From the NCBI RefSeq assembly GCF_000956405.1, contig NZ_JYIV01000020.1, positions 1 to 64,000 on the forward strand: a DNA stretch of 64,000 nt, in the 5' to 3' direction. The notes beneath the pieces are model-generated. The model did not search any database. It was given only the letters and a program-made list of their open reading frames with translations, and was not told the DNA's origin. The position numbers and the translations under genes are program-made. Of the stretch, positions 1-64,000 are shown one piece after another (the stretch's first letter is position 1; the number at the start of each line of letters is the position of its first letter). This DNA comes from Microbacterium oxydans (GTDB taxonomy: Bacteria > Actinomycetota > Actinomycetes > Actinomycetales > Microbacteriaceae).

Positions 1-66
<66 letters not shown>

Positions 67-308
67 AGAAATGCATACGAACCGGGGAAAAACCGGAACG
101 CAGCGAGTTTGATGCTGACCAAAGAGATAAATCATTGCTGACTATCCGTTGCCAACCCCACAAGGAGGTTGGTCTTTGATCCAAAGGAATTCTCAACTAG
201 CCGAAGCTAGACGAGGATAATTTGGCATTTGACAAGTGCACGCTGTTGAGTTCTCAAGGATCGGATGCTCCCACGACCCAGCCATCACAGCCAGGCCCGC
301 AGGGCAAC
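67..308 (-). ncRNA. rrn operon leader RNA (16S precursor 5' region)
   Basis: This stretch lies between the rrn promoters and 16S. It reads like the conserved Microbacteriaceae rrn leader: the minus strand contains TGAGAACTCAACAGCGTGCA, a typical actinobacterial pre-16S segment, and is AT-richer than the surroundings. Two hairpins are visible: CTAGC-TTCG-GCTAG at 197-210, and a stem with arms CCAACC/GGTTGG at 152-172. Such leaders hold antitermination and RNase III processing signals. I assign that role from position and conservation, not from an identified boxA. Confidence 0.7.
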
Positions 309-314
309 TTCTCT

Positions 315-342
315 ATCTTACCGATCTTGTTTCCGTTGTCAA
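315..342 (-). promoter_or_regulatory. rrn promoter, proximal
   Basis: On the minus strand there is a perfect -35 (TTGACA, 337-342), a 16-bp spacer and a -10 of TAAGAT (315-320). Transcription would begin near 308 and run through the leader into 16S. This is the best sigma-70-type promoter in the window and sits where rrn promoters are expected. Confidence 0.75.
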
Positions 343-490
343 GTCCGAGTTTCTTCGGCCTGACCGTGGGAACGGATCAGCATCCTTCATCCTGTTCACT
401 CTGTGAGTGTGTGGGATTCGGGAGGTGTTAGCTGCTTGACGGGAGCCGGTCCGAGGACCTCCGCTCAACCGTTTGGGGCGAACAAGTAAT

Positions 491-519
491 AAGTTACGCG
501 GGTTCTGGGGTTCCGGCAA
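491..519 (-). promoter_or_regulatory. rrn promoter, distal (candidate)
   Basis: A second minus-strand promoter-like pair: TTGCCG (514-519), a 17-bp spacer and TAACTT (491-496). Tandem promoters are common for rRNA operons. This one is weaker in consensus and would give a transcript about 175 bases longer than the proximal promoter. Confidence 0.4.
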
Positions 520-582
520 ATCAGGGCTGACCGCCGGGCGTGTCGCGCGCCTACGCCCGCGGATCCGGGTGATTCTCCTGCC

Positions 583-1092
583 TCACCCGGCGCGCAAGGG
601 TGTGCTCGTCACGTCGATGCTGCCGAAGGGGAAGGGACTGAAGACCGTCCACGACCCGGAGGTGAATCCCTCCAAGGGGATCTGGAAGAACCAGAAGAGG
701 GAGACGATGATTGCGACCCCCACCAGCGCCGCGATTCCGATGGCTGCGCGGTTCAGTGTCCCGAGGGCAGAGGCTTCGTCGCTTGCCTTCATCACTCGCC
801 CCAGCGTGATCAGCACGATCGCGGCGATGCCGATGTACACCATGGGGCTGGGACGGAGCGCCAGATCGATGCACACGGGCGCCTGGTCGGTCGACTGTCC
901 GTCCGAGTCGATGAAGCCCCCGCTCCCGTCGAAGCCACCGGGGCAATAGCTCCTGCTGGCGACCATGAGTGAGGAGTACACGAAGACGGCGAGCAGTGTC
1001 GTGATCAGGACGCGGCGGATCTCCGCGACGATCTCGATGCCGGGAAGGCCCGTGGCAGCGGCGGTTGCCGACGTGGTCGGTGCGAGCGACAT
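583..1092 (-). CDS. Membrane protein of unknown function, three predicted TM segments
   Basis: A 169-residue protein with hydrophobic segments at about residues 28-46, 84-101 and 117-137. Between the first two is a short loop with two cysteines (about 50 and 74), probably outside and possibly a disulphide. The start is chosen at ATG 1092 because AAGGAGG precedes it by about 6 bases; the frame is open further upstream but has no ribosome site there. It is divergent from the wall protein at 1243. I do not recognise a family. It separates the rrn promoters from the rest of the window. Confidence 0.7.
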   Translation of the reverse strand: MSLAPTTSATAAATGLPGIEIVAEIRRVLITTLLAVFVYSSLMVASRSYCPGGFDGSGGFIDSDGQSTDQAPVCIDLALRPSPMVYIGIAAIVLITLGRVMKASDEASALGTLNRAAIGIAALVGVAIIVSLFWFFQIPLEGFTSGSWTVFSPFPFGSIDVTSTPLRAG

Positions 1093-1242
1093 GAGGGCCT
1101 CCTTGGTGGGCGGTCGTCTCATGATGGCGCAGCATGTGGAGGGAGGGAAGAGTGCGTCCACCGGCGCCCGTGATCGGGCTCTCCCCTGCTCCCCGGAATA
1201 TCGGTAGTGTTCGCCCAGAGCCTGAGCAGAAGGAGGGCAATG

Positions 1243-2184
1243 ATGCCCGCAGCACCCCAGGGTTGGTACGCCGACCCCGAGCACCCCGCACAGCAGCAGC
1301 GCTGGTGGGACGGCACTCAATGGACGATGCACACCGCACCTGTGGGTCAAGCACCGACTGCGGCCGTAGCTGTGACTCCCGTCGAGGCCGTGCCCGCAGG
1401 GGCGAAGTCGTCTCGGATGAAGATCGTCCTCATCGTGGGAGCATTGGTGCTCGCCATCCTCCTGCTCACCCGCAGCCTGGGTGTCATCATGATCCTCGCA
1501 GGGCTGGTTCTCTTCTTCGTCGCCATCTATGGGATCGTGCGCGGCTCGGCGAAGCTCTTTCGCGTGCGCTCGCGCGGAGCGGCGTGGGCTGCTCTGGGGA
1601 TCGCGTTCGTTCTGATGTTCGCGGGGTCCGGAGCGAACGCTGCCCTCGGCGGACCGGGTTCGGACACGACGAGCTCAGGATCGTCGTCGGACGCCAAGCC
1701 GTTCGTCTCCACGCAGACCGAGAAGCCGACTCCCTCTCCCAAGCCCACCACCTTCGAGGAGGTCGAAGAGTCGACGGTCGTTCCTTTCGAGCGGACGACG
1801 GCCGATGATCCGCAGCTCGACGTCGGACAGACCGCCATCACGACAGCCGGTGTCGACGGAACCAAGGTCACCACCTACCGCGTGACCTATGTGGACGGCG
1901 TGGAAGTGCTGCGCGAAGTCATCGGCGAGATCATCACCGTCGCTCCGGTGAACGAGGTGACATCGAACGGAACGCGACAGCCTGCGCCGGCACCGGTGCC
2001 TCTGGTGCAGCCCGCGACTCAGTGCCACTCGAGCTACGCCGGGGTGTGCGTGCCGATCGCGTCGGACGTGGACTGCGCGGGCGGGAGCGGGAACGGACCG
2101 GCGTATGTGCGCGGGCCGCTGCAGGTGGTGGGGCCGGATGTGTACGACCTCGACCGGGACGGTGACGGGATCGCCTGCGACTGA
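1243..2184 (+). CDS. DUF2510 / G5 / Excalibur domain membrane protein
   Basis: A 313-residue modular surface protein. Residues about 5-28 form a DUF2510 motif (PQGWYADP...QRWWDGTQWT). Hydrophobic segments lie at about 54-72, 78-98 and 112-132. A Ser/Thr/Pro linker leads to a G5 domain (about 165-245), a family linked to cell-wall or glycan adhesion. The end is an Excalibur calcium-binding motif (DLDRDGDGIACD). Two ATGs are adjacent (1240, 1243); the second lies about 6 bases after GGAGG and is preferred. Role inferred: a wall-associated protein, substrate unknown. Confidence 0.85.
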   Translation: MPAAPQGWYADPEHPAQQQRWWDGTQWTMHTAPVGQAPTAAVAVTPVEAVPAGAKSSRMKIVLIVGALVLAILLLTRSLGVIMILAGLVLFFVAIYGIVRGSAKLFRVRSRGAAWAALGIAFVLMFAGSGANAALGGPGSDTTSSGSSSDAKPFVSTQTEKPTPSPKPTTFEEVEESTVVPFERTTADDPQLDVGQTAITTAGVDGTKVTTYRVTYVDGVEVLREVIGEIITVAPVNEVTSNGTRQPAPAPVPLVQPATQCHSSYAGVCVPIASDVDCAGGSGNGPAYVRGPLQVVGPDVYDLDRDGDGIACD

Positions 2185-2277
2185 GACAGGCCTGCGCCAC
2201 CACCCGTCGATACGCTAGTCCTCAGCGGGGGCGCGACGCCTCGGGGATCGGGGCCACAGCCTCAGAGGGAGTGCGCA

Positions 2278-3408
2278 ATGACGGGTGAGACCTTCTCTGA
2301 AGACGAGTTCCGCAGTCAGTGGAAAGAGCAGGCGGATGAGATCGGCCGCTTCAACCTCGCCATCTTCGGCAAGACGGGTGTCGGGAAGTCGACGCTGATC
2401 AACGCGATCTTCGGCGAAGAGGTCGCTCCCACCGGAGTCGGCGAGCCCGTGACGATGGACGAGCATCTCTATATCCATCGTTCCGGCTTCCTCGGCCTGC
2501 TCGACACGCGTGGCCTCGAGATCGGCAAGGACACCGATGAGCTGATCCGCGAACTCGGCGACTACCTGAAGACGATGCGCCAGCGGCCTCTCTCCGAGCA
2601 GATCCACGTCGCCTGGTACTGCGTCCGGGCGACGGACCGACGGTTCGAGGACACCGAGGCGGAGTTCATCCGTCGCCTGCACGAGCTCGGCCTGCCCGTC
2701 GTCGCCGTCCTGACACAGGTGCCGTCTCGGAACGGCGAGTATCACGCCGACGCTCTGACCCTGGCGGATCACATCGCCGGGCTCGGCCTGCCGATCGTGG
2801 GCGGTCGTCCGATCCTGGTGATGTCGACGGCGGACGAGTTCACCGGCCAGGTGCAGCACGGGCTCACGGAGCTCGTGGATGCCACGTTTCGCGCAGCTCC
2901 CGAGGGTGTTGAAGCAGCGTTCGCAGCCGCCCAGAAAGTCGATCTGGCAAGAAAGCGCAAGCAAGCTCAAACAGTTGTCCGCGCGGCTGCCACGGCGGCG
3001 TTGACGGTCGGAGCGATCCCGATCCCCGTCGCGGACGCCGGTGTGCTCATCCCCATTCAGCTCGGGATGATGGCGAGGGTCGCGGCGATCTACGGCGTCA
3101 GGGTCGAGACCGCCACGATCGCGGCGACCGCGGCGACCGTCGCCGTCTCTGCCGCAGGACGAAGCGCCGTCGCCGGCCTCCTGAAGTTCATCCCCGGAGC
3201 GGGAACGGTGGTGGGTGGGGTGATCTCGGGCACCGTCGCCAGCACGTTCACCCTGGCGATCGGATACGCGTGGGCGGTGGTCTGCGGTGAACTCACGCAG
3301 GGTCGACTGCGAGGCGTCGATGGTGCGCTCGACAGCAACCTGGTCCGCGAGCTGTTCCAGACGCAGGTCGGCGTGTGGTTCAAGAAGGTGAGTGGCGGGC
3401 GGGGTTGA
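2278..3408 (+). CDS. Era/YfjP-like GTPase with C-terminal DUF697-like hydrophobic domain
   Basis: A 376-residue P-loop GTPase. The Walker A motif GKTGVGKST lies at 31-39 and the G3 motif DTRG at 76-79. The G4 position reads TQVP rather than the usual NKxD/TKxD, so guanine specificity may be relaxed. The C-terminal third (about 235-310) is Ala/Val/Ile-rich and contains an IPIPVADAG...IQLGMMARVAAIYG block typical of DUF697. These proteins are thought to associate with membranes; the cellular role is not established. The start ATG follows GGGAG. It converges on the nuclease gene at 3454. Confidence 0.82.
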   Translation: MTGETFSEDEFRSQWKEQADEIGRFNLAIFGKTGVGKSTLINAIFGEEVAPTGVGEPVTMDEHLYIHRSGFLGLLDTRGLEIGKDTDELIRELGDYLKTMRQRPLSEQIHVAWYCVRATDRRFEDTEAEFIRRLHELGLPVVAVLTQVPSRNGEYHADALTLADHIAGLGLPIVGGRPILVMSTADEFTGQVQHGLTELVDATFRAAPEGVEAAFAAAQKVDLARKRKQAQTVVRAAATAALTVGAIPIPVADAGVLIPIQLGMMARVAAIYGVRVETATIAATAATVAVSAAGRSAVAGLLKFIPGAGTVVGGVISGTVASTFTLAIGYAWAVVCGELTQGRLRGVDGALDSNLVRELFQTQVGVWFKKVSGGRG

Positions 3409-3453
3409 GCGGCGGTCCGCACCCAACCGAGGCGCCGCCACCCACCCTTCGGA

Positions 3454-4539
3454 CTAGTCCTTGTATCTGCGAACGGCCTCGCGGATTCCATCCGCGTGCG
3501 CGTAGATCTCATCGAGCTCTTCGATCGCGTGCCGCGTCTCGACCTTATCCTCGTCCAACAGCCCCAGGTACTTCTGCTTCCCGTTGAAGTGAAGGCGGGC
3601 CACAGGCTTCCGGTTGTTGTCATCGAGCAGCACAGCGAAGTAGCTCTTCGCATCGCGGTGCGTGACGCGCTGCGGCTTGACCTCGCCACAGGCGATCGCC
3701 TTCACGATCTGGTAGCCCTCTAGCTCTTCGAGAGTGGTCTCAATCTCGGTGTCGCGGTCGAGGTCTGCTTCCGCGACCTCAGCACTCGTCGCCGGCGAAG
3801 GGTCTGACGTGTGCGTAATTCCGCTCACGCCGAGGGCGGTCTTCAATCGATCATTCACGCGCTCGTTCAGGAACTGGTGCGCAGCTTTGCCAACCAGCCC
3901 AGTGAACTGCTGCCGCACTTTCTGTGTGTAAGAGCCGTCGTAGACACGCGTTGCGAAGAACTTGATCCACTCGTCCGTCGGCTCGCGGAATTGGCTTGCA
4001 ATCTCTCGCTTCAGAGCTCCGATGTACTTGAGCTCCTCCGCCGCGCTGATGATCGAGTCGAGGTCGAAACTCTCCTTGCTCAGCTTCTGGATCTCGGGAA
4101 TCAAAGTCTCGTCGATGTCCAGCAGGTCGAGGACAAGGAACGGCTTTGCATCCATGCGGTTCGGAGCATCGAGGTCTGTGTAGAAGTGCCAGACAACACC
4201 GTTCGTCAGAACTGCGATGCGCGCGTTCGTGACGGCGAAGTAGCGGAAGAGCTGCGAAGCGTGCTCGATCTTGAGGGATCCCATCGATGGCTTGCACTCG
4301 ATGAGGATCTGAACCTCGCTGTCGCGCATGATGGCGTAGTCAATCTTCTCGCCCTTCTTGGTCCCGACGTCGGCCGTGAACTCGGGGACGACCTCCAGCG
4401 GGTCGAAGACGTCATAGCCAAGAATCGTCGAGATGAACGGCATGACGAATGCGTTCTTCGTCGCCTCCTCCGTCCCGATCGCCGTCGCCTGGTTCTTCAC
4501 CTTCGTTGCGAGGGAATCGAGACGCTCTGAAAACTCCAC
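3454..4539 (-). CDS. HSDR_N-type restriction endonuclease-like protein
   Basis: A 361-residue protein related to the N-terminal nuclease domain of type I restriction HsdR. The PD-(D/E)XK core is visible: D67 in KIDYAIMRD and E81-C-K83 in ILIECKP, followed by the usual ...ASQLFRYFAVTNARIAVLTNG. The C-terminal ~90 residues form a separate conserved domain (IVKAIACGEVKPQRV...ARLHFNGKQKYLG). There is no helicase domain and no HsdM/HsdS nearby, so this is a stand-alone nuclease. GTG start at 4539, 5 bases after GGAG. GC is clearly lower than the flanking genes, which suggests transfer. Divergent from 4609. Confidence 0.82.
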   Translation of the reverse strand: MEFSERLDSLATKVKNQATAIGTEEATKNAFVMPFISTILGYDVFDPLEVVPEFTADVGTKKGEKIDYAIMRDSEVQILIECKPSMGSLKIEHASQLFRYFAVTNARIAVLTNGVVWHFYTDLDAPNRMDAKPFLVLDLLDIDETLIPEIQKLSKESFDLDSIISAAEELKYIGALKREIASQFREPTDEWIKFFATRVYDGSYTQKVRQQFTGLVGKAAHQFLNERVNDRLKTALGVSGITHTSDPSPATSAEVAEADLDRDTEIETTLEELEGYQIVKAIACGEVKPQRVTHRDAKSYFAVLLDDNNRKPVARLHFNGKQKYLGLLDEDKVETRHAIEELDEIYAHADGIREAVRRYKD

Positions 4540-4608
4540 CGTTACTCCGCTCTTCGTTGAACACGCTTTAGTCCAGACGATAGCGGACCTTGGGGTGAAG
4601 CATGTGCG

Positions 4609-5718
4609 GTGCGGCATATCGATATGCTGCGTCGCGTGAGCTCTACGACGCCGGCCCGACTCTCGCTCGAACTGAACGTCACCCAGAAGCGAATCCGCGC
4701 CTTCCTTCGGGAGCAATACGGCAGGCTGCCCGAAAGCCTCAATCGATGGGAACTCGAGGACAGTCAGGCTGACGCGGTGCGGGCTCAGTTCGATCGGCAG
4801 CTCCGACCCACCGACCCGATTGTCTGGGCATTGGAGATCGGCGACACTGTGCTGCGGCGAGAGTTGCACGCTGCCTACAGGGGTCAAGAGCAGGGCGGGA
4901 TCATCACGCCCAAGTCGATTCCCGACATACTCGTCATCACTAGCCCGGAAAGCGGAGCGAGGCACGGGTACGACGCCTTTGAAGGGCTGCAGGGAGACGG
5001 TTCCTTTCTCTACACGGGCGAAGGTCAGTACGGTCCGCAAGTATTCGCCCGCGGGAACGCTGCGCTTCGAGACGCCGCCGTAAACGGCCGCCCCATCCGC
5101 CTGTTCACAAAACAGGGCACCTACGTCACCTACGTAGGGGAGTTCACCACCGGCGAGCCAGCGTTCAGTATCGAGACAATCCCGGACTCCGACGGGAATC
5201 CTCGCGAAGGAATCATCTTCAAGCTCGTTCCGGTTGACGCCGATGTGGAAGCACTCGATGCGCCATCCGCGCCCGCCCCAGAAAGCGCGCAGACCTGCTA
5301 TTGGACACCTCCCGAGTCTTCGTCGTACGTCATCGGAGCACCACTCATCCCTGGCGAGCGCGTCGTCTCCCGAATCGAGTTCAAGTTGCAGACGGAATTC
5401 GGGCAGTGGGTCAAGTCTCGTGGTCAGACGCCTCAGCGCCTTCGCCTGAGCTCCGCAGGAGCCACGATCGAGCCCGATCTCTACGTCTCGGAGTCAGGCT
5501 GGGTCGTCGAAGCGAAGAAGTCGCCCGCTCGCGAATATGTCCGCACCGCGATTGGACAAGTCCTCGACTACTCCCGGCTGGTTCGGGAGTCCGGCAGGCC
5601 CGGAATCCCCGTCATCCTGCTTCCCAGCAGACCAATCGCTCACCTCGAAGCCTTGCTGTCCGATCTGGGCATCCTCCTAGTCGTCCGCGATGACGAGGGG
5701 TTCGTGGTCATCGATTAA
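4609..5718 (+). CDS. ScoMcrA-type SRA domain / PD-(D/E)XK restriction protein (type IV-like)
   Basis: Up to 369 residues. The N-terminus looks like a small DNA-binding helical region (VTQKRIRAFLREQYG). The middle (about 110-205) matches the SRA-like domain of Streptomyces McrA (YDAFEGLQGDGSFLYTGEGQ; ARGNAALRDAAVNGRPIRLF), a reader of modified DNA. The C-terminus carries a nuclease core: D290 in IEPDLYV and E301-x-K303 in VVEAKKS. McrA itself uses an HNH nuclease; here the nuclease is of the PD-(D/E)XK type. Target modification is unknown. The start is uncertain: GTG 4609, ATG 4624 and GTG 4636 are all possible. It overlaps the NUDIX gene tail to tail. Confidence 0.78.
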   Translation: MRHIDMLRRVSSTTPARLSLELNVTQKRIRAFLREQYGRLPESLNRWELEDSQADAVRAQFDRQLRPTDPIVWALEIGDTVLRRELHAAYRGQEQGGIITPKSIPDILVITSPESGARHGYDAFEGLQGDGSFLYTGEGQYGPQVFARGNAALRDAAVNGRPIRLFTKQGTYVTYVGEFTTGEPAFSIETIPDSDGNPREGIIFKLVPVDADVEALDAPSAPAPESAQTCYWTPPESSSYVIGAPLIPGERVVSRIEFKLQTEFGQWVKSRGQTPQRLRLSSAGATIEPDLYVSESGWVVEAKKSPAREYVRTAIGQVLDYSRLVRESGRPGIPVILLPSRPIAHLEALLSDLGILLVVRDDEGFVVID

Positions 5719-6118
5719 GGTCCCCGGCTGCAAGTTCCGCGACTGCAGGCAGGTCCGGGGCAGCCCAATCGAGATCAGGTAGGTCGCTATGAGTAACCCA
5801 ACGCAGTTCATCATGGTCGAGACTCTGCGTCGGTGGCTCTCCAAGCAGCCTGGCGCGAAGACAAATCAGGCGGATCGTGCTCTCGCCGACCCGGGTCTCA
5901 TCGGTTCGAAGTGGGGCGATGACCTCGATGGAGGTGCTGAGCTCTTCTTGTATCTCTCGAACTAAAGCCTCGCTATTCGTCTCACCCTTTTCGAGTTTGC
6001 CCCCGGGAAACTCCCACTTCCCTCCAGCCGCCTTCTCAAGTCGACGGCGGCACGCGAGGATCTTGCCGTCATGCTCGATGACGGCTGCAACGACCTCAAT
6101 AACTCGGCTCTCGCTCAC
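5708..6118 (-). CDS. MutT-like NUDIX hydrolase
   Basis: A 136-residue NUDIX protein. The signature Gx5Ex7REUxEE is complete from G40 to E59 (GKLEKGETNSEALVREIQEE), so it should be an active pyrophosphohydrolase, of the 8-oxo-dGTP/CTP-type MutT branch by length and N-terminal form (VVAAVIEHDGKILACRR). It lies inside the defence-like block, overlapping the SRA gene by 11 bases and divergent from the MazG gene. It could be house-cleaning or a nucleotide-depleting partner of the nucleases; sequence alone does not decide. Confidence 0.87.
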   Translation of the reverse strand: MSESRVIEVVAAVIEHDGKILACRRRLEKAAGGKWEFPGGKLEKGETNSEALVREIQEELSTSIEVIAPLRTDETRVGESTIRLICLRARLLGEPPTQSLDHDELRWVTHSDLPDLDWAAPDLPAVAELAAGDLNR

Positions 6119-6187
6119 TACGCCTCCGGAAGCAAGCTAACAGGGAGTGCTCTCGGGCCCCTACCCCGACCCTGCTAGCGTCGCATC

Positions 6188-6523
6188 ATGCCGTCGCCGC
6201 AGACTCTCGCCGCCCTCCGCGCCTTCGTAGCTGAGCGCGACTGGGATCAATTCCACTCGCCGGAGAACCTCGCCAAGAGCATCTCGATTGAGGCCGGCGA
6301 ACTCCTCGAGTGCTTCCAGTGGTCGCCTGACTTCGAGCAGGACCAGGTGGAAGCGGAGCTCGCGGATGTCGTCACCTACTGCATCCACCTCGCGAACAAG
6401 ATCGGCGTAGACCTCGACGACATCATCATGAAGAAGTTGGAGTCGACGAAGGCGAAGTATCCCGTCGAGCTGGCCAAGGGCCGCATGACCAAGTACACCA
6501 AGCTTTCCGAGGCGCCGGAGTGA
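6188..6523 (+). CDS. MazG-like nucleotide pyrophosphohydrolase
   Basis: A 111-residue all-alpha NTP pyrophosphatase. The metal-binding pattern is present: E35-x-x-E38 (SIEAGELLE) and E57-x-x-D60 (AELADVVTY). Its size fits the single-domain RS21-C6/dCTPase-like branch. A -10-like TAGCGT lies about 10 bases before the ATG and no clear ribosome site is seen, so the message may be leaderless. The stop overlaps the GTG of the next gene, so the two products are translationally coupled and probably act together. Confidence 0.88.
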   Translation: MPSPQTLAALRAFVAERDWDQFHSPENLAKSISIEAGELLECFQWSPDFEQDQVEAELADVVTYCIHLANKIGVDLDDIIMKKLESTKAKYPVELAKGRMTKYTKLSEAPE

Positions 6524-8256
6524 CAGATTTCAGCATCCAGCGCCTCCCTTTCCGCCGCGACGCCGTTGATACGTGGGCGCGCGACGACGCCCGGCACACT
6601 AATTGGCCTGTTGTCTATGTAATCGAAGGCGACGCCCAGCGCAGCTCTCCTGGACTCTACGTCGGCGAGACAGTGAGCGCTGCCACCCGCATGCGTCAGC
6701 ACCTCGCCGGCTCGAAGAAGAACGAGTCGCTTGAGTCGATCCGCGTCGTCGTGGATCACACGTTCAACAAGTCAGTCTGTCTCGACCTTGAATCGCATCT
6801 CATTCGCTGGTTCTCGGGCGACGGCCAGTACCGCATCCTCAATGGCAACGACGGTCTGACAGATGCTCAGTACTACGACCGCGCCCTCTACCGTGAGTCC
6901 TTCCGCGACGTGTTCGAGGCGCTACGCGCAGAGGGACTCTTCTCGCGCAGCATCCCGCAAATCGAGAACTCCGACCTGTTCAAGCTTTCGCCCTTCAAAG
7001 CGCTGACCGATGACCAAGGCATCGCGATCATGGACATCCTGGAAGGTCTGCTCGAAGATCTTCAGGACCCCGGCGCTCGGTCGACGCTGGTAGTCCAAGG
7101 CGATCCGGGGACTGGCAAGACGATCATCGCGATCTTCCTGATGAAGTTGCTCGCCGATATCCGGGACTACGACGACCGCGACGGAGTCGAGCCGGACTCG
7201 ATGTTCTCGGAGTTCTTCGTCCCCGAGAATCGCGAGCTGCTCAAAACTCTTCGCATGGCTCTCGTGATCCCACAGCAGTCTCTGCGAATGTCGGTGAAGA
7301 AGGTCTTCAAGAAGACCCCCAAGCTCGATGCTGCGATGGTGATGTCACCGTTCCAGCTCGGTGAATCGGACGAGACTTTCGACCTCGTCCTCGTCGACGA
7401 GACCCATCGCCTCGGACAACGAGCCAACCAAGCATCAGGCGTGCAAAACAAGAAGTTCCGGGAGATCAACGAGGCGCTGTTCGGAAGCGACGACCCTCGC
7501 CACACTCAGCTCGACTGGATCAAGGCTCGGAGCAAGCATCGGCTCCTGCTCGTCGATGGGGAGCAGAGTGTGCGACCTCATGATCTTTCCCCGGCGGCAC
7601 TTAGTACAGAGATCGCCGGAGCGAAGGACGCGCACCGCTTCTTCCGGCTGACGACCCAGATGCGCGTGCAGGCTGGCGCAGACTATGTCGAGTTCGTGCG
7701 CGCCGTCCTGCGGGATGAAGCGCGGTCGCTCCCTGACCTCGGCGAGTATGAGCTCCGCCTCTTCGACAACCTCGGAGAGATGCGCGATGCCATCCGCCAG
7801 AAGGATGCCGAGGTAGGCCTTTCCCGCCTCGTCGCAGGCTACGCGTGGGATTGGGTGTCAAAGAAGAACCCTGACGCCTTCGACATCGAGCTTGACGGTG
7901 AGCGACTGCGGTGGAACGGCACGGATAGGGACTGGATCAACTCGAAGGGGTCACTTGAGGAAGTCGGCTCGATCCACACCGTGCAGGGATACGACCTGAA
8001 CTACGCCGGCGTCATCATAGGTCCGGACCTCCGCCTCGACCCGGCAACTGGGAGGATCGTTGCTGATCGCGAGAGCTATCGGGACAAGAAGGGCAAGGAG
8101 AACACCGGGCACCTGAAGCATGCATTCGGGGACGGCGACCTGCTGACGTTCATCCGGAACATCTATGGAGTGCTGTTGACGCGGGGGATGCGTGGAACTT
8201 ACATCTACGTGTGCGATCCAGCCCTGAGAGAGCGGCTGGCGGCGCTCATCCTCTAG
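6520..8256 (+). CDS. GIY-YIG nuclease fused to a DUF2075 (Schlafen-like) helicase/ATPase
   Basis: A 578-residue fusion. Residues about 30-112 form a GIY-YIG nuclease (VVYVIEG...GLYVGET, R57/R59, E91, N108 region). The rest is DUF2075: Walker A GDPGTGKT at 194-201, Walker B LVLVDETH at 289-296, and late helicase motifs around GSIHTVQGYDLNYAGVIIG and LLTRGMRGTYIYVCD. The GTG start overlaps the MazG stop (GTGA). Such fusions occur in defence islands; the substrate is unknown. The 3' end overlaps the MerR gene tail to tail by 11 bases, which marks the right edge of the lower-GC block. Confidence 0.88.
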   Translation: MTDFSIQRLPFRRDAVDTWARDDARHTNWPVVYVIEGDAQRSSPGLYVGETVSAATRMRQHLAGSKKNESLESIRVVVDHTFNKSVCLDLESHLIRWFSGDGQYRILNGNDGLTDAQYYDRALYRESFRDVFEALRAEGLFSRSIPQIENSDLFKLSPFKALTDDQGIAIMDILEGLLEDLQDPGARSTLVVQGDPGTGKTIIAIFLMKLLADIRDYDDRDGVEPDSMFSEFFVPENRELLKTLRMALVIPQQSLRMSVKKVFKKTPKLDAAMVMSPFQLGESDETFDLVLVDETHRLGQRANQASGVQNKKFREINEALFGSDDPRHTQLDWIKARSKHRLLLVDGEQSVRPHDLSPAALSTEIAGAKDAHRFFRLTTQMRVQAGADYVEFVRAVLRDEARSLPDLGEYELRLFDNLGEMRDAIRQKDAEVGLSRLVAGYAWDWVSKKNPDAFDIELDGERLRWNGTDRDWINSKGSLEEVGSIHTVQGYDLNYAGVIIGPDLRLDPATGRIVADRESYRDKKGKENTGHLKHAFGDGDLLTFIRNIYGVLLTRGMRGTYIYVCDPALRERLAALIL

Positions 8257-8866
8257 CTCCGTCTCCACTGAACCGCTCCCCCGACGCAACCTGTTGCGCC
8301 ACCCGGCGCAACGCCAGCAACAACGGCTCCACCAACACCGACCCCAGCACCACGTACCGCACGGCCGCCTCCGCAGACTCCCCCGGCACCCCCGCAATCT
8401 CCGCCTCCGCAATCCGCCGCGCACTCGCGAGATACTCCGCCATCGCCGCATCCGGCACAATGAACCCGACGCGCTCCAACCCCTGCAGCGCCCGCGCGAC
8501 CGCATGCAGTACCGCCTGATCGCACATCCCCGGCTTCCACCCGAGCCCCGCGACAAGAGCCTCAGCATCCGTCAAGTCCAGCGACTCATCCACCGGCGGA
8601 GTGATCGCCGCATGCGCTGCCCCCAGCAGCTCGTGCGCACTCTCCGGCGGATCATCCAGCGCCCCGAGCACCCGCCGCGTCTCGGCAATGCTCACCCCTG
8701 CGTCGAGCAGGGCCCGGATCACCCGCAGCCGCTCCACGTGCTTCTCGCCGTACGCGGCCTGAGTCGCAGACGACCGCTCACCCTCGGGCAGCAGCCCCTC
8801 GCGTAGGTAGTACTTGATCGTCGGCACGGTCACGCCGGTCTGGGCTGACAGTTCGGAAATCCTCAT
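8246..8866 (-). CDS. MerR-family transcriptional regulator
   Basis: A 206-residue MerR-type activator. The N-terminal winged helix is clear (MRISELSAQTGVTVPTIKYYLREGLLP), followed by the dimerisation helix with AAYGEKHVERLRVIRALLDAGVSIAETRRVL. The C-terminal ~120 residues are a ligand domain with no metal-binding Cys cluster, so a metal sensor is unlikely. ATG 8866 is preferred over GTG 8872 because AGAGG is correctly placed for it. It is divergent from the DUF4188 gene, with an operator between them that both genes probably share. Confidence 0.9.
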   Translation of the reverse strand: MRISELSAQTGVTVPTIKYYLREGLLPEGERSSATQAAYGEKHVERLRVIRALLDAGVSIAETRRVLGALDDPPESAHELLGAAHAAITPPVDESLDLTDAEALVAGLGWKPGMCDQAVLHAVARALQGLERVGFIVPDAAMAEYLASARRIAEAEIAGVPGESAEAAVRYVVLGSVLVEPLLLALRRVAQQVASGERFSGDGARG

Positions 8867-8875
8867 GGCCACCTC

Positions 8876-8921
8876 TTGACTTCGATAGTAGCGCTATCCA
8901 TTATGGATAGCGACGCTATCC
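8876..8921 (+). promoter_or_regulatory. MerR-type promoter/operator for the DUF4188 gene
   Basis: TTGACT (8876-8881) is followed, after an overlong gap of about 19-20 bp, by a -10-like TTATGG/TATGGA (8901-8907). The spacer holds GATAG-n5-CTATC (8884-8898). A second such element lies at 8906-8920, and the two together create the perfect palindrome GCTATCCATTATGGATAGC (8893-8911). A long spacer containing the dyad is the hallmark of MerR-activated promoters, and the two regulated genes flank it. Confidence 0.75.
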
Positions 8922-8936
8922 AATCAAGGAGACATC

Positions 8937-9458
8937 ATGTCGAAAGTCATCACGGGCCGCATGACCCACCGCCACGAGGGCGAGCTCGTCGTGTTCCACA
9001 TCGGGATGCAGATCAACCGCTGGTGGCGACCCGACCTGTGGATGCCGGCCTTCTTCGCCATGCCGGGGATGCTGCGCGAGCTCAGCACCGACCCCGACTC
9101 GGGCATGCTCGGCTACCACCTGCTCTTCGGCTCGGGCGGACCCTACGTCGTGCAGTACTGGTCATCCGTCGACAAGCTGTACGCCTACGCGTCCAGCCCG
9201 AACCAGCAGCACCGCCCCGCCTGGACCGCCTTCAACCGCGCAGCCCGAAAGGCTCCGGGAGCCGTGGGCGTCTGGCACGAGACCTTCCGCGTCGACACCG
9301 CGGAGAGCATCTACGTCTCGACGAAGCCGATGGGGCTGCCGAAGGCCACGGAACTCGTCCCCGTCGGCAAACGGCACGACCGAGCCCAGGCGCGGTTTGC
9401 AGACGGGCGGACGGGCACGTCACCCTCGGCACCGATCGAAGGTGAGCGCTCGGTCTAG
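8937..9458 (+). CDS. DUF4188 domain protein
   Basis: A 173-residue protein of the DUF4188 family (GELVVFHIGMQINRWWRPDLWMP; LGYHLLFGSGGPYVVQYWSSVDKLYAYA; GVWHETF). The fold is ferredoxin-like and related to small haem-dependent dehydratases/monooxygenases; no reaction is established. The ATG follows AAGGAGACATC, a strong ribosome site. It is divergent from the MerR regulator and sits behind a MerR-type promoter, so it is the likely regulated target. A short charged tail (about 145-173) is probably disordered. Confidence 0.85.
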   Translation: MSKVITGRMTHRHEGELVVFHIGMQINRWWRPDLWMPAFFAMPGMLRELSTDPDSGMLGYHLLFGSGGPYVVQYWSSVDKLYAYASSPNQQHRPAWTAFNRAARKAPGAVGVWHETFRVDTAESIYVSTKPMGLPKATELVPVGKRHDRAQARFADGRTGTSPSAPIEGERSV

Positions 9459-9991
9459 GCCATCTTTTCCGCATCGTTCGCGGCTCGAGTCCACGTTCCG
9501 GAGCCCAGCACCATGCCCGCTTCGTCGGGTCCTCAAACGCGATGCGCGTCACAGCGTTGTTCCGTGCCTTGAGGAGGGGCCGATAGTCGCCGTCGGAGCG
9601 AGCCGTCTGAGCACCACCCCACGGCTGACTCGAACCGGCTCGGGTGCTCATGAGAGTGTACGACCCTTGCGGCAACGACGTCAGGGCGATGGCATCGCTC
9701 GCGTCTATGCACCACGCGACGAATCGTACTCATCGCCTTGTGGTCGCGGTTCGCACTCATCGCATGCTTCGGCCACGATCCGAGCGCTGCACCCGACCTT
9801 CCGGAGCACCCCAGGCCCTCCCGCCGAAACGGTCGTGACGGCAGTCAGCCCCGTTGGCTCCGAGCCTGACCCCGAGCAGGAACCGGGTCAGATGGAGAAG
9901 CTCCACGACGGACCGAGAAGCCCCGGCGCTCGCCTGGTCCGCGAGGAGAATGGCGAGTCCACCCCGGCTCCGCGTTCATGAACAGCGACCT
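9459..9991. other. Intergenic region without a convincing gene
   Basis: About 530 bases with no open frame I can support. Two overlapping minus-strand frames between about 9470 and 9650 read as a plausible peptide end when joined by a frameshift (one ends GSGTWTRAANDAEKMA then stop), so a decayed gene is possible. No tRNA, repeat array or clear terminator is seen. Confidence 0.4.
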
Positions 9992-10005
9992 CGAATATAT
10001 TGCTT
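9992..10005 (+). promoter_or_regulatory. AT-rich motif CGAATATATTGCTT, copy 1
   Basis: A 14-base AT-rich element in a GC-rich setting, starting 82 bases before the ATG at 10074. An identical copy starts 78 bases before the ATG at 13902. The core AATATATT is palindromic. It could be a -10 region or a regulator site; no matched -35 is obvious. Confidence 0.45.
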
Positions 10006-10073
10006 GTGCACTCATACGTGGTCTTCAATGGCTTCAACAGCGACAGTGAAGTCGACCGATTGAGGGGCAGCAC

Positions 10074-10670
10074 ATGAAGAAACGAATTCAGATCGCGGGG
10101 CTGATCACGACGCTCGCGATCGGTGCAACAGCACTCACGGGTGCATCGGCCACGCCGGCCGACGCCGGCTCGCTGACCTCCACCACGGCGAGCACCATCA
10201 GCACGAGCACGTCGAACTTCGGCCTTGCCGCCGCTGAGGACTCGGATTCACCCGACTGCGTCGCTTGCGGCGCCCCGATCAAGAAGGCCACGAAGGTGAG
10301 CGGCCCTGTCCTCATCTCGAAGAGCTTCGTCCGGTATCTGACCGGCGCCTGGGCCCGGTCGACCGGCTATTCGTGGAGCTCCGCCACCACCGTCAACGCC
10401 ACCATCGATGCCAGCGTCGGCATTTCTGCAGCCGGCGCAGCCAGCAACCTCGGCGTCTCAGCGAGCGCGACCAGGAGCTACTCGATCACGGTCAACATCG
10501 CCGCAAGCAGCAGCAGGTACTCAAAGCTCGGGCTCGCATCCAACTTCAACCGCTACTACGTCAAGTCCACGTACTACCAGAACGGCACGCAGCTCCCCGG
10601 GTCCCCCTGGACCTACGGCTACCTGTACTCGCCCACCAACGATCAGTATCTCGTCGTGTACTACCAGTGA
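10074..10670 (+). CDS. Secreted protein of unknown function
   Basis: A 198-residue protein with a clear signal peptide: MKKR, a hydrophobic core (IAGLITTLAIGATAL), then probable cleavage after ADA at about residue 31. The mature part begins Ser/Thr-rich, has a C-x-x-C (SPDCVACGAP), then a Ser/Thr/Tyr-rich beta-like region ending in TYGYLYSPTNDQYLVVYYQ. No family recognised. The ATG follows GAGGGG. The next gene, a lipoprotein, starts 2 bases after its stop, so the two are likely one operon. Confidence 0.72.
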   Translation: MKKRIQIAGLITTLAIGATALTGASATPADAGSLTSTTASTISTSTSNFGLAAAEDSDSPDCVACGAPIKKATKVSGPVLISKSFVRYLTGAWARSTGYSWSSATTVNATIDASVGISAAGAASNLGVSASATRSYSITVNIAASSSRYSKLGLASNFNRYYVKSTYYQNGTQLPGSPWTYGYLYSPTNDQYLVVYYQ

Positions 10671-10671
10671 C

Positions 10672-11388
10672 GTGAGCGGAGCAAGACGGATAGCGGAGGC
10701 CGCGATCGTGCTCGGCATGGTCCTGGCCTGCGCTACGGCCTGTGCGTCGGAAGCTGAACCCCCACGGAGCTCTCCGCCCTCGTTCGCCGTCACCTCGGCA
10801 GACGTGGTCCTCGCCGAGGGAGAGCCCTACCCCGTCAACCTCATCTTCATCGCGGAGGAGGGCGATCCGATCTGGACTGGCCTGACGGGCGTCGAGCTAC
10901 CCGGCGACGCATCCGTCGGCCCTGGCCAGTTCGACATCATCCGAGGCGAAGGATCTGACGGCTTCCAGCTCGGCAACATCACCTTCGCGGTCGACGTCCC
11001 ACCGAACGGCCTCTCTTTCACCTCCGTCGGTCTTGTCTACGAGGGTTCGACTGACCCCGTGCCGGTCGACGTCGGGTCGTGGACGTTCTCCGAGGCGTCG
11101 CGCGAAGAGTTCGCCACCGATGAGGCCAAAGCGGCTGTTGCGGCGATCGAAGGATGTACGCGCGCAGACCTTCCCGTTCCGGCGACAATGGCAGCGGTGA
11201 ACGAGTTCCGCACAGGGTCAGCCGACGTGACAGCAGACGAGATCGTACTCAGCCCCGAAAACGGGGCGATCAGCGTGGACTTCTCCTGCACCGATGATGC
11301 GGACTTCTACGGCACTCGCTTCGCTCCCATCGCACTCGGATTCCAAGACATCGACGACGCCGATCTCCAGCGCATCCGACGACGTTAG
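10672..11388 (+). CDS. Putative lipoprotein of unknown function
   Basis: A 238-residue protein starting at a GTG right behind the stop of the secreted-protein gene. The N-terminus (ARRIAEAAIVLGMVLACATAC) is a lipoprotein-type signal, with either VLAC or ATAC as the lipid-attachment site; neither is a perfect lipobox. The mature part is acidic and beta-rich, with one Cys pair (EGCTR, FSCTD) that may form a disulphide. The domain is not recognised. Its weak ribosome site suggests translational coupling to 10074. Confidence 0.65.
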   Translation: MSGARRIAEAAIVLGMVLACATACASEAEPPRSSPPSFAVTSADVVLAEGEPYPVNLIFIAEEGDPIWTGLTGVELPGDASVGPGQFDIIRGEGSDGFQLGNITFAVDVPPNGLSFTSVGLVYEGSTDPVPVDVGSWTFSEASREEFATDEAKAAVAAIEGCTRADLPVPATMAAVNEFRTGSADVTADEIVLSPENGAISVDFSCTDDADFYGTRFAPIALGFQDIDDADLQRIRRR

Positions 11389-11468
11389 GCGCCACCGCTA
11401 ATCCGGAACCACATCACCGTGCCGCCTCGCTCAACACCGACCGACGCGGAACCCACTACCCTCACACC

Positions 11469-11897
11469 ATGCCCACCGATCGCCCGCGCGCCTGGATCTT
11501 CGACGTCGACGGCACCCTCGCACTCATCGGCGACCGCTCGCCGTACGACATGCGCAACGTATCGATCGACACCCCGAACCACCCGGTCGTCGTCGCAGCT
11601 CAAGCGTTCGCCGCGCACCCCGACGTCGACGCGCTCATCGTGGTCTCGGGCCGCGACGAGACCGCCCGTCGCGCCACCGAGGCCTGGCTGACGTTCAACG
11701 AGATCCCGTTCGACCGCCTCCTGCTCCGCCGCACGGGCGACCAGCGCGCCGACAACATCGTCAAGGCCGAGATCTACGACGCCCACATCGAACCGCACTT
11801 CTCCGTGATCGGCGTGGTCGATGACCGCCGCAGCGTGGTCGAGATGTGGCGGTCCCGCGGACTGGTCTGCTTCCAGGTGGCCGAGGGAGATTTCTGA
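11469..11897 (+). CDS. HAD phosphatase resembling the 3'-phosphatase domain of T4 polynucleotide kinase
   Basis: A 142-residue HAD-family protein. Motif I is FDVDGTLA (D12-x-D14-G-T), followed by the Pnkp-like RSPYDM...IDTPNHPVVVAA. Motif II is IVVSGRD, and motif IV includes VVDDRRSVVEMWRSRGLVCFQV. This is the pattern of the polynucleotide 3'-phosphatase module, here without a kinase domain. It may repair nucleic-acid ends, but substrate is inferred by resemblance only. It stands alone, between a lipoprotein gene and the ECF42 pair. Confidence 0.82.
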   Translation: MPTDRPRAWIFDVDGTLALIGDRSPYDMRNVSIDTPNHPVVVAAQAFAAHPDVDALIVVSGRDETARRATEAWLTFNEIPFDRLLLRRTGDQRADNIVKAEIYDAHIEPHFSVIGVVDDRRSVVEMWRSRGLVCFQVAEGDF

Positions 11898-12015
11898 GGC
11901 CCACCCCTTCGCGTTCAGTGTTTCGACGCAATCCATTTCCCGGATCTGTGTCCTGTGCGCTGGTGGTCGTCCGTCGTCTGGGTAAGTAGATGTAGAAAGA
12001 CCTGGAGGAGAACAC

Positions 12016-12357
12016 ATGCGCTACGTACTTTTCATCTGCACCGACCCCACCGCTGAGCCCTACGTCGAGGCCGAGGACAACGCCGGGGAGTGGGTGGCGT
12101 CGCTGCAGGACAGCGGCTCCTATGTCTTGGGCGACCGTCTGCGGCCTGTCGAAGACGCCACGACCGTGCGCGTCCGAGCTGGCGAGCGGATCGTGGCCGA
12201 CGGACCGTTCACCGAGAGCCGCGAATGGATCGCCGGGTTCGACGTGATCGACGCCGACGACCTCGACGCCGCGATCGAGATCGCCGCCGCACACCCGATG
12301 GCCCGATTCGGCTTGGTGGAGGTGCGCCCCGTGTGGCCGCTCGGGTCGACGATGTGA
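12016..12357 (+). CDS. DGPF/YCII-family protein, partner of the ECF42 sigma factor
   Basis: A 113-residue YCII-like protein with the DGPF signature (ERIVADGPFTESREWIAGFDVIDA), a small dimeric alpha/beta fold of uncertain activity. GGAGGAGAACAC precedes the ATG. Its stop overlaps the GTG start of the sigma factor (ATGTGA). DGPF proteins are the defining neighbours and probable targets of ECF42 sigma factors, so the pair is likely an autoregulated unit. Confidence 0.9.
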   Translation: MRYVLFICTDPTAEPYVEAEDNAGEWVASLQDSGSYVLGDRLRPVEDATTVRVRAGERIVADGPFTESREWIAGFDVIDADDLDAAIEIAAAHPMARFGLVEVRPVWPLGSTM

Positions 12358-13652
12358 CCACCCCGGAGGAGTCGCCGGGCACTTTTCCGGATGCCATGGC
12401 CGCCGTGCGACACGTGGCGTCGATCGAGTACGGCCGTGTGGTCGCGAGCGTGATCGGCACAGTCCACGACTGGACTCTCGCCGAAGACGCCGTGCAGGAC
12501 GCTCTGGCGCGAGCAGTCGAGCGGTGGCCAGGCGACGGGGTTCCGGCGAACCCCGCCGCCTGGGTCACGACCGTCGCCCGCCGCCGCGCGATCGACCTCG
12601 TCCGTCACGCTGACGCCGAGCGCCGGGCGGTGGCACGCCTGGAGCACGAGCCGCACCAGAGGTCCGACATCACCCCGAAAGCCGACGACCACGACGCGTT
12701 CCCGCACGGGGACGAGAGGCTGAAGCTGATCTTCACCGCCTGCCATCCCGCGCTGACCTTGGAAGCCCGCGCGGCGTTGACGCTCCGCACGGTCCTGAAC
12801 GTGTCGATCGAACAGCTCGCCGCGATCTTCGCGGTCGCACCCGCGACGATGGAGAAGAGACTCGTGCGCGCTCGAGCCAAGATCGCGCACGCGAACATCC
12901 CGTACCGCGTTCCGGATGCCGCGCAGCTCGACAGTCGAAGTGCCAGCGTCTGCGAGGTTCTGTCCGCCCTGTTCACCATCGGCTATTCCGATCCGACGCT
13001 CCAGCCCGATCCCGGCGTCGAGGCGATCCGACTTGCTCGGCTGTGCCGGCAGCTACTCCCCGCGGATTCCCCGGCTCGACTCGAGTTCACGGGGCTTCTC
13101 GCCCTCCTGCTTCTTCAACACTCCCGCCGCGCAGCACGCACGACGACCGACGGCCTGTCCGTGCCGTTCGACGAACAGGATCGCGAACTGTGGGACGTCT
13201 CCGAGATCGAGGAAGGGCTGCGGCTTCTTGACGGCGCCGTAGACGAGGCGGCACGGGCGGGCATCCACGGCGGACGGCACCTCATCCGCGCCACCGTCGC
13301 GGCCGAGTACGTCCGCCCTGCCTCGGGGACGGAGATCGACCACGCCCGCATCGCCGACATCTATGGGGTGCTGGAACAGGTGGATGCATCGCCGTTCGTA
13401 CGGCTGAACCGTGCGGTCGCCGTCGCGAACGCGGGACGACCGGCCGAAGCCCTCGCGCTGACGGAGGCGCTCGAGAGCTCGCTGGGAGGACACCACCTCT
13501 ACTCAGCGGTGCGGGGAGATCTCCTGCAGCGCCTCAGGCGCGTCGAAGAAGCGAGATCCGCGTTTCGCGATGCCGCACGCACCGCCCCGACGGAACGCGA
13601 GCGACGGTCATACTCCCAGCACGCTGACGACATCGCCTCGGCGTCGACCTAG
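12354..13652 (+). CDS. ECF42-group RNA polymerase sigma factor with C-terminal TPR-like extension
   Basis: A 432-residue ECF sigma factor, more than twice the usual length. The sigma-2 region (about 18-85) has WTLAEDAVQDALARAVERWP and TVARRRAIDLVRH. Sigma-4 (about 125-180) has TLRTVLNVSIEQLAAIFAVAPATMEKRLVRARAKI. The last ~230 residues are helical repeats (DUF6596/TPR-like: FVRLNRAVAVANAGRPAEALAL) that control ECF42 activity in place of an anti-sigma factor. The start GTG 12354 overlaps the DGPF stop. No anti-sigma gene is nearby, consistent with this group. Confidence 0.9.
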   Translation: MTTPEESPGTFPDAMAAVRHVASIEYGRVVASVIGTVHDWTLAEDAVQDALARAVERWPGDGVPANPAAWVTTVARRRAIDLVRHADAERRAVARLEHEPHQRSDITPKADDHDAFPHGDERLKLIFTACHPALTLEARAALTLRTVLNVSIEQLAAIFAVAPATMEKRLVRARAKIAHANIPYRVPDAAQLDSRSASVCEVLSALFTIGYSDPTLQPDPGVEAIRLARLCRQLLPADSPARLEFTGLLALLLLQHSRRAARTTTDGLSVPFDEQDRELWDVSEIEEGLRLLDGAVDEAARAGIHGGRHLIRATVAAEYVRPASGTEIDHARIADIYGVLEQVDASPFVRLNRAVAVANAGRPAEALALTEALESSLGGHHLYSAVRGDLLQRLRRVEEARSAFRDAARTAPTERERRSYSQHADDIASAST

Positions 13653-13823
13653 CCGGCACCAACCTAGCCGGCACCGAAGAGTCCGGCCGCTCCAGGCCTC
13701 CGATCCTCACCGCGATCGCTTCCATGCGATCGCGAGATCGGTCCTACTCACTGCATATCGACTCGAGAGCGATACCTGCCCCAGTCGCGGCACCGATGAC
13801 GAGGAGGCCAGCGAAGATGTCCG

Positions 13824-13837
13824 CGAATATATTGCTT
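13824..13837 (+). promoter_or_regulatory. AT-rich motif CGAATATATTGCTT, copy 2
   Basis: Identical in all 14 bases to the copy at 9992 and placed at nearly the same distance from a start codon (78 bases before ATG 13902). It lies in the 249-base gap after the sigma factor gene, which holds no other recognisable element. A shared regulator or an unusual promoter are both possible. Confidence 0.45.
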
Positions 13838-13901
13838 TGGTCCTCCTTTGCGAGCTTCTATGAGACAGGCGGGTCGATTCTGACATCCAGGAGGACTCAT
13901 C

Positions 13902-14396
13902 ATGAATCACCATCGAACGACCGCACTGAGATGCGAACCTCGAAGCTGGTTCGGCGTGATCACGGAACCCGGTCGCCAGTTGAGCGTGACGGTCGCGATG
14001 GGCTTGCTGATCGTGGCCGCGACGGTACTGTCCGTCCGCTTCCCCGAGCTCGGTTCCTGGCTCTTCGTTGCCACGGGGCTCCTTGCCGCCATGTGGTACG
14101 CCCACATGATGAAGCGGTGGCGAGCTGCACATGGTGATGAGGTACAGCGACGTCTCGGCCGCAGGATGCAACCCGTAGGAGCGATTGTGAAGCAACGAAC
14201 GAGACGAGCAATGGTCGGCATAGGATTCGTCGGTGCCGGCGTCATCATCCTCGCCATCGTCATGGCGATTGCTGAGGGCTACATCTCAGACGCTGAGCAC
14301 ACGGCTGGGAACCTCGCACCTGCCGCTCTGACCGGCCTGCTTGGCGCATGCCTCATGCTCGTCGGCTTCGGGAGCATCCTCTTCCGAAAAGAGTGA
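13902..14396 (+). CDS. Membrane protein of unknown function, four predicted TM segments
   Basis: A 164-residue protein with paired hydrophobic segments at about 28-45 and 50-67, and again at about 103-123 and 138-158. A basic loop lies between the pairs (MMKRWRAAHGDEVQRRLGRRM), probably cytoplasmic. The start follows AGGAGG with good spacing. No family recognised. The promoter region shares a 14-base motif with the secreted-protein gene at 10074, so the two may respond to the same signal. Confidence 0.7.
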   Translation: MNHHRTTALRCEPRSWFGVITEPGRQLSVTVAMGLLIVAATVLSVRFPELGSWLFVATGLLAAMWYAHMMKRWRAAHGDEVQRRLGRRMQPVGAIVKQRTRRAMVGIGFVGAGVIILAIVMAIAEGYISDAEHTAGNLAPAALTGLLGACLMLVGFGSILFRKE

Positions 14397-14515
14397 CCAA
14401 GGGCCTACAGCTCAGCTCATCCGGCCCCGCTGCCCGTCAGGGCGGCGGGGCCATCCCCTGCCCGCACACCGTTCGTGGCGCGGCGATCCGCCCCGAATCG
14501 GGCTACGGTACCGAG

Positions 14516-14962
14516 ATGAACCAGTCGACCCCGACGATCGAAGCGCTGCACGCTCTCACGGACGCAGACGCCGAAGCAATCGCATCGCTCCTGGTACAGC
14601 TCTCCGCATCCGCGGCATTCGACCGCGCTCGAACCGAGGCGGTCATCGCGCACGAGGCGACGGAGCTCTTGGTTGCACGTGACTCTGGGCGCATCGTCGG
14701 CACCGCGACTCTCGTGACCGCACCTTCCCTGACCGGATTGCGCGGCCATGTCGAAGACGTCGTGGTCGACGAGGCGGCACGCGGGCGCGGCGTCGCGCGG
14801 CTCCTCCTGGAGCACATGACGCAGCTCGCGCAAGAGCGCGGAGTCCGGACGCTCGAGCTCACTTCCCGCCCATCCCGAGAATCCGCGCTGCGACTTTACG
14901 AGTCCGTCGGGTTCCACAGACGTGAGACGAACGTGCTCCGATTCACCCCCGCCACGGACTAG
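14516..14962 (+). CDS. GNAT-family N-acetyltransferase
   Basis: A 148-residue GNAT protein. The acetyl-CoA binding motif A is clear (VEDVVVDEAARGRGVARLLLEHM, with the R/Q-x-x-G-x-G/A type loop RGRGVA). Motif B is ESALRLYESVGFHRRETNVLRF. Substrate unknown. The ATG at 14516 is chosen because the fold starts just after it. A -10-like TACGGT lies about 6 bases upstream and no Shine-Dalgarno is seen, so a leaderless message is likely. Confidence 0.88.
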   Translation: MNQSTPTIEALHALTDADAEAIASLLVQLSASAAFDRARTEAVIAHEATELLVARDSGRIVGTATLVTAPSLTGLRGHVEDVVVDEAARGRGVARLLLEHMTQLAQERGVRTLELTSRPSRESALRLYESVGFHRRETNVLRFTPATD

Positions 14963-15196
14963 TTACCCACTCCGTGAAGCCCTCGATCGTCACGGCCTCG
15001 TTCGTGACTGACGCGAGCGTGCTTCGTCAATCGGTACTCCGCAACGCTGGTTGAGCACCGCGATCACACGATTGCCGAGGACCCATCCTCGATACCGGGC
15101 TCGTAGCCTGCGGCCGGGGTTGTCATCGCTCTCCACCACGATGACGATCGGTCGGGGCGGCACATCCCTCCCGACAGTTTCGCGTCAACACGTCGA

Positions 15197-15463
15197 TCAT
15201 GGCTTCCGTCGCGCCTTACGCGAGGCGACGGTCCACCCGGCGAGGTTCGATCCGGCGAGGAACGCGAGAAGTCCGATCACGAGGTAAGCGGGGAGCGCAT
15301 CTCCGGCTGGACAGTCAAGCGTGCCGGTCCACTCGAACCAAGCCAAGAACCCGAACCACACGGCCACGGGAATGAGCGAGAGAACCACACCCAGCTTCCG
15401 TCCCGCTCGTCCGACCAAGATTCCCCAAAGAAGAAGAGCCACCCCTGCAACGACGTACCCCAT
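15197..15463 (-). CDS. Small membrane protein of unknown function
   Basis: An 88-residue protein with three hydrophobic stretches (about 2-18, 24-42 and 56-76) and a basic tail (ASRKARRKP). A single Cys lies in the loop (TLDCPAGD). No family recognised. It starts 9 bases after the stop of the secreted-protein gene at 15473-16339 and is on the same strand, so the two probably form an operon. The ribosome site is weak (AGGACG). Confidence 0.6.
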   Translation of the reverse strand: MGYVVAGVALLLWGILVGRAGRKLGVVLSLIPVAVWFGFLAWFEWTGTLDCPAGDALPAYLVIGLLAFLAGSNLAGWTVASRKARRKP

Positions 15464-15472
15464 GCTTGCGTC

Positions 15473-16339
15473 CTAGCAATTCCGTACCCACGGCCACCAG
15501 ACGCCCGCGGGTCCACCGATACCGACGACGTAGTGGATTGAGATGCATCGATTGCCCACCAACTGCGACGCCCCGATCGCGGCGACTGTCGCACAAGAGA
15601 CCTGGAGGAGCTTTGCGAACGGCACAGGAGACTTGCTCAGCACTCCGGCACAAGCTGCGTAGCCGCCGATCGCTGCGCGACTCTCCGCTTTGTTCAGGTG
15701 GACTTGAATGTACGGCCCGAAGAACTGAACGGTGGGATCCGCGACGACGGGGAAAACCGCTCCGGTCGTGTCCACAATCTGCGACAGGGTTGAGCCGGAG
15801 ATCTCGTAGCGCGTGGGGAGCGCCTGACCCGCAGCGTCAATAGCCCAGGGAGCTTCGATGCCTCCCACGAAGCCATTGGCGTTCGACACAGAGACCGAAC
15901 CATCGTCGAGGAGAAGCAGCTGAGTGCCACCGTTGAAGGTCCACTGGGGATCTTCTCCGAGCGGGTCCGACAGCATTGCGGAGAGCCGCGTCGCCCCCTC
16001 CTCAGGAAAGCTGACGGCGTATGTCACAGATTCGCCCTCCGCGAGTGCATACTGCCCGGCTTCCGAGATCGCCGCGTTCTCGGAAGCGCCGAGGGTGACG
16101 TCCACATTGATCCCGTCCAGAGCCACAGATGCAGAACCCCCATCCATCTGCAGCGCAGGCACTTCGGCGTCCGCCGGCGTGGAAGCGCCCACGGCGGCAA
16201 CCTCCGCATCCTCGAGGACACCCGTGATGTCGTCGGATTCTTCGGGAACGGATGCCTGCGCAGTGAACGGCACGAGAGCAAGAACGAGACTTAGTGCGCT
16301 CCCGCAGAGAACGGTCCGGCGGGAAGCAGTATTCGTCAT
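15473..16339 (-). CDS. Secreted protein of unknown function
   Basis: A 288-residue protein with a signal peptide (RRTVLCGSALSLVLALVPFTAQASV; cleavage near residue 30). The mature region is beta-rich, and its VFPVVADPTVQFFGPYIQV segment is a recurrent feature of secreted actinobacterial proteins of unknown role. The C-terminal ~70 residues are different: hydrophobic with four cysteines (GGYAACAGVL, QVSCATVAAI, NRCISIHYV, WVRNC) and a GPAGVWWPW patch. ATG 16339 was chosen over GTG 16348; neither has a clear ribosome site. Confidence 0.65.
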   Translation of the reverse strand: MTNTASRRTVLCGSALSLVLALVPFTAQASVPEESDDITGVLEDAEVAAVGASTPADAEVPALQMDGGSASVALDGINVDVTLGASENAAISEAGQYALAEGESVTYAVSFPEEGATRLSAMLSDPLGEDPQWTFNGGTQLLLLDDGSVSVSNANGFVGGIEAPWAIDAAGQALPTRYEISGSTLSQIVDTTGAVFPVVADPTVQFFGPYIQVHLNKAESRAAIGGYAACAGVLSKSPVPFAKLLQVSCATVAAIGASQLVGNRCISIHYVVGIGGPAGVWWPWVRNC

Positions 16340-16415
16340 GCGAACCACATAAGCACACGAATGAGGACATACCAGTATGCAATGCTGGCGGACTCCCGGT
16401 CAGCTCAAGGACTGC

Positions 16416-16985
16416 CTACGCCGCAATCCCCCGCAGCAACCGCACCACCGTCTCCTCCACCCGCTCCGCACTCAACGGCTGCCCGATCAGCGCGGAGTAC
16501 GACGCCATCGCGATGAACTGATCCGCGATCGCCCCCGCATCCACATCCGCCCGCACATCCCCCGCAGCCCGTCCGCGCGCCACCCGCTCCGACACCCACT
16601 CCCGGATCGGCGCCGCCAGCCGCTCGTTCAAGACGAGCCCCAACTCAGGATCAGCCGCCGTCACCTCGATCAGCGCCCGCGCCAGCGACACGCCCTCGGG
16701 CCGCGCAAGCCCTACGGACACCGCCGTGAACCAGGCGCGCAGGTCGGCTCCGAGGTCGTCAGTCATCGGCACGACGACATCCGAACCAGGGACCACGCCC
16801 TCGAGCAACGCCTCTCCGAGGATCGCGGCCTTCGACGGCCACCACCGGTAGATCGTCTGCTTCGACACTTCCGCCTCAGCCGCGAGGCCCTCGATCGTCA
16901 CGGCGTCGTATCCGTCTGCGGCGAGCGCGCGCCGCATCGCGTCCAGCACGGACTGGCGGGCTTTCTCACTGCGAGGTCGAGGCAC
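16416..16985 (-). CDS. TetR-family transcriptional regulator
   Basis: A 189-residue TetR repressor. The HTH is typical (ALAADGYDAVTIEGLAAEAEVSKQTIYRWWPSKAAIL). The C-terminal domain resembles the TetR_C group common in actinobacteria (LRAWFTAVSVGLARPEGVSLARALIEVTAADPEL). GTG 16985 is taken as the start; longer in-frame starts would extend over the divergent promoter. It faces the SDR gene at 17072 and very likely controls it from the shared 86-base intergenic region. Confidence 0.88.
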   Translation of the reverse strand: MPRPRSEKARQSVLDAMRRALAADGYDAVTIEGLAAEAEVSKQTIYRWWPSKAAILGEALLEGVVPGSDVVVPMTDDLGADLRAWFTAVSVGLARPEGVSLARALIEVTAADPELGLVLNERLAAPIREWVSERVARGRAAGDVRADVDAGAIADQFIAMASYSALIGQPLSAERVEETVVRLLRGIAA

Positions 16986-16994
16986 CCATCCACC

Positions 16995-17049
16995 GTACTC
17001 AGGCGTACACTGGAACATAAGTAGACGCACCGTTGCGAAACTACAACGG
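16995..17049 (+). promoter_or_regulatory. Candidate TetR operator region between TetR and SDR genes
   Basis: The intergenic region has two dyads. One is GTAC-tcaggc-GTAC (16995-17008). The other is CCGTTG-n8-CAACGG (17030-17049), just before the ribosome site of the SDR gene. Either could be the repressor site. The choice is not possible by eye. Confidence 0.4.
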
Positions 17050-17071
17050 CACCCGAGCAAGGAGAACGAGC

Positions 17072-18073
17072 ATGGCCCTCACCGCACACTCCACCATCGG
17101 CGACTGGATGAACGACCCCACCGGCGGGCCTCTCATCCGCGGACTCTTCGAGAAGACGGGCGCCGACCCCGAACTCCTCACCCCCGTGCTCGGACTCCCC
17201 CTGCAGCAGCTCGTCGCCATGAGCCAGGGCCAGCTCCCGCAGTCGGTCGTCGACGACCTCGTGCGCGCCGCGAACAACGGCGAGATCCCCGAGGCCGACG
17301 ACTCCGAGGGCTGGACCGAGAAGGTCACCTCCGGCCGCTTCGCCGGCAAGACCGTCATCGTCACGGGCGCCGCATCCGGCATCGGCAAGGCCACCGCCTC
17401 GCGCATCGCCCGGGAAGGCGGACGCGTGATCGCCAGCGACATCGCCGCCGAGAAGCTCGACGCCCTCAAGGCCGAGCTCCCGGACGCCGACATCGTCACG
17501 GTCGCAGGCGACCTCACCAAGCAGGACGCGATCGACGCCGTGCTCGCCGCCGCGGGCGACCGCATCGACGGCCTCGCGAACGTCGCCGGCATCAACGACG
17601 ACTTCTCCCCTGCCGGCGAGACCCCGGATGCCGTCTGGGACCGCGTCATCGCGATCAACCTCACGGCTCCGTTCAAGCTCATGCGCGCGGTCATCCCCGT
17701 GATGGAAGCGGCCGGTCGCGGCGCGATCCTCAACGTGTCGAGCGAGGCGGGCCTGCGCGGCAACGCCTCGGGCAACGCCTACACGGCCAGCAAGCACGGC
17801 ATCATCGGCGTCACCAAGTCGGCAGCGTTCATGTACGGGCCGAAGGGCATCCGCGTGAACTCCGTCGCCCCGGGCGGCGTCGCCACCGGCATCCCGATGC
17901 CCCCGCACATGTCCGAGTACGGCTCCGGCCGCCTCGCCCCGTTCCAGCAGGCCATCCCGACCGTCGCGACCGCCGAGCACCTGGCCGCCTCGATCACCTT
18001 CCTGCTGTCGGACGACGCCGTGAACATCAACGGCGCCATCCTCGCCTCCGACGGCGGCTGGTCCGTGCAGTAA
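17072..18073 (+). CDS. Short-chain dehydrogenase/reductase with N-terminal extension
   Basis: A 333-residue SDR. About 90 residues precede the Rossmann fold (DWMNDPTGGPLIRGLFEKTGADPELLTPVLGLPLQQLVAM), a helical extension similar to the ends of some steroid/alcohol dehydrogenases. The cofactor motif TGAASGIG lies at about 104-111, the NAG-like motif is VAGI, and the active site is S(S)...YTASK. Acidic residues after beta-2 (ASDIAAEK) favour NAD. Substrate unknown. AAGGAG lies 8 bases before the ATG. Divergent from its probable TetR repressor; a strong terminator follows. Confidence 0.88.
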   Translation: MALTAHSTIGDWMNDPTGGPLIRGLFEKTGADPELLTPVLGLPLQQLVAMSQGQLPQSVVDDLVRAANNGEIPEADDSEGWTEKVTSGRFAGKTVIVTGAASGIGKATASRIAREGGRVIASDIAAEKLDALKAELPDADIVTVAGDLTKQDAIDAVLAAAGDRIDGLANVAGINDDFSPAGETPDAVWDRVIAINLTAPFKLMRAVIPVMEAAGRGAILNVSSEAGLRGNASGNAYTASKHGIIGVTKSAAFMYGPKGIRVNSVAPGGVATGIPMPPHMSEYGSGRLAPFQQAIPTVATAEHLAASITFLLSDDAVNINGAILASDGGWSVQ

Positions 18074-18085
18074 GCCCGCACCCGC

Positions 18086-18126
18086 GACGAAACGCTCCCG
18101 CTGACCGACAGCGGGAGCGTTTCGTC
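18086..18126 (+). terminator. Rho-independent-type terminator after the SDR gene
   Basis: A perfect 18-bp inverted repeat (18086-18103 and 18109-18126, core AACGCTCCCGCTG/CAGCGGGAGCGTT) with a 5-base loop (accga). There is no long T tract, as usual in high-GC actinobacteria. It begins 12 bases after the SDR stop. Confidence 0.88.
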
Positions 18127-18277
18127 TTCCCCCACGCGTCCCGTGACGTACAGGCATCCGCCAGGATATGTATCGGAAACACACCTGCCCTAGATTCAGA
18201 AAACCAGGGCCACAAGCCCCCTCCGCACCACGACGACGTGACCGGTCGCCCCGAGTTCTGCCTATCCGAAAGCACCC

Positions 18278-20638
18278 ATGCCTCGACTGACCTCTGCCAG
18301 CCGTAGACGACTGATCGCGACTCTTCCGATCACCGCTCTCCTCGCCGGATCCCTCCTCGCCACATCACTACCCGCCGCGGCCGCCGCCGCAGACCCGATC
18401 GACGGAGCCCACACCTCGGGCGACCCCATGTTCCCGAACATCGGCAACGGCGGATACGACGCCCTCGACTACGTCGTCTCCCTCAGCTGGAGCCCGACCG
18501 GAGTCGCGAACGGACTCATCACCGGGGACATCACGACGGCCACGACCACCATGACCGCCCGCGCGCTCTCACCGTTGCGCACCTTCTCCCTCGACTTCGA
18601 GGGCATGAGCGTCGACGCCGTGGTCGTCAACGGAGTCCCCGCCACCTGGACGCGCGAGATCGACGAGGCCACCGAGAAGTTCAAGCTCATCGTCACCCCC
18701 TCCACCCCGGTCGACGGGGACTTCATAGTCGCCATCACCTATCACGGCACGCCAGTGGTGCACGTCGACAGCGACGGCGCCTTCGAGGGCTGGAACGGCA
18801 CGAACGACGGCGCGATCCTCCTCGGACAGCCGATCGGCACGATGGCCGGATTCCCCCACAACAACACCCCGAGCGACAAAGCCACCTACACGATCTCGGT
18901 GGATGCCCCCTCGGTGCTCGCCAACGTGGCCGGCGTGCAGGGCAATGCGGCCGTCGCCAGCAACGGCGAGCTGAAGTCGAAGACCGTCTCGGGCGACCGC
19001 ACCACCTGGGTATGGCGACAGGACAATCCGATGGCCTCCGAGCTCGCGGTCATCGCGATCGGCCGCTTCGACGTGATCGAGGGCTCGATCACCCTGACCG
19101 ATGGCCGCACCATCCCCTCCTGGTCGTTCATGGACACGGGGCTCAGTGACGCGAACAAGACCACCATCCGCAACCGCGTCGCACAGCTCGAGACCATCAC
19201 CCGCAACCTCGAGTCGATGTACGGCCCCTACCCCGGCAACAGCACGGGCGTGATCGTCGACACGGTGCCCAGCGGCGTCAACTACGCGCTCGAGACGCAG
19301 GACCGCTCGTTCTTCCCGAGCGCGAACTCCGTGAACGGCAACACCCTCATCCACGAGCTCGTCCATCAGTGGTACGGCAACAACGTCGCACCGACCACCT
19401 GGACCGACATCTGGATCGGCGAGGGCATGGCCACCTGGGGGCCGACCCACTACAACAGCGCCGCGGGCTTCGGCGGGGGCACGAGCACGGAGCAGAGCTA
19501 CTTCACGTCGTGGAACAACAAGGCCGCGTCGAGCTCGGACTGGAACATCCCCCCGGGCGCGCAGACCGCCTCGGACGAACTCTACGGTTACCAGACCTAC
19601 ACCCGCAGCGCGCAGTTCTGGGAGGCACTGAAGATCTCAATCGGCGACGACGCGTTCTTCGCACTGATCAAGGAATGGCAGACGCGCTTCGCCGGTCAGA
19701 GCCGCACGAGCGCCGACCTCAAAGCCCTCGCCGAGGAGCTCTCCGGCCGCGACATCACGGCCCTCTGGAACGACTGGATCCTCGAACCAGGCAAGCCCGC
19801 CTGGCCCGACAAGCTGTCGCTCTCGTTGACCACCGGCGTGCCGGCGACGGAACCGCTCGACACCGGCGACAGCGTCACCTACTACCTCAGCGCCACCAAC
19901 ACGGGCCGGGTCGCACTGGCCTCATCCGTGGTCACGGTCGATCTCAGCGAGGTGCTGTCACGAACGACCTCGTTCACCCCGCCGCCCAGCATGGTCCTCG
20001 ACGGCACCACGCTGACCTGGACAGTGCCCGCCGGCACCCCGCCGGGCACGGTGGCGGGCATCGCATTCTCGATCGACATCGCAGCGGACGCACCGAGCGG
20101 CGCCTTCTCGGCGACCGCACGCGTCGCGAGCCTCGGCGGCACCTGCGTCACCTGCGTCGCGGACCTGTCCGTCATGGAAAAGGTCGCACCGACCACACCA
20201 CCGACGATCACAGGCACGGCCGCCATCGGCGAGACCCTGACCGCGACCTCGGAAGGGTGGCCGGCAGGCACGACACTCAGCTACTCGTGGGCGATCGACG
20301 GTGAACCTGTCATCAGCTCAGCCCGCGCGGCCGCGCCGGACGCCCGGTTCGTCGTGCCCGCGGGTGCCCTCGGCAAACGGATCACGGTCACCGTGACCGG
20401 GACACTCGACGGATTCCGCGCCGGTTCCGTCACGAGTGCCGCCACCGAAGCCGTGGCGCCCGCGGTGACCTCCGGCGGCGGAGCCACCGCCCCGGGTGGC
20501 GCCGGCCCGAGCACCGGCCAGCTAGGTCAGACGGGTGCAGAGCTGCCCGTCGGCGGAGCGATCGTCGGCGTGCTGCTGCTCCTGCTCGGCGGGGCTGTCA
20601 TCGCCCGGCGTCGCCGCCACCACGTCGACGCCGCCTGA
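18278..20638 (+). CDS. Secreted, surface-anchored M1-family zinc metallopeptidase
   Basis: A 786-residue aminopeptidase-N-like protein. A signal peptide covers about 1-38 (LIATLPITALLAGSLLATSLPAAAAAA). The zinc site HELVHQWYGN and the downstream Glu in WIGEGMATW are complete. The GAMEN equivalent is GVNYALETQ. After the catalytic part (to about 500) come beta-sandwich modules (SVTYYLSATNTGRVAL; TPPTITGTAAIGETLTAT). The C-terminus has LGQTG, a hydrophobic helix and RRRRHH, the layout of a sortase signal, but with LGQTG instead of LPxTG or LAxTG. It probably trims extracellular peptides at the wall. Confidence 0.9.
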   Translation: MPRLTSASRRRLIATLPITALLAGSLLATSLPAAAAAADPIDGAHTSGDPMFPNIGNGGYDALDYVVSLSWSPTGVANGLITGDITTATTTMTARALSPLRTFSLDFEGMSVDAVVVNGVPATWTREIDEATEKFKLIVTPSTPVDGDFIVAITYHGTPVVHVDSDGAFEGWNGTNDGAILLGQPIGTMAGFPHNNTPSDKATYTISVDAPSVLANVAGVQGNAAVASNGELKSKTVSGDRTTWVWRQDNPMASELAVIAIGRFDVIEGSITLTDGRTIPSWSFMDTGLSDANKTTIRNRVAQLETITRNLESMYGPYPGNSTGVIVDTVPSGVNYALETQDRSFFPSANSVNGNTLIHELVHQWYGNNVAPTTWTDIWIGEGMATWGPTHYNSAAGFGGGTSTEQSYFTSWNNKAASSSDWNIPPGAQTASDELYGYQTYTRSAQFWEALKISIGDDAFFALIKEWQTRFAGQSRTSADLKALAEELSGRDITALWNDWILEPGKPAWPDKLSLSLTTGVPATEPLDTGDSVTYYLSATNTGRVALASSVVTVDLSEVLSRTTSFTPPPSMVLDGTTLTWTVPAGTPPGTVAGIAFSIDIAADAPSGAFSATARVASLGGTCVTCVADLSVMEKVAPTTPPTITGTAAIGETLTATSEGWPAGTTLSYSWAIDGEPVISSARAAAPDARFVVPAGALGKRITVTVTGTLDGFRAGSVTSAATEAVAPAVTSGGGATAPGGAGPSTGQLGQTGAELPVGGAIVGVLLLLLGGAVIARRRRHHVDAA

Positions 20639-20639
20639 G

Positions 20640-20681
20640 ACATCGGGGATGCCGTGACCCGATCGCGGCATCCCCCGATGT
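20640..20681 (+). terminator. Terminator after the M1 peptidase gene
   Basis: Inverted repeat ACATCGGGGATGCCG (20640-20654) and its complement with one extra C (20666-20681), with an 11-base loop. It starts 2 bases after the stop codon. Confidence 0.8.
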
Positions 20682-20743
20682 TCGCTCTACCCCGCGCTCA
20701 CGGGCAGTCCTACACTCGCTCCATGCTGAAGCTCGTGTAGATC

Positions 20744-21109
20744 GTGATCCGCGTGACGGACCTTCCCTCGCAGTCCGCGTTCTGGAAGGCAGCCCTCGAC
20801 TACGTCGAACGCGACCCGGCGGATGACGACTGGGTCGTGTTGAAGCCGCGCGACGCCGACGCTCCCTGCATCGCCCTCGACGCCCACCGCTCCGAACGCG
20901 TGCTGCCTCCGCGCATCCACCTCGACATCTACGCCGAGGATCAGGCAGTCGAGGTGCAGAGGCTCCTCGACCTGGGCGCGCGCGAGGTGCACTGGGACGG
21001 ACGTCCGGCCGACGCCGACTACGTGATCATGGAAGACCCGGAAGGCAACCGCTTCTGCATCGTCGATCGCCCGGATTGGTCAGGCTGGAACCGGTCCGAT
21101 CACACCTGA
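20744..21109 (+). CDS. VOC-family (glyoxalase-like) protein with an amber codon in its natural N-terminus
   Basis: A 121-residue single VOC domain (RVTDLPSQSAFWKAALDYVERDP... IHLDIYAEDQ... YVIMEDPEGNRFCIVD), close to the glyoxalase/dioxygenase-like proteins of unknown substrate. The frame extends upstream to an ATG at 20723 that reads M-L-K-L-V-stop-I-V-I-R-V-T-D. That is, an in-frame TAG (20738-20740) sits at codon 6 inside what looks like the first beta strand. Translation may restart at GTG 20744. It overlaps the small gene at 21100 tail to tail. Confidence 0.72.
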   Translation: MIRVTDLPSQSAFWKAALDYVERDPADDDWVVLKPRDADAPCIALDAHRSERVLPPRIHLDIYAEDQAVEVQRLLDLGAREVHWDGRPADADYVIMEDPEGNRFCIVDRPDWSGWNRSDHT

Positions 21110-21258
21110 CCGGACCGCCCGTCCCGCGCCATCGCCTGCCGGTGCGAGGTCAGTGCCGCACGCACGGCGGAGTAGATCACCAGCCATGTGATCAGAATCC
21201 CGATGAGGATGAACGCGAGGTTCATGAGAAGGAGGGGTACGAGCGAGTCGGAGAACAT
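21100..21258 (-). CDS. Small single-pass membrane protein
   Basis: A 52-residue protein with one strong hydrophobic segment (LVPLLLMNLAFILIGILITWLVIY cut into residues 6-29) and a basic C-terminal tail (ALTSHRQAMARDGR). No family recognised. A longer start at 21285 exists, but the shorter one removes an unlikely polar leader. The ribosome site is weak. The gene may belong to the operon 22285-21294 that ends 35 bases upstream. Confidence 0.5.
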   Translation of the reverse strand: MFSDSLVPLLLMNLAFILIGILITWLVIYSAVRAALTSHRQAMARDGRSGQV

Positions 21259-21293
21259 CGCCCCAGGATGCCGCACCCCACGCACCCGCCCGA

Positions 21294-22058
21294 TCAGACT
21301 CCCCGCATCCGCGCCACGGCCGCCCGCACCAACGCGGCATTGCCGGGAGCGGTCGCCCCGTCGGGGAGCAGCAGCGTGTCTTCCAGGCCGATGCGTGACG
21401 CCAGGCCGAACTCGACAGCGAGGTCGAACACGGGCCAGGTCGACCCCTCCTCGCCGTGCAGCAGGATAGGGAGGTCGGGTTCCTCGAGCTGCACGTGGGC
21501 GATCATCCCCTCGGCGTGGTCGCGCAGCACCTCGGTCGGCTCATCGGGGAGCTCGATCAGCACCCGCAAGCACTGCCCACGAACGGGCGACCGCTTCCAC
21601 ACCTCGAATCCGGCCGCGTCCCACAACCCGACCTCGACCGCGACGCCACGCTTCAGCAGCAACGCCGCCACGTCGTCGGCACCGGCCTCGTGCCAGTTGA
21701 CCGACGCGAGATCAGGCAGCTCCGTCCACGCCCCGATGGCGGCGAGCCGTCGCTCGACATCGGGTTCGGCCCATGCGCCCGTCGTCACGCCGACCGGCAC
21801 TCCGGGGCTCGACGCGCGGACCGCCGTCACCCAGCGAGCGACATCGTCGGCGGCGAGGCTGTCTCGACCGGCGGCATCCTTCGGGTGCACATGCACCTCA
21901 TCCGCCCCCGCAGCCACCGCGCGCGCGGCATCGTCGGCCACGACCGAGGCATCCGCACTCAACCACGGGTGCTCGACCGCATCACGCGCGCCGTTCACGC
22001 ACGCCTGCAGCAGTGGACGTGCAGACCGGGCGGGCGGGTCGGAATCCGCCGCGGTCAT
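21294..22058 (-). CDS. BKACE-family (DUF849) beta-keto acid cleavage enzyme
   Basis: A 254-residue TIM-barrel protein of the 3-keto-5-aminohexanoate cleavage family, which condenses a beta-keto acid with acetyl-CoA. Family features visible are LLQACVNGARD, the metal-binding VHVHPKD, VGVTTGAW, VNWHEAG and VRVGLEDTLLLPDG-like IGLEDTLLLPDG. It is shorter than the usual ~280-300 residues, as in a branch common in actinobacteria. The keto-acid is unknown. The ATG overlaps the stop of the DUF2188 gene (ATGA), so the two are coupled. Confidence 0.85.
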   Translation of the reverse strand: MTAADSDPPARSARPLLQACVNGARDAVEHPWLSADASVVADDAARAVAAGADEVHVHPKDAAGRDSLAADDVARWVTAVRASSPGVPVGVTTGAWAEPDVERRLAAIGAWTELPDLASVNWHEAGADDVAALLLKRGVAVEVGLWDAAGFEVWKRSPVRGQCLRVLIELPDEPTEVLRDHAEGMIAHVQLEEPDLPILLHGEEGSTWPVFDLAVEFGLASRIGLEDTLLLPDGATAPGNAALVRAAVARMRGV

Positions 22059-22285
22059 CGGCCGATCAGCTCGCGCGGGTGCAACTCGTAGGAAGAGGCA
22101 TCGGTCGACGGGCACTCTTCAGTGCGCACCGTGTGCTCGACCTGACGCGCGACCGCCGCGCTGCGGCCGACCTTGACCGCCTCGGCCTCGCTCATGAAGC
22201 TGCTGCCCAACGTCTGCGATTCACCCTCGATGCGGTTGAACCAGATGCCGTTGCGGTGGAACGTCTCGATGTCGCCTGCAGCCAT
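22055..22285 (-). CDS. DUF2188-like small protein
   Basis: A 76-residue protein (HRNGIWFNRIEGESQTLGSSFMSEAEAVKVGRSAAVARQVEHTVRT). It fits the short DUF2188 pattern, in which a W-x-N/V segment is followed by a helix of A/E residues and a basic ending, often in stress-associated genes. Function unknown. Start ATG 22285 follows AGAAGGG. Its stop overlaps the start of the BKACE gene. Confidence 0.72.
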   Translation of the reverse strand: MAAGDIETFHRNGIWFNRIEGESQTLGSSFMSEAEAVKVGRSAAVARQVEHTVRTEECPSTDASSYELHPRELIGR

Positions 22286-22381
22286 GGCGGGATCCCTTCT
22301 CTCACATTCCTTTCTACGTGAGACCACCGACACGACAGAGGGGCTTGACAGCCCCCGCACCATCGCCCGAGCGAGACCGGT

Positions 22382-23569
22382 TCAGACCGGAAGACCCGCC
22401 CGACGCACTGCGTCACCCATCGCCGCGAACGCCTCTTCCAGGATCGGGCGCGGAGTCGCGAAGACCACCCGCACGTGCCCCTCGGCACCGCGTCCGAGCA
22501 GGCGCCCCTCGGTCAGGACGACCCCGGCCTGCTCGCGGAAGAACTCGGCCGGCGGCCCCGGAATACCCAGCGCCGATGTGTCGATCCACCCGATGTACGT
22601 CGCCTCGGGCACACGGTACACAGCGCCTGGCAGGTGCTCTTGCGCCAGGGCTGCGAGCTGCCGACGCGAACCGTCGAGGTAGTCGGTCACCTCCGTCAGC
22701 CAGGACTTGCCCGACCGGTACGCCGCCGTCGAGGCCACCACGCCGAGGGTGGCCGCACCGTGCTGGACCGCGAAGCCGAACCGCTTGTACAGCTGCTGGT
22801 CGGCCTCGTTAGAGGTGATCAGCTGCGCGGTCTTCAACCCTGGGATGTTCCAGGCCTTCGAGGCGCTCGTACCTGTGACCGTGTGTGCGGCCGTCGCCTC
22901 CGACACCGACGCGTAGGGCACGAACGGCGCACCGTCATAACGCAGCGGGGCGTGGATCTCATCCGCGAACACCCGCCCGCCGCGCCGTTCGACGATCTGT
23001 GCGATCGCCTCCAGCTCCTCACGCCCGACGATCGTGCCCGTCGGGTTGTGGGGGTTGCAGAGCACGAGCGTCCGCGCCCCGGCGGCGAACGCCTCATCGA
23101 TGCGTTGCAGGTCGTGCTGCCAGCGTCCGTCGACCTCGACGCCGGGGACCTCGATCACCGGGTGCCCTATCGCAGGCAGATACGTCAGGAACGGCATGTA
23201 CGCGGGCGTGGGCACGATCACGGGCGAACCCGCCGGCGCATACTCCTGCACCGCCACACCGAGGGCCGCCATCACGTCCGAGACCGGATGCACGCGTTCG
23301 GGATCGACCGCCCAGCCGTACTCGTCGCGCATCCACTCGGCCGTCGCCTCACCCAGCTCCGCAGCCTGCGGGGGTGACAGGTAGCCCAGGTTCTCGTCGT
23401 CGATCGCGCGATGCAGTGCCTCCGCGATCTCGGGCGCCACTCCGAAGTCCATCTCCGCCACCCAGGCGCCGATCCGTCCTGGGTGCAGACTCCACTTGCG
23501 GCTCTGCGGCCGGTCGAGGAACAGGCGGGTACGGGCGTCGAACGGGTGCGCGGGAGAGGCGGAGGTCAT
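22382..23569 (-). CDS. MalY/PatB-type PLP aminotransferase (cystathionine beta-lyase-like)
   Basis: A 395-residue fold-type I PLP enzyme. The N-terminus RKWSLHPGRIGAWVAEMDFGVAPEI, the LCNPHNPTGTIVGREEL segment, ADEIHAPLRYDG and the PLP-lysine motif TSASKAWNIPGLKTA mark it as the MalY/PatB C-S lyase branch rather than a true aminotransferase. The likely reaction is cleavage of cystathionine or cysteine conjugates to pyruvate, ammonia and a thiol. The ribosome site is poor. The 340-base upstream region holds a small Cys-containing open frame and a large inverted repeat, so control may be post-transcriptional. Confidence 0.87.
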   Translation of the reverse strand: MTSASPAHPFDARTRLFLDRPQSRKWSLHPGRIGAWVAEMDFGVAPEIAEALHRAIDDENLGYLSPPQAAELGEATAEWMRDEYGWAVDPERVHPVSDVMAALGVAVQEYAPAGSPVIVPTPAYMPFLTYLPAIGHPVIEVPGVEVDGRWQHDLQRIDEAFAAGARTLVLCNPHNPTGTIVGREELEAIAQIVERRGGRVFADEIHAPLRYDGAPFVPYASVSEATAAHTVTGTSASKAWNIPGLKTAQLITSNEADQQLYKRFGFAVQHGAATLGVVASTAAYRSGKSWLTEVTDYLDGSRRQLAALAQEHLPGAVYRVPEATYIGWIDTSALGIPGPPAEFFREQAGVVLTEGRLLGRGAEGHVRVVFATPRPILEEAFAAMGDAVRRAGLPV

Positions 23570-23588
23570 GGTCTGGGTTCCCGCCGAG

Positions 23589-23651
23589 TCAGCCGGCGGC
23601 GTCGATACAGGAAAGACGCAGGACGCGGATCTCGGACACGGGGAACTCCAT
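23589..23651 (-). CDS. Candidate 20-residue leader peptide upstream of the C-S lyase gene
   Basis: A short frame M-E-F-P-V-S-E-I-R-V-L-R-L-S-C-I-D-A-A-G-stop ends 19 bases before the ATG of the MalY-type gene. It has one Cys codon. The CCGCCG/CGGCGG stem (loop GCTGACT) encloses its stop codon. Cys-containing leader peptides precede sulfur-metabolism genes in several actinobacteria, so attenuation is conceivable. There is no good ribosome site, and the call rests on position and content only. Confidence 0.3.
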   Translation of the reverse strand: MEFPVSEIRVLRLSCIDAAG

Positions 23652-23793
23652 TCGCAGCGGGACCAGTCCAATCTACGGACGCCCACGCCCCGCCGCATTT
23701 CGCGTGTCGATCCGTGACACCCTGCTCCGCCCCGCGGCACGCCTGCCTGCCCGCTCGCCCGCCGGGACGCCTGCCGGACGCGATTGCCGGAGG

Positions 23794-23855
23794 ATCGGAC
23801 GGATGCATGAAGATACGCAAGAACTCCTCATGCATCCGTCCGATGTTCATGCATC
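23794..23855. repeat. 17-bp perfect inverted repeat with a third half-copy
   Basis: ATCGGACGGATGCATGA (23794-23810) is repeated as its exact complement at 23828-23844 across a 17-base gap. A third TCATGCATC lies at 23847-23855. It sits between the end of the VOC gene (23914) and the start of the C-S lyase gene, all on the minus strand. It could end the VOC transcript or be a multi-site operator. Confidence 0.7.
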
Positions 23856-23913
23856 TGTTCGGGGAAGGCCGGGAGCCGGGGGGCCGGAGGGCCGGGAAGT
23901 CCGGCCGTCCGGA

Positions 23914-24360
23914 TCAGGCGACGTCGAGCACCCAGGTCACGCCGAAACGGTCGGTGAGCATGCCGAAACCTGCCGACCACGCCGATGCGGCAAGCGGCTC
24001 GATCACGGTCGCGCCCTCGGCGAGCCCGTCCCAGTACCGCTGGACCTCGTCGAGCGAGTCGGCGCGCAGGGACTGGAAGAAGGTGCGATCGGTGATGGTC
24101 ATTCCGTTGTCGCGGCGCGTGGTTCCCGCTGTCGTCGTGGGGTCCTGCTCGTCCTCACCCGGGATGTCATACGCCATCAGGCTCACGGCACCGTCCAACT
24201 GCCCGAACACGACCTTGTCGAACCCGGGAACACCCTCGGGCATACCGAACTGTCCATAGGTGGCGACCGTCACCTGCCCGCCGAACACGGACTGGTAGAA
24301 GTCAAGCGCGTGCCGGGCGGTGCCGCGGAAGTTCAGGTGCGTCGTCGTGGTGATGGTCAT
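23914..24360 (-). CDS. PhnB-like VOC-family protein
   Basis: A 148-residue VOC protein of the PhnB/YdhR-like type (HLNFRGTARHALDFYQSVFGGQVTVATYGQFG...; TFFQSLRADSLDEVQRYWDGLAEGATV; ACFGMLTDRFGVTWVLDV-like ending GFGMLTDRFGVTWVLDV). Substrate unknown. GAGGAGAAGACC precedes the ATG. It is divergent from the WYL regulator at 24465, a pairing common in actinobacteria, so the regulator probably controls it. Confidence 0.87.
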   Translation of the reverse strand: MTITTTTHLNFRGTARHALDFYQSVFGGQVTVATYGQFGMPEGVPGFDKVVFGQLDGAVSLMAYDIPGEDEQDPTTTAGTTRRDNGMTITDRTFFQSLRADSLDEVQRYWDGLAEGATVIEPLAASAWSAGFGMLTDRFGVTWVLDVA

Positions 24361-24464
24361 GGTCTTCTCCTCGTCACGGGCCCCGCCGATCGGGACCTAC
24401 TGACGACCACGATCACAGGAGTAGCGGTCGGTTCCTGTCCTCTACTTCGGGCAGACTGAATCGC

Positions 24465-25418
24465 ATGACCGGGAGTTCGTCACGCATGCTCGCACTGCTG
24501 TCGCTGCTGCAGACCCCACGCGACTGGCCGGGGTCCGTACTGGCGGAACGCCTGGAGGTCAGCCCGCGCACTGTACGCCGCGACGTCGACCGGCTGCGCA
24601 CGCTCGGCTACCGGATCAGTGCGATCAAGGGACCTGACGGCGGCTACCGTCTCGCGGCAGGGTCGGAGCTCCCGCCGCTGCTGTTCGACGACGACCAGGC
24701 CGTGGCGATCGCGGTCGCCCTGCAGACGGTTCCCTCGAGCGGGATCGACATCGATGAGGGCGCCGCCCGAGCCCTCGCCACCGTGCGCCAGGTGATGCCG
24801 TCCCGACTGCGACATCGAGTGGACGGCATCCGCTTCGCCGATACCGCCGCCGAAGTGCGCGTCGAGCCGGCCGTCCTGGAGGCGGCGAGCGCAGCCGTCC
24901 GCGACCGGCAGATGCTCCGCTTCGACTACGGCCCCGACCGCGACCGCCCGGCCCGTCGCACCGAGCCGCACGCGGTGGTAGCTCGCGAGGGACGGTGGTA
25001 CCTGCTCGCCTGGGACCTGGAGGCCGACGACTGGCGCACGTTCCGCCTGGACAGGATGACACCGCGGATCCCGACCGGCCCGTCGTTCACCCCGAGACCC
25101 ATGCCCGCCGCGGATGCGCAGACATACCTCGCCGCCCGGGCCAAAGGGTCGACGACCGAAGACCGATGGCCGTGCGTAGGCGAGGTCGTGATCGCGCTCC
25201 CTGCCCGCGATATCGCTCCCTGGGTCGGCGACGGGGAGCTGGAGGAGCTCGCCGACGGGTCATGCCGCGTCACGGTCGGATCCTGGTCGTGGGTGGGGGT
25301 ACTCGCCTCGGTCGCCCGGTTCGACGCGCCGTTCGCCGTCGTCGGACCGGAAGCGCTGCGGGAGGCGGCGGGAGTCCTGGCGCAGCGCTTCACCGCGGCG
25401 GGCGACTCGTCCTCCTGA
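24465..25418 (+). CDS. YafY-type HTH/WYL-domain transcriptional regulator
   Basis: A 317-residue regulator. The N-terminal winged HTH is clear (LLSLLQTPRDWPGSVLAERLEVSPRTVRRDVDRLRTLGYRI), followed by the hinge IKGPDGGYRLAAG. The WYL domain lies at about 140-210 (VRDRQMLRFDYG...; WYLLAWDLEADDWRTFRLDRM), and a WCX C-terminal extension follows. WYL domains bind small ligands or nucleic acids; the signal here is unknown. A -10-like CAGACT lies close to the ATG, suggesting a leaderless transcript. Divergent from the PhnB-like gene. Confidence 0.9.
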   Translation: MTGSSSRMLALLSLLQTPRDWPGSVLAERLEVSPRTVRRDVDRLRTLGYRISAIKGPDGGYRLAAGSELPPLLFDDDQAVAIAVALQTVPSSGIDIDEGAARALATVRQVMPSRLRHRVDGIRFADTAAEVRVEPAVLEAASAAVRDRQMLRFDYGPDRDRPARRTEPHAVVAREGRWYLLAWDLEADDWRTFRLDRMTPRIPTGPSFTPRPMPAADAQTYLAARAKGSTTEDRWPCVGEVVIALPARDIAPWVGDGELEELADGSCRVTVGSWSWVGVLASVARFDAPFAVVGPEALREAAGVLAQRFTAAGDSSS

Positions 25419-25554
25419 ACCACCCATTCGCGGAAGGTATCCCCATTTCCCGGAAGAACCTCCTCGATCGCGGCCACACCACCTCCCCGTTCGCTTGACT
25501 GGCTCGAGGACGAAGGATCTGCGGGGAGATGCATCAGGCCCTCACCGCACATAT

Positions 25555-25570
25555 CTAGTACTTCTACTAG
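25555..25570 (+). promoter_or_regulatory. Palindrome CTAGTA-cttc-TACTAG, likely toxin-antitoxin operator
   Basis: A perfect 6-bp dyad around a 4-base centre, 20 bases before the antitoxin ATG, in an otherwise unstructured 172-base gap. Phd-type antitoxins bind such palindromes over their own promoter, so autoregulation is the natural reading. Confidence 0.65.
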
Positions 25571-25590
25571 TTACACCGTAGAGTCGAAGG

Positions 25591-25854
25591 ATGGGGACAG
25601 TGACGAAGACGGAACTCAATCAGCAGACCGCGCGGGTGCTGGCGCGCGTCACCGCGGGCGAGCATCTGACGGTGACGGATCGTGGGCGTCCGATCGCGGA
25701 GCTGACGCCGCCCGCTGAGACGGCATGGACACGCATGATCGCCAGCGGGCGCGTGACGCTCCCGACCAAAAGTGGGCCTCTCACCAACGCCCCGGTTCCC
25801 GACACGATGTCGACCGCAGAGGTCCTTCGAGACCTCCGCGCGGACAGCGCGTGA
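25591..25854 (+). CDS. Phd/YefM-family antitoxin
   Basis: An 87-residue antitoxin. The N-terminal Phd fold is typical (VTKTELNQQTARVLARVTAGEHLTVTDRGRPIAELTPP), and the C-terminal part (about 50-87) should wrap the toxin. The start may be ATG 25591 or GTG 25603; the latter has AAGGATGGGG in ribosome-site position. The stop overlaps the toxin's GTG (GTGA). A palindrome upstream is the likely autoregulatory site. Confidence 0.88.
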   Translation: MGTVTKTELNQQTARVLARVTAGEHLTVTDRGRPIAELTPPAETAWTRMIASGRVTLPTKSGPLTNAPVPDTMSTAEVLRDLRADSA

Positions 25855-26231
25855 TCTACCTCGACGCCTCGGCTGCTGTGAAGGCACTCGTCCTCGAAGC
25901 AGAGACCTCGGCGATCGTCGAGGCCTTCGGCGCCGGAGCGGAATTCGTCGCCTCCCGACTCCTCGCCGTCGAGCTGCACGCCGTGGCAGATCGACGTTCT
26001 CTTGATCACGGAAGCGCTGATGACCTGCTCGATCGAGTCGCGCTCGTCTCCCTCGACGATGACACGATGGCCCGAGCCATCCGCCTCCGCAGCGGCCTGC
26101 GCACTCTCGATGCCCTGCACCTGGCAACAGCGATCGAGCTGAGCGACGTGGTCACGTCCGTTCTCACCTATGACGACGAACTCGCGGCGGCGGCACGCGC
26201 GCATGGACTTCCTCTCGCTGACCTCTCGTGA
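25851..26231 (+). CDS. VapC-type PIN-domain toxin
   Basis: A 126-residue PIN ribonuclease. The acidic residues of the active site are in place: D5 in MIYLDASA, E41-region in LLAVELHAV, D95-region in TLDALHLATAI, and the final TYDDELAAAA. It is predicted to cleave RNA, commonly tRNA, when released from the Phd-type antitoxin encoded by the overlapping upstream gene. The pairing Phd antitoxin plus VapC toxin is common in actinobacteria. It is placed between the WYL gene and purL, with no sign of an attached mobile element. Confidence 0.9.
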   Translation: MIYLDASAAVKALVLEAETSAIVEAFGAGAEFVASRLLAVELHAVADRRSLDHGSADDLLDRVALVSLDDDTMARAIRLRSGLRTLDALHLATAIELSDVVTSVLTYDDELAAAARAHGLPLADLS

Positions 26232-26345
26232 GCGCAGTGCCGCCGTCCTCCGTGACCGACTCTGACTCCGCAGCCCGCGCGAGAGCGTCCCCACCCGCGC
26301 CGGTAGACTGAACCTGCCCCGCCGGCCCCTTCCTTTGGAGTGCGC

Positions 26346-28679
26346 GTGACCACCGCCCCTGCACCTTCCCCCCAGCACGTCCCCGACTCCGTCGAGAACG
26401 CGATCGCGACCCCCGAGAAGGAGCAGCCGTACGGCGCCCTCGGGCTCAAGGACGACGAGTACGCGCGCATCAAGGAGATCCTCGGCCGCCGCCCCACCTC
26501 GGGCGAGCTGGCGATGTACTCGGTGATGTGGTCGGAGCACTGCTCCTACAAGTCGAGCAAGAACTACCTGCGCCGCTTCGGCCAGAAGGTCTCCGACGAG
26601 ATGAAGGAACGCCTCATGGTGGGCATGGGCCAGAACGCGGGCGTCGTCGACGTCGGCGAGGGCTGGGCCGTGACCTTCAAGGCCGAGTCGCACAACCACC
26701 CATCGTTCATCGAGCCGTTCCAGGGCGCGGCCACGGGCGTCGGCGGCATCGTCCGCGACATCATCTCGATGGGCGCCCGCCCCGTCGCCGTCATGGACGC
26801 GCTGCGCTTCGGGGCGATCGACCATCCAGACACCGCCCGCGTCGTGCACGGCGTGACCAGCGGCATCAGCTTCTACGGCAACTGCCTGGGCCTTCCGAAC
26901 ATCGGCGGCGAGACCGTCTTCGACAGCGTCTACCAGGCCAACCCGCTCGTGAACGCGCTCGCGGTGGGCGTGCTGCGTCACGAAGACCTCAAGCTCGCCA
27001 ACGCGACCGGCGTCGGCAACAAGGTCGTCCTGTTCGGCGCCCGCACCGGTGGCGACGGCATCGGCGGCGCGAGCATCCTGGCCTCCGACACGTTCGCCGA
27101 CGGTGGCCCGACCAAGCGCCCCGCTGTGCAGGTGGGCGACCCGTTCGCCGAGAAGGTGCTCATCGAGTGCTGTCTGGAGCTCTACCGCGGCGAGCTCGTC
27201 GAGGCGATCCAGGACCTGGGCGCCGCCGGCATCTCGTGCGCGACCAGCGAGCTCGCGGCCAACGGCAACAGCGGCATGAAGGTGTCGCTCGACAACGTGC
27301 TGCTGCGCGACCCCACGCTCACGGCCGAGGAGATCCTCATGTCGGAGTCGCAGGAGCGCATGATGGCGATCGTCGCCCCCGAGAAGCTCGACGCCTTCCT
27401 GGCCGTCGTGAACAAGTGGGAGGTCGAGACCTCCGTGCTCGGCGAGGTCACCGGCGACGGACGCCTCATCATCGACTGGCAGGGCGAGCGCATCGTCGAC
27501 GTCGACCCCTCGACCGTCGCGGTCGACGGTCCCGTCTACGACCGCCCGGTCGCCTACCCGACGTGGATCGACGCCCTACAGGCCGACGCCGCCGAGAACC
27601 TGCCGCGCGCGAACGACGCGGAGACGCTGCGCGAGCAGTTCCTCGCCCTCGTCGCCTCCCCGAATCTCGCCGACACGAGCTGGATCACGAACCAGTACGA
27701 CTACTACGTGCTCGGCAACACGGCCCTGAGCTTCCCCGACGATGCCGGCATGATCCGCGTGGACGAGGAGTCCGGCCTGGGCTTCGCGGTCGCGACCGAC
27801 GCCAACGGCCGCTATTGCCAGCTCGACCCGTACGCCGGCGCACAGCTCGCGCTCGCCGAGGCCTACCGCAACGTCGCCGTGACCGGTGCCGTGCCGACCG
27901 CCATCACCGACTGCCTCAACTTCGGCTCTCCCGAGAACCCCGAGGTCATGTGGCAGTTCGGCCAGACCGTCGACGGCCTGGCTGACGGCTGCTACGAGCT
28001 GGGCACCCCGGTCACCGGCGGCAACGTCTCGTTCTACAACCAGACCGGCGACGTGCCGATCCACCCGACCCCGCTGGTCGGCGTGCTCGGCATCATCGAC
28101 GACGTCTCCCGCCGCATCCCGTCCGGCTGGCAGGACGAGGGGCAGAACATCTACCTGCTCGGCACCACCTCGACCGAGCTCTCCGGTTCGGCGTGGGCCG
28201 AGGTCGTGCACCAGCACCTCGGCGGTCTGCCCCCGAAGGTCGACCTCGCGGGCGAGAAGCGCCTCGCCGGCCTGCTCGCCGCGGCCCGTGACGAGTGGCT
28301 CATCTCCTCCGCGCACGACCTGTCCGAGGGTGGCCTCGCGCAGGCTCTGGCCGAGGGCGTCATGCGCTTCGGCGTCGGCGCCCGCGTCTGGCTCAACGAG
28401 ATTATCGAGCGCGATGGCGTGGACGCCGCGACGGCACTGTTCTCCGAGTCGACCGGCCGCGTGATCGTGACCGTTCCGCGCGAGGACGACGTGAAGTTCC
28501 GCGGACTCTGCGAAGGCCGCGGCTACCCGGTGATGCGCATCGGCGTGACCGACAGCGAGGGCGCGAAGCTCGAGGTGCAGGACGTCTTCACCGTGACGGC
28601 CGCCGAACTCCGCGAGCGTTCGCAGGCCACGCTGCCGTCGTACTTCGGCCCGACCGTCACCGAGGCGGTCAGCGCATGA
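26346..28679 (+). CDS. purL: Phosphoribosylformylglycinamidine synthase subunit PurL
   Basis: A 777-residue PurL, the ATP-dependent synthetase subunit that converts FGAR to FGAM in purine synthesis, working with PurQ and PurS encoded elsewhere. Signatures visible are [18 protein letters not shown] near the start, [29 protein letters not shown] (the substrate/ATP region, written here in part), [17 protein letters not shown] and [10 protein letters not shown]. Length and order match the small-type PurL of Gram-positives. GTG 26346 is preferred over GTG 26340 because GGAG is 5 bases upstream. A TAGACT -10 lies near 26304. It overlaps a small membrane-protein gene. Confidence 0.97.
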
Positions 28680-28819
28680 GCAACGACGGTCTCAGCGAGG
28701 ACTACGGCGACCTCGGCGAGAAGCGCAACCGGCGCATGCGCATCGTCGCGTGGACCGTCATCATCGCGCTGATCCTCGGCGGTGGCGGCGCGACCGTGCT
28801 GACGCTGCTCCTCGGCTGA
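28676..28819 (+). CDS. Small single-pass membrane protein coupled to purL
   Basis: A 47-residue protein: an acidic N-terminus ([14 protein letters not shown]), a basic patch (KRNRRMR) and one hydrophobic helix ([25 protein letters not shown]). By the positive-inside rule the N-terminus is cytoplasmic. Its ATG overlaps the purL stop (ATGA), so it is translated with PurL. Function unknown. Conservation next to purL would be the test of whether it is a real partner. Confidence 0.6.
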
Positions 28820-28870
28820 GTCGGGAACAGCAGACTCGGGCTCCGATCGAGCGGCACTCCGTCGGCGCGG

Positions 28871-29296
28871 TCAGCCCTGCGCGTGGAGCCGGCGTGGTTC
28901 CGCCACCCCGTCCACGGAGGTCAGCTCCCAGACCTGATCGCCCTCCGGGATGAGCGGCTCGAGCCACTCCGCGACGGTCTCGAACACCGCATCCTCGAGG
29001 TCTTCCCAGCTCCACCCCTGCGGACGCGGCGGTACGTCGGGCTCCCACCCCTCCTCGCCCCAGTCGACACCGAAGAGCTGCCGCTCGTCGTCGAAACGAC
29101 GGTCGAGCACGAACGCGTCGTCACCCGTGAACCGCACCCACACATCGAACGGCCCCTCGCCGTCCTGCCCTAGGAAGAGGTCGATCGCGACCGCGTCGGT
29201 GGCCGCGTCCTGGAAACGCCGGAGCTTCCCGGCGACGTGGTCGGATGACGCAGCCAGGACGCGCATCAGTCGCGCACGGTAATCGCTGGTGTGCAT
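28871..29296 (-). CDS. Uncharacterised cytoplasmic protein
   Basis: A 141-residue acidic protein with no signal or membrane segment (RARLMRVLAASSDHVAGKLRRFQDAATDAVAIDLFLGQDGEGPFDVWVRFTG). A W-rich stretch follows (DWGEEGWEPDVPPRPQGWSWEDLEDAVFETVAEWLEPL). I recognise it as the kind of small protein often found singly in actinobacteria but cannot name a family. A -10-like TACTCT ends 6 bases before the ATG, so the message may be leaderless. Confidence 0.6.
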   Translation of the reverse strand: MHTSDYRARLMRVLAASSDHVAGKLRRFQDAATDAVAIDLFLGQDGEGPFDVWVRFTGDDAFVLDRRFDDERQLFGVDWGEEGWEPDVPPRPQGWSWEDLEDAVFETVAEWLEPLIPEGDQVWELTSVDGVAEPRRLHAQG

Positions 29297-29359
29297 GCCA
29301 CCAGAGTAGACAGCGATCCGTCACGACGGGCGAATACCCCGCACCGTCAGGCGCCGACC

Positions 29360-29932
29360 TCAGCGCGTGAAGAGGTAGTGGACCAGGTCGACGATGCCGT
29401 CGGGGCCGCGGCTCTCCCGCCCGAGCGAGTCCACGATGATCGCGCCCAGGATGGCGCGTCCGATCTGTGCGACCGGGGCGTCCTCCGGCAGTTGACCGTC
29501 GCGTATCCCCCCACGCAGCCGTTCGGAGAGATGCTGCTCGACCCCGAGGCTACTCCCGAGATGCGCGCCGACCGCCGCGTCTTCGGCGGCAGCGGCGACG
29601 AGTGACTGCAGCAGCGCCTGACCCTGTGCGGAGGCGAGGATCGAGAACACCGACTGCAACCAGGTCTCGACGTCGGAGGACAGGTCACCCGTGTCTGGTA
29701 CGACGAAATCGACGGGGATGAGCCGCCCGTCCACGAGGCAGTCGGCGATCAGGGCACCACGCGACGGCCACCAGCGGTAGATGGTCTGCTTGCCCACCCC
29801 GGCTTCCTTGGCGATGCCCTCGATCGTGAGCCGGTCGTACCCCTGCGCGTGGAACAGTCGGGAGGTCGCATCGAGGATCGCTTCGCGCGCCGCCGTGCTG
29901 CGCACGGGGCCGCTTCGATGCTCGTTCGCCAT
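29360..29932 (-). CDS. TetR-family repressor, probable regulator of the divergent MMPL transporter
   Basis: A 190-residue TetR protein with HTH LFHAQGYDRLTIEGIAKEAGVGKQTIYRWWPS and a C-terminal domain of the TetR_C type (LSSDVETWLQSVFSILASAQGQALLQSLVAAAAED). A -10-like TATCCT lies 6 bases before its ATG. The 69-base gap to the MMPL gene at 30002 is the presumed operator region, although I see no strong dyad in it. Divergent TetR plus exporter is a standard drug- or lipid-efflux arrangement. Confidence 0.87.
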   Translation of the reverse strand: MANEHRSGPVRSTAAREAILDATSRLFHAQGYDRLTIEGIAKEAGVGKQTIYRWWPSRGALIADCLVDGRLIPVDFVVPDTGDLSSDVETWLQSVFSILASAQGQALLQSLVAAAAEDAAVGAHLGSSLGVEQHLSERLRGGIRDGQLPEDAPVAQIGRAILGAIIVDSLGRESRGPDGIVDLVHYLFTR

Positions 29933-30001
29933 CCGTTCAGGATAGCCACAGATCGCTAGACGAGACGTGCCGTATGATCTTCGAGTCTGAAGGAGACCAC
30001 T

Positions 30002-32548
30002 GTGGCATCACTGCTGTACCGTCTGGGTTCGTTCGCTGCGCGCAAGGCATGGACGGTGATCGTGTCGTGGGTGCTGATCCTCGGCCTCGGCATCGGCGCG
30101 TTCCTCACCCTGGGCGGCACGCTGAGCAACAGCTTCGACATCCCCGGCACTGCGTCCGGAGCCGTGACCGATGAGCTCGCCGACAAGCTGCCCGACACCG
30201 CCGGCGGCACCGGAACGGTCGTGTACAGCACGAAGGACGGATCACCGTTCACCGACGAGCAGAAGCAGGCGATCTCGGACCTCGCCGTGAGCGCCGAAGA
30301 CCTCGACGGCGTCGCGCGAGTGATCGATCCGTTCGACGCCCAGAAGCAGCAGGACGAGCAGGCGCAGAAGCTCGCAGACGGCCAGACACAGGTCGCCGAC
30401 GGCCGCACCCAGCTGGATGCCGCCCAGACGCAGCTCGACGACGGTCGCGCACAGCTCGAGGCCGGGCTCACGCAGCTCACGAACGCTCGCGCCCAGGCGG
30501 AGCAGTCCGGAGCCGGATCCGCACAACTCGCAGCCCTCGATGCCCAGATCGCCGCCGTGAACGCGCAACTGGCTCAGGTCTCCGCGCAGAACGCGCAGCT
30601 CGACCAGTCCCGCATCACCCTCGATGACAACGCCGACCAGGTGGAACTGGGTTCGACCCTGCTCGACCTGGCCGACGGCATCGGCGTGGTGTCCGACGAC
30701 GGTTCGACCGCCATCGTCAACATCTCGTTCGTGGACCCGCGCCTCGAACTCTCCGAAGAGGTGAAGCAGGACGCCATCGACCACTTCGCGTCCTCACCCA
30801 TCGACGGCGTCGAGGTCGACTTCGGCACCGACATCGCGCAGGGCGTGCCGGAGATCTTCGGTGTCGGCGAGGCGGTCGGCCTCGCGTTCGCCGCGATCGT
30901 CCTCATCGTGATGCTCGGCTCCCTCATCGCCGCCGCCCTCCCGATCGTCACCGCCATCGTGGGCGTGGGCGTCGGCGTCACGGCCTCCCTCGCCTTCTCG
31001 GGCGTGGTGAACATGGCGTCGGTCACACCGGTATTGGGCGTCATGCTCGGTCTCGCCGTCGGCATCGACTACTCGCTGTTCATCGTCAACCGACACCGCA
31101 AGCAGCTGCTCGCGGGAGTTCCGGTGCGGGAATCCATCGGCCTCGCGACGGGCACATCCGGCACGGCCGTCGTGTTCGCCGGCACGACCGTGATCGTGGC
31201 CCTCCTCGCCCTCAACGTGACCGGCGTGCCCTTCCTCGGCCTCATGGGCACGGTGGGCGCGGTGTGCGTCGCCGTGGCCGTGCTCGTCGCCATCACCCTC
31301 GCCCCCGCCATCCTCGGCCTCGTCGGCACGCGCTTGCTCAGCCGTCGCGCGCGCACCACGATCGGCGAGGAGCACGCCGCGGGCAAGCCGGTGAAGCGCA
31401 TGTCGACGCTCCGCGCCGTCGTCACCGCGCTCGTGAGCGTCGTCGCCCTGCTGATCATCGCGATCCCCGCCATGTCGATGCGACTCGGACTGCCCGACGG
31501 ATCGAGCGAGCCGAGCGACTCGACCAGCTACCGCGCCTTCCAGACCGTCGACGAGCAGTTCGGCGAGGGCGCGAACGGCCCCCTGCTCGTGACCGCGACC
31601 CTCGACGAAGCGGTCAGCGACGACGACCTGCTCCCCACGCAGGTGACGATCGCGCAGGCCATCGCCGACCAGGACGATGTGGCTGCGGTCGCCCCGATCG
31701 CCACCTCCGACGACAACACGCTGCTCGCGTTCCAGGTCGTGCCGAAGGAAGGCCCGAACAGCGCGTCGACCGAGCGGCTCGTGCAGGACCTCCGCTCCAT
31801 GTCGCCCGTCGCGGAGGGGGTCACCCTCGGCGTCGCCGGTCAGGCCGCGATCAACATCGACATCTCCGAAGCCCTGGCGGGGGTGCTGCCGCTGTACCTC
31901 GTGGTCGTCGTCGGCCTCTCGCTGCTCATCATGATCGTGGTGTTCCGGTCGCTGCTCGTGCCCATCATCGCGACGGGTGGCTTCGTGCTCTCGCTGTTCG
32001 CGACCTACGGCCTGATCGTGGCGGTGTTCCAGTTCGGTTGGGGTGCCGAGATCATCGGGCTGCACAGCACCGGGCCTATCCTGAGCTTCCTGCCCGTGAT
32101 CCTCGTCGGCATCCTGTTCGGGCTCGCGATGGACTACCAGCTGTTCCTCGCCTCCGGCATGAGGGAGGCTTTCGTGCACGGCGCCTCCGCCCGCGATGCC
32201 GTCGCCCAGGGCTTCCGTGCCGGGCGCTCGGTCGTGATCGCCGCGGCCCTCATCATGGTGTCGGTCTTCGGCGGGTTCATCTTCTCGGAGTCGACGATCA
32301 TCCGCTCGATCGGATTCGGGCTCGCGTTCGGCGTGCTGCTCGACGCGTTCGTGGTGCGGATGCTGTTGATGCCCGCGCTCATGCACCTGCTCGGACGCTC
32401 GGCCTGGTGGCTGCCGCGCTGGCTCGACCGCATCCTGCCCAACGTCGACATGGAGGGCGCAGCGCTCGAACGCGACCACCCCGGCATGAAGGCCGTGGCG
32501 GTGCCGACGACCACCGACTCGGTGCCGACGACCCGCACCTCCGACTGA
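30002..32548 (+). CDS. MMPL/YdfJ-type RND-superfamily transporter
   Basis: An 848-residue membrane transporter with the two-repeat MMPL layout. After TM1 (about 20-42) comes a large outer domain that contains an unusual Ala/Gln/Asp heptad-rich coiled coil (about 120-205; LADGQTQVADGRTQLDAAQ). The first TM bundle has GLAVGIDYSLFIVNRHR, a second outer domain follows, and the second bundle has FGLAMDYQLFLASGMREA. The Asp of both DY motifs is the likely proton-relay residue. It probably exports hydrophobic compounds or lipids. The GTG start follows GAAGGAG. A 29-bp hairpin follows the gene. Confidence 0.9.
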   Translation: MASLLYRLGSFAARKAWTVIVSWVLILGLGIGAFLTLGGTLSNSFDIPGTASGAVTDELADKLPDTAGGTGTVVYSTKDGSPFTDEQKQAISDLAVSAEDLDGVARVIDPFDAQKQQDEQAQKLADGQTQVADGRTQLDAAQTQLDDGRAQLEAGLTQLTNARAQAEQSGAGSAQLAALDAQIAAVNAQLAQVSAQNAQLDQSRITLDDNADQVELGSTLLDLADGIGVVSDDGSTAIVNISFVDPRLELSEEVKQDAIDHFASSPIDGVEVDFGTDIAQGVPEIFGVGEAVGLAFAAIVLIVMLGSLIAAALPIVTAIVGVGVGVTASLAFSGVVNMASVTPVLGVMLGLAVGIDYSLFIVNRHRKQLLAGVPVRESIGLATGTSGTAVVFAGTTVIVALLALNVTGVPFLGLMGTVGAVCVAVAVLVAITLAPAILGLVGTRLLSRRARTTIGEEHAAGKPVKRMSTLRAVVTALVSVVALLIIAIPAMSMRLGLPDGSSEPSDSTSYRAFQTVDEQFGEGANGPLLVTATLDEAVSDDDLLPTQVTIAQAIADQDDVAAVAPIATSDDNTLLAFQVVPKEGPNSASTERLVQDLRSMSPVAEGVTLGVAGQAAINIDISEALAGVLPLYLVVVVGLSLLIMIVVFRSLLVPIIATGGFVLSLFATYGLIVAVFQFGWGAEIIGLHSTGPILSFLPVILVGILFGLAMDYQLFLASGMREAFVHGASARDAVAQGFRAGRSVVIAAALIMVSVFGGFIFSESTIIRSIGFGLAFGVLLDAFVVRMLLMPALMHLLGRSAWWLPRWLDRILPNVDMEGAALERDHPGMKAVAVPTTTDSVPTTRTSD

Positions 32549-32560
32549 CGGCACCCTCGA

Positions 32561-32623
32561 CGTTCGAATCGCGTGAATGGTTCCATCTGGCCCTCAGATG
32601 GAACCATTCGCGCGATTCGAACG
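32561..32623 (+). repeat. REP-like palindrome 1 (29-bp arms), also a terminator
   Basis: Arms at 32561-32589 and 32595-32623 match in 28 of 29 positions, the odd one being a G-T wobble, around the loop gccct. The outer part (CGTTCGAATCGCG...AATGG) recurs at 34622-34680 and 56683-56745. It lies 12 bases after the MMPL stop and is a very strong terminator hairpin. Confidence 0.85.
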
Positions 32624-32654
32624 CGCCCCGGGATGGGGTGCCTAGAGTGGGCAG

Positions 32655-33005
32655 ATGACCGCCGATGTCCGGGAACGCCTGCTCCCACTGCGCGCGCACG
32701 CCGAAGCACGCGTGCGGGCGACTGCGGCGGTACTGGACGAGCTCACCCACGACCGCGCAGGCTCGAACGACGACGACGAGCACGACCCCGAAGGCGTGAC
32801 CCTGTCGTCGGAGTGGTCCCGCCTGACCGGCCTCGCCGAGGCGGCGGCATGCGAGCTGCAGCAGGTCGACGACGCACTGGCACGAGTGGACGCCGGCACC
32901 TACGGCATCTGCGCGAACTGCGGGCGCCCCATCCCCGCGGGGCGCCTGGAGGCACGACCGTTCGCCGAGTACTGCGTCGCGTGCGCCGAGAAGCTCGGCC
33001 GATAG
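32655..33005 (+). CDS. TraR/DksA-family zinc-finger protein
   Basis: A 116-residue protein with an N-terminal helical hairpin (RERLLPLRAHAEARVRATAAVLDEL...LTGLAEAAACELQQVDDALARVDAGTYG) and a four-Cys zinc finger (ICANCGRPI ... YCVACAEKLG). DksA-like proteins bind RNA polymerase in the secondary channel; whether this small form does is not known. TAGAGT ends 8 bases before the ATG, so transcription probably starts at or near the ATG (leaderless), directly after the hairpin at 32561. Confidence 0.88.
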   Translation: MTADVRERLLPLRAHAEARVRATAAVLDELTHDRAGSNDDDEHDPEGVTLSSEWSRLTGLAEAAACELQQVDDALARVDAGTYGICANCGRPIPAGRLEARPFAEYCVACAEKLGR

Positions 33006-33044
33006 CCCCTGACGGCGGCGACGATCGCGAGTAGCATCCCACCC

Positions 33045-33482
33045 ATGCCCATCACCCTCGAGAACGTCGGCATCGCGGTGCGCGACCTGGAAGCCACCAT
33101 CTCCTTCTTCACCGACCTGGGCCTCACCGTGCTCGGTCGAGACGAGGTAAGCGGAGAGTGGGCCTCGACCGCGGTCGGCCTCGACGGCAACCACGCGAAG
33201 ATCGCCGTGCTGCAGACCCCCGACGGACACGGCCAGATCGAACTGTTCGAGTACATCCATCCGGACGCGATCGACACGGAGCCGACACGGCCGAACGAGA
33301 TCGGCATGCACCGCATCGCCTTCTCGGTCGACGACATCGACGAGTCGCTGGCCATCGCCGCCCGACACGGATACCGCCCGCTGCGCGGTGTCGCGAACTA
33401 CCAAGACGTCTACAAGCTCACCTATCTGCGCGGCCCGAGCGGCATCCTGCTGATGTTCGCACAGGACCTCACGAAGAGCTGA
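33045..33482 (+). CDS. VOC-family (glyoxalase/bleomycin-resistance-like) protein
   Basis: A 145-residue VOC protein with two beta-alpha-beta-beta-beta units (ENVGIAVRDLEATISFFTDLGLTVLGRDE...; MHRIAFSVDDIDESLAIAARHGYRPLRGV). The likely metal ligands are H/E residues in QIELFEY, IGMHRIAF and the final YLRGPSGILLMFAQ. Substrate unknown. TAGCAT lies about 9 bases before the ATG and there is no clear ribosome site. It converges on the dehydrogenase gene at 33516. Confidence 0.87.
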   Translation: MPITLENVGIAVRDLEATISFFTDLGLTVLGRDEVSGEWASTAVGLDGNHAKIAVLQTPDGHGQIELFEYIHPDAIDTEPTRPNEIGMHRIAFSVDDIDESLAIAARHGYRPLRGVANYQDVYKLTYLRGPSGILLMFAQDLTKS

Positions 33483-33515
33483 CCATCCCGCACCTGCGAG
33501 TCCCGCGCTGGACCG

Positions 33516-34601
33516 TCAGCCCCTCGATATGGCCTCCGCGATCGCGCTGCCCAGGTCGGTCGTCGAGGCCGTGCCGCCGAGATCGGGGGTGAACGGCGCA
33601 GCGTCCGCTCCTCGTGCGAGCACCTCTTCGATCGCGGCGAGCACGGCGGCACCGGCCTCGTCGTAGCCGAGGTGTTCGAGCATCATGGCTCCGCACCAGA
33701 TCTGGCCGATCGGATTCGCGATGCCCTTGCCCGCGATGTCGGGCGCCGACCCGTGCACGGGCTCGAACAGGCTGGGGTAGCGGCCTTCGGGGTTGATGTT
33801 CGCACTCGGGGCGATGCCGATCGTGCCGGTGCACGCGGGGCCGAGGTCGGAGAGGATGTCTCCGAACAGGTTGCTCGCCACGACCACGTCGAACCAGTCG
33901 GGGTGCAGCACGAAGTTCGCGGTGAGGATGTCGATGTGGAACTGGTCGCGCCGCACCTGCGGGTAGTCGGCACCGATCGCGGCGACCCGCTCGTCCCAGT
34001 AGGGCATCGAGATCGAGATGCCATTGCTCTTGGTGGCCGAGGTCAGATGCTTCGCGTCGCGCTTCTGCGCCAGGTCGTAGGCGTAGCGCAGCACCCGGTC
34101 GACGCCGGTGCGGGTCATCACGGTCTCCTGCAGCACGAACTCGCGGTCTGTGCCCTCGAACATGCGCCCGCCGATGGACGAGTACTCGCCCTCGGTGTTC
34201 TCGCGCACGACGTAGAAGTCGATGTCACCCGGTACCCGACCTGCCAGTGGAGAGACCACGCCGGGCATCAGCCGCACCGGCCGCACATTCACGTACTGGT
34301 CGAAGGCGCGACGGAACTGGATGAGGCTCCCCCACAGGCTCACGTGATCGGGCACGACATCGGGCCAACCGACCGCTCCGAAGTAGATCGCATCGAATCC
34401 GCGCAGAGTCTCGAACCAGTCGTCCGGCAGCATCTGTCCGTGCTCCTGCCAGTACGCGGCGCTTGCGAAGTCGAACTCCTCGAACTCGAGCGCGATGCCG
34501 AAGCGGTCAGCCGCTGCCCGCAGCACGCGCAGCCCCTCGGGCATGACCTCGGTGCCGATGCCGTCTCCGGCGATCACGGCGATGCGGTGGGTGGTCGTCA
34601 T
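33516..34601 (-). CDS. Tartrate/D-malate dehydrogenase-type beta-decarboxylating dehydrogenase
   Basis: A 361-residue member of the isopropylmalate/isocitrate dehydrogenase family. The branch-specific features AVGWPDVVPDHVSLWGSLIQFRRAFDQYVNVRPVRLMPG point to tartrate dehydrogenase/D-malate dehydrogenase (TtuC/DmlA). The metal Asp residues lie in DVVVASNLFGDILSDLGPA and the NAD loop in FEPVHGSAPDIAGKGIANPIGQ. It would oxidise D-malate or tartrate with NAD and release CO2. AAGGAACCCC precedes the ATG. A REP-like palindrome separates it from the ABC transporter operon. Confidence 0.9.
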   Translation of the reverse strand: MTTTHRIAVIAGDGIGTEVMPEGLRVLRAAADRFGIALEFEEFDFASAAYWQEHGQMLPDDWFETLRGFDAIYFGAVGWPDVVPDHVSLWGSLIQFRRAFDQYVNVRPVRLMPGVVSPLAGRVPGDIDFYVVRENTEGEYSSIGGRMFEGTDREFVLQETVMTRTGVDRVLRYAYDLAQKRDAKHLTSATKSNGISISMPYWDERVAAIGADYPQVRRDQFHIDILTANFVLHPDWFDVVVASNLFGDILSDLGPACTGTIGIAPSANINPEGRYPSLFEPVHGSAPDIAGKGIANPIGQIWCGAMMLEHLGYDEAGAAVLAAIEEVLARGADAAPFTPDLGGTASTTDLGSAIAEAISRG

Positions 34602-34621
34602 GGGGTTCCTTCCAGTGGAGG

Positions 34622-34680
34622 TTCGAATGGCGCAACTTGTTGTGAATCGTGGTCGGATGCGACCATTTGCGCGATTCGAA
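34622..34680 (-). repeat. REP-like palindrome 2
   Basis: Outer arms TTCGAATGGCGCAA (34622-34635) and TTGCGCGATTCGAA (34667-34680) pair with one mismatch; an inner GGTCG-gatg-CGACC hairpin sits at the centre-right. The outer arms match those of the elements at 32561 and 56683. It lies between the ABC operon end and the start of the dehydrogenase gene. Confidence 0.75.
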
Positions 34681-34682
34681 GG

Positions 34683-35657
34683 TCAGGGCACGTCGGGGTG
34701 GTGGCACGCGACGCGGTGAGAGGCGCCGTGGTCGTCGAGAGCGGGGACGACCTCGGCGCAGATCTCCGTCGCCTTCCAGCAGCGCGTGCGGAAGCGGCAT
34801 CCGCTGGGCGGCGACACCGGGCTCGGCACGTCACCGGTCAGCACGATGCGCTCGCGCGCCCGCTCGGCCCGCGGATCCGGCACCGGGATCGCCGAGAGCA
34901 GCGCCTGGGTGTACGGGTGCATCGGCCGCTCGTACAGCTCGTCGACGGGGCCTTCCTCGACGAGCTTCCCGAGGTACATGACCCCGACGCGGTCGCTGAG
35001 GTGCCGCACGACCGAGAGATCATGCGCGATGAAGAGGTACGTGAGGCCGAGGTCGCGCTGCAGGTCGTCGAGCAGGTTCAGCACACCGGCCTGCACGCTG
35101 ACGTCGAGCGCACTCACCGGCTCGTCGAGCACGATGACCTCAGGCTCCACGGCGAGAGCCCTCGCGATGCCGAGTCGCTGCCGCTGTCCGCCGGAGAACT
35201 CGTGCGGGAAGCGGTCGGCGTGCGCGGGGTTGAGGCCCACCTGCGCCAACAGCTCCTCGACGCGACGGTCATGGTTCCCTCGGTGCAGGCCATGGATCAC
35301 GAGCGGTTCAGTGAGCGTGGCCCGCACCGACTTGCGGGGGTTCAGCGACGCATACGGGTCTTGGAACACGAACTGCACGCGACGACGCAGAGCGCGCAGG
35401 CGTGCCCCCTCGACCCGCGTGATGTCGTCGTCCCCGAGAAGGATCGCTCCGCCGTCGCTCGACTGCAGCCGCGCGACGCTGCGCCCGAGCGACGACTTCC
35501 CGCACCCGGACTCACCCACGAGCCCGAACGTCTGCCCGCCCTCGATCGACAGGCTGACGTCGGACACCGCCTGCACCACGTCGCGTGTCCGTCCGAACAG
35601 CCCGCCGCCGACCCGGTACTCCTTGACGAGGCTCTGCACGGTCAGACCGGTCCTCAC
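34683..35657 (-). CDS. Dipeptide/oligopeptide ABC transporter ATP-binding protein (DppF/OppF type)
   Basis: A 324-residue ATPase. Walker A is GESGCGKSS (about 49-57), the Q-loop VFQDPYASLNPRKSV, the signature FSGGQRQRLGIARAL, Walker B VIVLDEPVSALDVS, and the H-loop IAHDLSVV. The C-terminal oligopeptide domain is present (MHPYTQALLSAIPVPDP ... GCRFRTRCWKA), with the Cys pair typical for this family. The GTG start overlaps the stop of the DppD-type gene. Last gene of the five-gene operon that begins with the binding protein at 40266. Confidence 0.93.
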   Translation of the reverse strand: MRTGLTVQSLVKEYRVGGGLFGRTRDVVQAVSDVSLSIEGGQTFGLVGESGCGKSSLGRSVARLQSSDGGAILLGDDDITRVEGARLRALRRRVQFVFQDPYASLNPRKSVRATLTEPLVIHGLHRGNHDRRVEELLAQVGLNPAHADRFPHEFSGGQRQRLGIARALAVEPEVIVLDEPVSALDVSVQAGVLNLLDDLQRDLGLTYLFIAHDLSVVRHLSDRVGVMYLGKLVEEGPVDELYERPMHPYTQALLSAIPVPDPRAERARERIVLTGDVPSPVSPPSGCRFRTRCWKATEICAEVVPALDDHGASHRVACHHPDVP

Positions 35658-36661
35658 GACACCACCTCAGACTGCCATTCGTCGACGCGCACGCATGCGG
35701 CCGTGTGTCCGTCTCCGACCTCGACCGACGCAGGCACCGCCACATCGCACCGGCCCACCACCGCATGCGCGCACCGCGGTGCGAAGCGGCATCCGACCGG
35801 CCAGGCCGTGGCTACCGGGGGCTGCCCTGCGATCTGATACAGCCGTTCGTCGCGCGACACCCTGCGGTCGATGCGTGGCAACGATGCCAGCAGTCCGGCC
35901 GTGTAGGGATGCGCTGTCTCGTAGAACAGCGGATCGACGTCGGCCGTCTCGACCAGTCCCCCCGCGTACATCACGAGCACCCGGTCGGCGGTGCCTGCCA
36001 CCACGCCGAGGTCGTGCGTGATCAGCAGCACCGTCGTGCCGGTGCGGTGCTGCACCTCGCGCAGCACCTCGAGCACCTGCGCCTGCACCGTCACGTCGAG
36101 CGCGGTCGTGGGCTCATCCGCGATCAACAGATCGGGTTCGTTCGCGATGCTCATGGCGATCATGACCCGTTGCCGCATGCCGCCGGAGAACTCGTGCGGA
36201 TAGCGGTCGACGCGCAGCTCGGGCGAGGGGATACCGACGAGGTCGAGCAGCTCGATCGCTCTGGCGCGGCGCTCGGCAGCGGTCGACTCCGGTGTGTGCA
36301 CCCGCACCGCCTCCACCAGCTGCTCGCCCACGCGCATGACCGGGTTGAGCGCGGTCAGCGCATCCTGGAACACGACCGCGATGTCCTTGCCGCGGACCTC
36401 CCGAAGCTGGTCGTCCGCGAGTCCGACGAGTTCCCGGCCGCGGAATCTGATCGACCCGGTGACGACGGCCTTCTTGGGCAGCAGTCCCATGATCGCCATC
36501 GCGGTCATCGACTTGCCAGAGCCCGACTCGCCCACGATCCCGACGGTCTCCCCCTCGCGCAGCACGAACGAGACACCCTCGACCGCCTTCGCCAGCCCGG
36601 CATCGGTGCGGAAGCTGATGGACACGTCCTCGACCTCGAGGAGCACTGGCGCCGCGCTCAC
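35654..36661 (-). CDS. Dipeptide/oligopeptide ABC transporter ATP-binding protein (DppD/OppD type)
   Basis: A 335-residue ATPase. Walker A is GESGSGKSM, the Q-loop [15 protein letters not shown], the signature [15 protein letters not shown], Walker [15 protein letters not shown], and the H-loop ITHDLGVV. The oligopeptide C-terminal region ([16 protein letters not shown] ... [16 protein letters not shown]) is intact. GTG 36661, preceded by GGGGAAG, overlaps the permease stop (GTGA); the 3' end overlaps the second ATPase in the same way. It forms the heterodimeric motor of the importer. Confidence 0.93.
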
Positions 36662-37560
36662 AGGTTCTTCCCCTGAGGGTCGAGGGCATCGCGCAGCCCG
36701 TCGCCGATGAAGTTCACGCACAGCACCGTCACCAGGATGAACAGGCCGGGGAAGTACAGCAGGTACACCTGGGGTGTGCCGACGTAGCCGGCCGCCTGGC
36801 TGAGCATCGAACCCCAGCTGGTCTGCGGGGGCTGCACTCCGAACCCGAGGAAGCTGAGGGTCGACTCGGCGATGATGGACGAGGCCACCGCCAGACTCAT
36901 CGCGACGGCGATCACGCCCGCGAGGTTCGGCAGCAGGTGCGAGATCACGATGCGCGGCCCCGATGCTCCGATGCCTCGTGCCGCATCGATGAAGTCCTTC
37001 TCCCGGAGCGACAGCACCTGCGCGCGCACCACCCGGGCGATGTACGTCCACCCGAGAGCGGTGAGCGCGAGCACGATCGTGGTGGGCGAGGGGCCGAGCC
37101 CCTGCAGGATCACCGCGAGCAGGGCGATCGCCGGCACGATCAGGAACAGGTCGGTGATGCGCATGATGAGTTCGCCGATCCATCCGCCGACGTAGCCCGC
37201 GATCGCGCCGAGCGCGGTACCGACGACCGTGGCCAGCAGCGCGACCGACAGGCCGATCGCGAGCGACACCTGTCCGGCGAACAGGATCTCGCTCAGGTAG
37301 TCGCGCCCCAGCTCATCAGTACCGAGCCAGTGCTCCGGCGACGGCGGGGTGGGGCCGAGCAGCAGATCCTGCTGCCCCTGCGAGTAAGGCGCGATCACGC
37401 CGGCGCCGAAACACGTCACCAGCAGGATCACCAGCACGACGAGGCTCACGACGCCGAGCCGGTGCCGGAGGAAGCCTTTCAGCAGCTGACGGGTGGGAGC
37501 CTTCTGCGGATCCTGCTCGGCGAGCAGCTCCTCGCTCCCGGCGATGCCTGCACCGCTCAT
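36658..37560 (-). CDS. Dipeptide/oligopeptide ABC transporter permease (DppC/OppC type)
   Basis: A 300-residue permease with the N-terminal OppC segment (RQLLKGFLRHRLGVVSLVVLVILL). The short outer loop HWLGTDELGRDYLSEILFAG is diagnostic of DppC. Five further TM segments follow. The ATPase-coupling EAA motif is DFIDAARGIGASGPRIVISHLLPN. The ATG overlaps the stop of the DppB-type gene (ATGA). The last residues (DPQGKNL) match the family end. Confidence 0.93.
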   Translation of the reverse strand: MSGAGIAGSEELLAEQDPQKAPTRQLLKGFLRHRLGVVSLVVLVILLVTCFGAGVIAPYSQGQQDLLLGPTPPSPEHWLGTDELGRDYLSEILFAGQVSLAIGLSVALLATVVGTALGAIAGYVGGWIGELIMRITDLFLIVPAIALLAVILQGLGPSPTTIVLALTALGWTYIARVVRAQVLSLREKDFIDAARGIGASGPRIVISHLLPNLAGVIAVAMSLAVASSIIAESTLSFLGFGVQPPQTSWGSMLSQAAGYVGTPQVYLLYFPGLFILVTVLCVNFIGDGLRDALDPQGKNL

Positions 37561-38522
37561 GACAGCCTCACTCTCGGGTCGAGCACCGCATAGGCGATGT
37601 CGGCGATCAGGTTGCAGACGACGACCGCCACGGCGACCACGAGCATCCACGGCAACAGCACGAACACGTCACCCGCCACGAGCGACTGCAGGAAGAGACG
37701 ACCCATGCCGGGGATCGCGAAGATCTGCTCGGTGACCACGAGGCCCCCGATCAGGATCGCGGCATCGAGCGCGACGACCGTGACGAAGGGCGCCATCGAG
37801 TTGCGCACCGCGTGCTTCCAGATGACCTGGCGTCGGGGAACGCCCTTGGCCCTCGCGGTGCGCACATAGTCGCTCGACAGCGCATCGAGCATGGCCGCAC
37901 GCCCGAACCGGCTCCATGACGCGACGAGCGCGATCATCAGGGCGGCCACCGGCAGCACCAGGTGGCGGATGTAGTCGAGCACACCGGTCTCTCCCGGTGA
38001 GTTCAACCCGATGAAGAACAACGGGGGTTCGCTGAGCCCGAACTGCTCCTTCGGCCACACGGCGAGGGTCTGGATCAGGATCAGCCCGAACCAGAAAGCG
38101 GGCATCGCGATGCCGATGTACGACGCTCCCGTGAGCAGGTTGTCACCGAGCGAGTACTGCCGGACGGCGGAGTACACGCTCACGCCCCCGGCGATCAGGA
38201 TCGCGACCAGGAGCCCCCAGAACGCGAGCTGCAGTGTGGGCCACAGCGCCTCGCCGATGAGCGGCAGCACGGGGGTGCCGGTACGGGTGCTCACACCCCA
38301 GTCGCCCGTCACCATCGCCCGCAGCCAGAGGAAGTACTGCTCGGGGATGGACCGATCCAAGCCCAGCCGTTCGACTTCGCGTGCGATGACCGAGGGGTCG
38401 TGCGCCTGGCGCAGTTTCGCGAGCGGGTCGAACGTCGCCCTGACCGCCCAGAACAGGATGAACGAGGCGACGAGGATGACCGGCACCGAGTACAGCACCC
38501 GTCGTGTGATGAAGGTGATCAC
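37557..38522 (-). CDS. Dipeptide/oligopeptide ABC transporter permease (DppB/OppB type)
   Basis: A 321-residue permease. The N-terminus ITRRVLYSVPVILVASFILFWAVRATFDPL is typical of DppB. The EAA coupling motif is DYVRTARAKGVPRRQVIWKHAVRNSMAP, and the conserved GGLVVTEQIFAIPGMGRLFLQ is present. GTG start at 38522. It follows the binding-protein gene after 43 bases and overlaps the second permease. Confidence 0.93.
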   Translation of the reverse strand: MITFITRRVLYSVPVILVASFILFWAVRATFDPLAKLRQAHDPSVIAREVERLGLDRSIPEQYFLWLRAMVTGDWGVSTRTGTPVLPLIGEALWPTLQLAFWGLLVAILIAGGVSVYSAVRQYSLGDNLLTGASYIGIAMPAFWFGLILIQTLAVWPKEQFGLSEPPLFFIGLNSPGETGVLDYIRHLVLPVAALMIALVASWSRFGRAAMLDALSSDYVRTARAKGVPRRQVIWKHAVRNSMAPFVTVVALDAAILIGGLVVTEQIFAIPGMGRLFLQSLVAGDVFVLLPWMLVVAVAVVVCNLIADIAYAVLDPRVRLS

Positions 38523-38565
38523 GTCGTCGCCTCGTTCCTGTCCTGACTGTCGAAACCGACCGGGC

Positions 38566-40266
38566 TCAGCCCGCCAGGCCCCATTCGGCCAGGTTCCAGA
38601 ACGGACCCTCGACCGGGTTGATCTGCAGCGGGCCGCCGACCTTGTCGCTCCACAGCAGCACGTTCGGCACGGTGTCCAAGGGCAGGGAGGGGACGTTCTC
38701 CGCGATCAGCGCGTCCGCGTCGTGCGACGCCGCGACGCGGGCGTCCTGATCGAGCTCGCTGTCGACCTGTCCGAGCAGGTCGTCGAGGCCGGGGATGCTC
38801 GTGCGGTAGAAGTTGATGCCGGAGAAGCCGTTGGCCTCGCTCGGGATGTTCACCGACGAGAAGGTCGAACTCAGCGTGGGGTCCGGGAAGGTATCCACGA
38901 GCGCCCACAGCCCGGCCTGGAAGTCGCCCTGCGGGGCGATCGTGCCGAACAGGTCGGCCGGGGTCACCTGGTCGATCGTCATCTCGAACCCGGCATCGGC
39001 CAGCTGCGACTGCAGCACCTGCACCGTGAGGTCCCGACGCTTGTTGCCGGCGAGAGTCTTGATCGAGAAGGTGGCCGTCTCACCATCCTTCGCCCACACG
39101 CCGTCGGCGTTCTTGGCCCATCCGTCGCTCGTCATGAGCTCGTCGACCTTGTCGAGATCGAGCGTGTAGGCGGAGAAGTCGTCTGCGGCGAACGGAGCGA
39201 CCATCGGGGTGTTGAAGCTCTGCTGGGCCTTGTCGATCCCGAGGCTCCCGAACAGGCGCTTCACGATGGCGTCGCGGTCGATGGAGTAGGCGAGTGCCTG
39301 TCGCACCGCGACCGAGTCGAAGGGGGCGACGGCGTTGTTCAGCCAGATCGCTTCGAGGTTGCCGCTGCGGGCGTCGACCTGCGAGGTGATGCCGGGCAGC
39401 CCCGCCTCGATCTGCGTGAGGGCGTCGAGCTGCGGCGAGGGGTAGAGCGCGCTGACCTGCCCGCTCTTCAGCGCCTGGAACGCCGCCGTGGTGTCGGGCA
39501 GGAACAGGAAGGTCACCTTGTCGAGGTGCGGCTTCTGGCCCCAGTAGTTCTCGTTAGGCACCAGCGTGACCGAGGTGCTACGGGTCCACTTCTCGATCTT
39601 CCAGGGACCTCCGCTGAAGTCGTAGCCGTCGGACATGAGAGCACTGCGGTCCTTGCCCTGGAGCAGGTGGGCGGGCATCAGACCGTACACGCTGAACAGG
39701 GTGCGCCACCCCGCGTAGGCCGAGCTCAGGGTGATCACGGCGGTCTGCGGGTCGCTGGCGTCGATCGACGAGATCCGGTCGTAGCCCGTCTTGTCGAAGA
39801 TGTCGTCGCCGTCGCGGACCTGCAGCGCCGTGTATTCGAAGTCGGCCGAGGTGATGGGCTCGCCGTCGGACCACACCGCATCCGGATTGATCGAGTACGT
39901 GATGGTCTGGGTACCGTCGTCCGCGACCTCGGCGACCGGCTCTCCGGTGACGAGATCTGAGGGCACCGGCACCCATTCGTCATCGACCTGGCGGGTCTGG
40001 AAGACGCTGGGCAGCGTCGGGGTCTGCATGATGTAGCTGCCCCAGATGGAGCCGGCGCAGGTGGCGATCCAGTCGGCGCAGTCGGGCTCCTGCTCGGCGC
40101 CGATCACGAGTTCGCCGCCGTCGACGACGGCGACGTCGCTGGGCGCGGGAGTCGAATTCGACGTCGTGCAGGCGGTGAGCGAACCCACCAGCGCGGACAC
40201 GGCGAGCGCCGCGACGAGGACGCGACGGGATGAGGGTACGGCGGTGCGGAGGGGTGATTTCGACAT
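38566..40266 (-). CDS. Peptide-type ABC transporter substrate-binding lipoprotein (SBP family 5)
   Basis: A 566-residue binding protein. The lipoprotein signal ends in the lipobox LTAC (about residues 30-33). The SBP_bac_5 pattern is clear: TYSINPDAVWSDGEPITSADFEYT near 120, FSGGPWKIEKWTRSTSVTLVPNENYWGQKP, and VRQALAYSIDRDAIVKRLF. Length fits the dipeptide/oligopeptide class; some members bind sugars or nickel, so the ligand is not certain. First gene of the ABC operon, with its own promoter candidate at 40336-40364. The nearby S9 and M20 peptidases favour peptide uptake. Confidence 0.92.
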   Translation of the reverse strand: MSKSPLRTAVPSSRRVLVAALAVSALVGSLTACTTSNSTPAPSDVAVVDGGELVIGAEQEPDCADWIATCAGSIWGSYIMQTPTLPSVFQTRQVDDEWVPVPSDLVTGEPVAEVADDGTQTITYSINPDAVWSDGEPITSADFEYTALQVRDGDDIFDKTGYDRISSIDASDPQTAVITLSSAYAGWRTLFSVYGLMPAHLLQGKDRSALMSDGYDFSGGPWKIEKWTRSTSVTLVPNENYWGQKPHLDKVTFLFLPDTTAAFQALKSGQVSALYPSPQLDALTQIEAGLPGITSQVDARSGNLEAIWLNNAVAPFDSVAVRQALAYSIDRDAIVKRLFGSLGIDKAQQSFNTPMVAPFAADDFSAYTLDLDKVDELMTSDGWAKNADGVWAKDGETATFSIKTLAGNKRRDLTVQVLQSQLADAGFEMTIDQVTPADLFGTIAPQGDFQAGLWALVDTFPDPTLSSTFSSVNIPSEANGFSGINFYRTSIPGLDDLLGQVDSELDQDARVAASHDADALIAENVPSLPLDTVPNVLLWSDKVGGPLQINPVEGPFWNLAEWGLAG

Positions 40267-40335
40267 GGACGGATCTCCAGTGATCGAGCGACTGAGGGGG
40301 CAGTGCGAACGTGCTGTCGTGCGGGTAGTGGTCTG

Positions 40336-40364
40336 ACTCTAGAGCCGACCGGAAGAGATAGCAA
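40336..40364 (-). promoter_or_regulatory. Candidate promoter of the ABC transporter operon
   Basis: On the minus strand TTGCTA (40359-40364), a 17-bp spacer and TAGAGT (40336-40341), 70 bases before the binding-protein ATG. A further TTGACTA (40371-40377) just upstream resembles the shared motif found before the S9 peptidase and hydrolase genes. Confidence 0.45.
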
Positions 40365-40373
40365 GCACTTTAG

Positions 40374-42233
40374 TCAATGTTCGTGACTAGGAGCGAGATC
40401 AGCATTGTCCCACCGCTCGCCGGCCAGAGTCCGCAGAGCCAACTGCTGCATGCGGCGCTGATCGTGGATCGCTCCGTTCAGCCCGGTGGGCTCGTGTCCG
40501 CCGTCGAAGATCTCGAGCACCGCATCTCCACCCTTCGTACGCAGCCGATCGACGTAGCCCTGCACGCCGATCACAGGGGTACGGGTGTCGATCGAGCCCT
40601 GATTGACCCAGACAGACGCCGTGACCTCGTCGAGATACGAGATGGCGGAGAAGCGCTCCACGAGCTCAGGGGGCACCCAGGAGGTCCACACCGTGCGCAC
40701 CGCGGGATTCATGGCCTCGATGGTCACCGACCAGTCCGCGACCGCGACGTGCGCGAGCCCGCCCGCGAACAGTTCGGGGAGCCGCCCGATGCTCAGCAGC
40801 GTCATGTGCCCGCCGTACGAGGCTCCCGTGATGAAGGTGGAGGCCGGATCGGCGAGGCCCTGTGCGCGCAACCACGCGATCGCCGCGGCGACGTCCTCGA
40901 TCTCGCGATCGCCGCCCGCATTCCAGAACCCCTCCCGGAAGGCGCGCCCGAACGTCACCGAACCTCGGTAGTTGAGCGAGGCATACGCGAAGCCCGCGTC
41001 GATCCAGGCCTGCGCCGAGGGGTTGTACGCGTCGACGGCCACGAGCATCGGTCCTCCGTGGATCTCGAGCACGGTGCCGAGCGGTTCTCGCCCCTCGGGG
41101 GACCCGGACCACAACTGCACCCTGGTGCCATCGGCGCTGGCCACGAGGGTCGAGGTGAGCGGCCGGCCCGGCGGGACCGGCGCAGGTGCGATCAACGGCG
41201 TCTCGGCACCGTCGGAGGCGACCTCGGTCACGTGGATCGGCACGTCCCAGCTCGAGCGCAGAGCCCGGATCCTGCCATCGGGCGCATAGTACGACGTCCA
41301 GTAGAAGGGATGCACGCTGGCGATGTCGGGCTCCGCGAAGCTGCCCCCTTCGAGCACGACCCGCACCGACCCGTCGGCCTCGTCGAGTTCGAGCAGTCGG
41401 TGGATGCCGCCGTCGACATGCAGGACCAGGATGCGACCCCCCGCGGCGTTCCAGTCGAGCGCGATCACCTCGCCGGCGAGGTCGGTCAGATCGAAGTCGC
41501 GCCGTTCACCGGTGCGCGGATGCCAGAGGACCGGTCGCGAGAATCCGCTGCGCTCGGTGTTGAGCAGCAGCCGATCGTCGCCGGTGACCGGAGAGAACCG
41601 CACGGCGCGCACCGGACCGTCGGGAAGGTCGTCGAGCGTCGCCACGGTCTCGCCGGTCGCACCGTCCACGACCGTGATCAGCGGGCGACGGATGCCGGGG
41701 TTGTGGTCGGTCGTGTCGATCGATACGAGTGAGGCATCGGCAGCCGGCAGCCCGAACCACGCCTCGACGGGGTTCGAGTAGACCACCCGCGGTTCACCCC
41801 ACGGGGAAGCAGGGATCATCAGCACGTGGAAGCCCTTTTCATCGACGACCGTGGCCACCAGCGCGGAGCCGTCGAACGACGTCGCAAGGCCGCGGAGCAC
41901 GAAGGGTTCGCGCCCAGGGGTGAGCTCGACCCGGGCGGTTCCGTCGATCGACGTGGCAACGAGCGAACCCACCTCGGAACCGCCGCCGTCATCGAGGTCG
42001 ATGATCCATCGCCCGTCGTTCGTGAGGATCGCGCTCGTGCTCACCTCGAACGGCAGGAGCTCGCCCGGAGCTTCCGGCGAGCGCCAGACCCGGCCCCGCG
42101 CACCGTCAGGGTGGTTCTCGACGACGAGCGCCAGGTCGACCGCGCCCACGGACGGCCGCACCGTCAGCAGGTACGGAGCCGCGAAGCGCTCCTCGAGTGC
42201 CTCGGTCGCGGATCCTTCCGGGGTGTGCAGCAT
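40374..42233 (-). CDS. S9-family (prolyl oligopeptidase/acylaminoacyl-peptidase-like) serine peptidase
   Basis: A 619-residue two-domain peptidase. The first ~370 residues form a beta-propeller (VVDGATGETVATLDDLPDGPVRAVRFSPVTGDDRLLL). The C-terminal alpha/beta hydrolase holds the triad S472 (GASYGGHM), D549 (GSIDTRTP) and H580 (DGGHEP), with the oxyanion region EIHGGPM. No signal peptide, so it is cytoplasmic and would cleave short imported peptides. ATG 42233 follows GAGGAG; an ATG at 42251 is the alternative. It lies between the ABC operon and the divergent TetR gene. Confidence 0.9.
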   Translation of the reverse strand: MLHTPEGSATEALEERFAAPYLLTVRPSVGAVDLALVVENHPDGARGRVWRSPEAPGELLPFEVSTSAILTNDGRWIIDLDDGGGSEVGSLVATSIDGTARVELTPGREPFVLRGLATSFDGSALVATVVDEKGFHVLMIPASPWGEPRVVYSNPVEAWFGLPAADASLVSIDTTDHNPGIRRPLITVVDGATGETVATLDDLPDGPVRAVRFSPVTGDDRLLLNTERSGFSRPVLWHPRTGERRDFDLTDLAGEVIALDWNAAGGRILVLHVDGGIHRLLELDEADGSVRVVLEGGSFAEPDIASVHPFYWTSYYAPDGRIRALRSSWDVPIHVTEVASDGAETPLIAPAPVPPGRPLTSTLVASADGTRVQLWSGSPEGREPLGTVLEIHGGPMLVAVDAYNPSAQAWIDAGFAYASLNYRGSVTFGRAFREGFWNAGGDREIEDVAAAIAWLRAQGLADPASTFITGASYGGHMTLLSIGRLPELFAGGLAHVAVADWSVTIEAMNPAVRTVWTSWVPPELVERFSAISYLDEVTASVWVNQGSIDTRTPVIGVQGYVDRLRTKGGDAVLEIFDGGHEPTGLNGAIHDQRRMQQLALRTLAGERWDNADLAPSHEH

Positions 42234-42274
42234 CCTTGCTCTCCTCACCATCGTCATCGACGTCTTCGCCAATG

Positions 42275-42315
42275 GCGTTGACTATAACACTGGCTATGCT
42301 GCCTTGGACAGTGTT
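42275..42315 (-). promoter_or_regulatory. Promoter/operator region between S9 peptidase and TetR genes
   Basis: The minus strand has TATAGTCAACGC (42275-42286), a -10-like TATAGT with an attached motif, 48 bases before the peptidase ATG. The same 12 bases occur at 45158-45169. A dyad AACACTG-n16-CAGTGTT (42286-42292, 42309-42315) sits directly upstream. Both are good candidates for the TetR site. Confidence 0.6.
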
Positions 42316-42413
42316 GTACGCATTGTCGACGGCACTGACTGGCTGCCTGACCAGTGTGGGGTACCGTGATCTCTGCGTGACCGAAACCGGTGGCGTGCGA
42401 ACGGAGGAACTCG

Positions 42414-43133
42414 ATGGCGACTCGGAAGGCCGCGGACTCGGCGAAGACGCCCGCCCGCACGAAGAGCACCACCACCACCCGACCCCGGCGCGCACGGGAC
42501 TCGCTCAGCCGCGAGATCATCGTCGCCGCCGCCGATCGCGTCGTGGAGCGCGACGGGCTCGACCGCCTCACGTTCCAGGCAATCGGCGAAGAGCTCAGCG
42601 CCCACCCCACCTCGATCTACCGCCACTTCCGCGACAAGGACGAGCTGCTCCTCGCACTCATCGACACGCTCCGCGCCCGCTCCTACAGCGGCGCGATGGT
42701 GCGCACCGACGACTGGCTCGCCGACCTGCGCACGCAGGCGCACCTGATCCATGACCACTACATGCGCTATCCCGAGTTCGCACTGCAGATGGCACTGCGC
42801 CGCCCGACCGACCTCTCCTCGATGGAATACTCGATCGGCGCGCTGCGCCGCGGCGGGTTCGACCGCGAGCAGGCGACGCTCTACGCACGTGCGCTCGGCC
42901 AGCTGATCCGCTCGGCGTCCAGCATCCAGGCCGCCCTCACTGCCCTTCCCGCCGACGTGCAGGATGCCGACGAGCTCACCTGGCAGATGGATCTGCGCAA
43001 GATCGACGCCGAGGAGTTCCCGGAGATCGCGTGGGCCGGCGAGACGCTCCCCGACGTACGGGACCCCCGCGCCTGGGAGACCGCCCTCGACCTACTGCTC
43101 GAAAGCATCGCGCGCCACGCGCCGAGCGCCTGA
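42414..43133 (+). CDS. TetR-family regulator (TetR_C_1-like), probable control of the peptidase locus
   Basis: A 239-residue regulator. A basic, Ala/Thr-rich N-terminal tail (about 1-35) precedes the HTH (IVAAADRVVERDGLDRLTFQAIGEELSAHPTSIYRHFRDKDELL). The C-terminal domain resembles the TetR class-I fold (HLIHDHYMRYPEFALQMALRRPTDLSSMEYSIGALRRGGFDREQA). ATG 42414 is preferred because GGAGGAAC precedes it. It is divergent from the S9 peptidase gene and converges on the M20 gene. Confidence 0.88.
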   Translation: MATRKAADSAKTPARTKSTTTTRPRRARDSLSREIIVAAADRVVERDGLDRLTFQAIGEELSAHPTSIYRHFRDKDELLLALIDTLRARSYSGAMVRTDDWLADLRTQAHLIHDHYMRYPEFALQMALRRPTDLSSMEYSIGALRRGGFDREQATLYARALGQLIRSASSIQAALTALPADVQDADELTWQMDLRKIDAEEFPEIAWAGETLPDVRDPRAWETALDLLLESIARHAPSA

Positions 43134-43149
43134 CGCCTGGCGACCCCGG

Positions 43150-44250
43150 TCAGCGCGCTCGCGCGTCCGTCAACTCATCGAGCATCCCGACGAGCAGGTC
43201 GATCCGCTCGAGCATCGACTCAACCGAGACCCACTCATGGTCGGCATGCGCGCCGGCCCCGCGTGGCCCGAGTCCGTCGAGAGTGCGCGCTCCGACGGCG
43301 GCCGTGAAGTTGCCGTCCGAGGCACCACCCGCCGAGACGGCCTCGATCGGCGGAAGCCCCAGCCGTTCCGCGACCCGTCGCGCGCACGCGAGCAGCTCCG
43401 CGGACGAGCTCTCCTCCATCGGCGGACGGTTGATGCCGCCGACGACCTCCACGCTCACGCCGTCGGTGTGCGGATCGAGCTTCTGCATCTCGTCATCCAC
43501 CCGTTCCAGTTCCCCGAGCGTCCAGGCGCGCACATCGACGCGCACCTCGGCATGCTCGGGAATGACGTTCGTCGCGGTGCCCGCCCGTGCGACCGTGGGG
43601 CTCACGGTGGTGCCGCGATCATCGTCGGCGAGCGCGGGCAAAGCCAGCACGTGATGGGCGAGCTCGGTGAGGGCACTGCGCCCCTTCCACGGCTCGAGAC
43701 CGGCATGTGCCGCGCGCCCGGTCAGCTCGACGCGGTAGATGCTGCCCCCGCGGCGGGCGATCTTCAGCGCACCGTCGAGGCTCGGCTCCAGCACCAGCAC
43801 GCTGCCGGCGCGGGCGGCCTCACGCTCGATCAGAGCACGCGAGGTGAGCGATCCGACCTCCTCGTCGCTCGTGAGCAGCACGGCGACCCCGGCCGGGTTC
43901 GCGATGCGGGCGAGGGCCGCAGCCATGATGACGATGCCGGCCTTCATGTCGAAGACCCCGGGGCCTGTCGCGATATCGTCCTCGACACGGAACGGGCGCT
44001 CCGCGATGGTGCCCTTCGGGAAGACCGTGTCGAGATGACCGAGCAGCAGCACGGAAGGGGCGTCTCCGCTCGTCCAGAGCATGTGCTCCACGCCGTCGAC
44101 GGCTTCGACTGTGCCCGGGGTTCCGAGCACAGGGTCGAGCCACGACCGCACCAGAGCCTGCGCGGCGGCGAGGCCCGTCGCGTCGCCCGTGGGGGTCTCG
44201 ATCGACACGAGCGCGTCCAGGCGCTCGATCGCCTGCGCACGCGCGGTCAC
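43150..44250 (-). CDS. M20-family metallopeptidase (carboxypeptidase G2-like)
   Basis: A 366-residue zinc peptidase. Metal ligands and catalytic residues are in place: H-x-D in LLLGHLDTVFP, D in GVFDMKAG, the EE pair in LTSDEEVGS, and the late His in GAGAHADHEW. The dimerisation domain (about 165-280) has GRAAHAGLEPWKGRSALTELAHHVLAL. CPG2 relatives release C-terminal Glu or split acyl-amino acids. The GTG start, behind GGAGGTGGC, overlaps the hydrolase stop (GTGA), so both are made together. Confidence 0.9.
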   Translation of the reverse strand: MTARAQAIERLDALVSIETPTGDATGLAAAQALVRSWLDPVLGTPGTVEAVDGVEHMLWTSGDAPSVLLLGHLDTVFPKGTIAERPFRVEDDIATGPGVFDMKAGIVIMAAALARIANPAGVAVLLTSDEEVGSLTSRALIEREAARAGSVLVLEPSLDGALKIARRGGSIYRVELTGRAAHAGLEPWKGRSALTELAHHVLALPALADDDRGTTVSPTVARAGTATNVIPEHAEVRVDVRAWTLGELERVDDEMQKLDPHTDGVSVEVVGGINRPPMEESSSAELLACARRVAERLGLPPIEAVSAGGASDGNFTAAVGARTLDGLGPRGAGAHADHEWVSVESMLERIDLLVGMLDELTDARAR

Positions 44251-45119
44251 GCAGCCACCTCCCCGGTGAGAAAAGCGCGAAGCGCGGAGGCCGTGGCCCG
44301 GGGAGCCTCTTCCGCCAGATAGTGATCGGCGTCGATCGCCGCCCCGGCGACGCCCGGCGCGTACGTCGCCCAGGCTGCCCGCACGTCGAAGGTACGGCCC
44401 ACGTAGCTGTGGGCGCCCCAGAGCGCGAGCACCGGGAGGTCGAGCACGCGGCCCTCCGCCCGGTCCGCACGATCGTGTTCGAGGTCGATCCCGGCTGCGG
44501 CGCGGTAGTCAGCCCCCGACGCATACACGGTGTCGACGTCGAAGCACCGGAGATACTCGCCGTATGCGTCGGGAAGCGCATCGCCGTCGTGGCGACGTCC
44601 GACGAAGCGGCTGCGCAGCCAGGTCTCACGATCGGCCGAGATCAACGCCTCAGGCATGCCGTCGCCTCGGGCCAGGAAGAACCAGTGGAAGTACGCGGTC
44701 GCCATCTGGCGGTCGACGTTCTCGAACATGTGCAGCGTCGGCACGATGTCGAGCACGGCCAGCGCGGACACCGCGTCCGGATGATCCAGCGCCAGCCGAT
44801 GCCCGACCCGGCCGCCGCGATCGTGCCCCACCACGGCGAACCGCTCGTGACCGAGTTCCCGCATGAGGATGACCTGGTCGTCGGCCATGTCTCGTTTGGC
44901 GTAGCTCGCGCCACGGGGCTTGTCCGAGTCGCCGTATCCGCGCAGGTCGGCGGCGACGACGGTGTGATCCCGCGCCAGGTCGGCGGCGACGGCGCTCCAC
45001 ATGGCCTTGGTCTCCGGATAGCCGTGCAGCAGGAGAACCGCAGGACCGGAACCGCGCACCTCTGCTGCGATCCGCGTGCCGTCGCAGTCGATGGTCATCG
45101 ACGTGGGGACTGTGGTCAT
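44247..45119 (-). CDS. Alpha/beta hydrolase with Asp nucleophile (fluoroacetate dehalogenase/epoxide hydrolase-like)
   Basis: A 290-residue hydrolase. The oxyanion motif is LHGYPET (about 32) and the nucleophile elbow VVGHDRGGRVGHRLALDHP has Asp at about residue 100, as in haloacetate dehalogenases and epoxide hydrolases rather than esterases. The late Asp/His pair is near IDADHYLAEEAP. Substrate unknown. Start ATG 45119; ATG 45146 is possible. First gene of the unit with the M20 peptidase; its promoter carries the motif shared with the S9 gene, suggesting the same TetR control. Confidence 0.87.
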   Translation of the reverse strand: MTTVPTSMTIDCDGTRIAAEVRGSGPAVLLLHGYPETKAMWSAVAADLARDHTVVAADLRGYGDSDKPRGASYAKRDMADDQVILMRELGHERFAVVGHDRGGRVGHRLALDHPDAVSALAVLDIVPTLHMFENVDRQMATAYFHWFFLARGDGMPEALISADRETWLRSRFVGRRHDGDALPDAYGEYLRCFDVDTVYASGADYRAAAGIDLEHDRADRAEGRVLDLPVLALWGAHSYVGRTFDVRAAWATYAPGVAGAAIDADHYLAEEAPRATASALRAFLTGEVAA

Positions 45120-45157
45120 CTTCGTCCAACTCTCCGTGCTCGACATGCAAGTCAGTT

Positions 45158-45169
45158 GCGTTGACTATA
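45158..45169 (-). promoter_or_regulatory. Second copy of TATAGTCAACGC, promoter of hydrolase/M20 unit
   Basis: The minus strand reads TTGATATAGTCAACGC, with a -10-like TATAGT 45 bases before the hydrolase ATG. Twelve bases are identical to 42275-42286 and the distance to the start codon is nearly the same (48 there). The TTGA...TCAA flanks form a short dyad. Confidence 0.6.
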
Positions 45170-45280
45170 TCAATGACCATTGGTTCCGGAAGCCCCGTCG
45201 AGACACACGCGATCTCTGTGACCGTGCGGCGAGACACCACAGGCCAGGAGAAGCCCGCCGAGAAGTAGGCTGAACGCATC

Positions 45281-46153
45281 ATGGACGAGTTCATCCAGGG
45301 CTTCTGGAACTTCGCGCAGCACTACTGGTGGCTCATCTTCCCGATCATGGGAATGGCCGGTGGCATCGCGAAGACCTGGGAGCGCAGCTCCAAGCGACGA
45401 CACGAGCGCCGCCTGGAGACCCTTCGCATGAAGGCGCAGCTGAAGACCGCCGAGATCGAAGCGCGCGCGCTCACCCAGCAGGCCAAGCGCCGCGGGCCCT
45501 CGGTCGTCGACACCACCGCGTCCGTGGCCCCGAACGACCTGGTCGCGCGCCTGTTCGCCGAGCACGACGAGATCACCGCACGCTGGCTCGACTACGAGCT
45601 CGACGTCGCGAAGCTGATCGCCTTCCCCGCCATGAGCGATGGGCGCCAGCCGCTGACCGCCGCGTTCCTGCGCGCCAAGAAGACGGCGGATGCGCTGCGC
45701 CCCGCGTCCGCCGACGCCAAGGTCTCGGAGCAGCAGGTCACCGAATATCTCCAGGCCGTCGGCGACTACGCGGTCGCGTTCGAGATCGCCGAGAAGGATG
45801 CCAGGCGCCTGCGGGATTCGACCTTCACCGAGCCGGAGCGCAAACGCCTCGAACGCGCGCAGCAGCTGCTGAAGGTCGCGGTCGACGAATCGGCCACGCA
45901 GGCCGAGCGCAACGTCGCCTACAAGCGTGTGCGCGAGGAGCTCGACGGTCTCATCCTGCTCTCCGACGACGCGGTCACCGTGCTGGAGAAGCAGGTGGCG
46001 AAGGAGCTTCCTGCGCAGGCGAGCACTGCCACCGCGACCCCTCCCGCCGAACCCGGAGCCGAGCAGGAGCCCGAGCACATGCCGGAGCCGATGCCGGTCG
46101 CCGACCCGCTGCGCCCCGCAGCCCCGCGCGCACTCCCGCGCGACGACGCATGA
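45281..46153 (+). CDS. Membrane-anchored coiled-coil protein of unknown function
   Basis: A 290-residue protein. One N-terminal hydrophobic segment (about 13-30; HYWWLIFPIMGMAGGIA) is followed by a long basic helix (KTWERSSKRRHERRLETLRMKAQLKTAEIEARALTQQ). A mainly helical domain comes next (about 75-235), then a Pro/Glu/Ala-rich tail. This architecture is common in Microbacteriaceae but has no assigned role. TAGGCT lies close to the ATG, which suggests a leaderless message. The stop overlaps the start of the SMP-30 gene (ATGA). Confidence 0.72.
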   Translation: MDEFIQGFWNFAQHYWWLIFPIMGMAGGIAKTWERSSKRRHERRLETLRMKAQLKTAEIEARALTQQAKRRGPSVVDTTASVAPNDLVARLFAEHDEITARWLDYELDVAKLIAFPAMSDGRQPLTAAFLRAKKTADALRPASADAKVSEQQVTEYLQAVGDYAVAFEIAEKDARRLRDSTFTEPERKRLERAQQLLKVAVDESATQAERNVAYKRVREELDGLILLSDDAVTVLEKQVAKELPAQASTATATPPAEPGAEQEPEHMPEPMPVADPLRPAAPRALPRDDA

Positions 46154-46998
46154 CTCCGGAGAACGTCACCGGCCCGGTCGCGCACCACGCCGAGGCGCCC
46201 GTCTGGTGGCCGGGCTGGGGCGGACTCCGCTGGGTCGACGGCGACGCCGGCGATCTTCTGTCGCTGCGACCGGATGGCGTGTCCCGTCAGCACATCGACG
46301 ACGAGTACCTGGCTTTCGCCCGCCCGCGATCCGGTGGCGGTCTGGTGGCGGTCGGCGCCCGCACGCTCTACCTCGCGGACGACGTCGATGGAGAGGTCCG
46401 GGCGGCCGCATCGCTGGGCGACGACCCCGGCGTGCGCATGAACGATGGATGCTGCGACCCTCGGGGACGCCTGCTCGCGGGGTCGATGGCCTACGACGCG
46501 GCGCCCGATGCCGGGGCTGTGCTGCGCATCGACACCGACCTGACCACGGGCACTGTTCTCCCGCGGGCGACGATCTCGAACGGCATCGGCTTCTCGCCGG
46601 ACGGCCGACGCGCCTACTACGTCGACACCGCGACGCATCGCATCGACGTGTTCGACGTCAGCGAGGGCGAGCTGCGAGGCCGTCGCGCCTTCGTCACGAT
46701 CCCCGAGGAGCAGGGGTCTCCCGACGGGCTGAGCGTCGCCGCGGACGGCAGCGTCTGGGTGGCCCTCTGGGGCGGCAGCGCGGTGCACGGCTACGATCCC
46801 GCTGGACAGCGCATCGCGACGATCGAGCTCCCGGTGCCCCAGGTCAGCGCCTGCACCTTCGGCGACGACGACCTCGGCACGCTGTACATCACGACGTCCG
46901 CGCAGGGCCTCGAACCCGGCCACGGCACAGAGGCGGGCTCGCTCTTCGCCGTGCGACCCGGCGTGCATGGCCTTCCCGTGACACCGTTCGCGGGCTGA
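46150..46998 (+). CDS. SMP-30/gluconolactonase-family lactonase
   Basis: A 282-residue six-bladed beta-propeller. Metal-site features are the N-terminal Glu in HHAEAPVWW, Asn in RMNDGCCDPRGRLLAGSM, Asn in ATISNGIGFSPDGRRAYYVDT, and Asp in SPDGLSVAADGSVWVAL. These enzymes hydrolyse aldonolactones. It is coupled by ATGA to a coiled-coil membrane-protein gene, an odd partner. It lies just left of the sugar-acid gene region and supplies the lactonase step that region otherwise lacks; no GntR-type motif precedes this unit, so the link is by function and distance only. Confidence 0.87.
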   Translation: MTPENVTGPVAHHAEAPVWWPGWGGLRWVDGDAGDLLSLRPDGVSRQHIDDEYLAFARPRSGGGLVAVGARTLYLADDVDGEVRAAASLGDDPGVRMNDGCCDPRGRLLAGSMAYDAAPDAGAVLRIDTDLTTGTVLPRATISNGIGFSPDGRRAYYVDTATHRIDVFDVSEGELRGRRAFVTIPEEQGSPDGLSVAADGSVWVALWGGSAVHGYDPAGQRIATIELPVPQVSACTFGDDDLGTLYITTSAQGLEPGHGTEAGSLFAVRPGVHGLPVTPFAG

Positions 46999-47047
46999 TC
47001 CCGCCGCGAGAACAGGCACACTCGCCAGAACAGGCCACTTCCCAGCC

Positions 47048-47158
47048 AGGTCACCTGATGCGGCGTGATCGCCTGAGCCCACGCCGCCCCACGCGCCTCA
47101 CTCCCGGTGACCTCTACCCGGGACACGGTGCACTCAGCAAAAGGAACCGTGCCCCGGG
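47048..47158. terminator. Structured convergent-gene region with two strong hairpins
   Basis: A long-range dyad AGGTCACC (47048-47055)/GGTGACCT (47106-47113) encloses GCGGCGTG/CACGCCGC (47060-47087). A second hairpin has 13-bp arms (47117-47129 and 47146-47158, core CACGGT/ACCGTG) with one mismatch that is a G-U pair on the minus strand. AGAACAGGC occurs twice just before (47009, 47027). It ends both the lactonase and the FAH transcripts. Confidence 0.7.
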
Positions 47159-47182
47159 CACAGGCCGCCGGGGCGAGCGGAG

Positions 47183-48037
47183 TCAGCCCAGGTGCACCCG
47201 CTCGGTGCGCTGCTGCTGACGTCCGAGACCCTCGATCTCGATCGTCATCTCGTCGCCGTCCTGCAGATAGGGGAAGCGTCCGGAGAGCGCGACGCCCTGC
47301 GGGGTCCCGGTGTTGATCACGTCGCCGGGCTCGAGCACCAGATACTGACTCAGCTCGTGCACGATCTGCAGCACGGAGAAGATCATGTCCGCGGTCGACG
47401 AGTCCTGCCGCGGGTCGCCGTTCACGAACGACCGCAGCCGCAGCGCCTGGGGGTCGACCTCGTCGGCGGGGACGAGTGCGGGCCCGAGCGGGTTGAACGT
47501 CTCGGAGCACTTGCCCTTCGACCACTGCCCGCCCGACACGTCGAGTTGATACGCGCGCTCGGAGACGTCGTTCGAGATCGTGTAACCGGCGATGACCTCG
47601 CGCGCGGCGTCGGGAGAAGACAGGTAGCGGGCGGTCTTGCCGATCACGATCGCCAGCTCCACCTCCCAGTCGACCTTCTCGGCTCCGGGCGGCAGCAGCA
47701 CGACATCGTCCGGTCCGACCACCGTGTTGGGGTGCTTGAAGAAGACGACCGGATGCTCGGGCGGCTCCGATCCGGATTCGGCCGCATGGGCCGCGTAGTT
47801 CTGCCCGATGCAGATCACCGCTGTCGGACGAGCGACCGGGGCCCCGATACGCAGCCCGTCGACGTCAGCGGTGACCAGTTCACCCCGGCCGAGCGCGGAG
47901 CGCACGCGACTGATGCCGTCGGCGGCGAGGAACGCGCCGTCGATCTCGGCGGTGAGCGGAGACAGGTCGTACACGACGCCCGCCTCCCGCACGTAGGGAC
48001 GTTCGTGGCCGGACGGGCCGAGTCGCAGGAGTTCCAT
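47183..48037 (-). CDS. Fumarylacetoacetate hydrolase (FAH) family protein
   Basis: A 284-residue FAH-fold enzyme. The C-terminal catalytic domain has ICIGQNYAAHAAESG, FFKHPNTVVGPDDVVLLPPGAEKVDWEVELAIVIGK, and the metal acids E-x-E and D in GYTISNDVSERAYQ. Relatives split 2,4-diketo acids such as diketo-deoxyfuconate, or decarboxylate/isomerise aromatic-ring products; the carbohydrate branch fits the neighbours. It follows the hydroxyacid dehydrogenase gene after 14 bases, so both belong to the unit with the GntR-type motif at 49033. Confidence 0.88.
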   Translation of the reverse strand: MELLRLGPSGHERPYVREAGVVYDLSPLTAEIDGAFLAADGISRVRSALGRGELVTADVDGLRIGAPVARPTAVICIGQNYAAHAAESGSEPPEHPVVFFKHPNTVVGPDDVVLLPPGAEKVDWEVELAIVIGKTARYLSSPDAAREVIAGYTISNDVSERAYQLDVSGGQWSKGKCSETFNPLGPALVPADEVDPQALRLRSFVNGDPRQDSSTADMIFSVLQIVHELSQYLVLEPGDVINTGTPQGVALSGRFPYLQDGDEMTIEIEGLGRQQQRTERVHLG

Positions 48038-48051
48038 GGGGGCCTTCCAGG

Positions 48052-49026
48052 TCAACGCGCGGCGGCGAAGGCGGGGTTGACGATCGGCACGGACTCGCCG
48101 GCCAGGTAGCGGATGATGTTGTCGGCCGCGTGCACCGGCAGGTCTGCCAGCGCTTCGGGCGAGTACCAGGCGGCGTGCGGTGTGAGCAGCACCTGATCGA
48201 GGTCGCGCAGCGGCGAGTCGGCGGCGAGCGGCTCTCCCGCGAACACGTCGAGGGCCGCGGCGCCGAGGTGCCCCGCGCGCAGTGAGGCAGCAAGCGCTTC
48301 CTCGTCGATGAGCGGACCACGGCAGGTGTTCACCACGACCGCCCCCGGCTTCATGGTCGCGAGCGCGGCTGCGTCGATCAGGTGCCGGGTGTCGTCGGTG
48401 AGCGGCACATGCAGAGTGAGGATGTCGGCCCGTGCGACGGCTTCCGCGATCTCCACGGGCTCGCACCCGGCTTCGCGCACAGCATCGGCAGGGGCGAAGG
48501 GGTCGGCGACGAGGACGCGGAAGCCCAGCGCGCGACAACCACGAGCGACCATCGAGCCGATGCGTCCGAAGCCGATCACCGACACCGTGGTGGCGGAGGG
48601 GCGCACGGCAAGCGGGCGGGCGTCGACCGCCTTCCAGGTCCCGGCGCGCACGGCGCGGTCGTAAGCGGACAGGCCGCGCGCCTGGGACATGATCATCGCG
48701 ATGGTGTGCGCTGCGACCTCTTCGATGCAGTAGCTCGGGGTGTTCGCGACGGCGATGCCACGAGCGGTCGCGGCCTCGACATCGACCATGTCGTACCCGA
48801 TGCCGACACGGCTGATGATGCGGAGGTTCGGCATCCGGTCCATCACATCACCCGTGATCTGCGCCCACTGCACGACCAGTCCTTCGGCATCGGCGCCGAG
48901 AGCGGCGATGTCGTCCGGGCTTCCGGATGCGGCGCGATCGGCGCGCAGCCCTGCCTGTCGGAGCGTGTCTTCGATGACGGTTCCCGGCAGGTCGCAGTCG
49001 CTGACGAGGATGAATGACTCGGTCAT
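48052..49026 (-). CDS. D-isomer-specific 2-hydroxyacid dehydrogenase
   Basis: A 324-residue NAD-dependent dehydrogenase. The Rossmann motif is VIGFGRIGSMVARG, the catalytic Arg lies in VVNTCRGPLIDEEAL, the Glu in ALDVFAGEPL and the His in LLTPHAAWYS. It resembles the CtBP/phosphoglycerate-dehydrogenase-like branch. It would interconvert a 2-keto acid and a D-2-hydroxy acid. A perfect palindrome with TATAGC lies 4 bases before the codon for Met1, so transcription probably starts at the ATG and is blocked by the regulator. Confidence 0.9.
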   Translation of the reverse strand: MTESFILVSDCDLPGTVIEDTLRQAGLRADRAASGSPDDIAALGADAEGLVVQWAQITGDVMDRMPNLRIISRVGIGYDMVDVEAATARGIAVANTPSYCIEEVAAHTIAMIMSQARGLSAYDRAVRAGTWKAVDARPLAVRPSATTVSVIGFGRIGSMVARGCRALGFRVLVADPFAPADAVREAGCEPVEIAEAVARADILTLHVPLTDDTRHLIDAAALATMKPGAVVVNTCRGPLIDEEALAASLRAGHLGAAALDVFAGEPLAADSPLRDLDQVLLTPHAAWYSPEALADLPVHAADNIIRYLAGESVPIVNPAFAAAR

Positions 49027-49032
49027 GGATGC

Positions 49033-49050
49033 GATGCTATAGCATCTAGC
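49033..49050 (-). promoter_or_regulatory. GntR-type operator, site A (GATGCTATAGCATC)
   Basis: A perfect 14-bp palindrome at 49033-49046, extended to GCTATAGCATCTAGC (49036-49050). The same 15 bases occur at 61750-61764 before the MFS gene. The TATAGC can serve as -10 for the hydroxyacid dehydrogenase gene. Confidence 0.75.
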
Positions 49051-49385
49051 GAATCGTCGCACCGCGATGCGGGTCATCGGCCCTTTCGCTGCTCCGAAAT
49101 CCTGGGCCGCTCGCTCGGGCGCCCGCGCGTTCACGCGTGAGGGTTCCCGAAACCCTCCGAATCTCCGTCTGAGCAGGGGGATCACCCACCGTGTTCGCCA
49201 GACTGGGGAGATCGAAGGGGAGTAGTTCCGGGCTCGCGAGAGCCTGAGGCCGCATCGACATACTGACGTTCACGATGATCGTCCGGTGCCCCTGTCTCCC
49301 GGATGAACGAGACCTTCGGCCCATGCGCGGCCGGAGCTCTGTCTTGTCCTCCCTCGGTCGCGCCCGACCGAAAGGACCGTTCCCC
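49051..49385. other. Intergenic region upstream of the cation exchanger
   Basis: About 335 bases without a supported gene. One small hairpin (GAGGGTT-cccga-AACCCTC, 49139-49157) is visible. The rest presumably contains the promoter and leader of the exchanger gene. I recognise no known riboswitch. Confidence 0.5.
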
Positions 49386-50645
49386 ATGCCACGCGCATTG
49401 ATCGGCCGTCTCGCCCTGTGTCTTCTCATCGCGACCCCCGCCCTGGTGTTCCGCACACTGGGCTTCCACCCGAATCCCGTACTGGACCTCGTCGTCTTCG
49501 GGGCGGCGGTCGTGGCGGCGAGCTTCGTGCTCGCCTGGGCCGCCGAGGCCGCGCAGAAGGACATCTCCGGCGCCCTCGCGATCGCCATCCTCGCCCTCAT
49601 CGCCGTGCTCCCCGAATACGCCGTCGACCTGTACTACGCGTTCCGCTCCGGCTCCGACCCCGAGTACGCGCAGTACGCCGCCGCGAACATGACGGGATCG
49701 AACCGACTGCTCCTGGGTTTCGGGTGGCCGCTCGTCGTGATCGTCGCGCTCCTGGTCGCGAACCGCGCACGCCGCGGCGAAGCCCGGCGCCTCGCCCTCG
49801 AGCTCCCCGTCACCGCACGCCTGGACGTCGGCTTCCTCGCGGTGCTGGCAATCCTCGCGTTCGCCATCCCACTGCTCGGGAACATCCCGATCTGGTTCGG
49901 CCTGGTGCTCATCGGGGCGTTCGTCACCTACCTGTGGCGGGCCGGCCGCGCGGAGGGCGCGGACCGCGAAGAGGAGTTCGTCGGAGCGGCCGCACACATC
50001 GCCGGCATGCCGACCCGCGTCCGACGGATCACCGTGATCTCGATGTTCGTCGTCTCGGCCGGCATCATCCTCGCGTGCGCCGAGCCGTTCGCGACCGGTC
50101 TCGTCGATTCGGGTACCGCGCTCGGGATCGACAGCTTCTTCCTCGTGCAGTGGCTCGCGCCCCTCGCCTCCGAGGCGCCCGAGTTCATCATCGCTGTGCT
50201 CTTCGCCGTCCGGGGCATGGGTGCCGCCGCGATCGCCACCCTCATCGCGTCGAAGGTCAACCAGTGGAGCCTTCTGGTCGGCTCGCTCCCCCTCGCGCAC
50301 TTCTTCGGTGGCGGAGGGTCCGATCTGCCGCTCGATGCCCGGCAGATCGAGGAGTTCGTGCTCACCGGCACCCAGACCGTGATGGGCGTCGCGATCCTCC
50401 TCGCCCTCCGATTCCACCTGGGATCGGCCATCGCCCTGGCGGCGATCTTCCTCGTGCAGTTCTTCGTGACCGACACCGGCGGCCGTTACGTGCTCTCCGC
50501 CGTGCAGCTGATCATCGCCGCCGGGTTCCTGATCGTCCACCGTCGACACATCCTGCCCACCCTCGCGGCGCCGTTCCGTCGATCGCAGCCTTCGCTGGCC
50601 ACGACCGCGGGCGGATCCGCAGACGGTGCCGGAAGTCGCGGATGA
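49386..50645 (+). CDS. CaCA-family sodium/calcium (cation) exchanger
   Basis: A 419-residue membrane antiporter with about ten TM segments in two inverted halves. The alpha-repeat motifs are IALIAVLPEYAVDLYYAFRSG (shown in part) and APLASEAPEFIIAVLFAVRGMG; both acidic residues that bind the cation are present (PEYAVD, APEFI). A polar loop of about 45 residues separates the halves. It exports Ca or another cation using Na or protons. AAAGGA precedes the ATG. It sits inside the catabolic region but has no GntR motif and is probably unrelated. Confidence 0.87.
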   Translation: MPRALIGRLALCLLIATPALVFRTLGFHPNPVLDLVVFGAAVVAASFVLAWAAEAAQKDISGALAIAILALIAVLPEYAVDLYYAFRSGSDPEYAQYAAANMTGSNRLLLGFGWPLVVIVALLVANRARRGEARRLALELPVTARLDVGFLAVLAILAFAIPLLGNIPIWFGLVLIGAFVTYLWRAGRAEGADREEEFVGAAAHIAGMPTRVRRITVISMFVVSAGIILACAEPFATGLVDSGTALGIDSFFLVQWLAPLASEAPEFIIAVLFAVRGMGAAAIATLIASKVNQWSLLVGSLPLAHFFGGGGSDLPLDARQIEEFVLTGTQTVMGVAILLALRFHLGSAIALAAIFLVQFFVTDTGGRYVLSAVQLIIAAGFLIVHRRHILPTLAAPFRRSQPSLATTAGGSADGAGSRG

Positions 50646-50653
50646 CCACCCTT

Positions 50654-50667
50654 TTGCTATAGCGTTT
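50654..50667 (+). promoter_or_regulatory. GntR-type operator, site B (TTGCTATAGCG)
   Basis: TTTGCTATAGCGTTTA, with the core GCTATAGC at 50656-50663. TATAGC ends 8 bases before the SDR ATG at 50672, a spacing that fits a leaderless promoter overlapped by the operator. Confidence 0.7.
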
Positions 50668-50671
50668 AGGG

Positions 50672-51421
50672 ATGACTGTGCGCCGCGCTCTGATCACGGG
50701 GGCGAGTTCCGGCATCGGGACCGCCGCCGCCCTCGAACTCGCCCGCGAGGGTGCTGCCCTCTGGATCACGTATGCCGGACGGGAGACCGAAGCGCTGCGC
50801 ATCGCGGAGGAGTGCCGGGCGGCAGGGTCGCCCGAGGTGCACGTGTCGCGCCTCGACCTGCGGGAGCGCGAGTCGATCGACGCGCTCGTCGGTGAGATCA
50901 CGGACGCATGGGGATCGCTCCATGTGCTCGTCAACAACGGCGGAGTCTGCCCGTACACGCCCTACGACGACATCGAGTTCGACGAGTGGGACATGGTGCT
51001 CGAGACCAACGCCCGCGGCACCTTCTTCCTGACCCGCGGGGCGCTCCCCCTGCTCCGGGCAGCAGAAGGCGACCGCTCTGTGATCAACATCGCGTCGATC
51101 GCGGGCCAGGTCGGCGCGCTGCAGACCGGCATCCACTACGCCGCGAGCAAGGGCGCGATCCTGGCGATCACGCGCAGCTTCGCCCGGCACCTCGCTTCGG
51201 AGGGCATCCGCGTCAACGCCGTGACCCCCGGCCCGGTCGCGAGCGCCATCACGGACCAGCTGCAGGGGGCGGGGCGCGAGAAGCTCGAATCGGGCATCCC
51301 CCTCGGCGCGTTCGGGCAGCCGGAGGACGTGGCCTGGATCATCGCATCACTCGCCTCAGAGCGAGCCCGCTTCATCACCGGCGCCACCTACGACGTCAAC
51401 GGAGGAGTTCGCATTGACTGA
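50672..51421 (+). CDS. Short-chain dehydrogenase/reductase (sugar dehydrogenase candidate)
   Basis: A 249-residue classical SDR. TGASSGIG lies at 9-16; the usual NNAG is NNGG (LVNNGGVCPYTP); the active site is S in NIASIAG and YAASK. The end, GATYDVNGGVRID, is typical. Residues after beta-2 (YAGRETEAL) suggest NADP. Sugar dehydrogenases and 3-ketoacyl reductases both look like this; the operator and neighbours favour a sugar or sugar-acid. It overlaps the NTF2-like gene by 8 bases. Confidence 0.88.
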   Translation: MTVRRALITGASSGIGTAAALELAREGAALWITYAGRETEALRIAEECRAAGSPEVHVSRLDLRERESIDALVGEITDAWGSLHVLVNNGGVCPYTPYDDIEFDEWDMVLETNARGTFFLTRGALPLLRAAEGDRSVINIASIAGQVGALQTGIHYAASKGAILAITRSFARHLASEGIRVNAVTPGPVASAITDQLQGAGREKLESGIPLGAFGQPEDVAWIIASLASERARFITGATYDVNGGVRID

Positions 51422-51764
51422 CCACGCACCCCTGGATCGCTCTGCCCTCGAGACCGTGCAGGCGCAGCTCGACGCCTTCAACGCACACGACCTCGACGCA
51501 TTCGTGGCCACCTATGCCGAGGACGCCGTGATCACCGGTGTCGCCGCCGAACCCGTCATAGGCGCTGCCGCGATCCGTGCGTTCTACGAGCCTCGGCTGC
51601 AGAACCCCGAGCTGTCGTGCGTCATCGAGACCAGCGTGCTCTTCGGCACCCGGTGGGTCGTCGCACAGGAGCAGGTCATCAACGCCGGCGTCGCCACCGA
51701 GACCATCGCGACCTTCGACGTGGTGGACGGGTTGATCGCTCGGGCGTCGATGCTCAAGGCCTGA
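51414..51764 (+). CDS. NTF2/SnoaL-like small protein
   Basis: A 116-residue NTF2-fold protein (VQAQLDAFNAHDLDAFVATYAEDAVITGVAAEP ... ETIATFDVVDGLIARASMLKA). Such proteins can be isomerases, hydrolases or ligand carriers; no catalytic residues can be assigned here. The start is a TTG at 51414, 6 bases after GGAGGAG within the end of the SDR gene, so the two are translated together under site B. Confidence 0.8.
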   Translation: MTDHAPLDRSALETVQAQLDAFNAHDLDAFVATYAEDAVITGVAAEPVIGAAAIRAFYEPRLQNPELSCVIETSVLFGTRWVVAQEQVINAGVATETIATFDVVDGLIARASMLKA

Positions 51765-51875
51765 GGAGGGGGTTCTCCGCAAGCGGACCCTCGAGGAAGC
51801 GATGCACTGCGTCGGCCAGCTTCGGTTCCAGCCGACGCAACGGGTGCCTGCCCCCCGCTTGAGAGCCACGGCCGA

Positions 51876-53072
51876 TCACTCGTGCTCGGGCAGGACAGGC
51901 GACGACCAACCTTGGTCACGACCGAGCTGCGCAGCGCGCGACACGGAGCCCGCACCGAAGCGATCGCGCAGGGTGTCGAGTACCGTGTCGAGGCGCGCTT
52001 CGTCGCCCCAGTCGATCGGCAGCTCGGGCGCCACGTTCCCTGCACGGTCGAGCTGCGAAAGCGAGATCCCGAGCAGGGTGATGCCACGCGCAGTGATCTC
52101 GGGCTGCGCTGCGGCGAGCAGTCCGCGAGCGAGGGTGAGCAGCACAGCGGTGCGGTCGGTCGGAGCGCGGAGCGAACGGGAGCGGGTGGCTTTCGTGAAG
52201 TCGCCGAAGCGCCGACGCAGCACGACTGTCCGGCACACGCGATCGCCGTCGCGGAGTCGCCTGCCGAGACGGTCGATGATCTGCGTGAGGATGAGGTCGA
52301 GTTCCTCGGCCGAGCGTGGACGAGTGCCCAAGGCACGCTGCGAGCCGATGGATCCCCGACGCCGTGTGGTGTCGACCGGCCGCGGGTCGCGCAGCCGGGC
52401 CAACGCGTGCACATGCGCACCCGTCGCTTTGCCCAGCATCCGCTCGGCGGTCGCGGCCTCCAGCTCAGCGAGCTCGCCCACGGTGCGGATGCCGTAGCGG
52501 TGCAGCTTCTCGGCCGTGACGGTGCCCACACCCCACAGCCGCTCGACCGGGAGCGGAAGCAGGAACTCCTCTTCGCGGTCGGGCTCGACGACCAGCAGAC
52601 CGTCCGGCTTGCTCACGGCACTCGCGACTTTCGCGAGGAACTTGGTGCGCGCGACGCCCACCGAGATGGCCAGCCCCGCCTCCGCCCGCACGCGCTCACG
52701 CAGCCGCGTCGCGATCTGCTCAGGGCTCCCGGCGATCCGCCGCAGGCCTCCGACCTCGAGGAAGGCCTCGTCGATCGACAGCCCCTCCACGAGCGGGGTG
52801 GTGTCGCGGAAGATCGCGAACACGTCCTTGCTCGCTGCGGAGTACGCGTCCATGCGCGGCGGGACGACCACGGCATCGGGGCAGAGCTCGCGCGCCTGCC
52901 GGCCTCCCATCGCCGTGCGCACCCCGCGCGCCTTCGCCTCGTAGCTCGCCGCCAGCACGACCCCGCCGCCCACGATCACGGGTCGGCCCCGCAGTTCCGG
53001 GGCGTCGCGCTGCTCGACCGACGCGTAGAACGCATCGAGGTCGGCGTGCAGCACGGTCGCTTCCCCACGCAT
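51876..53072 (-). CDS. dinB: DNA polymerase IV (Y-family)
   Basis: A 398-residue Y-family polymerase. The palm acids are in LHADLDAFYASVE and LSIDEAFLEV. Other marks are ISVGVARTKFLAKVASAVSKPDGL, the helix-hairpin-helix LWGVGTVTAEKLHRYGI, and the little-finger region. It performs error-prone translesion synthesis. I see no clear beta-clamp motif at the C-terminus (QGWSSPVLPEHE). AGGAG precedes the ATG. It interrupts the catabolic region and is divergent from the zinc-ribbon nuclease-like gene. Confidence 0.95.
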   Translation of the reverse strand: MRGEATVLHADLDAFYASVEQRDAPELRGRPVIVGGGVVLAASYEAKARGVRTAMGGRQARELCPDAVVVPPRMDAYSAASKDVFAIFRDTTPLVEGLSIDEAFLEVGGLRRIAGSPEQIATRLRERVRAEAGLAISVGVARTKFLAKVASAVSKPDGLLVVEPDREEEFLLPLPVERLWGVGTVTAEKLHRYGIRTVGELAELEAATAERMLGKATGAHVHALARLRDPRPVDTTRRRGSIGSQRALGTRPRSAEELDLILTQIIDRLGRRLRDGDRVCRTVVLRRRFGDFTKATRSRSLRAPTDRTAVLLTLARGLLAAAQPEITARGITLLGISLSQLDRAGNVAPELPIDWGDEARLDTVLDTLRDRFGAGSVSRAAQLGRDQGWSSPVLPEHE

Positions 53073-53176
53073 CCTGCTCTCCTGTCGACGAGCGGATCGT
53101 CGCACGGACCGGGGACATCCGTGGGCGTCGCGCCCGCCCTGCACGCGGTGTCGGTGCCGGCAGGTAGGTTCGGCGC

Positions 53177-54007
53177 GTGCCGGAACCGGTGATGCAGTGG
53201 TGGGCGCGACGGCAGTTCTCCCGCGGTCGCGCGATTCCGTATGAGGTGGGGACCTATCGCGCCGGGTGGGCCGCCTACCCGGAGCTGATCCGCCAGTATC
53301 ACCCCGAACTGAACCACGGCATCGCACTGTCGCAGATCCCGCTGGCCGCCGACGTGCTCGTGTGTTGGGAGTGCCCCGTCGGCCACCGGTTCGCTGCCAC
53401 ACCGACCGAGCAGCGCGAACGTCCTGGTCGCGTCCGGCGCCGTTCCGCGTGGTGTCCGGACTGCTCCGCGCTCGCCCGCCCGCAGCCGGTCGTGCTCGGG
53501 GAAGCTCGCGCCATCCCCCGGAAGCCCCGTCGCTCCGCGCCTGCGCTCTGCACCAAGACGCCCGACCTCCCCTCGGGGACCGCTTTCGCGAGTGAGTGCG
53601 CGCCGAAGCCCGCCTCGGCCGCAGAGGGCCGCCTGCGGTCAGGGCTCAGTGCCGCGATCGAGTTCGACACACGCGTGAACGCCGTCAAGGTCTCGCGCCC
53701 GTTCTTCCGCCACACCGAGGTCTGGCCGGACATCGTGCTGCCCGAGCTGCGGGTCGCGATCGAGTACGACACCGTCGGCCGACACGGCCTGGAGCACGTC
53801 GGCAAGCGGCAGGATGCGGATCTGCGCAAGGACCGCGCCCTGCGTGCGGCGGGGTGGGAGGTGATCCGCATCCGGACAGGGAAGCTCCAGCCTCTCGGCC
53901 CGCATGACCTGGCGCTGTCATCCGTCGGAGCGAAGAGCATCGCCAGGATCATCGACGAGCTGCGCGTGATCCGGGGCGCGCTGATGGTGGACGCGTATCT
54001 GCGGTAG
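53177..54007 (+). CDS. Zinc-ribbon plus PD-(D/E)XK/Vsr-like nuclease-fold protein
   Basis: A 276-residue protein. The first ~45 residues have the repeated-type motif PELIRQYHPELN. A four-Cys/His zinc ribbon follows (VCWECPVGHRF ... WCPDCS). After a basic linker the C-terminal half has a Vsr/DUF559-like core: WPDIVLPELRVAIEYDTVGRHG with D and E, then KRQDADLRKDRALRAAGWEVIRIR. This is the fold of small DNA nucleases involved in repair or mobile-element homing. It is divergent from dinB. GTG 53177 or ATG 53192 could be the start. Confidence 0.75.
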   Translation: MPEPVMQWWARRQFSRGRAIPYEVGTYRAGWAAYPELIRQYHPELNHGIALSQIPLAADVLVCWECPVGHRFAATPTEQRERPGRVRRRSAWCPDCSALARPQPVVLGEARAIPRKPRRSAPALCTKTPDLPSGTAFASECAPKPASAAEGRLRSGLSAAIEFDTRVNAVKVSRPFFRHTEVWPDIVLPELRVAIEYDTVGRHGLEHVGKRQDADLRKDRALRAAGWEVIRIRTGKLQPLGPHDLALSSVGAKSIARIIDELRVIRGALMVDAYLR

Positions 54008-54015
54008 ACGCCCCG

Positions 54016-54807
54016 TCAGCCCTCGAAGCGCTCCCGCAGAGCAGGGTCGATGGCGATGTCGCCGAAGGACGCCGTCCATGCCCCGTCGACCGCGATCGAC
54101 TGCCCCGACAAGTAGGGCGCCTCGTCGGAGAGAAGGAACGCCGTGAGTGCGGCCACCTCTTCCGCGCGGGCGATCCGACCCATGGGCGGCCCCTCGGCGA
54201 GGGCACGCTCCTCGGCGGCGGGGTCGGCAGCGCGGGCGATCTGCGCCTCCAGATGCGGGGTGCGCACGCCACCGGGAGCGACCGTGTTGGCGCGTATGCC
54301 CAAAGCGCCATACGACACGGCCACACTGCGGGTGAGGGCGTCGATGCCGCCCTTGGCGAACTCGTACGCGGCATGGTCGGTGAAGCTCGAGCGCCCGTGG
54401 ATGGATCCGATGTTGACGATCGCGCCCGCGACGCCCTGATCGACGAACGCGGAGACGGCGGTCGAGCAGCCCCAGATGTAACCGAAGCCGTTGATGTCGA
54501 GCACCTCGCGCACCACGGACTCGTCGAGCTCGTGCAGGGGTGTCCGTTTCGTGATGCCGGCGTTGTTGACCCAGCCGGCGAGCGGGGCCCTGGCGCGGGC
54601 AGCAGCAGCCGCGCGCTCGTGCGTCGAGCGATCCGACGCGTCACCGAGCACCACCTCGGCCACGATGCCGTCTTCGACCGTGCCCGAACCCGCAGAGCGC
54701 TCGAGTCCGACCACGGTCCATCCGTCAGCCGTGAGGCGTTCCGCGATGGCACGGCCGATGCCCTTGCCACTGCCGGTCACGACGACGCTGCGCGCAGATT
54801 CTGTCAT
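54016..54807 (-). CDS. Short-chain dehydrogenase/reductase (third gene of site-C unit)
   Basis: A 263-residue classical SDR: TGSGKGIG near residue 12, VNNAGITK, S in NIGSIHG and YEFAK as the active site, and GQSIAVDGAW near the end. Charge after beta-2 (LERSAG, with E) suggests NAD. Its ATG lies 1 base after the stop of the enolase-superfamily gene, with GAGAGGG as ribosome site inside that gene's end. It is a candidate for one of the two dehydrogenase steps of the pathway proposed for this region. Confidence 0.88.
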   Translation of the reverse strand: MTESARSVVVTGSGKGIGRAIAERLTADGWTVVGLERSAGSGTVEDGIVAEVVLGDASDRSTHERAAAAARARAPLAGWVNNAGITKRTPLHELDESVVREVLDINGFGYIWGCSTAVSAFVDQGVAGAIVNIGSIHGRSSFTDHAAYEFAKGGIDALTRSVAVSYGALGIRANTVAPGGVRTPHLEAQIARAADPAAEERALAEGPPMGRIARAEEVAALTAFLLSDEAPYLSGQSIAVDGAWTASFGDIAIDPALRERFEG

Positions 54808-54808
54808 G

Positions 54809-55885
54809 TCAATCCCTCTCGAATCGGAACACGGCGGGGTCCAGAGCGAAGCCGAGTCCCGTAGCATCCGTCGGGCGAACCAGGCCCTCGAACGACGGGC
54901 CGCCGAGAACGAAAGACGGAGCAGGGTCGTAGGGGTTCACCCCTCTCGCGAACGTCTCCACGCCGATGCCGAGGTGTGCGGTGACCTCGGGATACACGTG
55001 CCCGGAGACCGGGACCCCGCGCTCCGCGGCCCATGCGATCATCTCGCGGGCGGGCGTCACACCACCGATCGCCACGACGTCGAGCCGCAGCGCTTCGACA
55101 CCCCCGACCTCGACCAATGCTCTCAGCACCGCGGGATCGGTGACCTCGTCGCCAACAGCGACCGCCAGGCCCGACTCCTGGCGGATGCGCGCGACGCCTG
55201 CCGCGTCTTCGGGAAGCAGCGGGTCTTCGAGCCACGCGAGCTGCGGGTCACCCCACTGCGCGATCTCCTCCAGTGCGGCATCGGCATTCCGCCAGCCGAA
55301 ACCCACATCGACGACGAGGCCGGTGGCGGCGGGGAGTTCGGCGTTCAGGGTCGCCAGGAGTTCTCGCATGTATGCCGGATCAGGAATGCGGGAGATCTTC
55401 ACTGCGGACCAGCCGTCAGCCTGCGCGAGGACCTCGTCCGCGACTTCCCGAGGAGCCCGGTCCGCAGACGGATACGCGGCGACCAGCATCGACTCGCGAG
55501 GAGCATCACCGGTGCCGAGCATCTTCCACAGCGGCACACCGGCGCGACGGGCGGCGGTGTCCCACAGCGCGATGTCGACCAGCCCGATGGCACGTCGCAC
55601 CAGGCCCACGCGGCCGACGATCGCGCTGCCGCGCAGCATCCGCTCCCACGTCGCCGCGGGGTCGTCGGCGTCCGCACCCAACGCGTGCGGGGCCACGAGA
55701 CGGTCGGTGATCTCGGCCATCGGCGCCTCCCGCGAAAGGCAGTACGCCACCCCGGTCGTGCCGTCGTCGGCCGTCACCTGCACCGCGGAGTACTCTCGCC
55801 GCACGACCGTCATCGCGCCGAGCTGCAACGGCGCAGGGAGAGGCAGTACGGCGGTGGCCGTGTCGATGCGCGCGATCGTGGTCAT
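54809..55885 (-). CDS. Enolase-superfamily enzyme (mandelate racemase subgroup; sugar-acid dehydratase candidate)
   Basis: A 358-residue enolase-superfamily protein. Metal ligands are D in LVVDVGFGW, E in WLEDPLLPED and the acid in VGDEVTD. On the barrel, SAVKISR gives one Lys but Ser/Arg in place of the usual K-x-K/K-x-H second base; a late His is in SGHVYPEVTAHLG. That is the mandelate-racemase pattern, which includes acid-sugar dehydratases. The substituted base makes the exact reaction uncertain. ATG 55885 overlaps the SDR stop (ATGA). Confidence 0.85.
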   Translation of the reverse strand: MTTIARIDTATAVLPLPAPLQLGAMTVVRREYSAVQVTADDGTTGVAYCLSREAPMAEITDRLVAPHALGADADDPAATWERMLRGSAIVGRVGLVRRAIGLVDIALWDTAARRAGVPLWKMLGTGDAPRESMLVAAYPSADRAPREVADEVLAQADGWSAVKISRIPDPAYMRELLATLNAELPAATGLVVDVGFGWRNADAALEEIAQWGDPQLAWLEDPLLPEDAAGVARIRQESGLAVAVGDEVTDPAVLRALVEVGGVEALRLDVVAIGGVTPAREMIAWAAERGVPVSGHVYPEVTAHLGIGVETFARGVNPYDPAPSFVLGGPSFEGLVRPTDATGLGFALDPAVFRFERD

Positions 55886-56640
55886 TCGGGCTTCTTCGCC
55901 AGCGGCACGCCGTAGTCGACCATGAAGCCGCCGTCGACGTAGAGGGTCTGGCCGTTCATGTAGCGCGACTGGTCAGAGACGAGGAAGCTGACCGCGGCCG
56001 CGATCTCACTCGCCTCGGCCAGGCGCTTCGCCGGGATGCGGGACAGGATCGTGTCCAGGCTCAGCGTGCCCTGCTCGACGCCCTGACGGAAGACGCCCGT
56101 GTCGACGTAGCCCGGGGCGACGGCGTTGACACGGACACCGCGCGCCGCCCATTCGGCTCCTGCCGTGGAGGTGAGTCCGATGACGGCGGCCTTGGTCGTG
56201 GCATACGGCGCGCGCCCCGCGGAGCCTCGCGAGGAGATGGAGGAGATGTTGACGATGCGGCCCTCACCCCGGTCGAGCATCCGCTTCCCGGCAGCCTGGA
56301 GCGCGGAGAACACCCCGTGCAGGTTCACGTCCACCACGGCGGACCACTCGTCCCACGTGAGGTCTTCGATGCCACGGTGGCGCTGGATCCCGGCGTTGTT
56401 CACGAGCACCTCGATGGGTCCGAGCTCCGCCTCGATCTCTCCGAAGACCCGGTCCACGGCGGCATGGTCGGTGACGTCGAGCTCCCGCCACAGGATCCCG
56501 GCGGGGTTCTCGCCCGCGGTCAGCCCGGGGACGCGGTCGGTCGCGACGACGAGGTAGCCGTCCGCGGAGAGTCGCTGTCCGATCTCCCAGCCGATGCCGG
56601 CCGAGCCTCCGGTGACGATGGCGACGGGGCGCGCGGTCAT
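55882..56640 (-). CDS. Short-chain dehydrogenase/reductase (first gene of site-C unit)
   Basis: A 252-residue classical SDR: TGGSAGIG at about 10-17, VNNAGIQRHRG, S in NISSISS and YATTK as the active site, and GQTLYVDGGF near the end. D after beta-2 (ATDRVPG) favours NAD. It is close in form to 2-keto-3-deoxy-sugar-acid dehydrogenases and gluconate dehydrogenases. AGGAGAGAC precedes the ATG. The GntR-type site C lies 22 bases upstream. Stop overlaps the enolase-superfamily start. Confidence 0.9.
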   Translation of the reverse strand: MTARPVAIVTGGSAGIGWEIGQRLSADGYLVVATDRVPGLTAGENPAGILWRELDVTDHAAVDRVFGEIEAELGPIEVLVNNAGIQRHRGIEDLTWDEWSAVVDVNLHGVFSALQAAGKRMLDRGEGRIVNISSISSRGSAGRAPYATTKAAVIGLTSTAGAEWAARGVRVNAVAPGYVDTGVFRQGVEQGTLSLDTILSRIPAKRLAEASEIAAAVSFLVSDQSRYMNGQTLYVDGGFMVDYGVPLAKKPE

Positions 56641-56662
56641 GTCTCTCCTCTACCTCGGGGAT

Positions 56663-56674
56663 TTGCTATAGCAA
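56663..56674 (-). promoter_or_regulatory. GntR-type operator, site C (TTGCTATAGCAA)
   Basis: A perfect 12-bp palindrome 22 bases before the SDR ATG at 56640. It holds TATAGC as a -10 candidate and leaves room for the ribosome site, unlike sites A and B. Confidence 0.75.
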
Positions 56675-56682
56675 CTCTATCC

Positions 56683-56745
56683 CGTTCGAATCGCGCAAAT
56701 GGTTCGATATCGACCGGAAGTGGAGCCATTCGCGCCATTCGAAGG
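56683..56745. repeat. REP-like palindrome 3
   Basis: TTCGAATCGCGCAAATGG (56685-56702) pairs with CCATTCGCGCCATTCGAA (56726-56743) with two mismatches. The inner GGTTCGATATCGACC is itself near-palindromic. The outer arms match the elements at 32561 and 34622. It lies between the stop of the ceramidase-like gene and site C. Confidence 0.75.
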
Positions 56746-56750
56746 CGGGA

Positions 56751-58139
56751 CTACCCCAGCAACCCACCCACGACCGACACGGCGTGGGACTCCAGGAGCT
56801 CCAGGGCGCCGGGAGCCAGGGGCGTCTGCCAGGACTGATAGGCGCCGCGGTCGTAGGCCTCGCGGGTCGGGAGGTACACGAACCCCGGGCCGTTCGTGAG
56901 GTTCATCACCACGATCGGCGTCTGGGGGAACCGCTCCCGCAGGGTCGTCTGCAGCCGCGAGTAGGCCTCGCCCGGATGCCCCACGATCACGGCGTCTCCG
57001 AGCCGCCAGGCCCACACCGGATGCGACACGGTCGGCCCCTCGATGTAGCCGTCGCGGAGGTTCCGCGCTCGTCCGAGCCGCTCCTCCCGCGAGCGCGGGT
57101 CGATGTCCTTCCACTCCTCGGCGAGCTCTTCCAGGGTGGGCAGGTCGCGCAGCGGCAGCTCGACGGCCGAGACGACTCCCGCTGCCTCGTCGCCGCCGTC
57201 CGCCGGGGTTCCGGTCCAGATCGCGAGCGGAGCCCCCGACTCCACGACACCGTCCAGCGTCAGCTCCTCGCCGGGCACCGGCAAGCCGTCCAGCGCCGCG
57301 AGCACCGCGTGCCCGAGCGAGCGTCCGTGCCGGTCGGCCACCGCGACGTCGCCCGTGTACTGCTCCCGCGGGGCCAGCTCGCCCGAGGCCCCCTGCACGA
57401 ACAGGCACGGTGCACCGGTCGCGGCCTCCACGATCTCGCGCATCGCGCCGACGTAGTCCGGCGACACCTCGCGGTTCTGCCAGGCCAGGGTCGTCGGATG
57501 GCAGGCGTAGTTGACCAGCGTCGCCCGCAGCTCCCCGTCGATGCTGATACGGCCGATGGTCACCGTGTCGTCGGCGGTGCCTTGGGGGTTGTATCCCACA
57601 AGCGCGCGGCCGTCGAGGTCGAGCTCCCGCTCCGCCGCGAGGGTGCAGGTACCCGTGGTCCACTCGATGAGCCCGGGTCGGGCGTTCTCCAGCGCTTCAC
57701 GCCCAGCCGCGATACCCGCGGCGGATAGCGCCTCCAGGTACCCGGGGATGAGGTCCCCGCCCGGCAGATGCGCGTCCGCGGCGCAGAGCACGGCCCCGGC
57801 GTGGGTGTGCGAGAGGGAGAGCATGAGCTGGTCGGGCTCGAGGCCCAGACCGTCGAGGATCGCCCCGCGCACGCCCTGCTCGTCCGCGACCCGGCGCCAC
57901 CATGTGCCGTCCACGGCGAGCAGCACCCGCGGCCGCTCGTCCGCGGCCACCACGGCGAGCGCGGTCAGCTCGAACGGCCGGTGCGCCCCCTCGGACCGCT
58001 CCCAGTCGGCCGGGCCCCAGTTCTTGGCGCGGATGCCGACGGGCGGCGTGATGTCGCGCCGGGCGACGCCGATGCGCGCCCGCGTGCGGGGGATGCGGAT
58101 GCGGTCTCCGAGGTGCGTCGCCGCTGCGGTGTCGTTCAC
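56751..58139 (-). CDS. Neutral/alkaline ceramidase-like (N-terminal domain) hydrolase
   Basis: A 462-residue protein matching the catalytic-domain pattern of neutral ceramidases: GVARRDITPPVGIRAKNWG at the start, LSLSHTHAGAVL (metal His residues), VNYACHPTTL, VQGASGELAPREQY and the late WRLGDAVIVGHPGEAYSRL. No signal peptide, and shorter than true ceramidases (no C-terminal Ig-like domain). Many bacterial members sit in sugar gene clusters and are not proven lipid enzymes. GGGAGG precedes the GTG. Third gene of the unit behind site D. Confidence 0.82.
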   Translation of the reverse strand: MNDTAAATHLGDRIRIPRTRARIGVARRDITPPVGIRAKNWGPADWERSEGAHRPFELTALAVVAADERPRVLLAVDGTWWRRVADEQGVRGAILDGLGLEPDQLMLSLSHTHAGAVLCAADAHLPGGDLIPGYLEALSAAGIAAGREALENARPGLIEWTTGTCTLAAERELDLDGRALVGYNPQGTADDTVTIGRISIDGELRATLVNYACHPTTLAWQNREVSPDYVGAMREIVEAATGAPCLFVQGASGELAPREQYTGDVAVADRHGRSLGHAVLAALDGLPVPGEELTLDGVVESGAPLAIWTGTPADGGDEAAGVVSAVELPLRDLPTLEELAEEWKDIDPRSREERLGRARNLRDGYIEGPTVSHPVWAWRLGDAVIVGHPGEAYSRLQTTLRERFPQTPIVVMNLTNGPGFVYLPTREAYDRGAYQSWQTPLAPGALELLESHAVSVVGGLLG

Positions 58140-58173
58140 GCGTGGTCCTCCCTGATGTCCATGATGCCGTCCG

Positions 58174-60366
58174 TCACGCGCTCGCCAGCACGTCCGCGAT
58201 GACGACGCGCGGTCCGGCCTCCGGGAGCGCCGTCTCGACGCCGCGTTCGACCGTGTCGCTGTAGAGCAGCGTCGACGGCTCGGCGAATCCGTCCGCCAGC
58301 CGCAGTCCTCCGCCGACGAACTGGCTGCCGGTGACCCGGGCGTGGTTGACGCCCGTGCCGATGTCGAGGTGCGCCGCGCCCTTCGGCACCGTGGAGGTCA
58401 CCCCGCTCACCCGCCAGGTGACGACGCCGGCGCCGGCCGCCCTGCTCAGCAGAGCGCCGTCCGCGCGCTCCGTGGCGAGCTCGACCCCGTCCAGAGCGAT
58501 GAGCTGATCCCGCACCGCGGTCGCGGTCAGGCGCACGTCGCGCACGGCACCGCCGCGGATGGTGACCTTGGCGGCGCCGACCTCGAAGGGCGCACCCGCC
58601 GCCGGGCCGCTGAGGCGGCAGTCCACGAACTCCACAGGCCCGGACCCGCGGGCCTTGACGCCGTCGATCCCGGTGATCGTGCAGTCCACGAAGCGCACGG
58701 GAGCCGCGACCGGGGTCTGCACGAGCACCTGGTCCTTCGGCAGCGCGAAGGTGGAGTCCGAGATCACGGTCGGTCGCGACGAGCGCTGCGACCGCTGTCC
58801 GATCGCCAGAAGTCCCGCGGTGCACCCGCGCACCTGGGCACCGTCGGCGTTGATGGTCATGGTCGCCTGCGGGTCGAAGGTCGAGCGGCCGATGACCCGC
58901 ACGTTCTCCAGCGTCAGATCGCTGATCTTGGTGCCGGCGACGAACCAGGAGCAGACGTGGTCGCGCACCGTGATGCGCTTGGCGGCCGTGCCCCACTGCG
59001 CCCCGGAGTTGGCGATGTCCATGAGCCCCGAGTTGCCGATGAAGGTGAGGTCGTGCTCGTACTGCCCGTGCGTGGTGAACGGGTTGCCGCCCTGGTCGTC
59101 ACCGTCGCCGTGACAGTTCTCGACGAGGCAGTACGCGCTGGCGGTGAGGTCGTTCAGGTGCCGGGCGTTCGACGACGTGCAGTCGCTCACTCGTCCGTAG
59201 AGGCTGTAGATCTGCTGCGTGAGGTAGCCGGCGCCGCCGTAGAACACCGTCGGCGGGTTCTCCACCGAGCAGCGCTCCGTCGTGAAGTGCGTGTTCCACC
59301 GCCGCATGATGACGGGCCACCAGGTGCGGCTCGCGTGCACGTCGGCGACGTCGCAGTGGATCGCGTACTCGAAGGCGATCGGGTGCGAGCCGGTGAGCTC
59401 CCGCGAGTCGGGGAAGGAGCCGTCGGTGGGACCGTCGAAGGGCCCGGCGCCGAGGAAGCGCATGTTCGCGATCCGCACACCCGCGACCGGGTCCATCTGC
59501 CGCCAGATGAGCTTCCGTCCCTTGTCCAGCGGCCAGCCGTTGAGGTAGTCGATGCGGATGTGCATGCCGTCGATCTGCTGCGTCACCTGCACGAACCGCT
59601 GCAGCTCGCGCTCATCCGCCCCTCCTCCGGCGACGGGATCGCACTGCACGGCCCACCAGGAGTCGACGGGGAAGCGGGAGGCATCCGGCACGGCGACCGC
59701 ATCGGTCAGCTCGGGCCAGGCCTCGGCCAGCGCGTGCTCGACCGTGACGTCCTTCGGCACCCCGCTGAAGAACATCACGGCACCGAACGGGTTGTCGTGG
59801 CTGTTCGGCTCGATGCCGTCGGTCGTGATGACGTGTCCGCCGAAGTCGAGCTCGAGATACGACCGGTTGAAGCGATGCCTCCGCTGGAACAGCAGGTCGG
59901 TGCTCGCCTCTATCCGGCGGATGCGGGGATCGTTCACCATCGCGGCGAGCGCATCGTCGGCCGCGGTCTCCGGTCCCGTGATGCCGAAGACCCGGAAGTC
60001 GACCGTGCCGTCGTGCTGCAGCAGCCAGCGGCTTCCGCGCTTCCCGGCGACGACCGTGCCGCCGTTCGCTTCGATCTGCCCGTCTTCGCTGCCGACGTAG
60101 ACGAGCAGCCCGGCGTCGCCCGGCGTGCGGTACCCCGCGACGATCGCGACCTCGCCGTCGCGAGCGCGGAGGCGGGAAAGCTCGGCGACGGACTCCGCTC
60201 GCGTGAGATCCTTCGCTCCGGCCACGACGGTGGCCGCCTGTGCGGGCGTCGTCGCGGCGAGGGAGCCCGCCGCACCGAGCGCGACCGCACCGAGTCCGGC
60301 CATGAGGGCACGGCGACTCGAGGAGCGCACGCTCTCGTCTGCCACCAGCGGAGTCCGTGCGCTCAT
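58174..60366 (-). CDS. Tat-exported right-handed beta-helix protein (polysaccharide lyase/depolymerase-like)
   Basis: A 730-residue protein. The N-terminus has a Tat signal (SSRRALMAGLGAVALGAAGSLA, with S-R-R-A-L), cleaved after AQA near residue 44. The body shows the short repeating turns of a beta-helix (VRFVDCTITGIDGVKARGSGPVEFVDC). An N-terminal region (about 50-150) resembles the cap of pectate-lyase-like proteins. I cannot assign catalytic residues, so substrate and reaction are open. ATG overlaps the MFS stop (ATGA). A paralogue lies at 63476. Confidence 0.82.
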   Translation of the reverse strand: MSARTPLVADESVRSSSRRALMAGLGAVALGAAGSLAATTPAQAATVVAGAKDLTRAESVAELSRLRARDGEVAIVAGYRTPGDAGLLVYVGSEDGQIEANGGTVVAGKRGSRWLLQHDGTVDFRVFGITGPETAADDALAAMVNDPRIRRIEASTDLLFQRRHRFNRSYLELDFGGHVITTDGIEPNSHDNPFGAVMFFSGVPKDVTVEHALAEAWPELTDAVAVPDASRFPVDSWWAVQCDPVAGGGADERELQRFVQVTQQIDGMHIRIDYLNGWPLDKGRKLIWRQMDPVAGVRIANMRFLGAGPFDGPTDGSFPDSRELTGSHPIAFEYAIHCDVADVHASRTWWPVIMRRWNTHFTTERCSVENPPTVFYGGAGYLTQQIYSLYGRVSDCTSSNARHLNDLTASAYCLVENCHGDGDDQGGNPFTTHGQYEHDLTFIGNSGLMDIANSGAQWGTAAKRITVRDHVCSWFVAGTKISDLTLENVRVIGRSTFDPQATMTINADGAQVRGCTAGLLAIGQRSQRSSRPTVISDSTFALPKDQVLVQTPVAAPVRFVDCTITGIDGVKARGSGPVEFVDCRLSGPAAGAPFEVGAAKVTIRGGAVRDVRLTATAVRDQLIALDGVELATERADGALLSRAAGAGVVTWRVSGVTSTVPKGAAHLDIGTGVNHARVTGSQFVGGGLRLADGFAEPSTLLYSDTVERGVETALPEAGPRVVIADVLASA

Positions 60367-61718
60367 GACAGCTTCTTCTCGGCCAGCAGCACCTCGGCGG
60401 GAACCGTGAAGTCCGTGCGCCGGCTCAGCACGAACGCGATGGTCGCCCCGAGCAGCGTGAGCCCGGCGATCAGCAGCAGCCCCCAGATCGCGGAACCCGT
60501 GGTCTCACTGATCCACCCGATCGCGTAGGGGCCGGCGAAACCCGCGAGGTTGCCGACGGAGTTGATGAACGCGAGTCCGGCCGCGGCGGCCGTTCCCGTG
60601 AGCACCATGGGCGGCAGGCTCCAGAACAGCGGTGTCGTCGAGAACAGCGCCGACATGCCGACGCACAGGGCGGCGAGCGCGAGCACCGGTGTGCCCTGCG
60701 CCGCGACCGCCGCCATGAGCGAGAGCGCGGTGATCGACAGCGTGATGCCGATCTGCAGCGGGATGTTGCCCTGCTTCCTGGCCGCGCGCTCCCACGGCAG
60801 CATGACCAGCGCCGCGCACAGGTTCGGCAGCGCGACGAGCCAGCCCGTCGTGGTGTTGGAGAAGTCGCCCATGCTCTTGACGATCGTCGGCAGCCACATG
60901 CCCAGTCCGTACGCACCGAACACGACGCCGAAGAACAGCACGATCAGGGTCCACAGGCGCCCGTTGCTGAACACTTCGCGCAGGCGCAGGCGCCCGTGCT
61001 TCTGCTCGGTCGCCGCGGTCTCGGCGGCCAGGGTGTCGGTGATCCAGCGCTGCTCCGTCGTGTCGAGCCAGCGCGCGTCCTGCGGGCGATCGGGCAGCCA
61101 GAAGAAGACCACGAAGGCAAGGAGAACGGCGGGGATGCCCTGCAGCAGGAAGACCAGCTGCCAGCCGTCGAGCCCCCACATCCCGTGGAGTTCGAGCATC
61201 CACCCCGACAGCGGCGCGGCGACCGCGTTCGCGATCGGGTTCGACAGCACGAACACGACCAGCACCTGCGTGCGGTACTGCCGGGGGAACCACAGCGTGA
61301 GGTAGAGGAGGACACCGGGGAAGAAGCCGGCCTCGGCGATGCCCAGGATGAACCGGGCGATGGCGAACTGCGTCGCATCCTGCACGAACGCGGTGAGGGC
61401 GGCGACGAGCCCCCAGGAGACCATGATGCGGGCGATCCACTTGCGGGCGCCGAACCGCTCGAGCAGAAGGTTGCTCGGCACCTCGAACAGCAGGTAGCCG
61501 ATGAAGAAGATCCCGGCGGCGAATCCGAAGGCCGCCTCGGTGATCTGCAGCGCTGTCGTCATCTCGAGCTTGGCGAACCCTGCGTTGTTGCGGTCCATGT
61601 AGGCCACGAGGTACAGCAGCCCGAGGAAGGGGCCGAGGCGCCAGATCGCCTTCTTCATGGCGGAGGCGCCGACCTCCTCGGGTGTTCGAGTATCGGGGGC
61701 GGTTCGGGTCCCGGACAT
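60363..61718 (-). CDS. MFS transporter, ACS family (sugar-acid/organic anion importer)
   Basis: A 451-residue MFS carrier with 12 predicted TM segments. Family marks are LVAYMDRNNAGFAK in TM1, LFEVPSNLLLERFGARKWIARIMVSWG after TM2, and RFILGIAEAGFFPGVLLYLTLWFP. This is the anion:cation symporter branch that takes up D-galactonate, glucarate, tartrate or phthalate. GAAGGAG precedes the ATG. First gene of a tightly packed unit with the beta-helix and ceramidase-like genes, with operator site D 31 bases upstream. Confidence 0.92.
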   Translation of the reverse strand: MSGTRTAPDTRTPEEVGASAMKKAIWRLGPFLGLLYLVAYMDRNNAGFAKLEMTTALQITEAAFGFAAGIFFIGYLLFEVPSNLLLERFGARKWIARIMVSWGLVAALTAFVQDATQFAIARFILGIAEAGFFPGVLLYLTLWFPRQYRTQVLVVFVLSNPIANAVAAPLSGWMLELHGMWGLDGWQLVFLLQGIPAVLLAFVVFFWLPDRPQDARWLDTTEQRWITDTLAAETAATEQKHGRLRLREVFSNGRLWTLIVLFFGVVFGAYGLGMWLPTIVKSMGDFSNTTTGWLVALPNLCAALVMLPWERAARKQGNIPLQIGITLSITALSLMAAVAAQGTPVLALAALCVGMSALFSTTPLFWSLPPMVLTGTAAAAGLAFINSVGNLAGFAGPYAIGWISETTGSAIWGLLLIAGLTLLGATIAFVLSRRTDFTVPAEVLLAEKKLS

Positions 61719-61748
61719 GACAACTCCTTCGTCATCGGTGGATGGGCT

Positions 61749-61765
61749 TGCTATAGCATCTAGCA
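61749..61765 (-). promoter_or_regulatory. GntR-type operator, site D (TTGCTAGATGCTATAGCAA)
   Basis: On the minus strand TTGCTAGATGCTATAGCAA. The core GCTATAGC is at 61750-61757, and 15 bases (GCTATAGCATCTAGC on the plus strand) are identical to site A. It controls the MFS unit by position. Confidence 0.78.
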
Positions 61766-61795
61766 ATTACGGAGCCGTGTCCACCCATGGACGAA

Positions 61796-61807
61796 ATGCC
61801 ATAGCAT
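61796..61807 (+). promoter_or_regulatory. GntR-type operator, site E (ATGCCATAGCAT)
   Basis: A one-mismatch version of the palindrome, 61 bases before the GntR ATG at 61869 and about 40 bases from site D. It is a likely autoregulatory site. Confidence 0.6.
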
Positions 61808-61868
61808 CGATCGAACGATTGCGCGCCCGCTCGACCAGACGGCACCGCGGATCGAGAAGGGCAACCGA

Positions 61869-62525
61869 ATGCGCAGCGTCTCGGATCAGAACATCGCCGA
61901 ACAGGTGGCAGACGAACTGCGCACGGCCATCCACTCCGGAGAACTCGCGCCCGGCGAACGTCTCGTCGAACGCAAGCTCGCCGACCGGCTCGGGGTCAGC
62001 CACATCCCTGTGCGCGAGGCTCTGACCCGCCTCGCGGAAGAGCGCCTCATCACACGGGAACCCCGTCGTGGCGCCCGAGTCGCCGAGCTCACCGCGCAGG
62101 ACCTGGAGGAGATCTCCAGCCTGCGGATCGTGCTCGAGCAGTTCATGGCCATCCGGGTGCAAGAGCGGTGGAACGAGGAATCCGCTGCGCGGCTCGGCGC
62201 GATCATCCAGTCCATGTCCGCTGCGGCGCCCGGTGACATCGCCGAGGTGCTGCGCCAGGACCGCCTCTTTCACGAGACGCTCGCCGACCTCGCCGAGCAC
62301 CGATTCCTCGACGAGGTGAGCGGCCAGCTGCGCGGTCGCATCACGGGCTTCATCCAGGCAGCCAACTCCGCGCTCGATCCTGCCGAGCAGGAGGAGCATG
62401 TACGCAGCCACCAGCAGATCGTCGATGCGATCGCGAGCGGCGACCCCGAACGGGCACGCACCGTGATCGCCGAGCATGTCACCAGAGCCGTGCAGCGCAT
62501 CACACCCTCCGTCTCGGCCGAGTGA
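61869..62525 (+). CDS. GntR-family regulator, FadR/FCD subfamily
   Basis: A 218-residue regulator. The winged HTH is clear (IAEQVADELRTAIHSGELAPGERLVERKLADRLGVSHIPVREALTRLAEERLI, given here as a span of residues 5-60). The FCD all-helical domain (about 85-215) has the metal/ligand residues in LRQDRLFHETLADLAEHRFL and EEHVRSHQQIVDAI. FCD members sense sugar acids, organic acids or acyl-CoA. It is divergent from the MFS unit and is the obvious reader of the TTGCTATAGCA sites A-E. Confidence 0.92.
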   Translation: MRSVSDQNIAEQVADELRTAIHSGELAPGERLVERKLADRLGVSHIPVREALTRLAEERLITREPRRGARVAELTAQDLEEISSLRIVLEQFMAIRVQERWNEESAARLGAIIQSMSAAAPGDIAEVLRQDRLFHETLADLAEHRFLDEVSGQLRGRITGFIQAANSALDPAEQEEHVRSHQQIVDAIASGDPERARTVIAEHVTRAVQRITPSVSAE

Positions 62526-63370
62526 GCCGCGCCATGACCCCGAAGACCATCGTCCTCACCGGAGCCTCCGACGGGATCGGAGCCGCCGCCGCACGACAGC
62601 TCGCAGGACCGGCCCACCGCCTCATCCTGGTCGGGCGGTCCGCCGAGAAGACCCGTGCCGTCGCCGAGGAGACCGGCGCCGAATGGTTCACGGCCGACTT
62701 CGCCCGCCTCGACGACGTGCGAGCGCTGGCCGGGAAGATCACCGACGCCGTGGGCGACGCCGGCATCGACGTGCTGGCGAACAACGCGGGCGGCATCTTC
62801 GGCGACCGCACTCCGACCGTCGACGGGTTCGAGAAGACCATGCAGGTCAACCACCTGGCGCCGTTCCTGCTCACGAACCTGCTGCTTCCCCGGCTGCTGC
62901 GGACCGGCGGAGCGGTCATCAACACGTCGAGCATCGCCCATCGCCTGTTCGGGCACCTCGATGTCGACGACCTCGACAACGCCCGCCGGTTCAGTCCGAA
63001 CAAGGCCTACGGGGATGCGAAGCTCGCCAACGTGTTGTTCGCCAAGAGTCTGCACACGAAGTTCCACGCCGACGGACTGAGCGCCGTCGCTTTCCACCCC
63101 GGCACCGTGCAGACCAACTTCGCTTCGGACTCGTCGAGCGTGATGCGGCTGCTCTACCGCACGCCACTCAAACACCTCATGCTCATCGGCGCGGACAAGG
63201 GCGGTGCGACGCTGCGCTGGTTCATCGAGGGAACCCCCGACGAGACCTGGTTCTCCGGCGCCTACTACGACGAGCGTGTGCTCACCACGAAGGTGAACCC
63301 GCAGGTGGACGACACCGCCCTCGCCGAGGCCCTCTGGCAGCGCAGCGCCGAACTCGTCGCCCTCCCCTAG
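62522..63370 (+). CDS. Short-chain dehydrogenase/reductase (retinol dehydrogenase-like)
   Basis: A 282-residue SDR: TGASDGIG, a shortened beta-2 region with R in VGRSAEK (NADP preference), NNAGGIFGDRT, S in NTSSIAH and a YGDAK active site. The long C-terminal part (GTVQTNFASDSSSVMRLLYRTPLKHLM) is as in retinol/WW-domain-oxidoreductase-like SDRs, different from the three sugar-type SDRs nearby. GTG 62522 overlaps the GntR stop (GTGA); ATG 62534 is the alternative. It may be co-transcribed with the regulator. A 24-bp hairpin follows. Confidence 0.86.
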   Translation: MSRAMTPKTIVLTGASDGIGAAAARQLAGPAHRLILVGRSAEKTRAVAEETGAEWFTADFARLDDVRALAGKITDAVGDAGIDVLANNAGGIFGDRTPTVDGFEKTMQVNHLAPFLLTNLLLPRLLRTGGAVINTSSIAHRLFGHLDVDDLDNARRFSPNKAYGDAKLANVLFAKSLHTKFHADGLSAVAFHPGTVQTNFASDSSSVMRLLYRTPLKHLMLIGADKGGATLRWFIEGTPDETWFSGAYYDERVLTTKVNPQVDDTALAEALWQRSAELVALP

Positions 63371-63392
63371 CCCCACGCCCGGGAAGCCCTCC

Positions 63393-63453
63393 GCTCCCGT
63401 CGCACTTTCTGTCGCTTCACGGGCGTCAGAGCGACAGAAAGTGCGACGGGAGC
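63393..63453. terminator. Bidirectional terminator with a perfect 24-bp stem
   Basis: Arms 63393-63416 and 63430-63453 are exact complements over 24 bases (core GTCGCACTTTCTGTCGC), with a 13-base loop. It lies between the convergent SDR and beta-helix genes. The stem is unusually long and free of mismatches. Confidence 0.85.
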
Positions 63454-63475
63454 AGGAGGAATCACGCGCCCGGGG

Positions 63476-64000
63476 TCAGACCGCGAGGTTGGCGGTGTCC
63501 ACCACGCGAGGGCCCTCGGCGGGGAAGGCCGTGCGGGTGACACCGGACTCGACGTTGCCGGTGTGCAGCAGCGTGGAAGACGAGCCGAACGCGGCGTCCG
63601 CCAGCTCCAGTGCTCCCCCCTCGAAGCGGTTGCCGACCGCACGGTAGTGGTTCGTGCCCTTCGTGACCGAGACATGCGTGGCCGAACCCTCGGCACGGAA
63701 GGTGCTGTCGGAAAGCGTCAGATGCAGCTCGCCATCACCGGTGCGTGCGACACCGGCGCCGCCCTTGTTCGCGACGTCCGATCCCGCGATCTCGACCGTC
63801 TGGCGCTCGCCCCTGGCTGCCGCGATACGCACGTTGCGGAGGGTCGATCCCTCGAAGCGCAGCCGCTCGGACGACGACACGACAGGCGCCGCATCGTCGG
63901 CGGCGGTGAGCGTCGAGCCGCGGAACGTGACTGCGCCCGCACCGGTGATCTTCATGCCGCCCACCCGGTCGAGCACGGTGTCGACGAACGTGACCGGCGT
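63476..64000 (-). CDS. Right-handed beta-helix protein, C-terminal part (cut by window edge)
   Basis: At least 174 residues of a protein whose 5' end lies beyond the right edge; the frame is open to base 64000. It is a paralogue of the beta-helix protein at 58174: TPVTFVDTVLDRVGGMKITGAG matches APVRFVDCTITGIDGVKARGSG. The ends GGALELADAAFGSSSTLLHTGNVE and GGGLRLADGFAEPSTLLYSDTVE also align. Such paralogues on both sides of the regulator suggest a duplicated secreted enzyme or binding protein for the same material. Only the last helical turns are visible, so no active site can be judged. Confidence 0.8.
   Translation of the reverse strand, partial: TPVTFVDTVLDRVGGMKITGAGAVTFRGSTLTAADDAAPVVSSSERLRFEGSTLRNVRIAAARGERQTVEIAGSDVANKGGAGVARTGDGELHLTLSDSTFRAEGSATHVSVTKGTNHYRAVGNRFEGGALELADAAFGSSSTLLHTGNVESGVTRTAFPAEGPRVVDTANLAV

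Follow-up and report, generated by a model that had tools for sequence, protein, structure and literature searches.

A hotspot cargo of Microbacterium oxydans in which two nucleases are paired with hydrolases that may guard host DNA by removing modified dCTP

The window analyzed here, a 64-kb stretch of the Microbacterium oxydans genome, contains a block of five genes that stands out by its base composition (Table 1). The original prediction had described five genes packed into 4.8 kb with a GC content below both flanks, and all five were found where it had placed them. The GC content of the block is 0.606 versus 0.684 in the rest of the window, and none of the 1017 overlapping 4850-bp segments elsewhere in the window reaches such a low value. 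The first gene in the block encodes a solo HSDR_N nuclease, whose most likely start is the GTG at 4539, corrected from an earlier reading. The edges had been said to lack an integrase, a tRNA, and direct repeats. Pfam identified no integrase at the block edges and there is no tRNA within the 64-kb window, and the repeats within 3200-8500 are short and imperfect. They include a 17-nt inverted pair (3432-3448 and 8229-8245, 82% complementary) that touches both block edges, and a 23-nt direct family reaching both edges, with outer copies at 3221-3243 and 8121-8143, each 74% matched to a middle copy. We take these imperfect edge repeats to be probably due to chance.

Table 1. Features of the low-GC block and its flanks, with positions in the window.
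Feature	Position	Strand	Length	Basis or remark
Left flank of hotspot: GTPase with DUF697	2278..3408	+		Pfam; 98% identical in relative G040, beside other cargo
Low-GC block, hotspot cargo	3421..8270	none		Between the flanks; GC content and comparison with G040
Solo HSDR_N nuclease, phage-shared family phrog_4225	3454..4539	-	361 aa	Pfam, phrog
SRA-fold reader with PD-(D/E)XK nuclease, predicted modification-dependent restriction enzyme	4609..5718	+	369 aa	Predicted structure
NUDIX hydrolase, PADLOC candidate PDC-S07	5708..6118	-	136 aa	Convergent with the SRA nuclease, its partner
MazG-like all-alpha pyrophosphatase, DCTPP1 (dCTP pyrophosphatase) type	6188..6523	+	111 aa	
GIY-YIG nuclease domain fused to Schlafen-group-3 (DUF2075) helicase	6520..8256	+	578 aa	Start overlaps the 3' end of mazG (GTGA)
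Right flank of hotspot: MerR regulator	8246-8872	-		Pfam, comparison of relatives
Right flank of hotspot: monooxygenase-like gene	8937-9458	+		Pfam, comparison of relatives

In the relative G040 (L362), the counterparts of window positions 321-3420 (91% identity) and 8270-9415 (94%) enclose an unrelated 9.7-kb cargo. Homology starts at 8265-8271 in eight of nine relatives without a full-length helicase gene, and different restriction genes adjoin the same right flank in relatives. The site is a hotspot for the exchange of restriction genes and the block is its cargo here; this agrees with the defence-like character proposed for the block, as does the recurrence of two of its gene pairs. The genes are not fixed at one place in all Microbacterium, which had been named as the refuting outcome: a full-length helicase gene is present in 36 of the 149 Microbacterium genomes of our genus sample, in many contexts according to a simple gene finder that misses some genes, including the window's own NUDIX. 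No named system is known to have exactly this set of genes, as had been anticipated. The reading as one five-gene system was rejected because its parts recur separately, with the HSDR_N gene, the SRA-NUDIX pair, and the MazG-helicase pair each found apart from the others. The block is three independent travelling modules and no single system.

The HSDR_N protein (Pfam 38.2 bits, cut-off 25.1) matches phrog_4225 at 412 bits, and its family is present in 18 phage records. It also occurs in 20 of the 149 Microbacterium genomes, near the helicase gene in only four of them, and the treatment of the five genes as one block did not hold in this respect. The suggested pairing of HSDR_N with the SRA gene proved inconstant and was dropped, since only 2 of the 20 HSDR_N loci have an SRA gene no more than 1.5 kb away. 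A type I restriction system was likewise rejected: the 361-aa protein consists of HSDR_N only, and none of the block's five genes encodes HsdM or HsdS.

The fusion of an SRA domain to a PD-(D/E)XK nuclease, also part of the original prediction, is backed by the predicted structure of the protein (pLDDT 76.5), although its Pfam SAD_SRA match of 13.6 bits lies below the cut-off of 30.7. In this model, residues 71-211 resemble, in fold only, ScoMcrA (Z 14.0, rmsd 2.9, 129 aligned), the SRA domain of SUVH5 with 5mC DNA (Z 12.6), and TagI (Z 12.1). Residues 257-369 match PD-(D/E)XK folds with Z 10 to 11.7, including XisH (11.7) and EndoMS (10.9). D290, E301, K303, and Q317 are invariant across 10 aligned SRA-nuclease sequences, and the active site of the nuclease domain (D290/E301/K303, assigned by eye) appears intact. 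The protein is predicted to be a modification-dependent, type IV-like restriction enzyme; a phmmer search of the PDB with it returned nothing useful. Its reader fold is common to MspJI/AspBHI, TagI, and ScoMcrA, and its nuclease is of the same PD-(D/E)XK type as that of MspJI/AspBHI, unlike ScoMcrA and TagI, which are HNH enzymes. It departs from all of these in its helical N-terminal part, its NUDIX partner gene, and its sub-cut-off Pfam SRA match. The SauUSI structure 7clg also superposes on the SRA part (Z 10.1, rmsd 3.0 over 125). However, SauUSI-like proteins have a PLD-helicase-DUF3427 architecture and are ATP-dependent according to the title of the structure entry, whereas PLD, SF2 helicase, and DUF3427 all lack a Pfam match in the window's SRA protein. 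PLD-helicase-DUF3427 proteins were found among the neighbours in plasmid relatives.

The usual partner of the SRA gene in Microbacterium is the NUDIX gene, a pairing absent from the original proposals; it lies beside the SRA gene in 15 of 16 SRA-bearing genomes of the genus. As a universal rule, this pairing fails outside Microbacterium. A search of 198 genomes of the order found no NUDIX gene within 1.5 kb of any of six SRA relatives outside the genus, one of which shares 47% identity across almost the whole protein, and none lies within 2.5 kb of nine plasmid relatives (9 of the 22 matching records). The SRA nuclease can therefore live without NUDIX.

The NUDIX protein (Pfam score 72) is nearest in type to MutT/NudG, and it scores below the NCBIfam equivalog cut-offs for NudG (PRK10546, 83.2 bits versus 156) and MutT (58.8 versus 97.9). 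Over residues 6-131 it matches PDLC04899, the model for PDC-S07 (139.3 bits, E 1.4e-41), which has no description in the PADLOC library and for which nuclease partners are named here. The same kind of NUDIX neighbour accompanies relatives of SauUSI (PADLOC mREase_IV): it adjoins SauUSI-like type IV enzymes in 7/7 cases from two genome samples, versus 0/20 related PLD-DEAD helicases (Fisher p 1.1e-6, a value that ignores relatedness). These controls are the 20 of 22 helicases that were extended, over at most 4 kb each, three of the stretches being cut off by contig ends. NUDIX as a marker of any PLD-DEAD helicase was rejected, as no NUDIX gene lies closer than 1.5 kb to the partial match in any of the 22. 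Among plasmid records with long SauUSI-like matches, NUDIX adjoins in only four of seven. Other NUDIX neighbours are HNH, Shedu, and AbiLi-like genes, and fusions of NUDIX to Vsr and to ZacC were found; we know of no ability of Shedu, ZacC, or the AbiLi-like partners to read modified cytosine. Within Microbacterium, 23 of 36 NUDIX genes lie beside or inside nuclease or defence genes, and 13 have no recognised nuclease beside them. In a family-library scan of the neighbours of the latter, apart from those of loci L263, L270, L271, and L272, the genes found are SbcCD-like, glycosyltransferase, esterase, luciferase-like, dehydrogenase, P450, or integrase genes, or have no family match. A tree of 50 NUDIX domains requires at least three changes of partner label for SRA and at least five for SauUSI; the NUDIX gene has been re-paired with unrelated nucleases.

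In the third module, MazG is coupled to the helicase by GTGA, as had been noted. The "MazG" assignment (Pfam score 64) can be refined to the DCTPP1 type, with a match to dCTP pyrophosphatase 1 (6sqw) at E 1.2e-20. W19, H23, E35, E38, W45, E57, and D60 are kept in 122/122 sequences, many of them near-duplicates, and in mouse RS21-C6. DCTPP1/RS21-C6 is a free housekeeping enzyme, whereas the window's MazG is coupled to a nuclease-helicase in defence surroundings. The helicase scores 225.5 bits for the Pfam SLFN-g3 family (formerly DUF2075; cut-off 24) and 23.0 bits for GIY-YIG, just over the cut-off of 22.6, and the residues of its Walker and GIY-YIG motifs, as identified by eye, are invariant in 17 aligned sequences. 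Its model matches UvrD (Z 20.3) and SLFN11 (Z 17.7), and the helicase core is common to the Schlafen proteins SLFN11 and SLFN14. It differs from these at the N-terminus, where Pfam identifies GIY-YIG and no Schlafen nuclease core. The matches listed for the model are filled by the helicase core, with no GIY-YIG structure among them; a reader domain was not recognised in this protein, and a phmmer search of the PDB with it gave nothing useful.

The association of MazG with the GIY-YIG/DUF2075 helicase, which had been singled out for checking, is real and recurrent. MazG adjoins the helicase in 36/36 full-length copies in the genus. It does so at 78 of 80 public-genome loci (the best 80 of 289, partly overlapping the genus sample) and in 5/5 cases, one being the window itself, in a sample of 296 genomes of the phylum. 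By estimate, the gene ends mostly overlap or abut. Two plasmids also carry the pair, one from Lactiplantibacillus and the other, with the gene order swapped, from Ligilactobacillus. In 4 of 40 genomes, MazG stands with no helicase beside it, and two of the four Bacillota plasmid helicases examined lack MazG.

Judging by sequence, NUDIX and MazG each resemble families that destroy 5-methyl-dCTP. Two papers describe NudG and DCTPP1/RS21-C6 as 5-methyl-dCTP hydrolases and report phage kinases for 5-methyl- and 5-hydroxymethyl-dCMP (PMC10742078; PMC3744803). We tentatively propose, at somewhat less than an even chance, that two of the three modules of this hotspot cargo each combine a nuclease with a guard that hydrolyses modified dCTP. 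In the SRA module, base flipping of a modified cytosine by the SRA domain would be followed by cleavage by the PD-(D/E)XK domain. In the other, a GIY-YIG nuclease carried on a Schlafen-type helicase that serves as motor, possibly also aimed at modified DNA, would have the dCTP-pyrophosphatase-like MazG as its partner. NUDIX and MazG would most likely hydrolyse modified dCTP (5-methyl- or 5-hydroxymethyl-dCTP) arising from degraded foreign DNA or phage enzymes. Modified cytosine would thus be kept out of host DNA, and the partner nuclease would not be drawn onto it. A more general form of this proposal is possible but rather doubtful: two unrelated hydrolase folds (NUDIX and all-alpha MazG/DCTPP1), repeatedly paired with nucleases directed at modified DNA, would clear away modified dCTP and thereby prevent the salvage of degraded phage DNA from introducing the target mark into the host genome. 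The GIY-YIG/Schlafen helicase would then be a modification-dependent nuclease of a kind not yet described, and NUDIX genes would serve as a marker for further enzymes of this sort.

The same pairings and enzyme families would also fit an offensive role, in which the hydrolases destroy the phage's modified dCTP in the course of infection and leave its DNA unmodified or stalled, while the nuclease cuts DNA that is already modified. Phage kinases feeding modified dCTP pools are reported (PMC10742078), but Vsr, ZacC, and Shedu have no evident link to modified-base phages, and we consider this role unlikely. Nucleotide depletion is how dCTP deaminases and dGTPases starve replication, and MazG might act similarly, hydrolysing dCTP broadly once switched on when the helicase meets phage DNA. 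The overlap of its gene with that of a nuclease-helicase suits a sensor-effector pair, and the affinity of DCTPP1 for dCTP itself is high (PMC7162842). Depletion would not, however, account for the repeated association of nucleases, in the same manner, with NUDIX, an enzyme of another fold. Human DCTPP1, moreover, is a housekeeping enzyme, and depletion seems to us about as improbable as offence.

The slot might instead simply collect defence genes, the hydrolases being general house-cleaning enzymes with no functional coupling. A hotspot with exchanged cargo, and the 13 of 36 NUDIX genes without a recognised nuclease partner, are consistent with this explanation, and it does fit HSDR_N, for which just 4 of 20 genomes have the helicase nearby. 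It is hard to reconcile with the linkage of MazG and helicase in many contexts (36/36, and 78/80 among the best 80 of 289), or with NUDIX at 7/7 SauUSI-like loci versus 0/20 controls, and appears to be the least probable of these alternatives.

If the guarding proposal is true, type IV restriction carries a risk of self-poisoning through nucleotide salvage, which bacteria solve by coupling nucleases to nucleotide-pool cleaners. It would also provide a function for the candidate family PDC-S07 and for the recurrent MazG-DUF2075 pair, as well as a marker by which modification-dependent nucleases still to be discovered could be traced in genomes. The pairing idea could be put to a direct test with two small enzymes. 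Searches of open-access literature, as distinct from subscription papers and preprints, turned up no description of either pair in titles or the starts of abstracts. The modules also tend to lie close together: in 8 of 23 cases, the distance from a nuclease-paired NUDIX gene to the helicase is 5 kb or less (0.015 expected under random placement), which may only reflect the gathering of defence genes.

Every domain of the block is already known, and the NUDIX protein is already on the PADLOC list as candidate PDC-S07; for the nuclease-hydrolase pairings and their recurrence, we found no description in the open-access literature. The low GC content claimed in the original prediction was borne out (0.606 in the block vs. 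0.684 in the rest of the window, which forms the start of a contig of 133,305 bases). The five genes did not hold together as one block, since HSDR_N, found in 20 of 149 genus genomes, lies near the helicase in just four of them. HSDR_N, which also occurs in 18 phage records, is a separate traveller.

Genes of the block, with positions in the window
Gene	Position	Strand
HSDR_N	4539-3454	-
SRA-PD(D/E)XK	4609-5718	+
NUDIX	6118-5708	-
MazG	6188-6523	+
GIY-YIG/SLFN-g3 helicase	6520-8256	+

The coupling of MazG to the GIY-YIG/DUF2075 helicase, which the original prediction had noted, recurs widely. The helicase is present in 39/149 genus genomes (36 full-length copies and three fragments) in many genomic contexts, and MazG lies immediately upstream of all 36 full-length copies (35 fetched loci plus the window), but adjoins none of the three fragments. 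MazG is also upstream in 78 of the best 80 of 289 helicase loci in a species-level genome collection, a set that partly overlaps the genus sample (the exceptions being L161 and L163). It is adjacent in all five matches among 296 phylum genomes, one being the window itself and three being ~34% identical, and the pair occurs in two of the four Bacillota plasmid loci examined (40 matching records). MazG without a neighboring helicase was found in 4/40 genomes. In genome G064 (L212:2605-4113), a C5-cytosine methyltransferase gene (Pfam 205.8 bits) is followed directly by MazG (81% identical), with no helicase match between MazG and the contig end. On a fecal contig labeled Bacteriophage sp. (L191; MT836409.1), MazG (58%) adjoins a GIY-YIG helicase (55%).

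The NUDIX gene, by its neighbors, switches partners. Its 36 places in 33/149 genus genomes adjoin an SRA nuclease (15), a SauUSI-like enzyme (4), an HNH nuclease (2), Shedu (1), or no recognized partner (13), and in one case it is fused to ZacC. That fusion (G021, L273:4982-8422; 1146 aa) scores 1099 bits for ZacC in PADLOC and 149.5 bits for its PDC-S07 NUDIX domain. In G100 (L264:3926-4951), Shedu (SduA, 119 bits) and a NUDIX gene sharing 56% identity with that of the window are convergent. Among plasmid records with a long match, 4/7 carry the NUDIX beside SauUSI-like enzymes (L. plantarum, L. curvatus, L. fermentum, and Hymenobacter), with PADLOC mREase_IV scores of 871 bits for the L. plantarum enzyme and 737 for that of Hymenobacter; in an S. 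aureus record, both genes are present ~3.4 kb apart. Other plasmid NUDIX genes lie beside HNH genes (Priestia and Sphingomonas), an AbiLi-like ATPase (Treponema), or a DUF262 gene (L. amylolyticus), and further records show ordinary gene surroundings. A Collinsella plasmid (NZ_OY725717, L207:3998-4987) encodes a NUDIX fused to a Vsr-type endonuclease (329 aa), annotated merely as Vsr. In two Actinomycetota genome samples, all seven SauUSI-like enzymes (one split across contigs) have a NUDIX within 1.5 kb, whereas none of 20 related PLD-DEAD helicases has one in stretches of up to 4 kb (p = 1.1e-6, relatedness ignored). A tree of 50 NUDIX domains, including plasmid and phylum sequences and with bootstrap not settled, requires at least three changes for the SRA label and at least five for SauUSI on well-supported branches. 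In G042, contig C20 ends with the NUDIX and the beginning of a SauUSI-like gene (L279), and contig C16 ends with a C-terminal part followed by MazG and the helicase (L281); the four genes probably have the order found in G033 and on the L. plantarum plasmid.

The SRA gene is present in 16/149 genus genomes, with a NUDIX gene within ~115 bp in 15 (including G080, where the SRA gene is split and the NUDIX nearby); the sole exception is a partial copy in G007. This pairing fails as a general rule, as no NUDIX was found near six order-level and nine plasmid relatives outside the genus. The SRA protein model (pLDDT 76.5) resembles PD-(D/E)XK nucleases as well as SRA domains in complex with 5mC DNA, and SauUSI residues 694-953 superpose on its residues 20-220 (Z 10.1). 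SauUSI cleaves 5mC/5hmC DNA. A reference-list entry titles it a type IV modification-dependent enzyme. Gene 63 of Gordonia phage Sidious (L190), 37% identical to the window SRA nuclease, adjoins two methyltransferase genes.

MazG is related to dCTP pyrophosphatase 1 (E 1.2e-20). E35, E38, E57, D60, W19, H23, and W45, which we take to be catalytic and base-pocket residues, are present in 122/122 sequences, many of them near-duplicates, and in mouse RS21-C6. The NUDIX is closest to MutT/NudG types, yet falls under their equivalog cut-offs. One article lists E. coli Orf135 (NudG) and mammalian RS21-C6/DCTPP1 as 5-methyl-dCTP hydrolases, names degraded methylated DNA as perhaps the main source of 5-methyl-dCTP, and mentions phage kinases acting on 5-methyl- and 5-hydroxymethyl-dCMP (PMC10742078); elsewhere, the NudG kcat/Km on 5-methyl-dCTP is quoted as 3e5 per M per s (PMC3744803). 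Nucleases directed at modified DNA may be accompanied by enzymes clearing modified dCTP, so that salvage of phage DNA could not put the mark on the host genome. The pairings, predicted folds, and residues are observed steps of this mechanism, around which we infer the substrates, the modification targeted by each nuclease, and the guarding role. For the helicase, whose model (pLDDT 84.9) resembles SF1 helicases and SLFN11, no reader was recognized; we count it as a putative modified-DNA nuclease because of the identity of MazG, the nearby nuclease-paired NUDIX, and nearby putative C5-methyltransferases. A nuclease-paired NUDIX lies within 5 kb of the helicase in 8/23 cases vs. 0.015 expected under random placement, a weak null because defense genes cluster. 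Putative C5-methyltransferase genes lie within 5 kb in 9/35 genus loci, a count read off the match positions of two query proteins, of which one was checked with Pfam. Alternatively, the hydrolases might act offensively on phage nucleotide pools, or might serve nucleotide depletion; a modified-DNA nuclease with a modified-dCTP remover is the economical reading.

A last alternative is that the five genes are mere cargo. The slot that they occupy is a hotspot. In G040, an unrelated 9.7-kb cargo lies between counterparts of the left flank (window positions 321-3420, 91% identity) and of the right flank (8270-9415, 94%), and in G022, the other genome defining the left edge, left-flank homology extends to 3389. 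The monooxygenase-like gene of the right flank is present in 47/149 genus genomes. Among the nine most similar right-flank genomes without a full-length helicase, homology begins at 8265-8271 in eight, and the ninth (G066) retains a helicase remnant. Since these relatives' cargos carry restriction-type genes, the slot exchanges restriction-type cargo, which accounts for the low GC of the block without an integrase. Cargo GC in the relatives ranges from 0.592 to 0.623; for those not sharing the left flank, we placed the left limit by hand. A scan of 10 large-gene proteins from eight of their nine cargos produced a PADLOC match for every one of the eight, to HKD+Snf2 or to restriction genes of type I, II, or IIG. 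In the remaining cargo (L366), genes related to a putative cytosine methyltransferase and to a large Z1-like gene are present, both named by eye.
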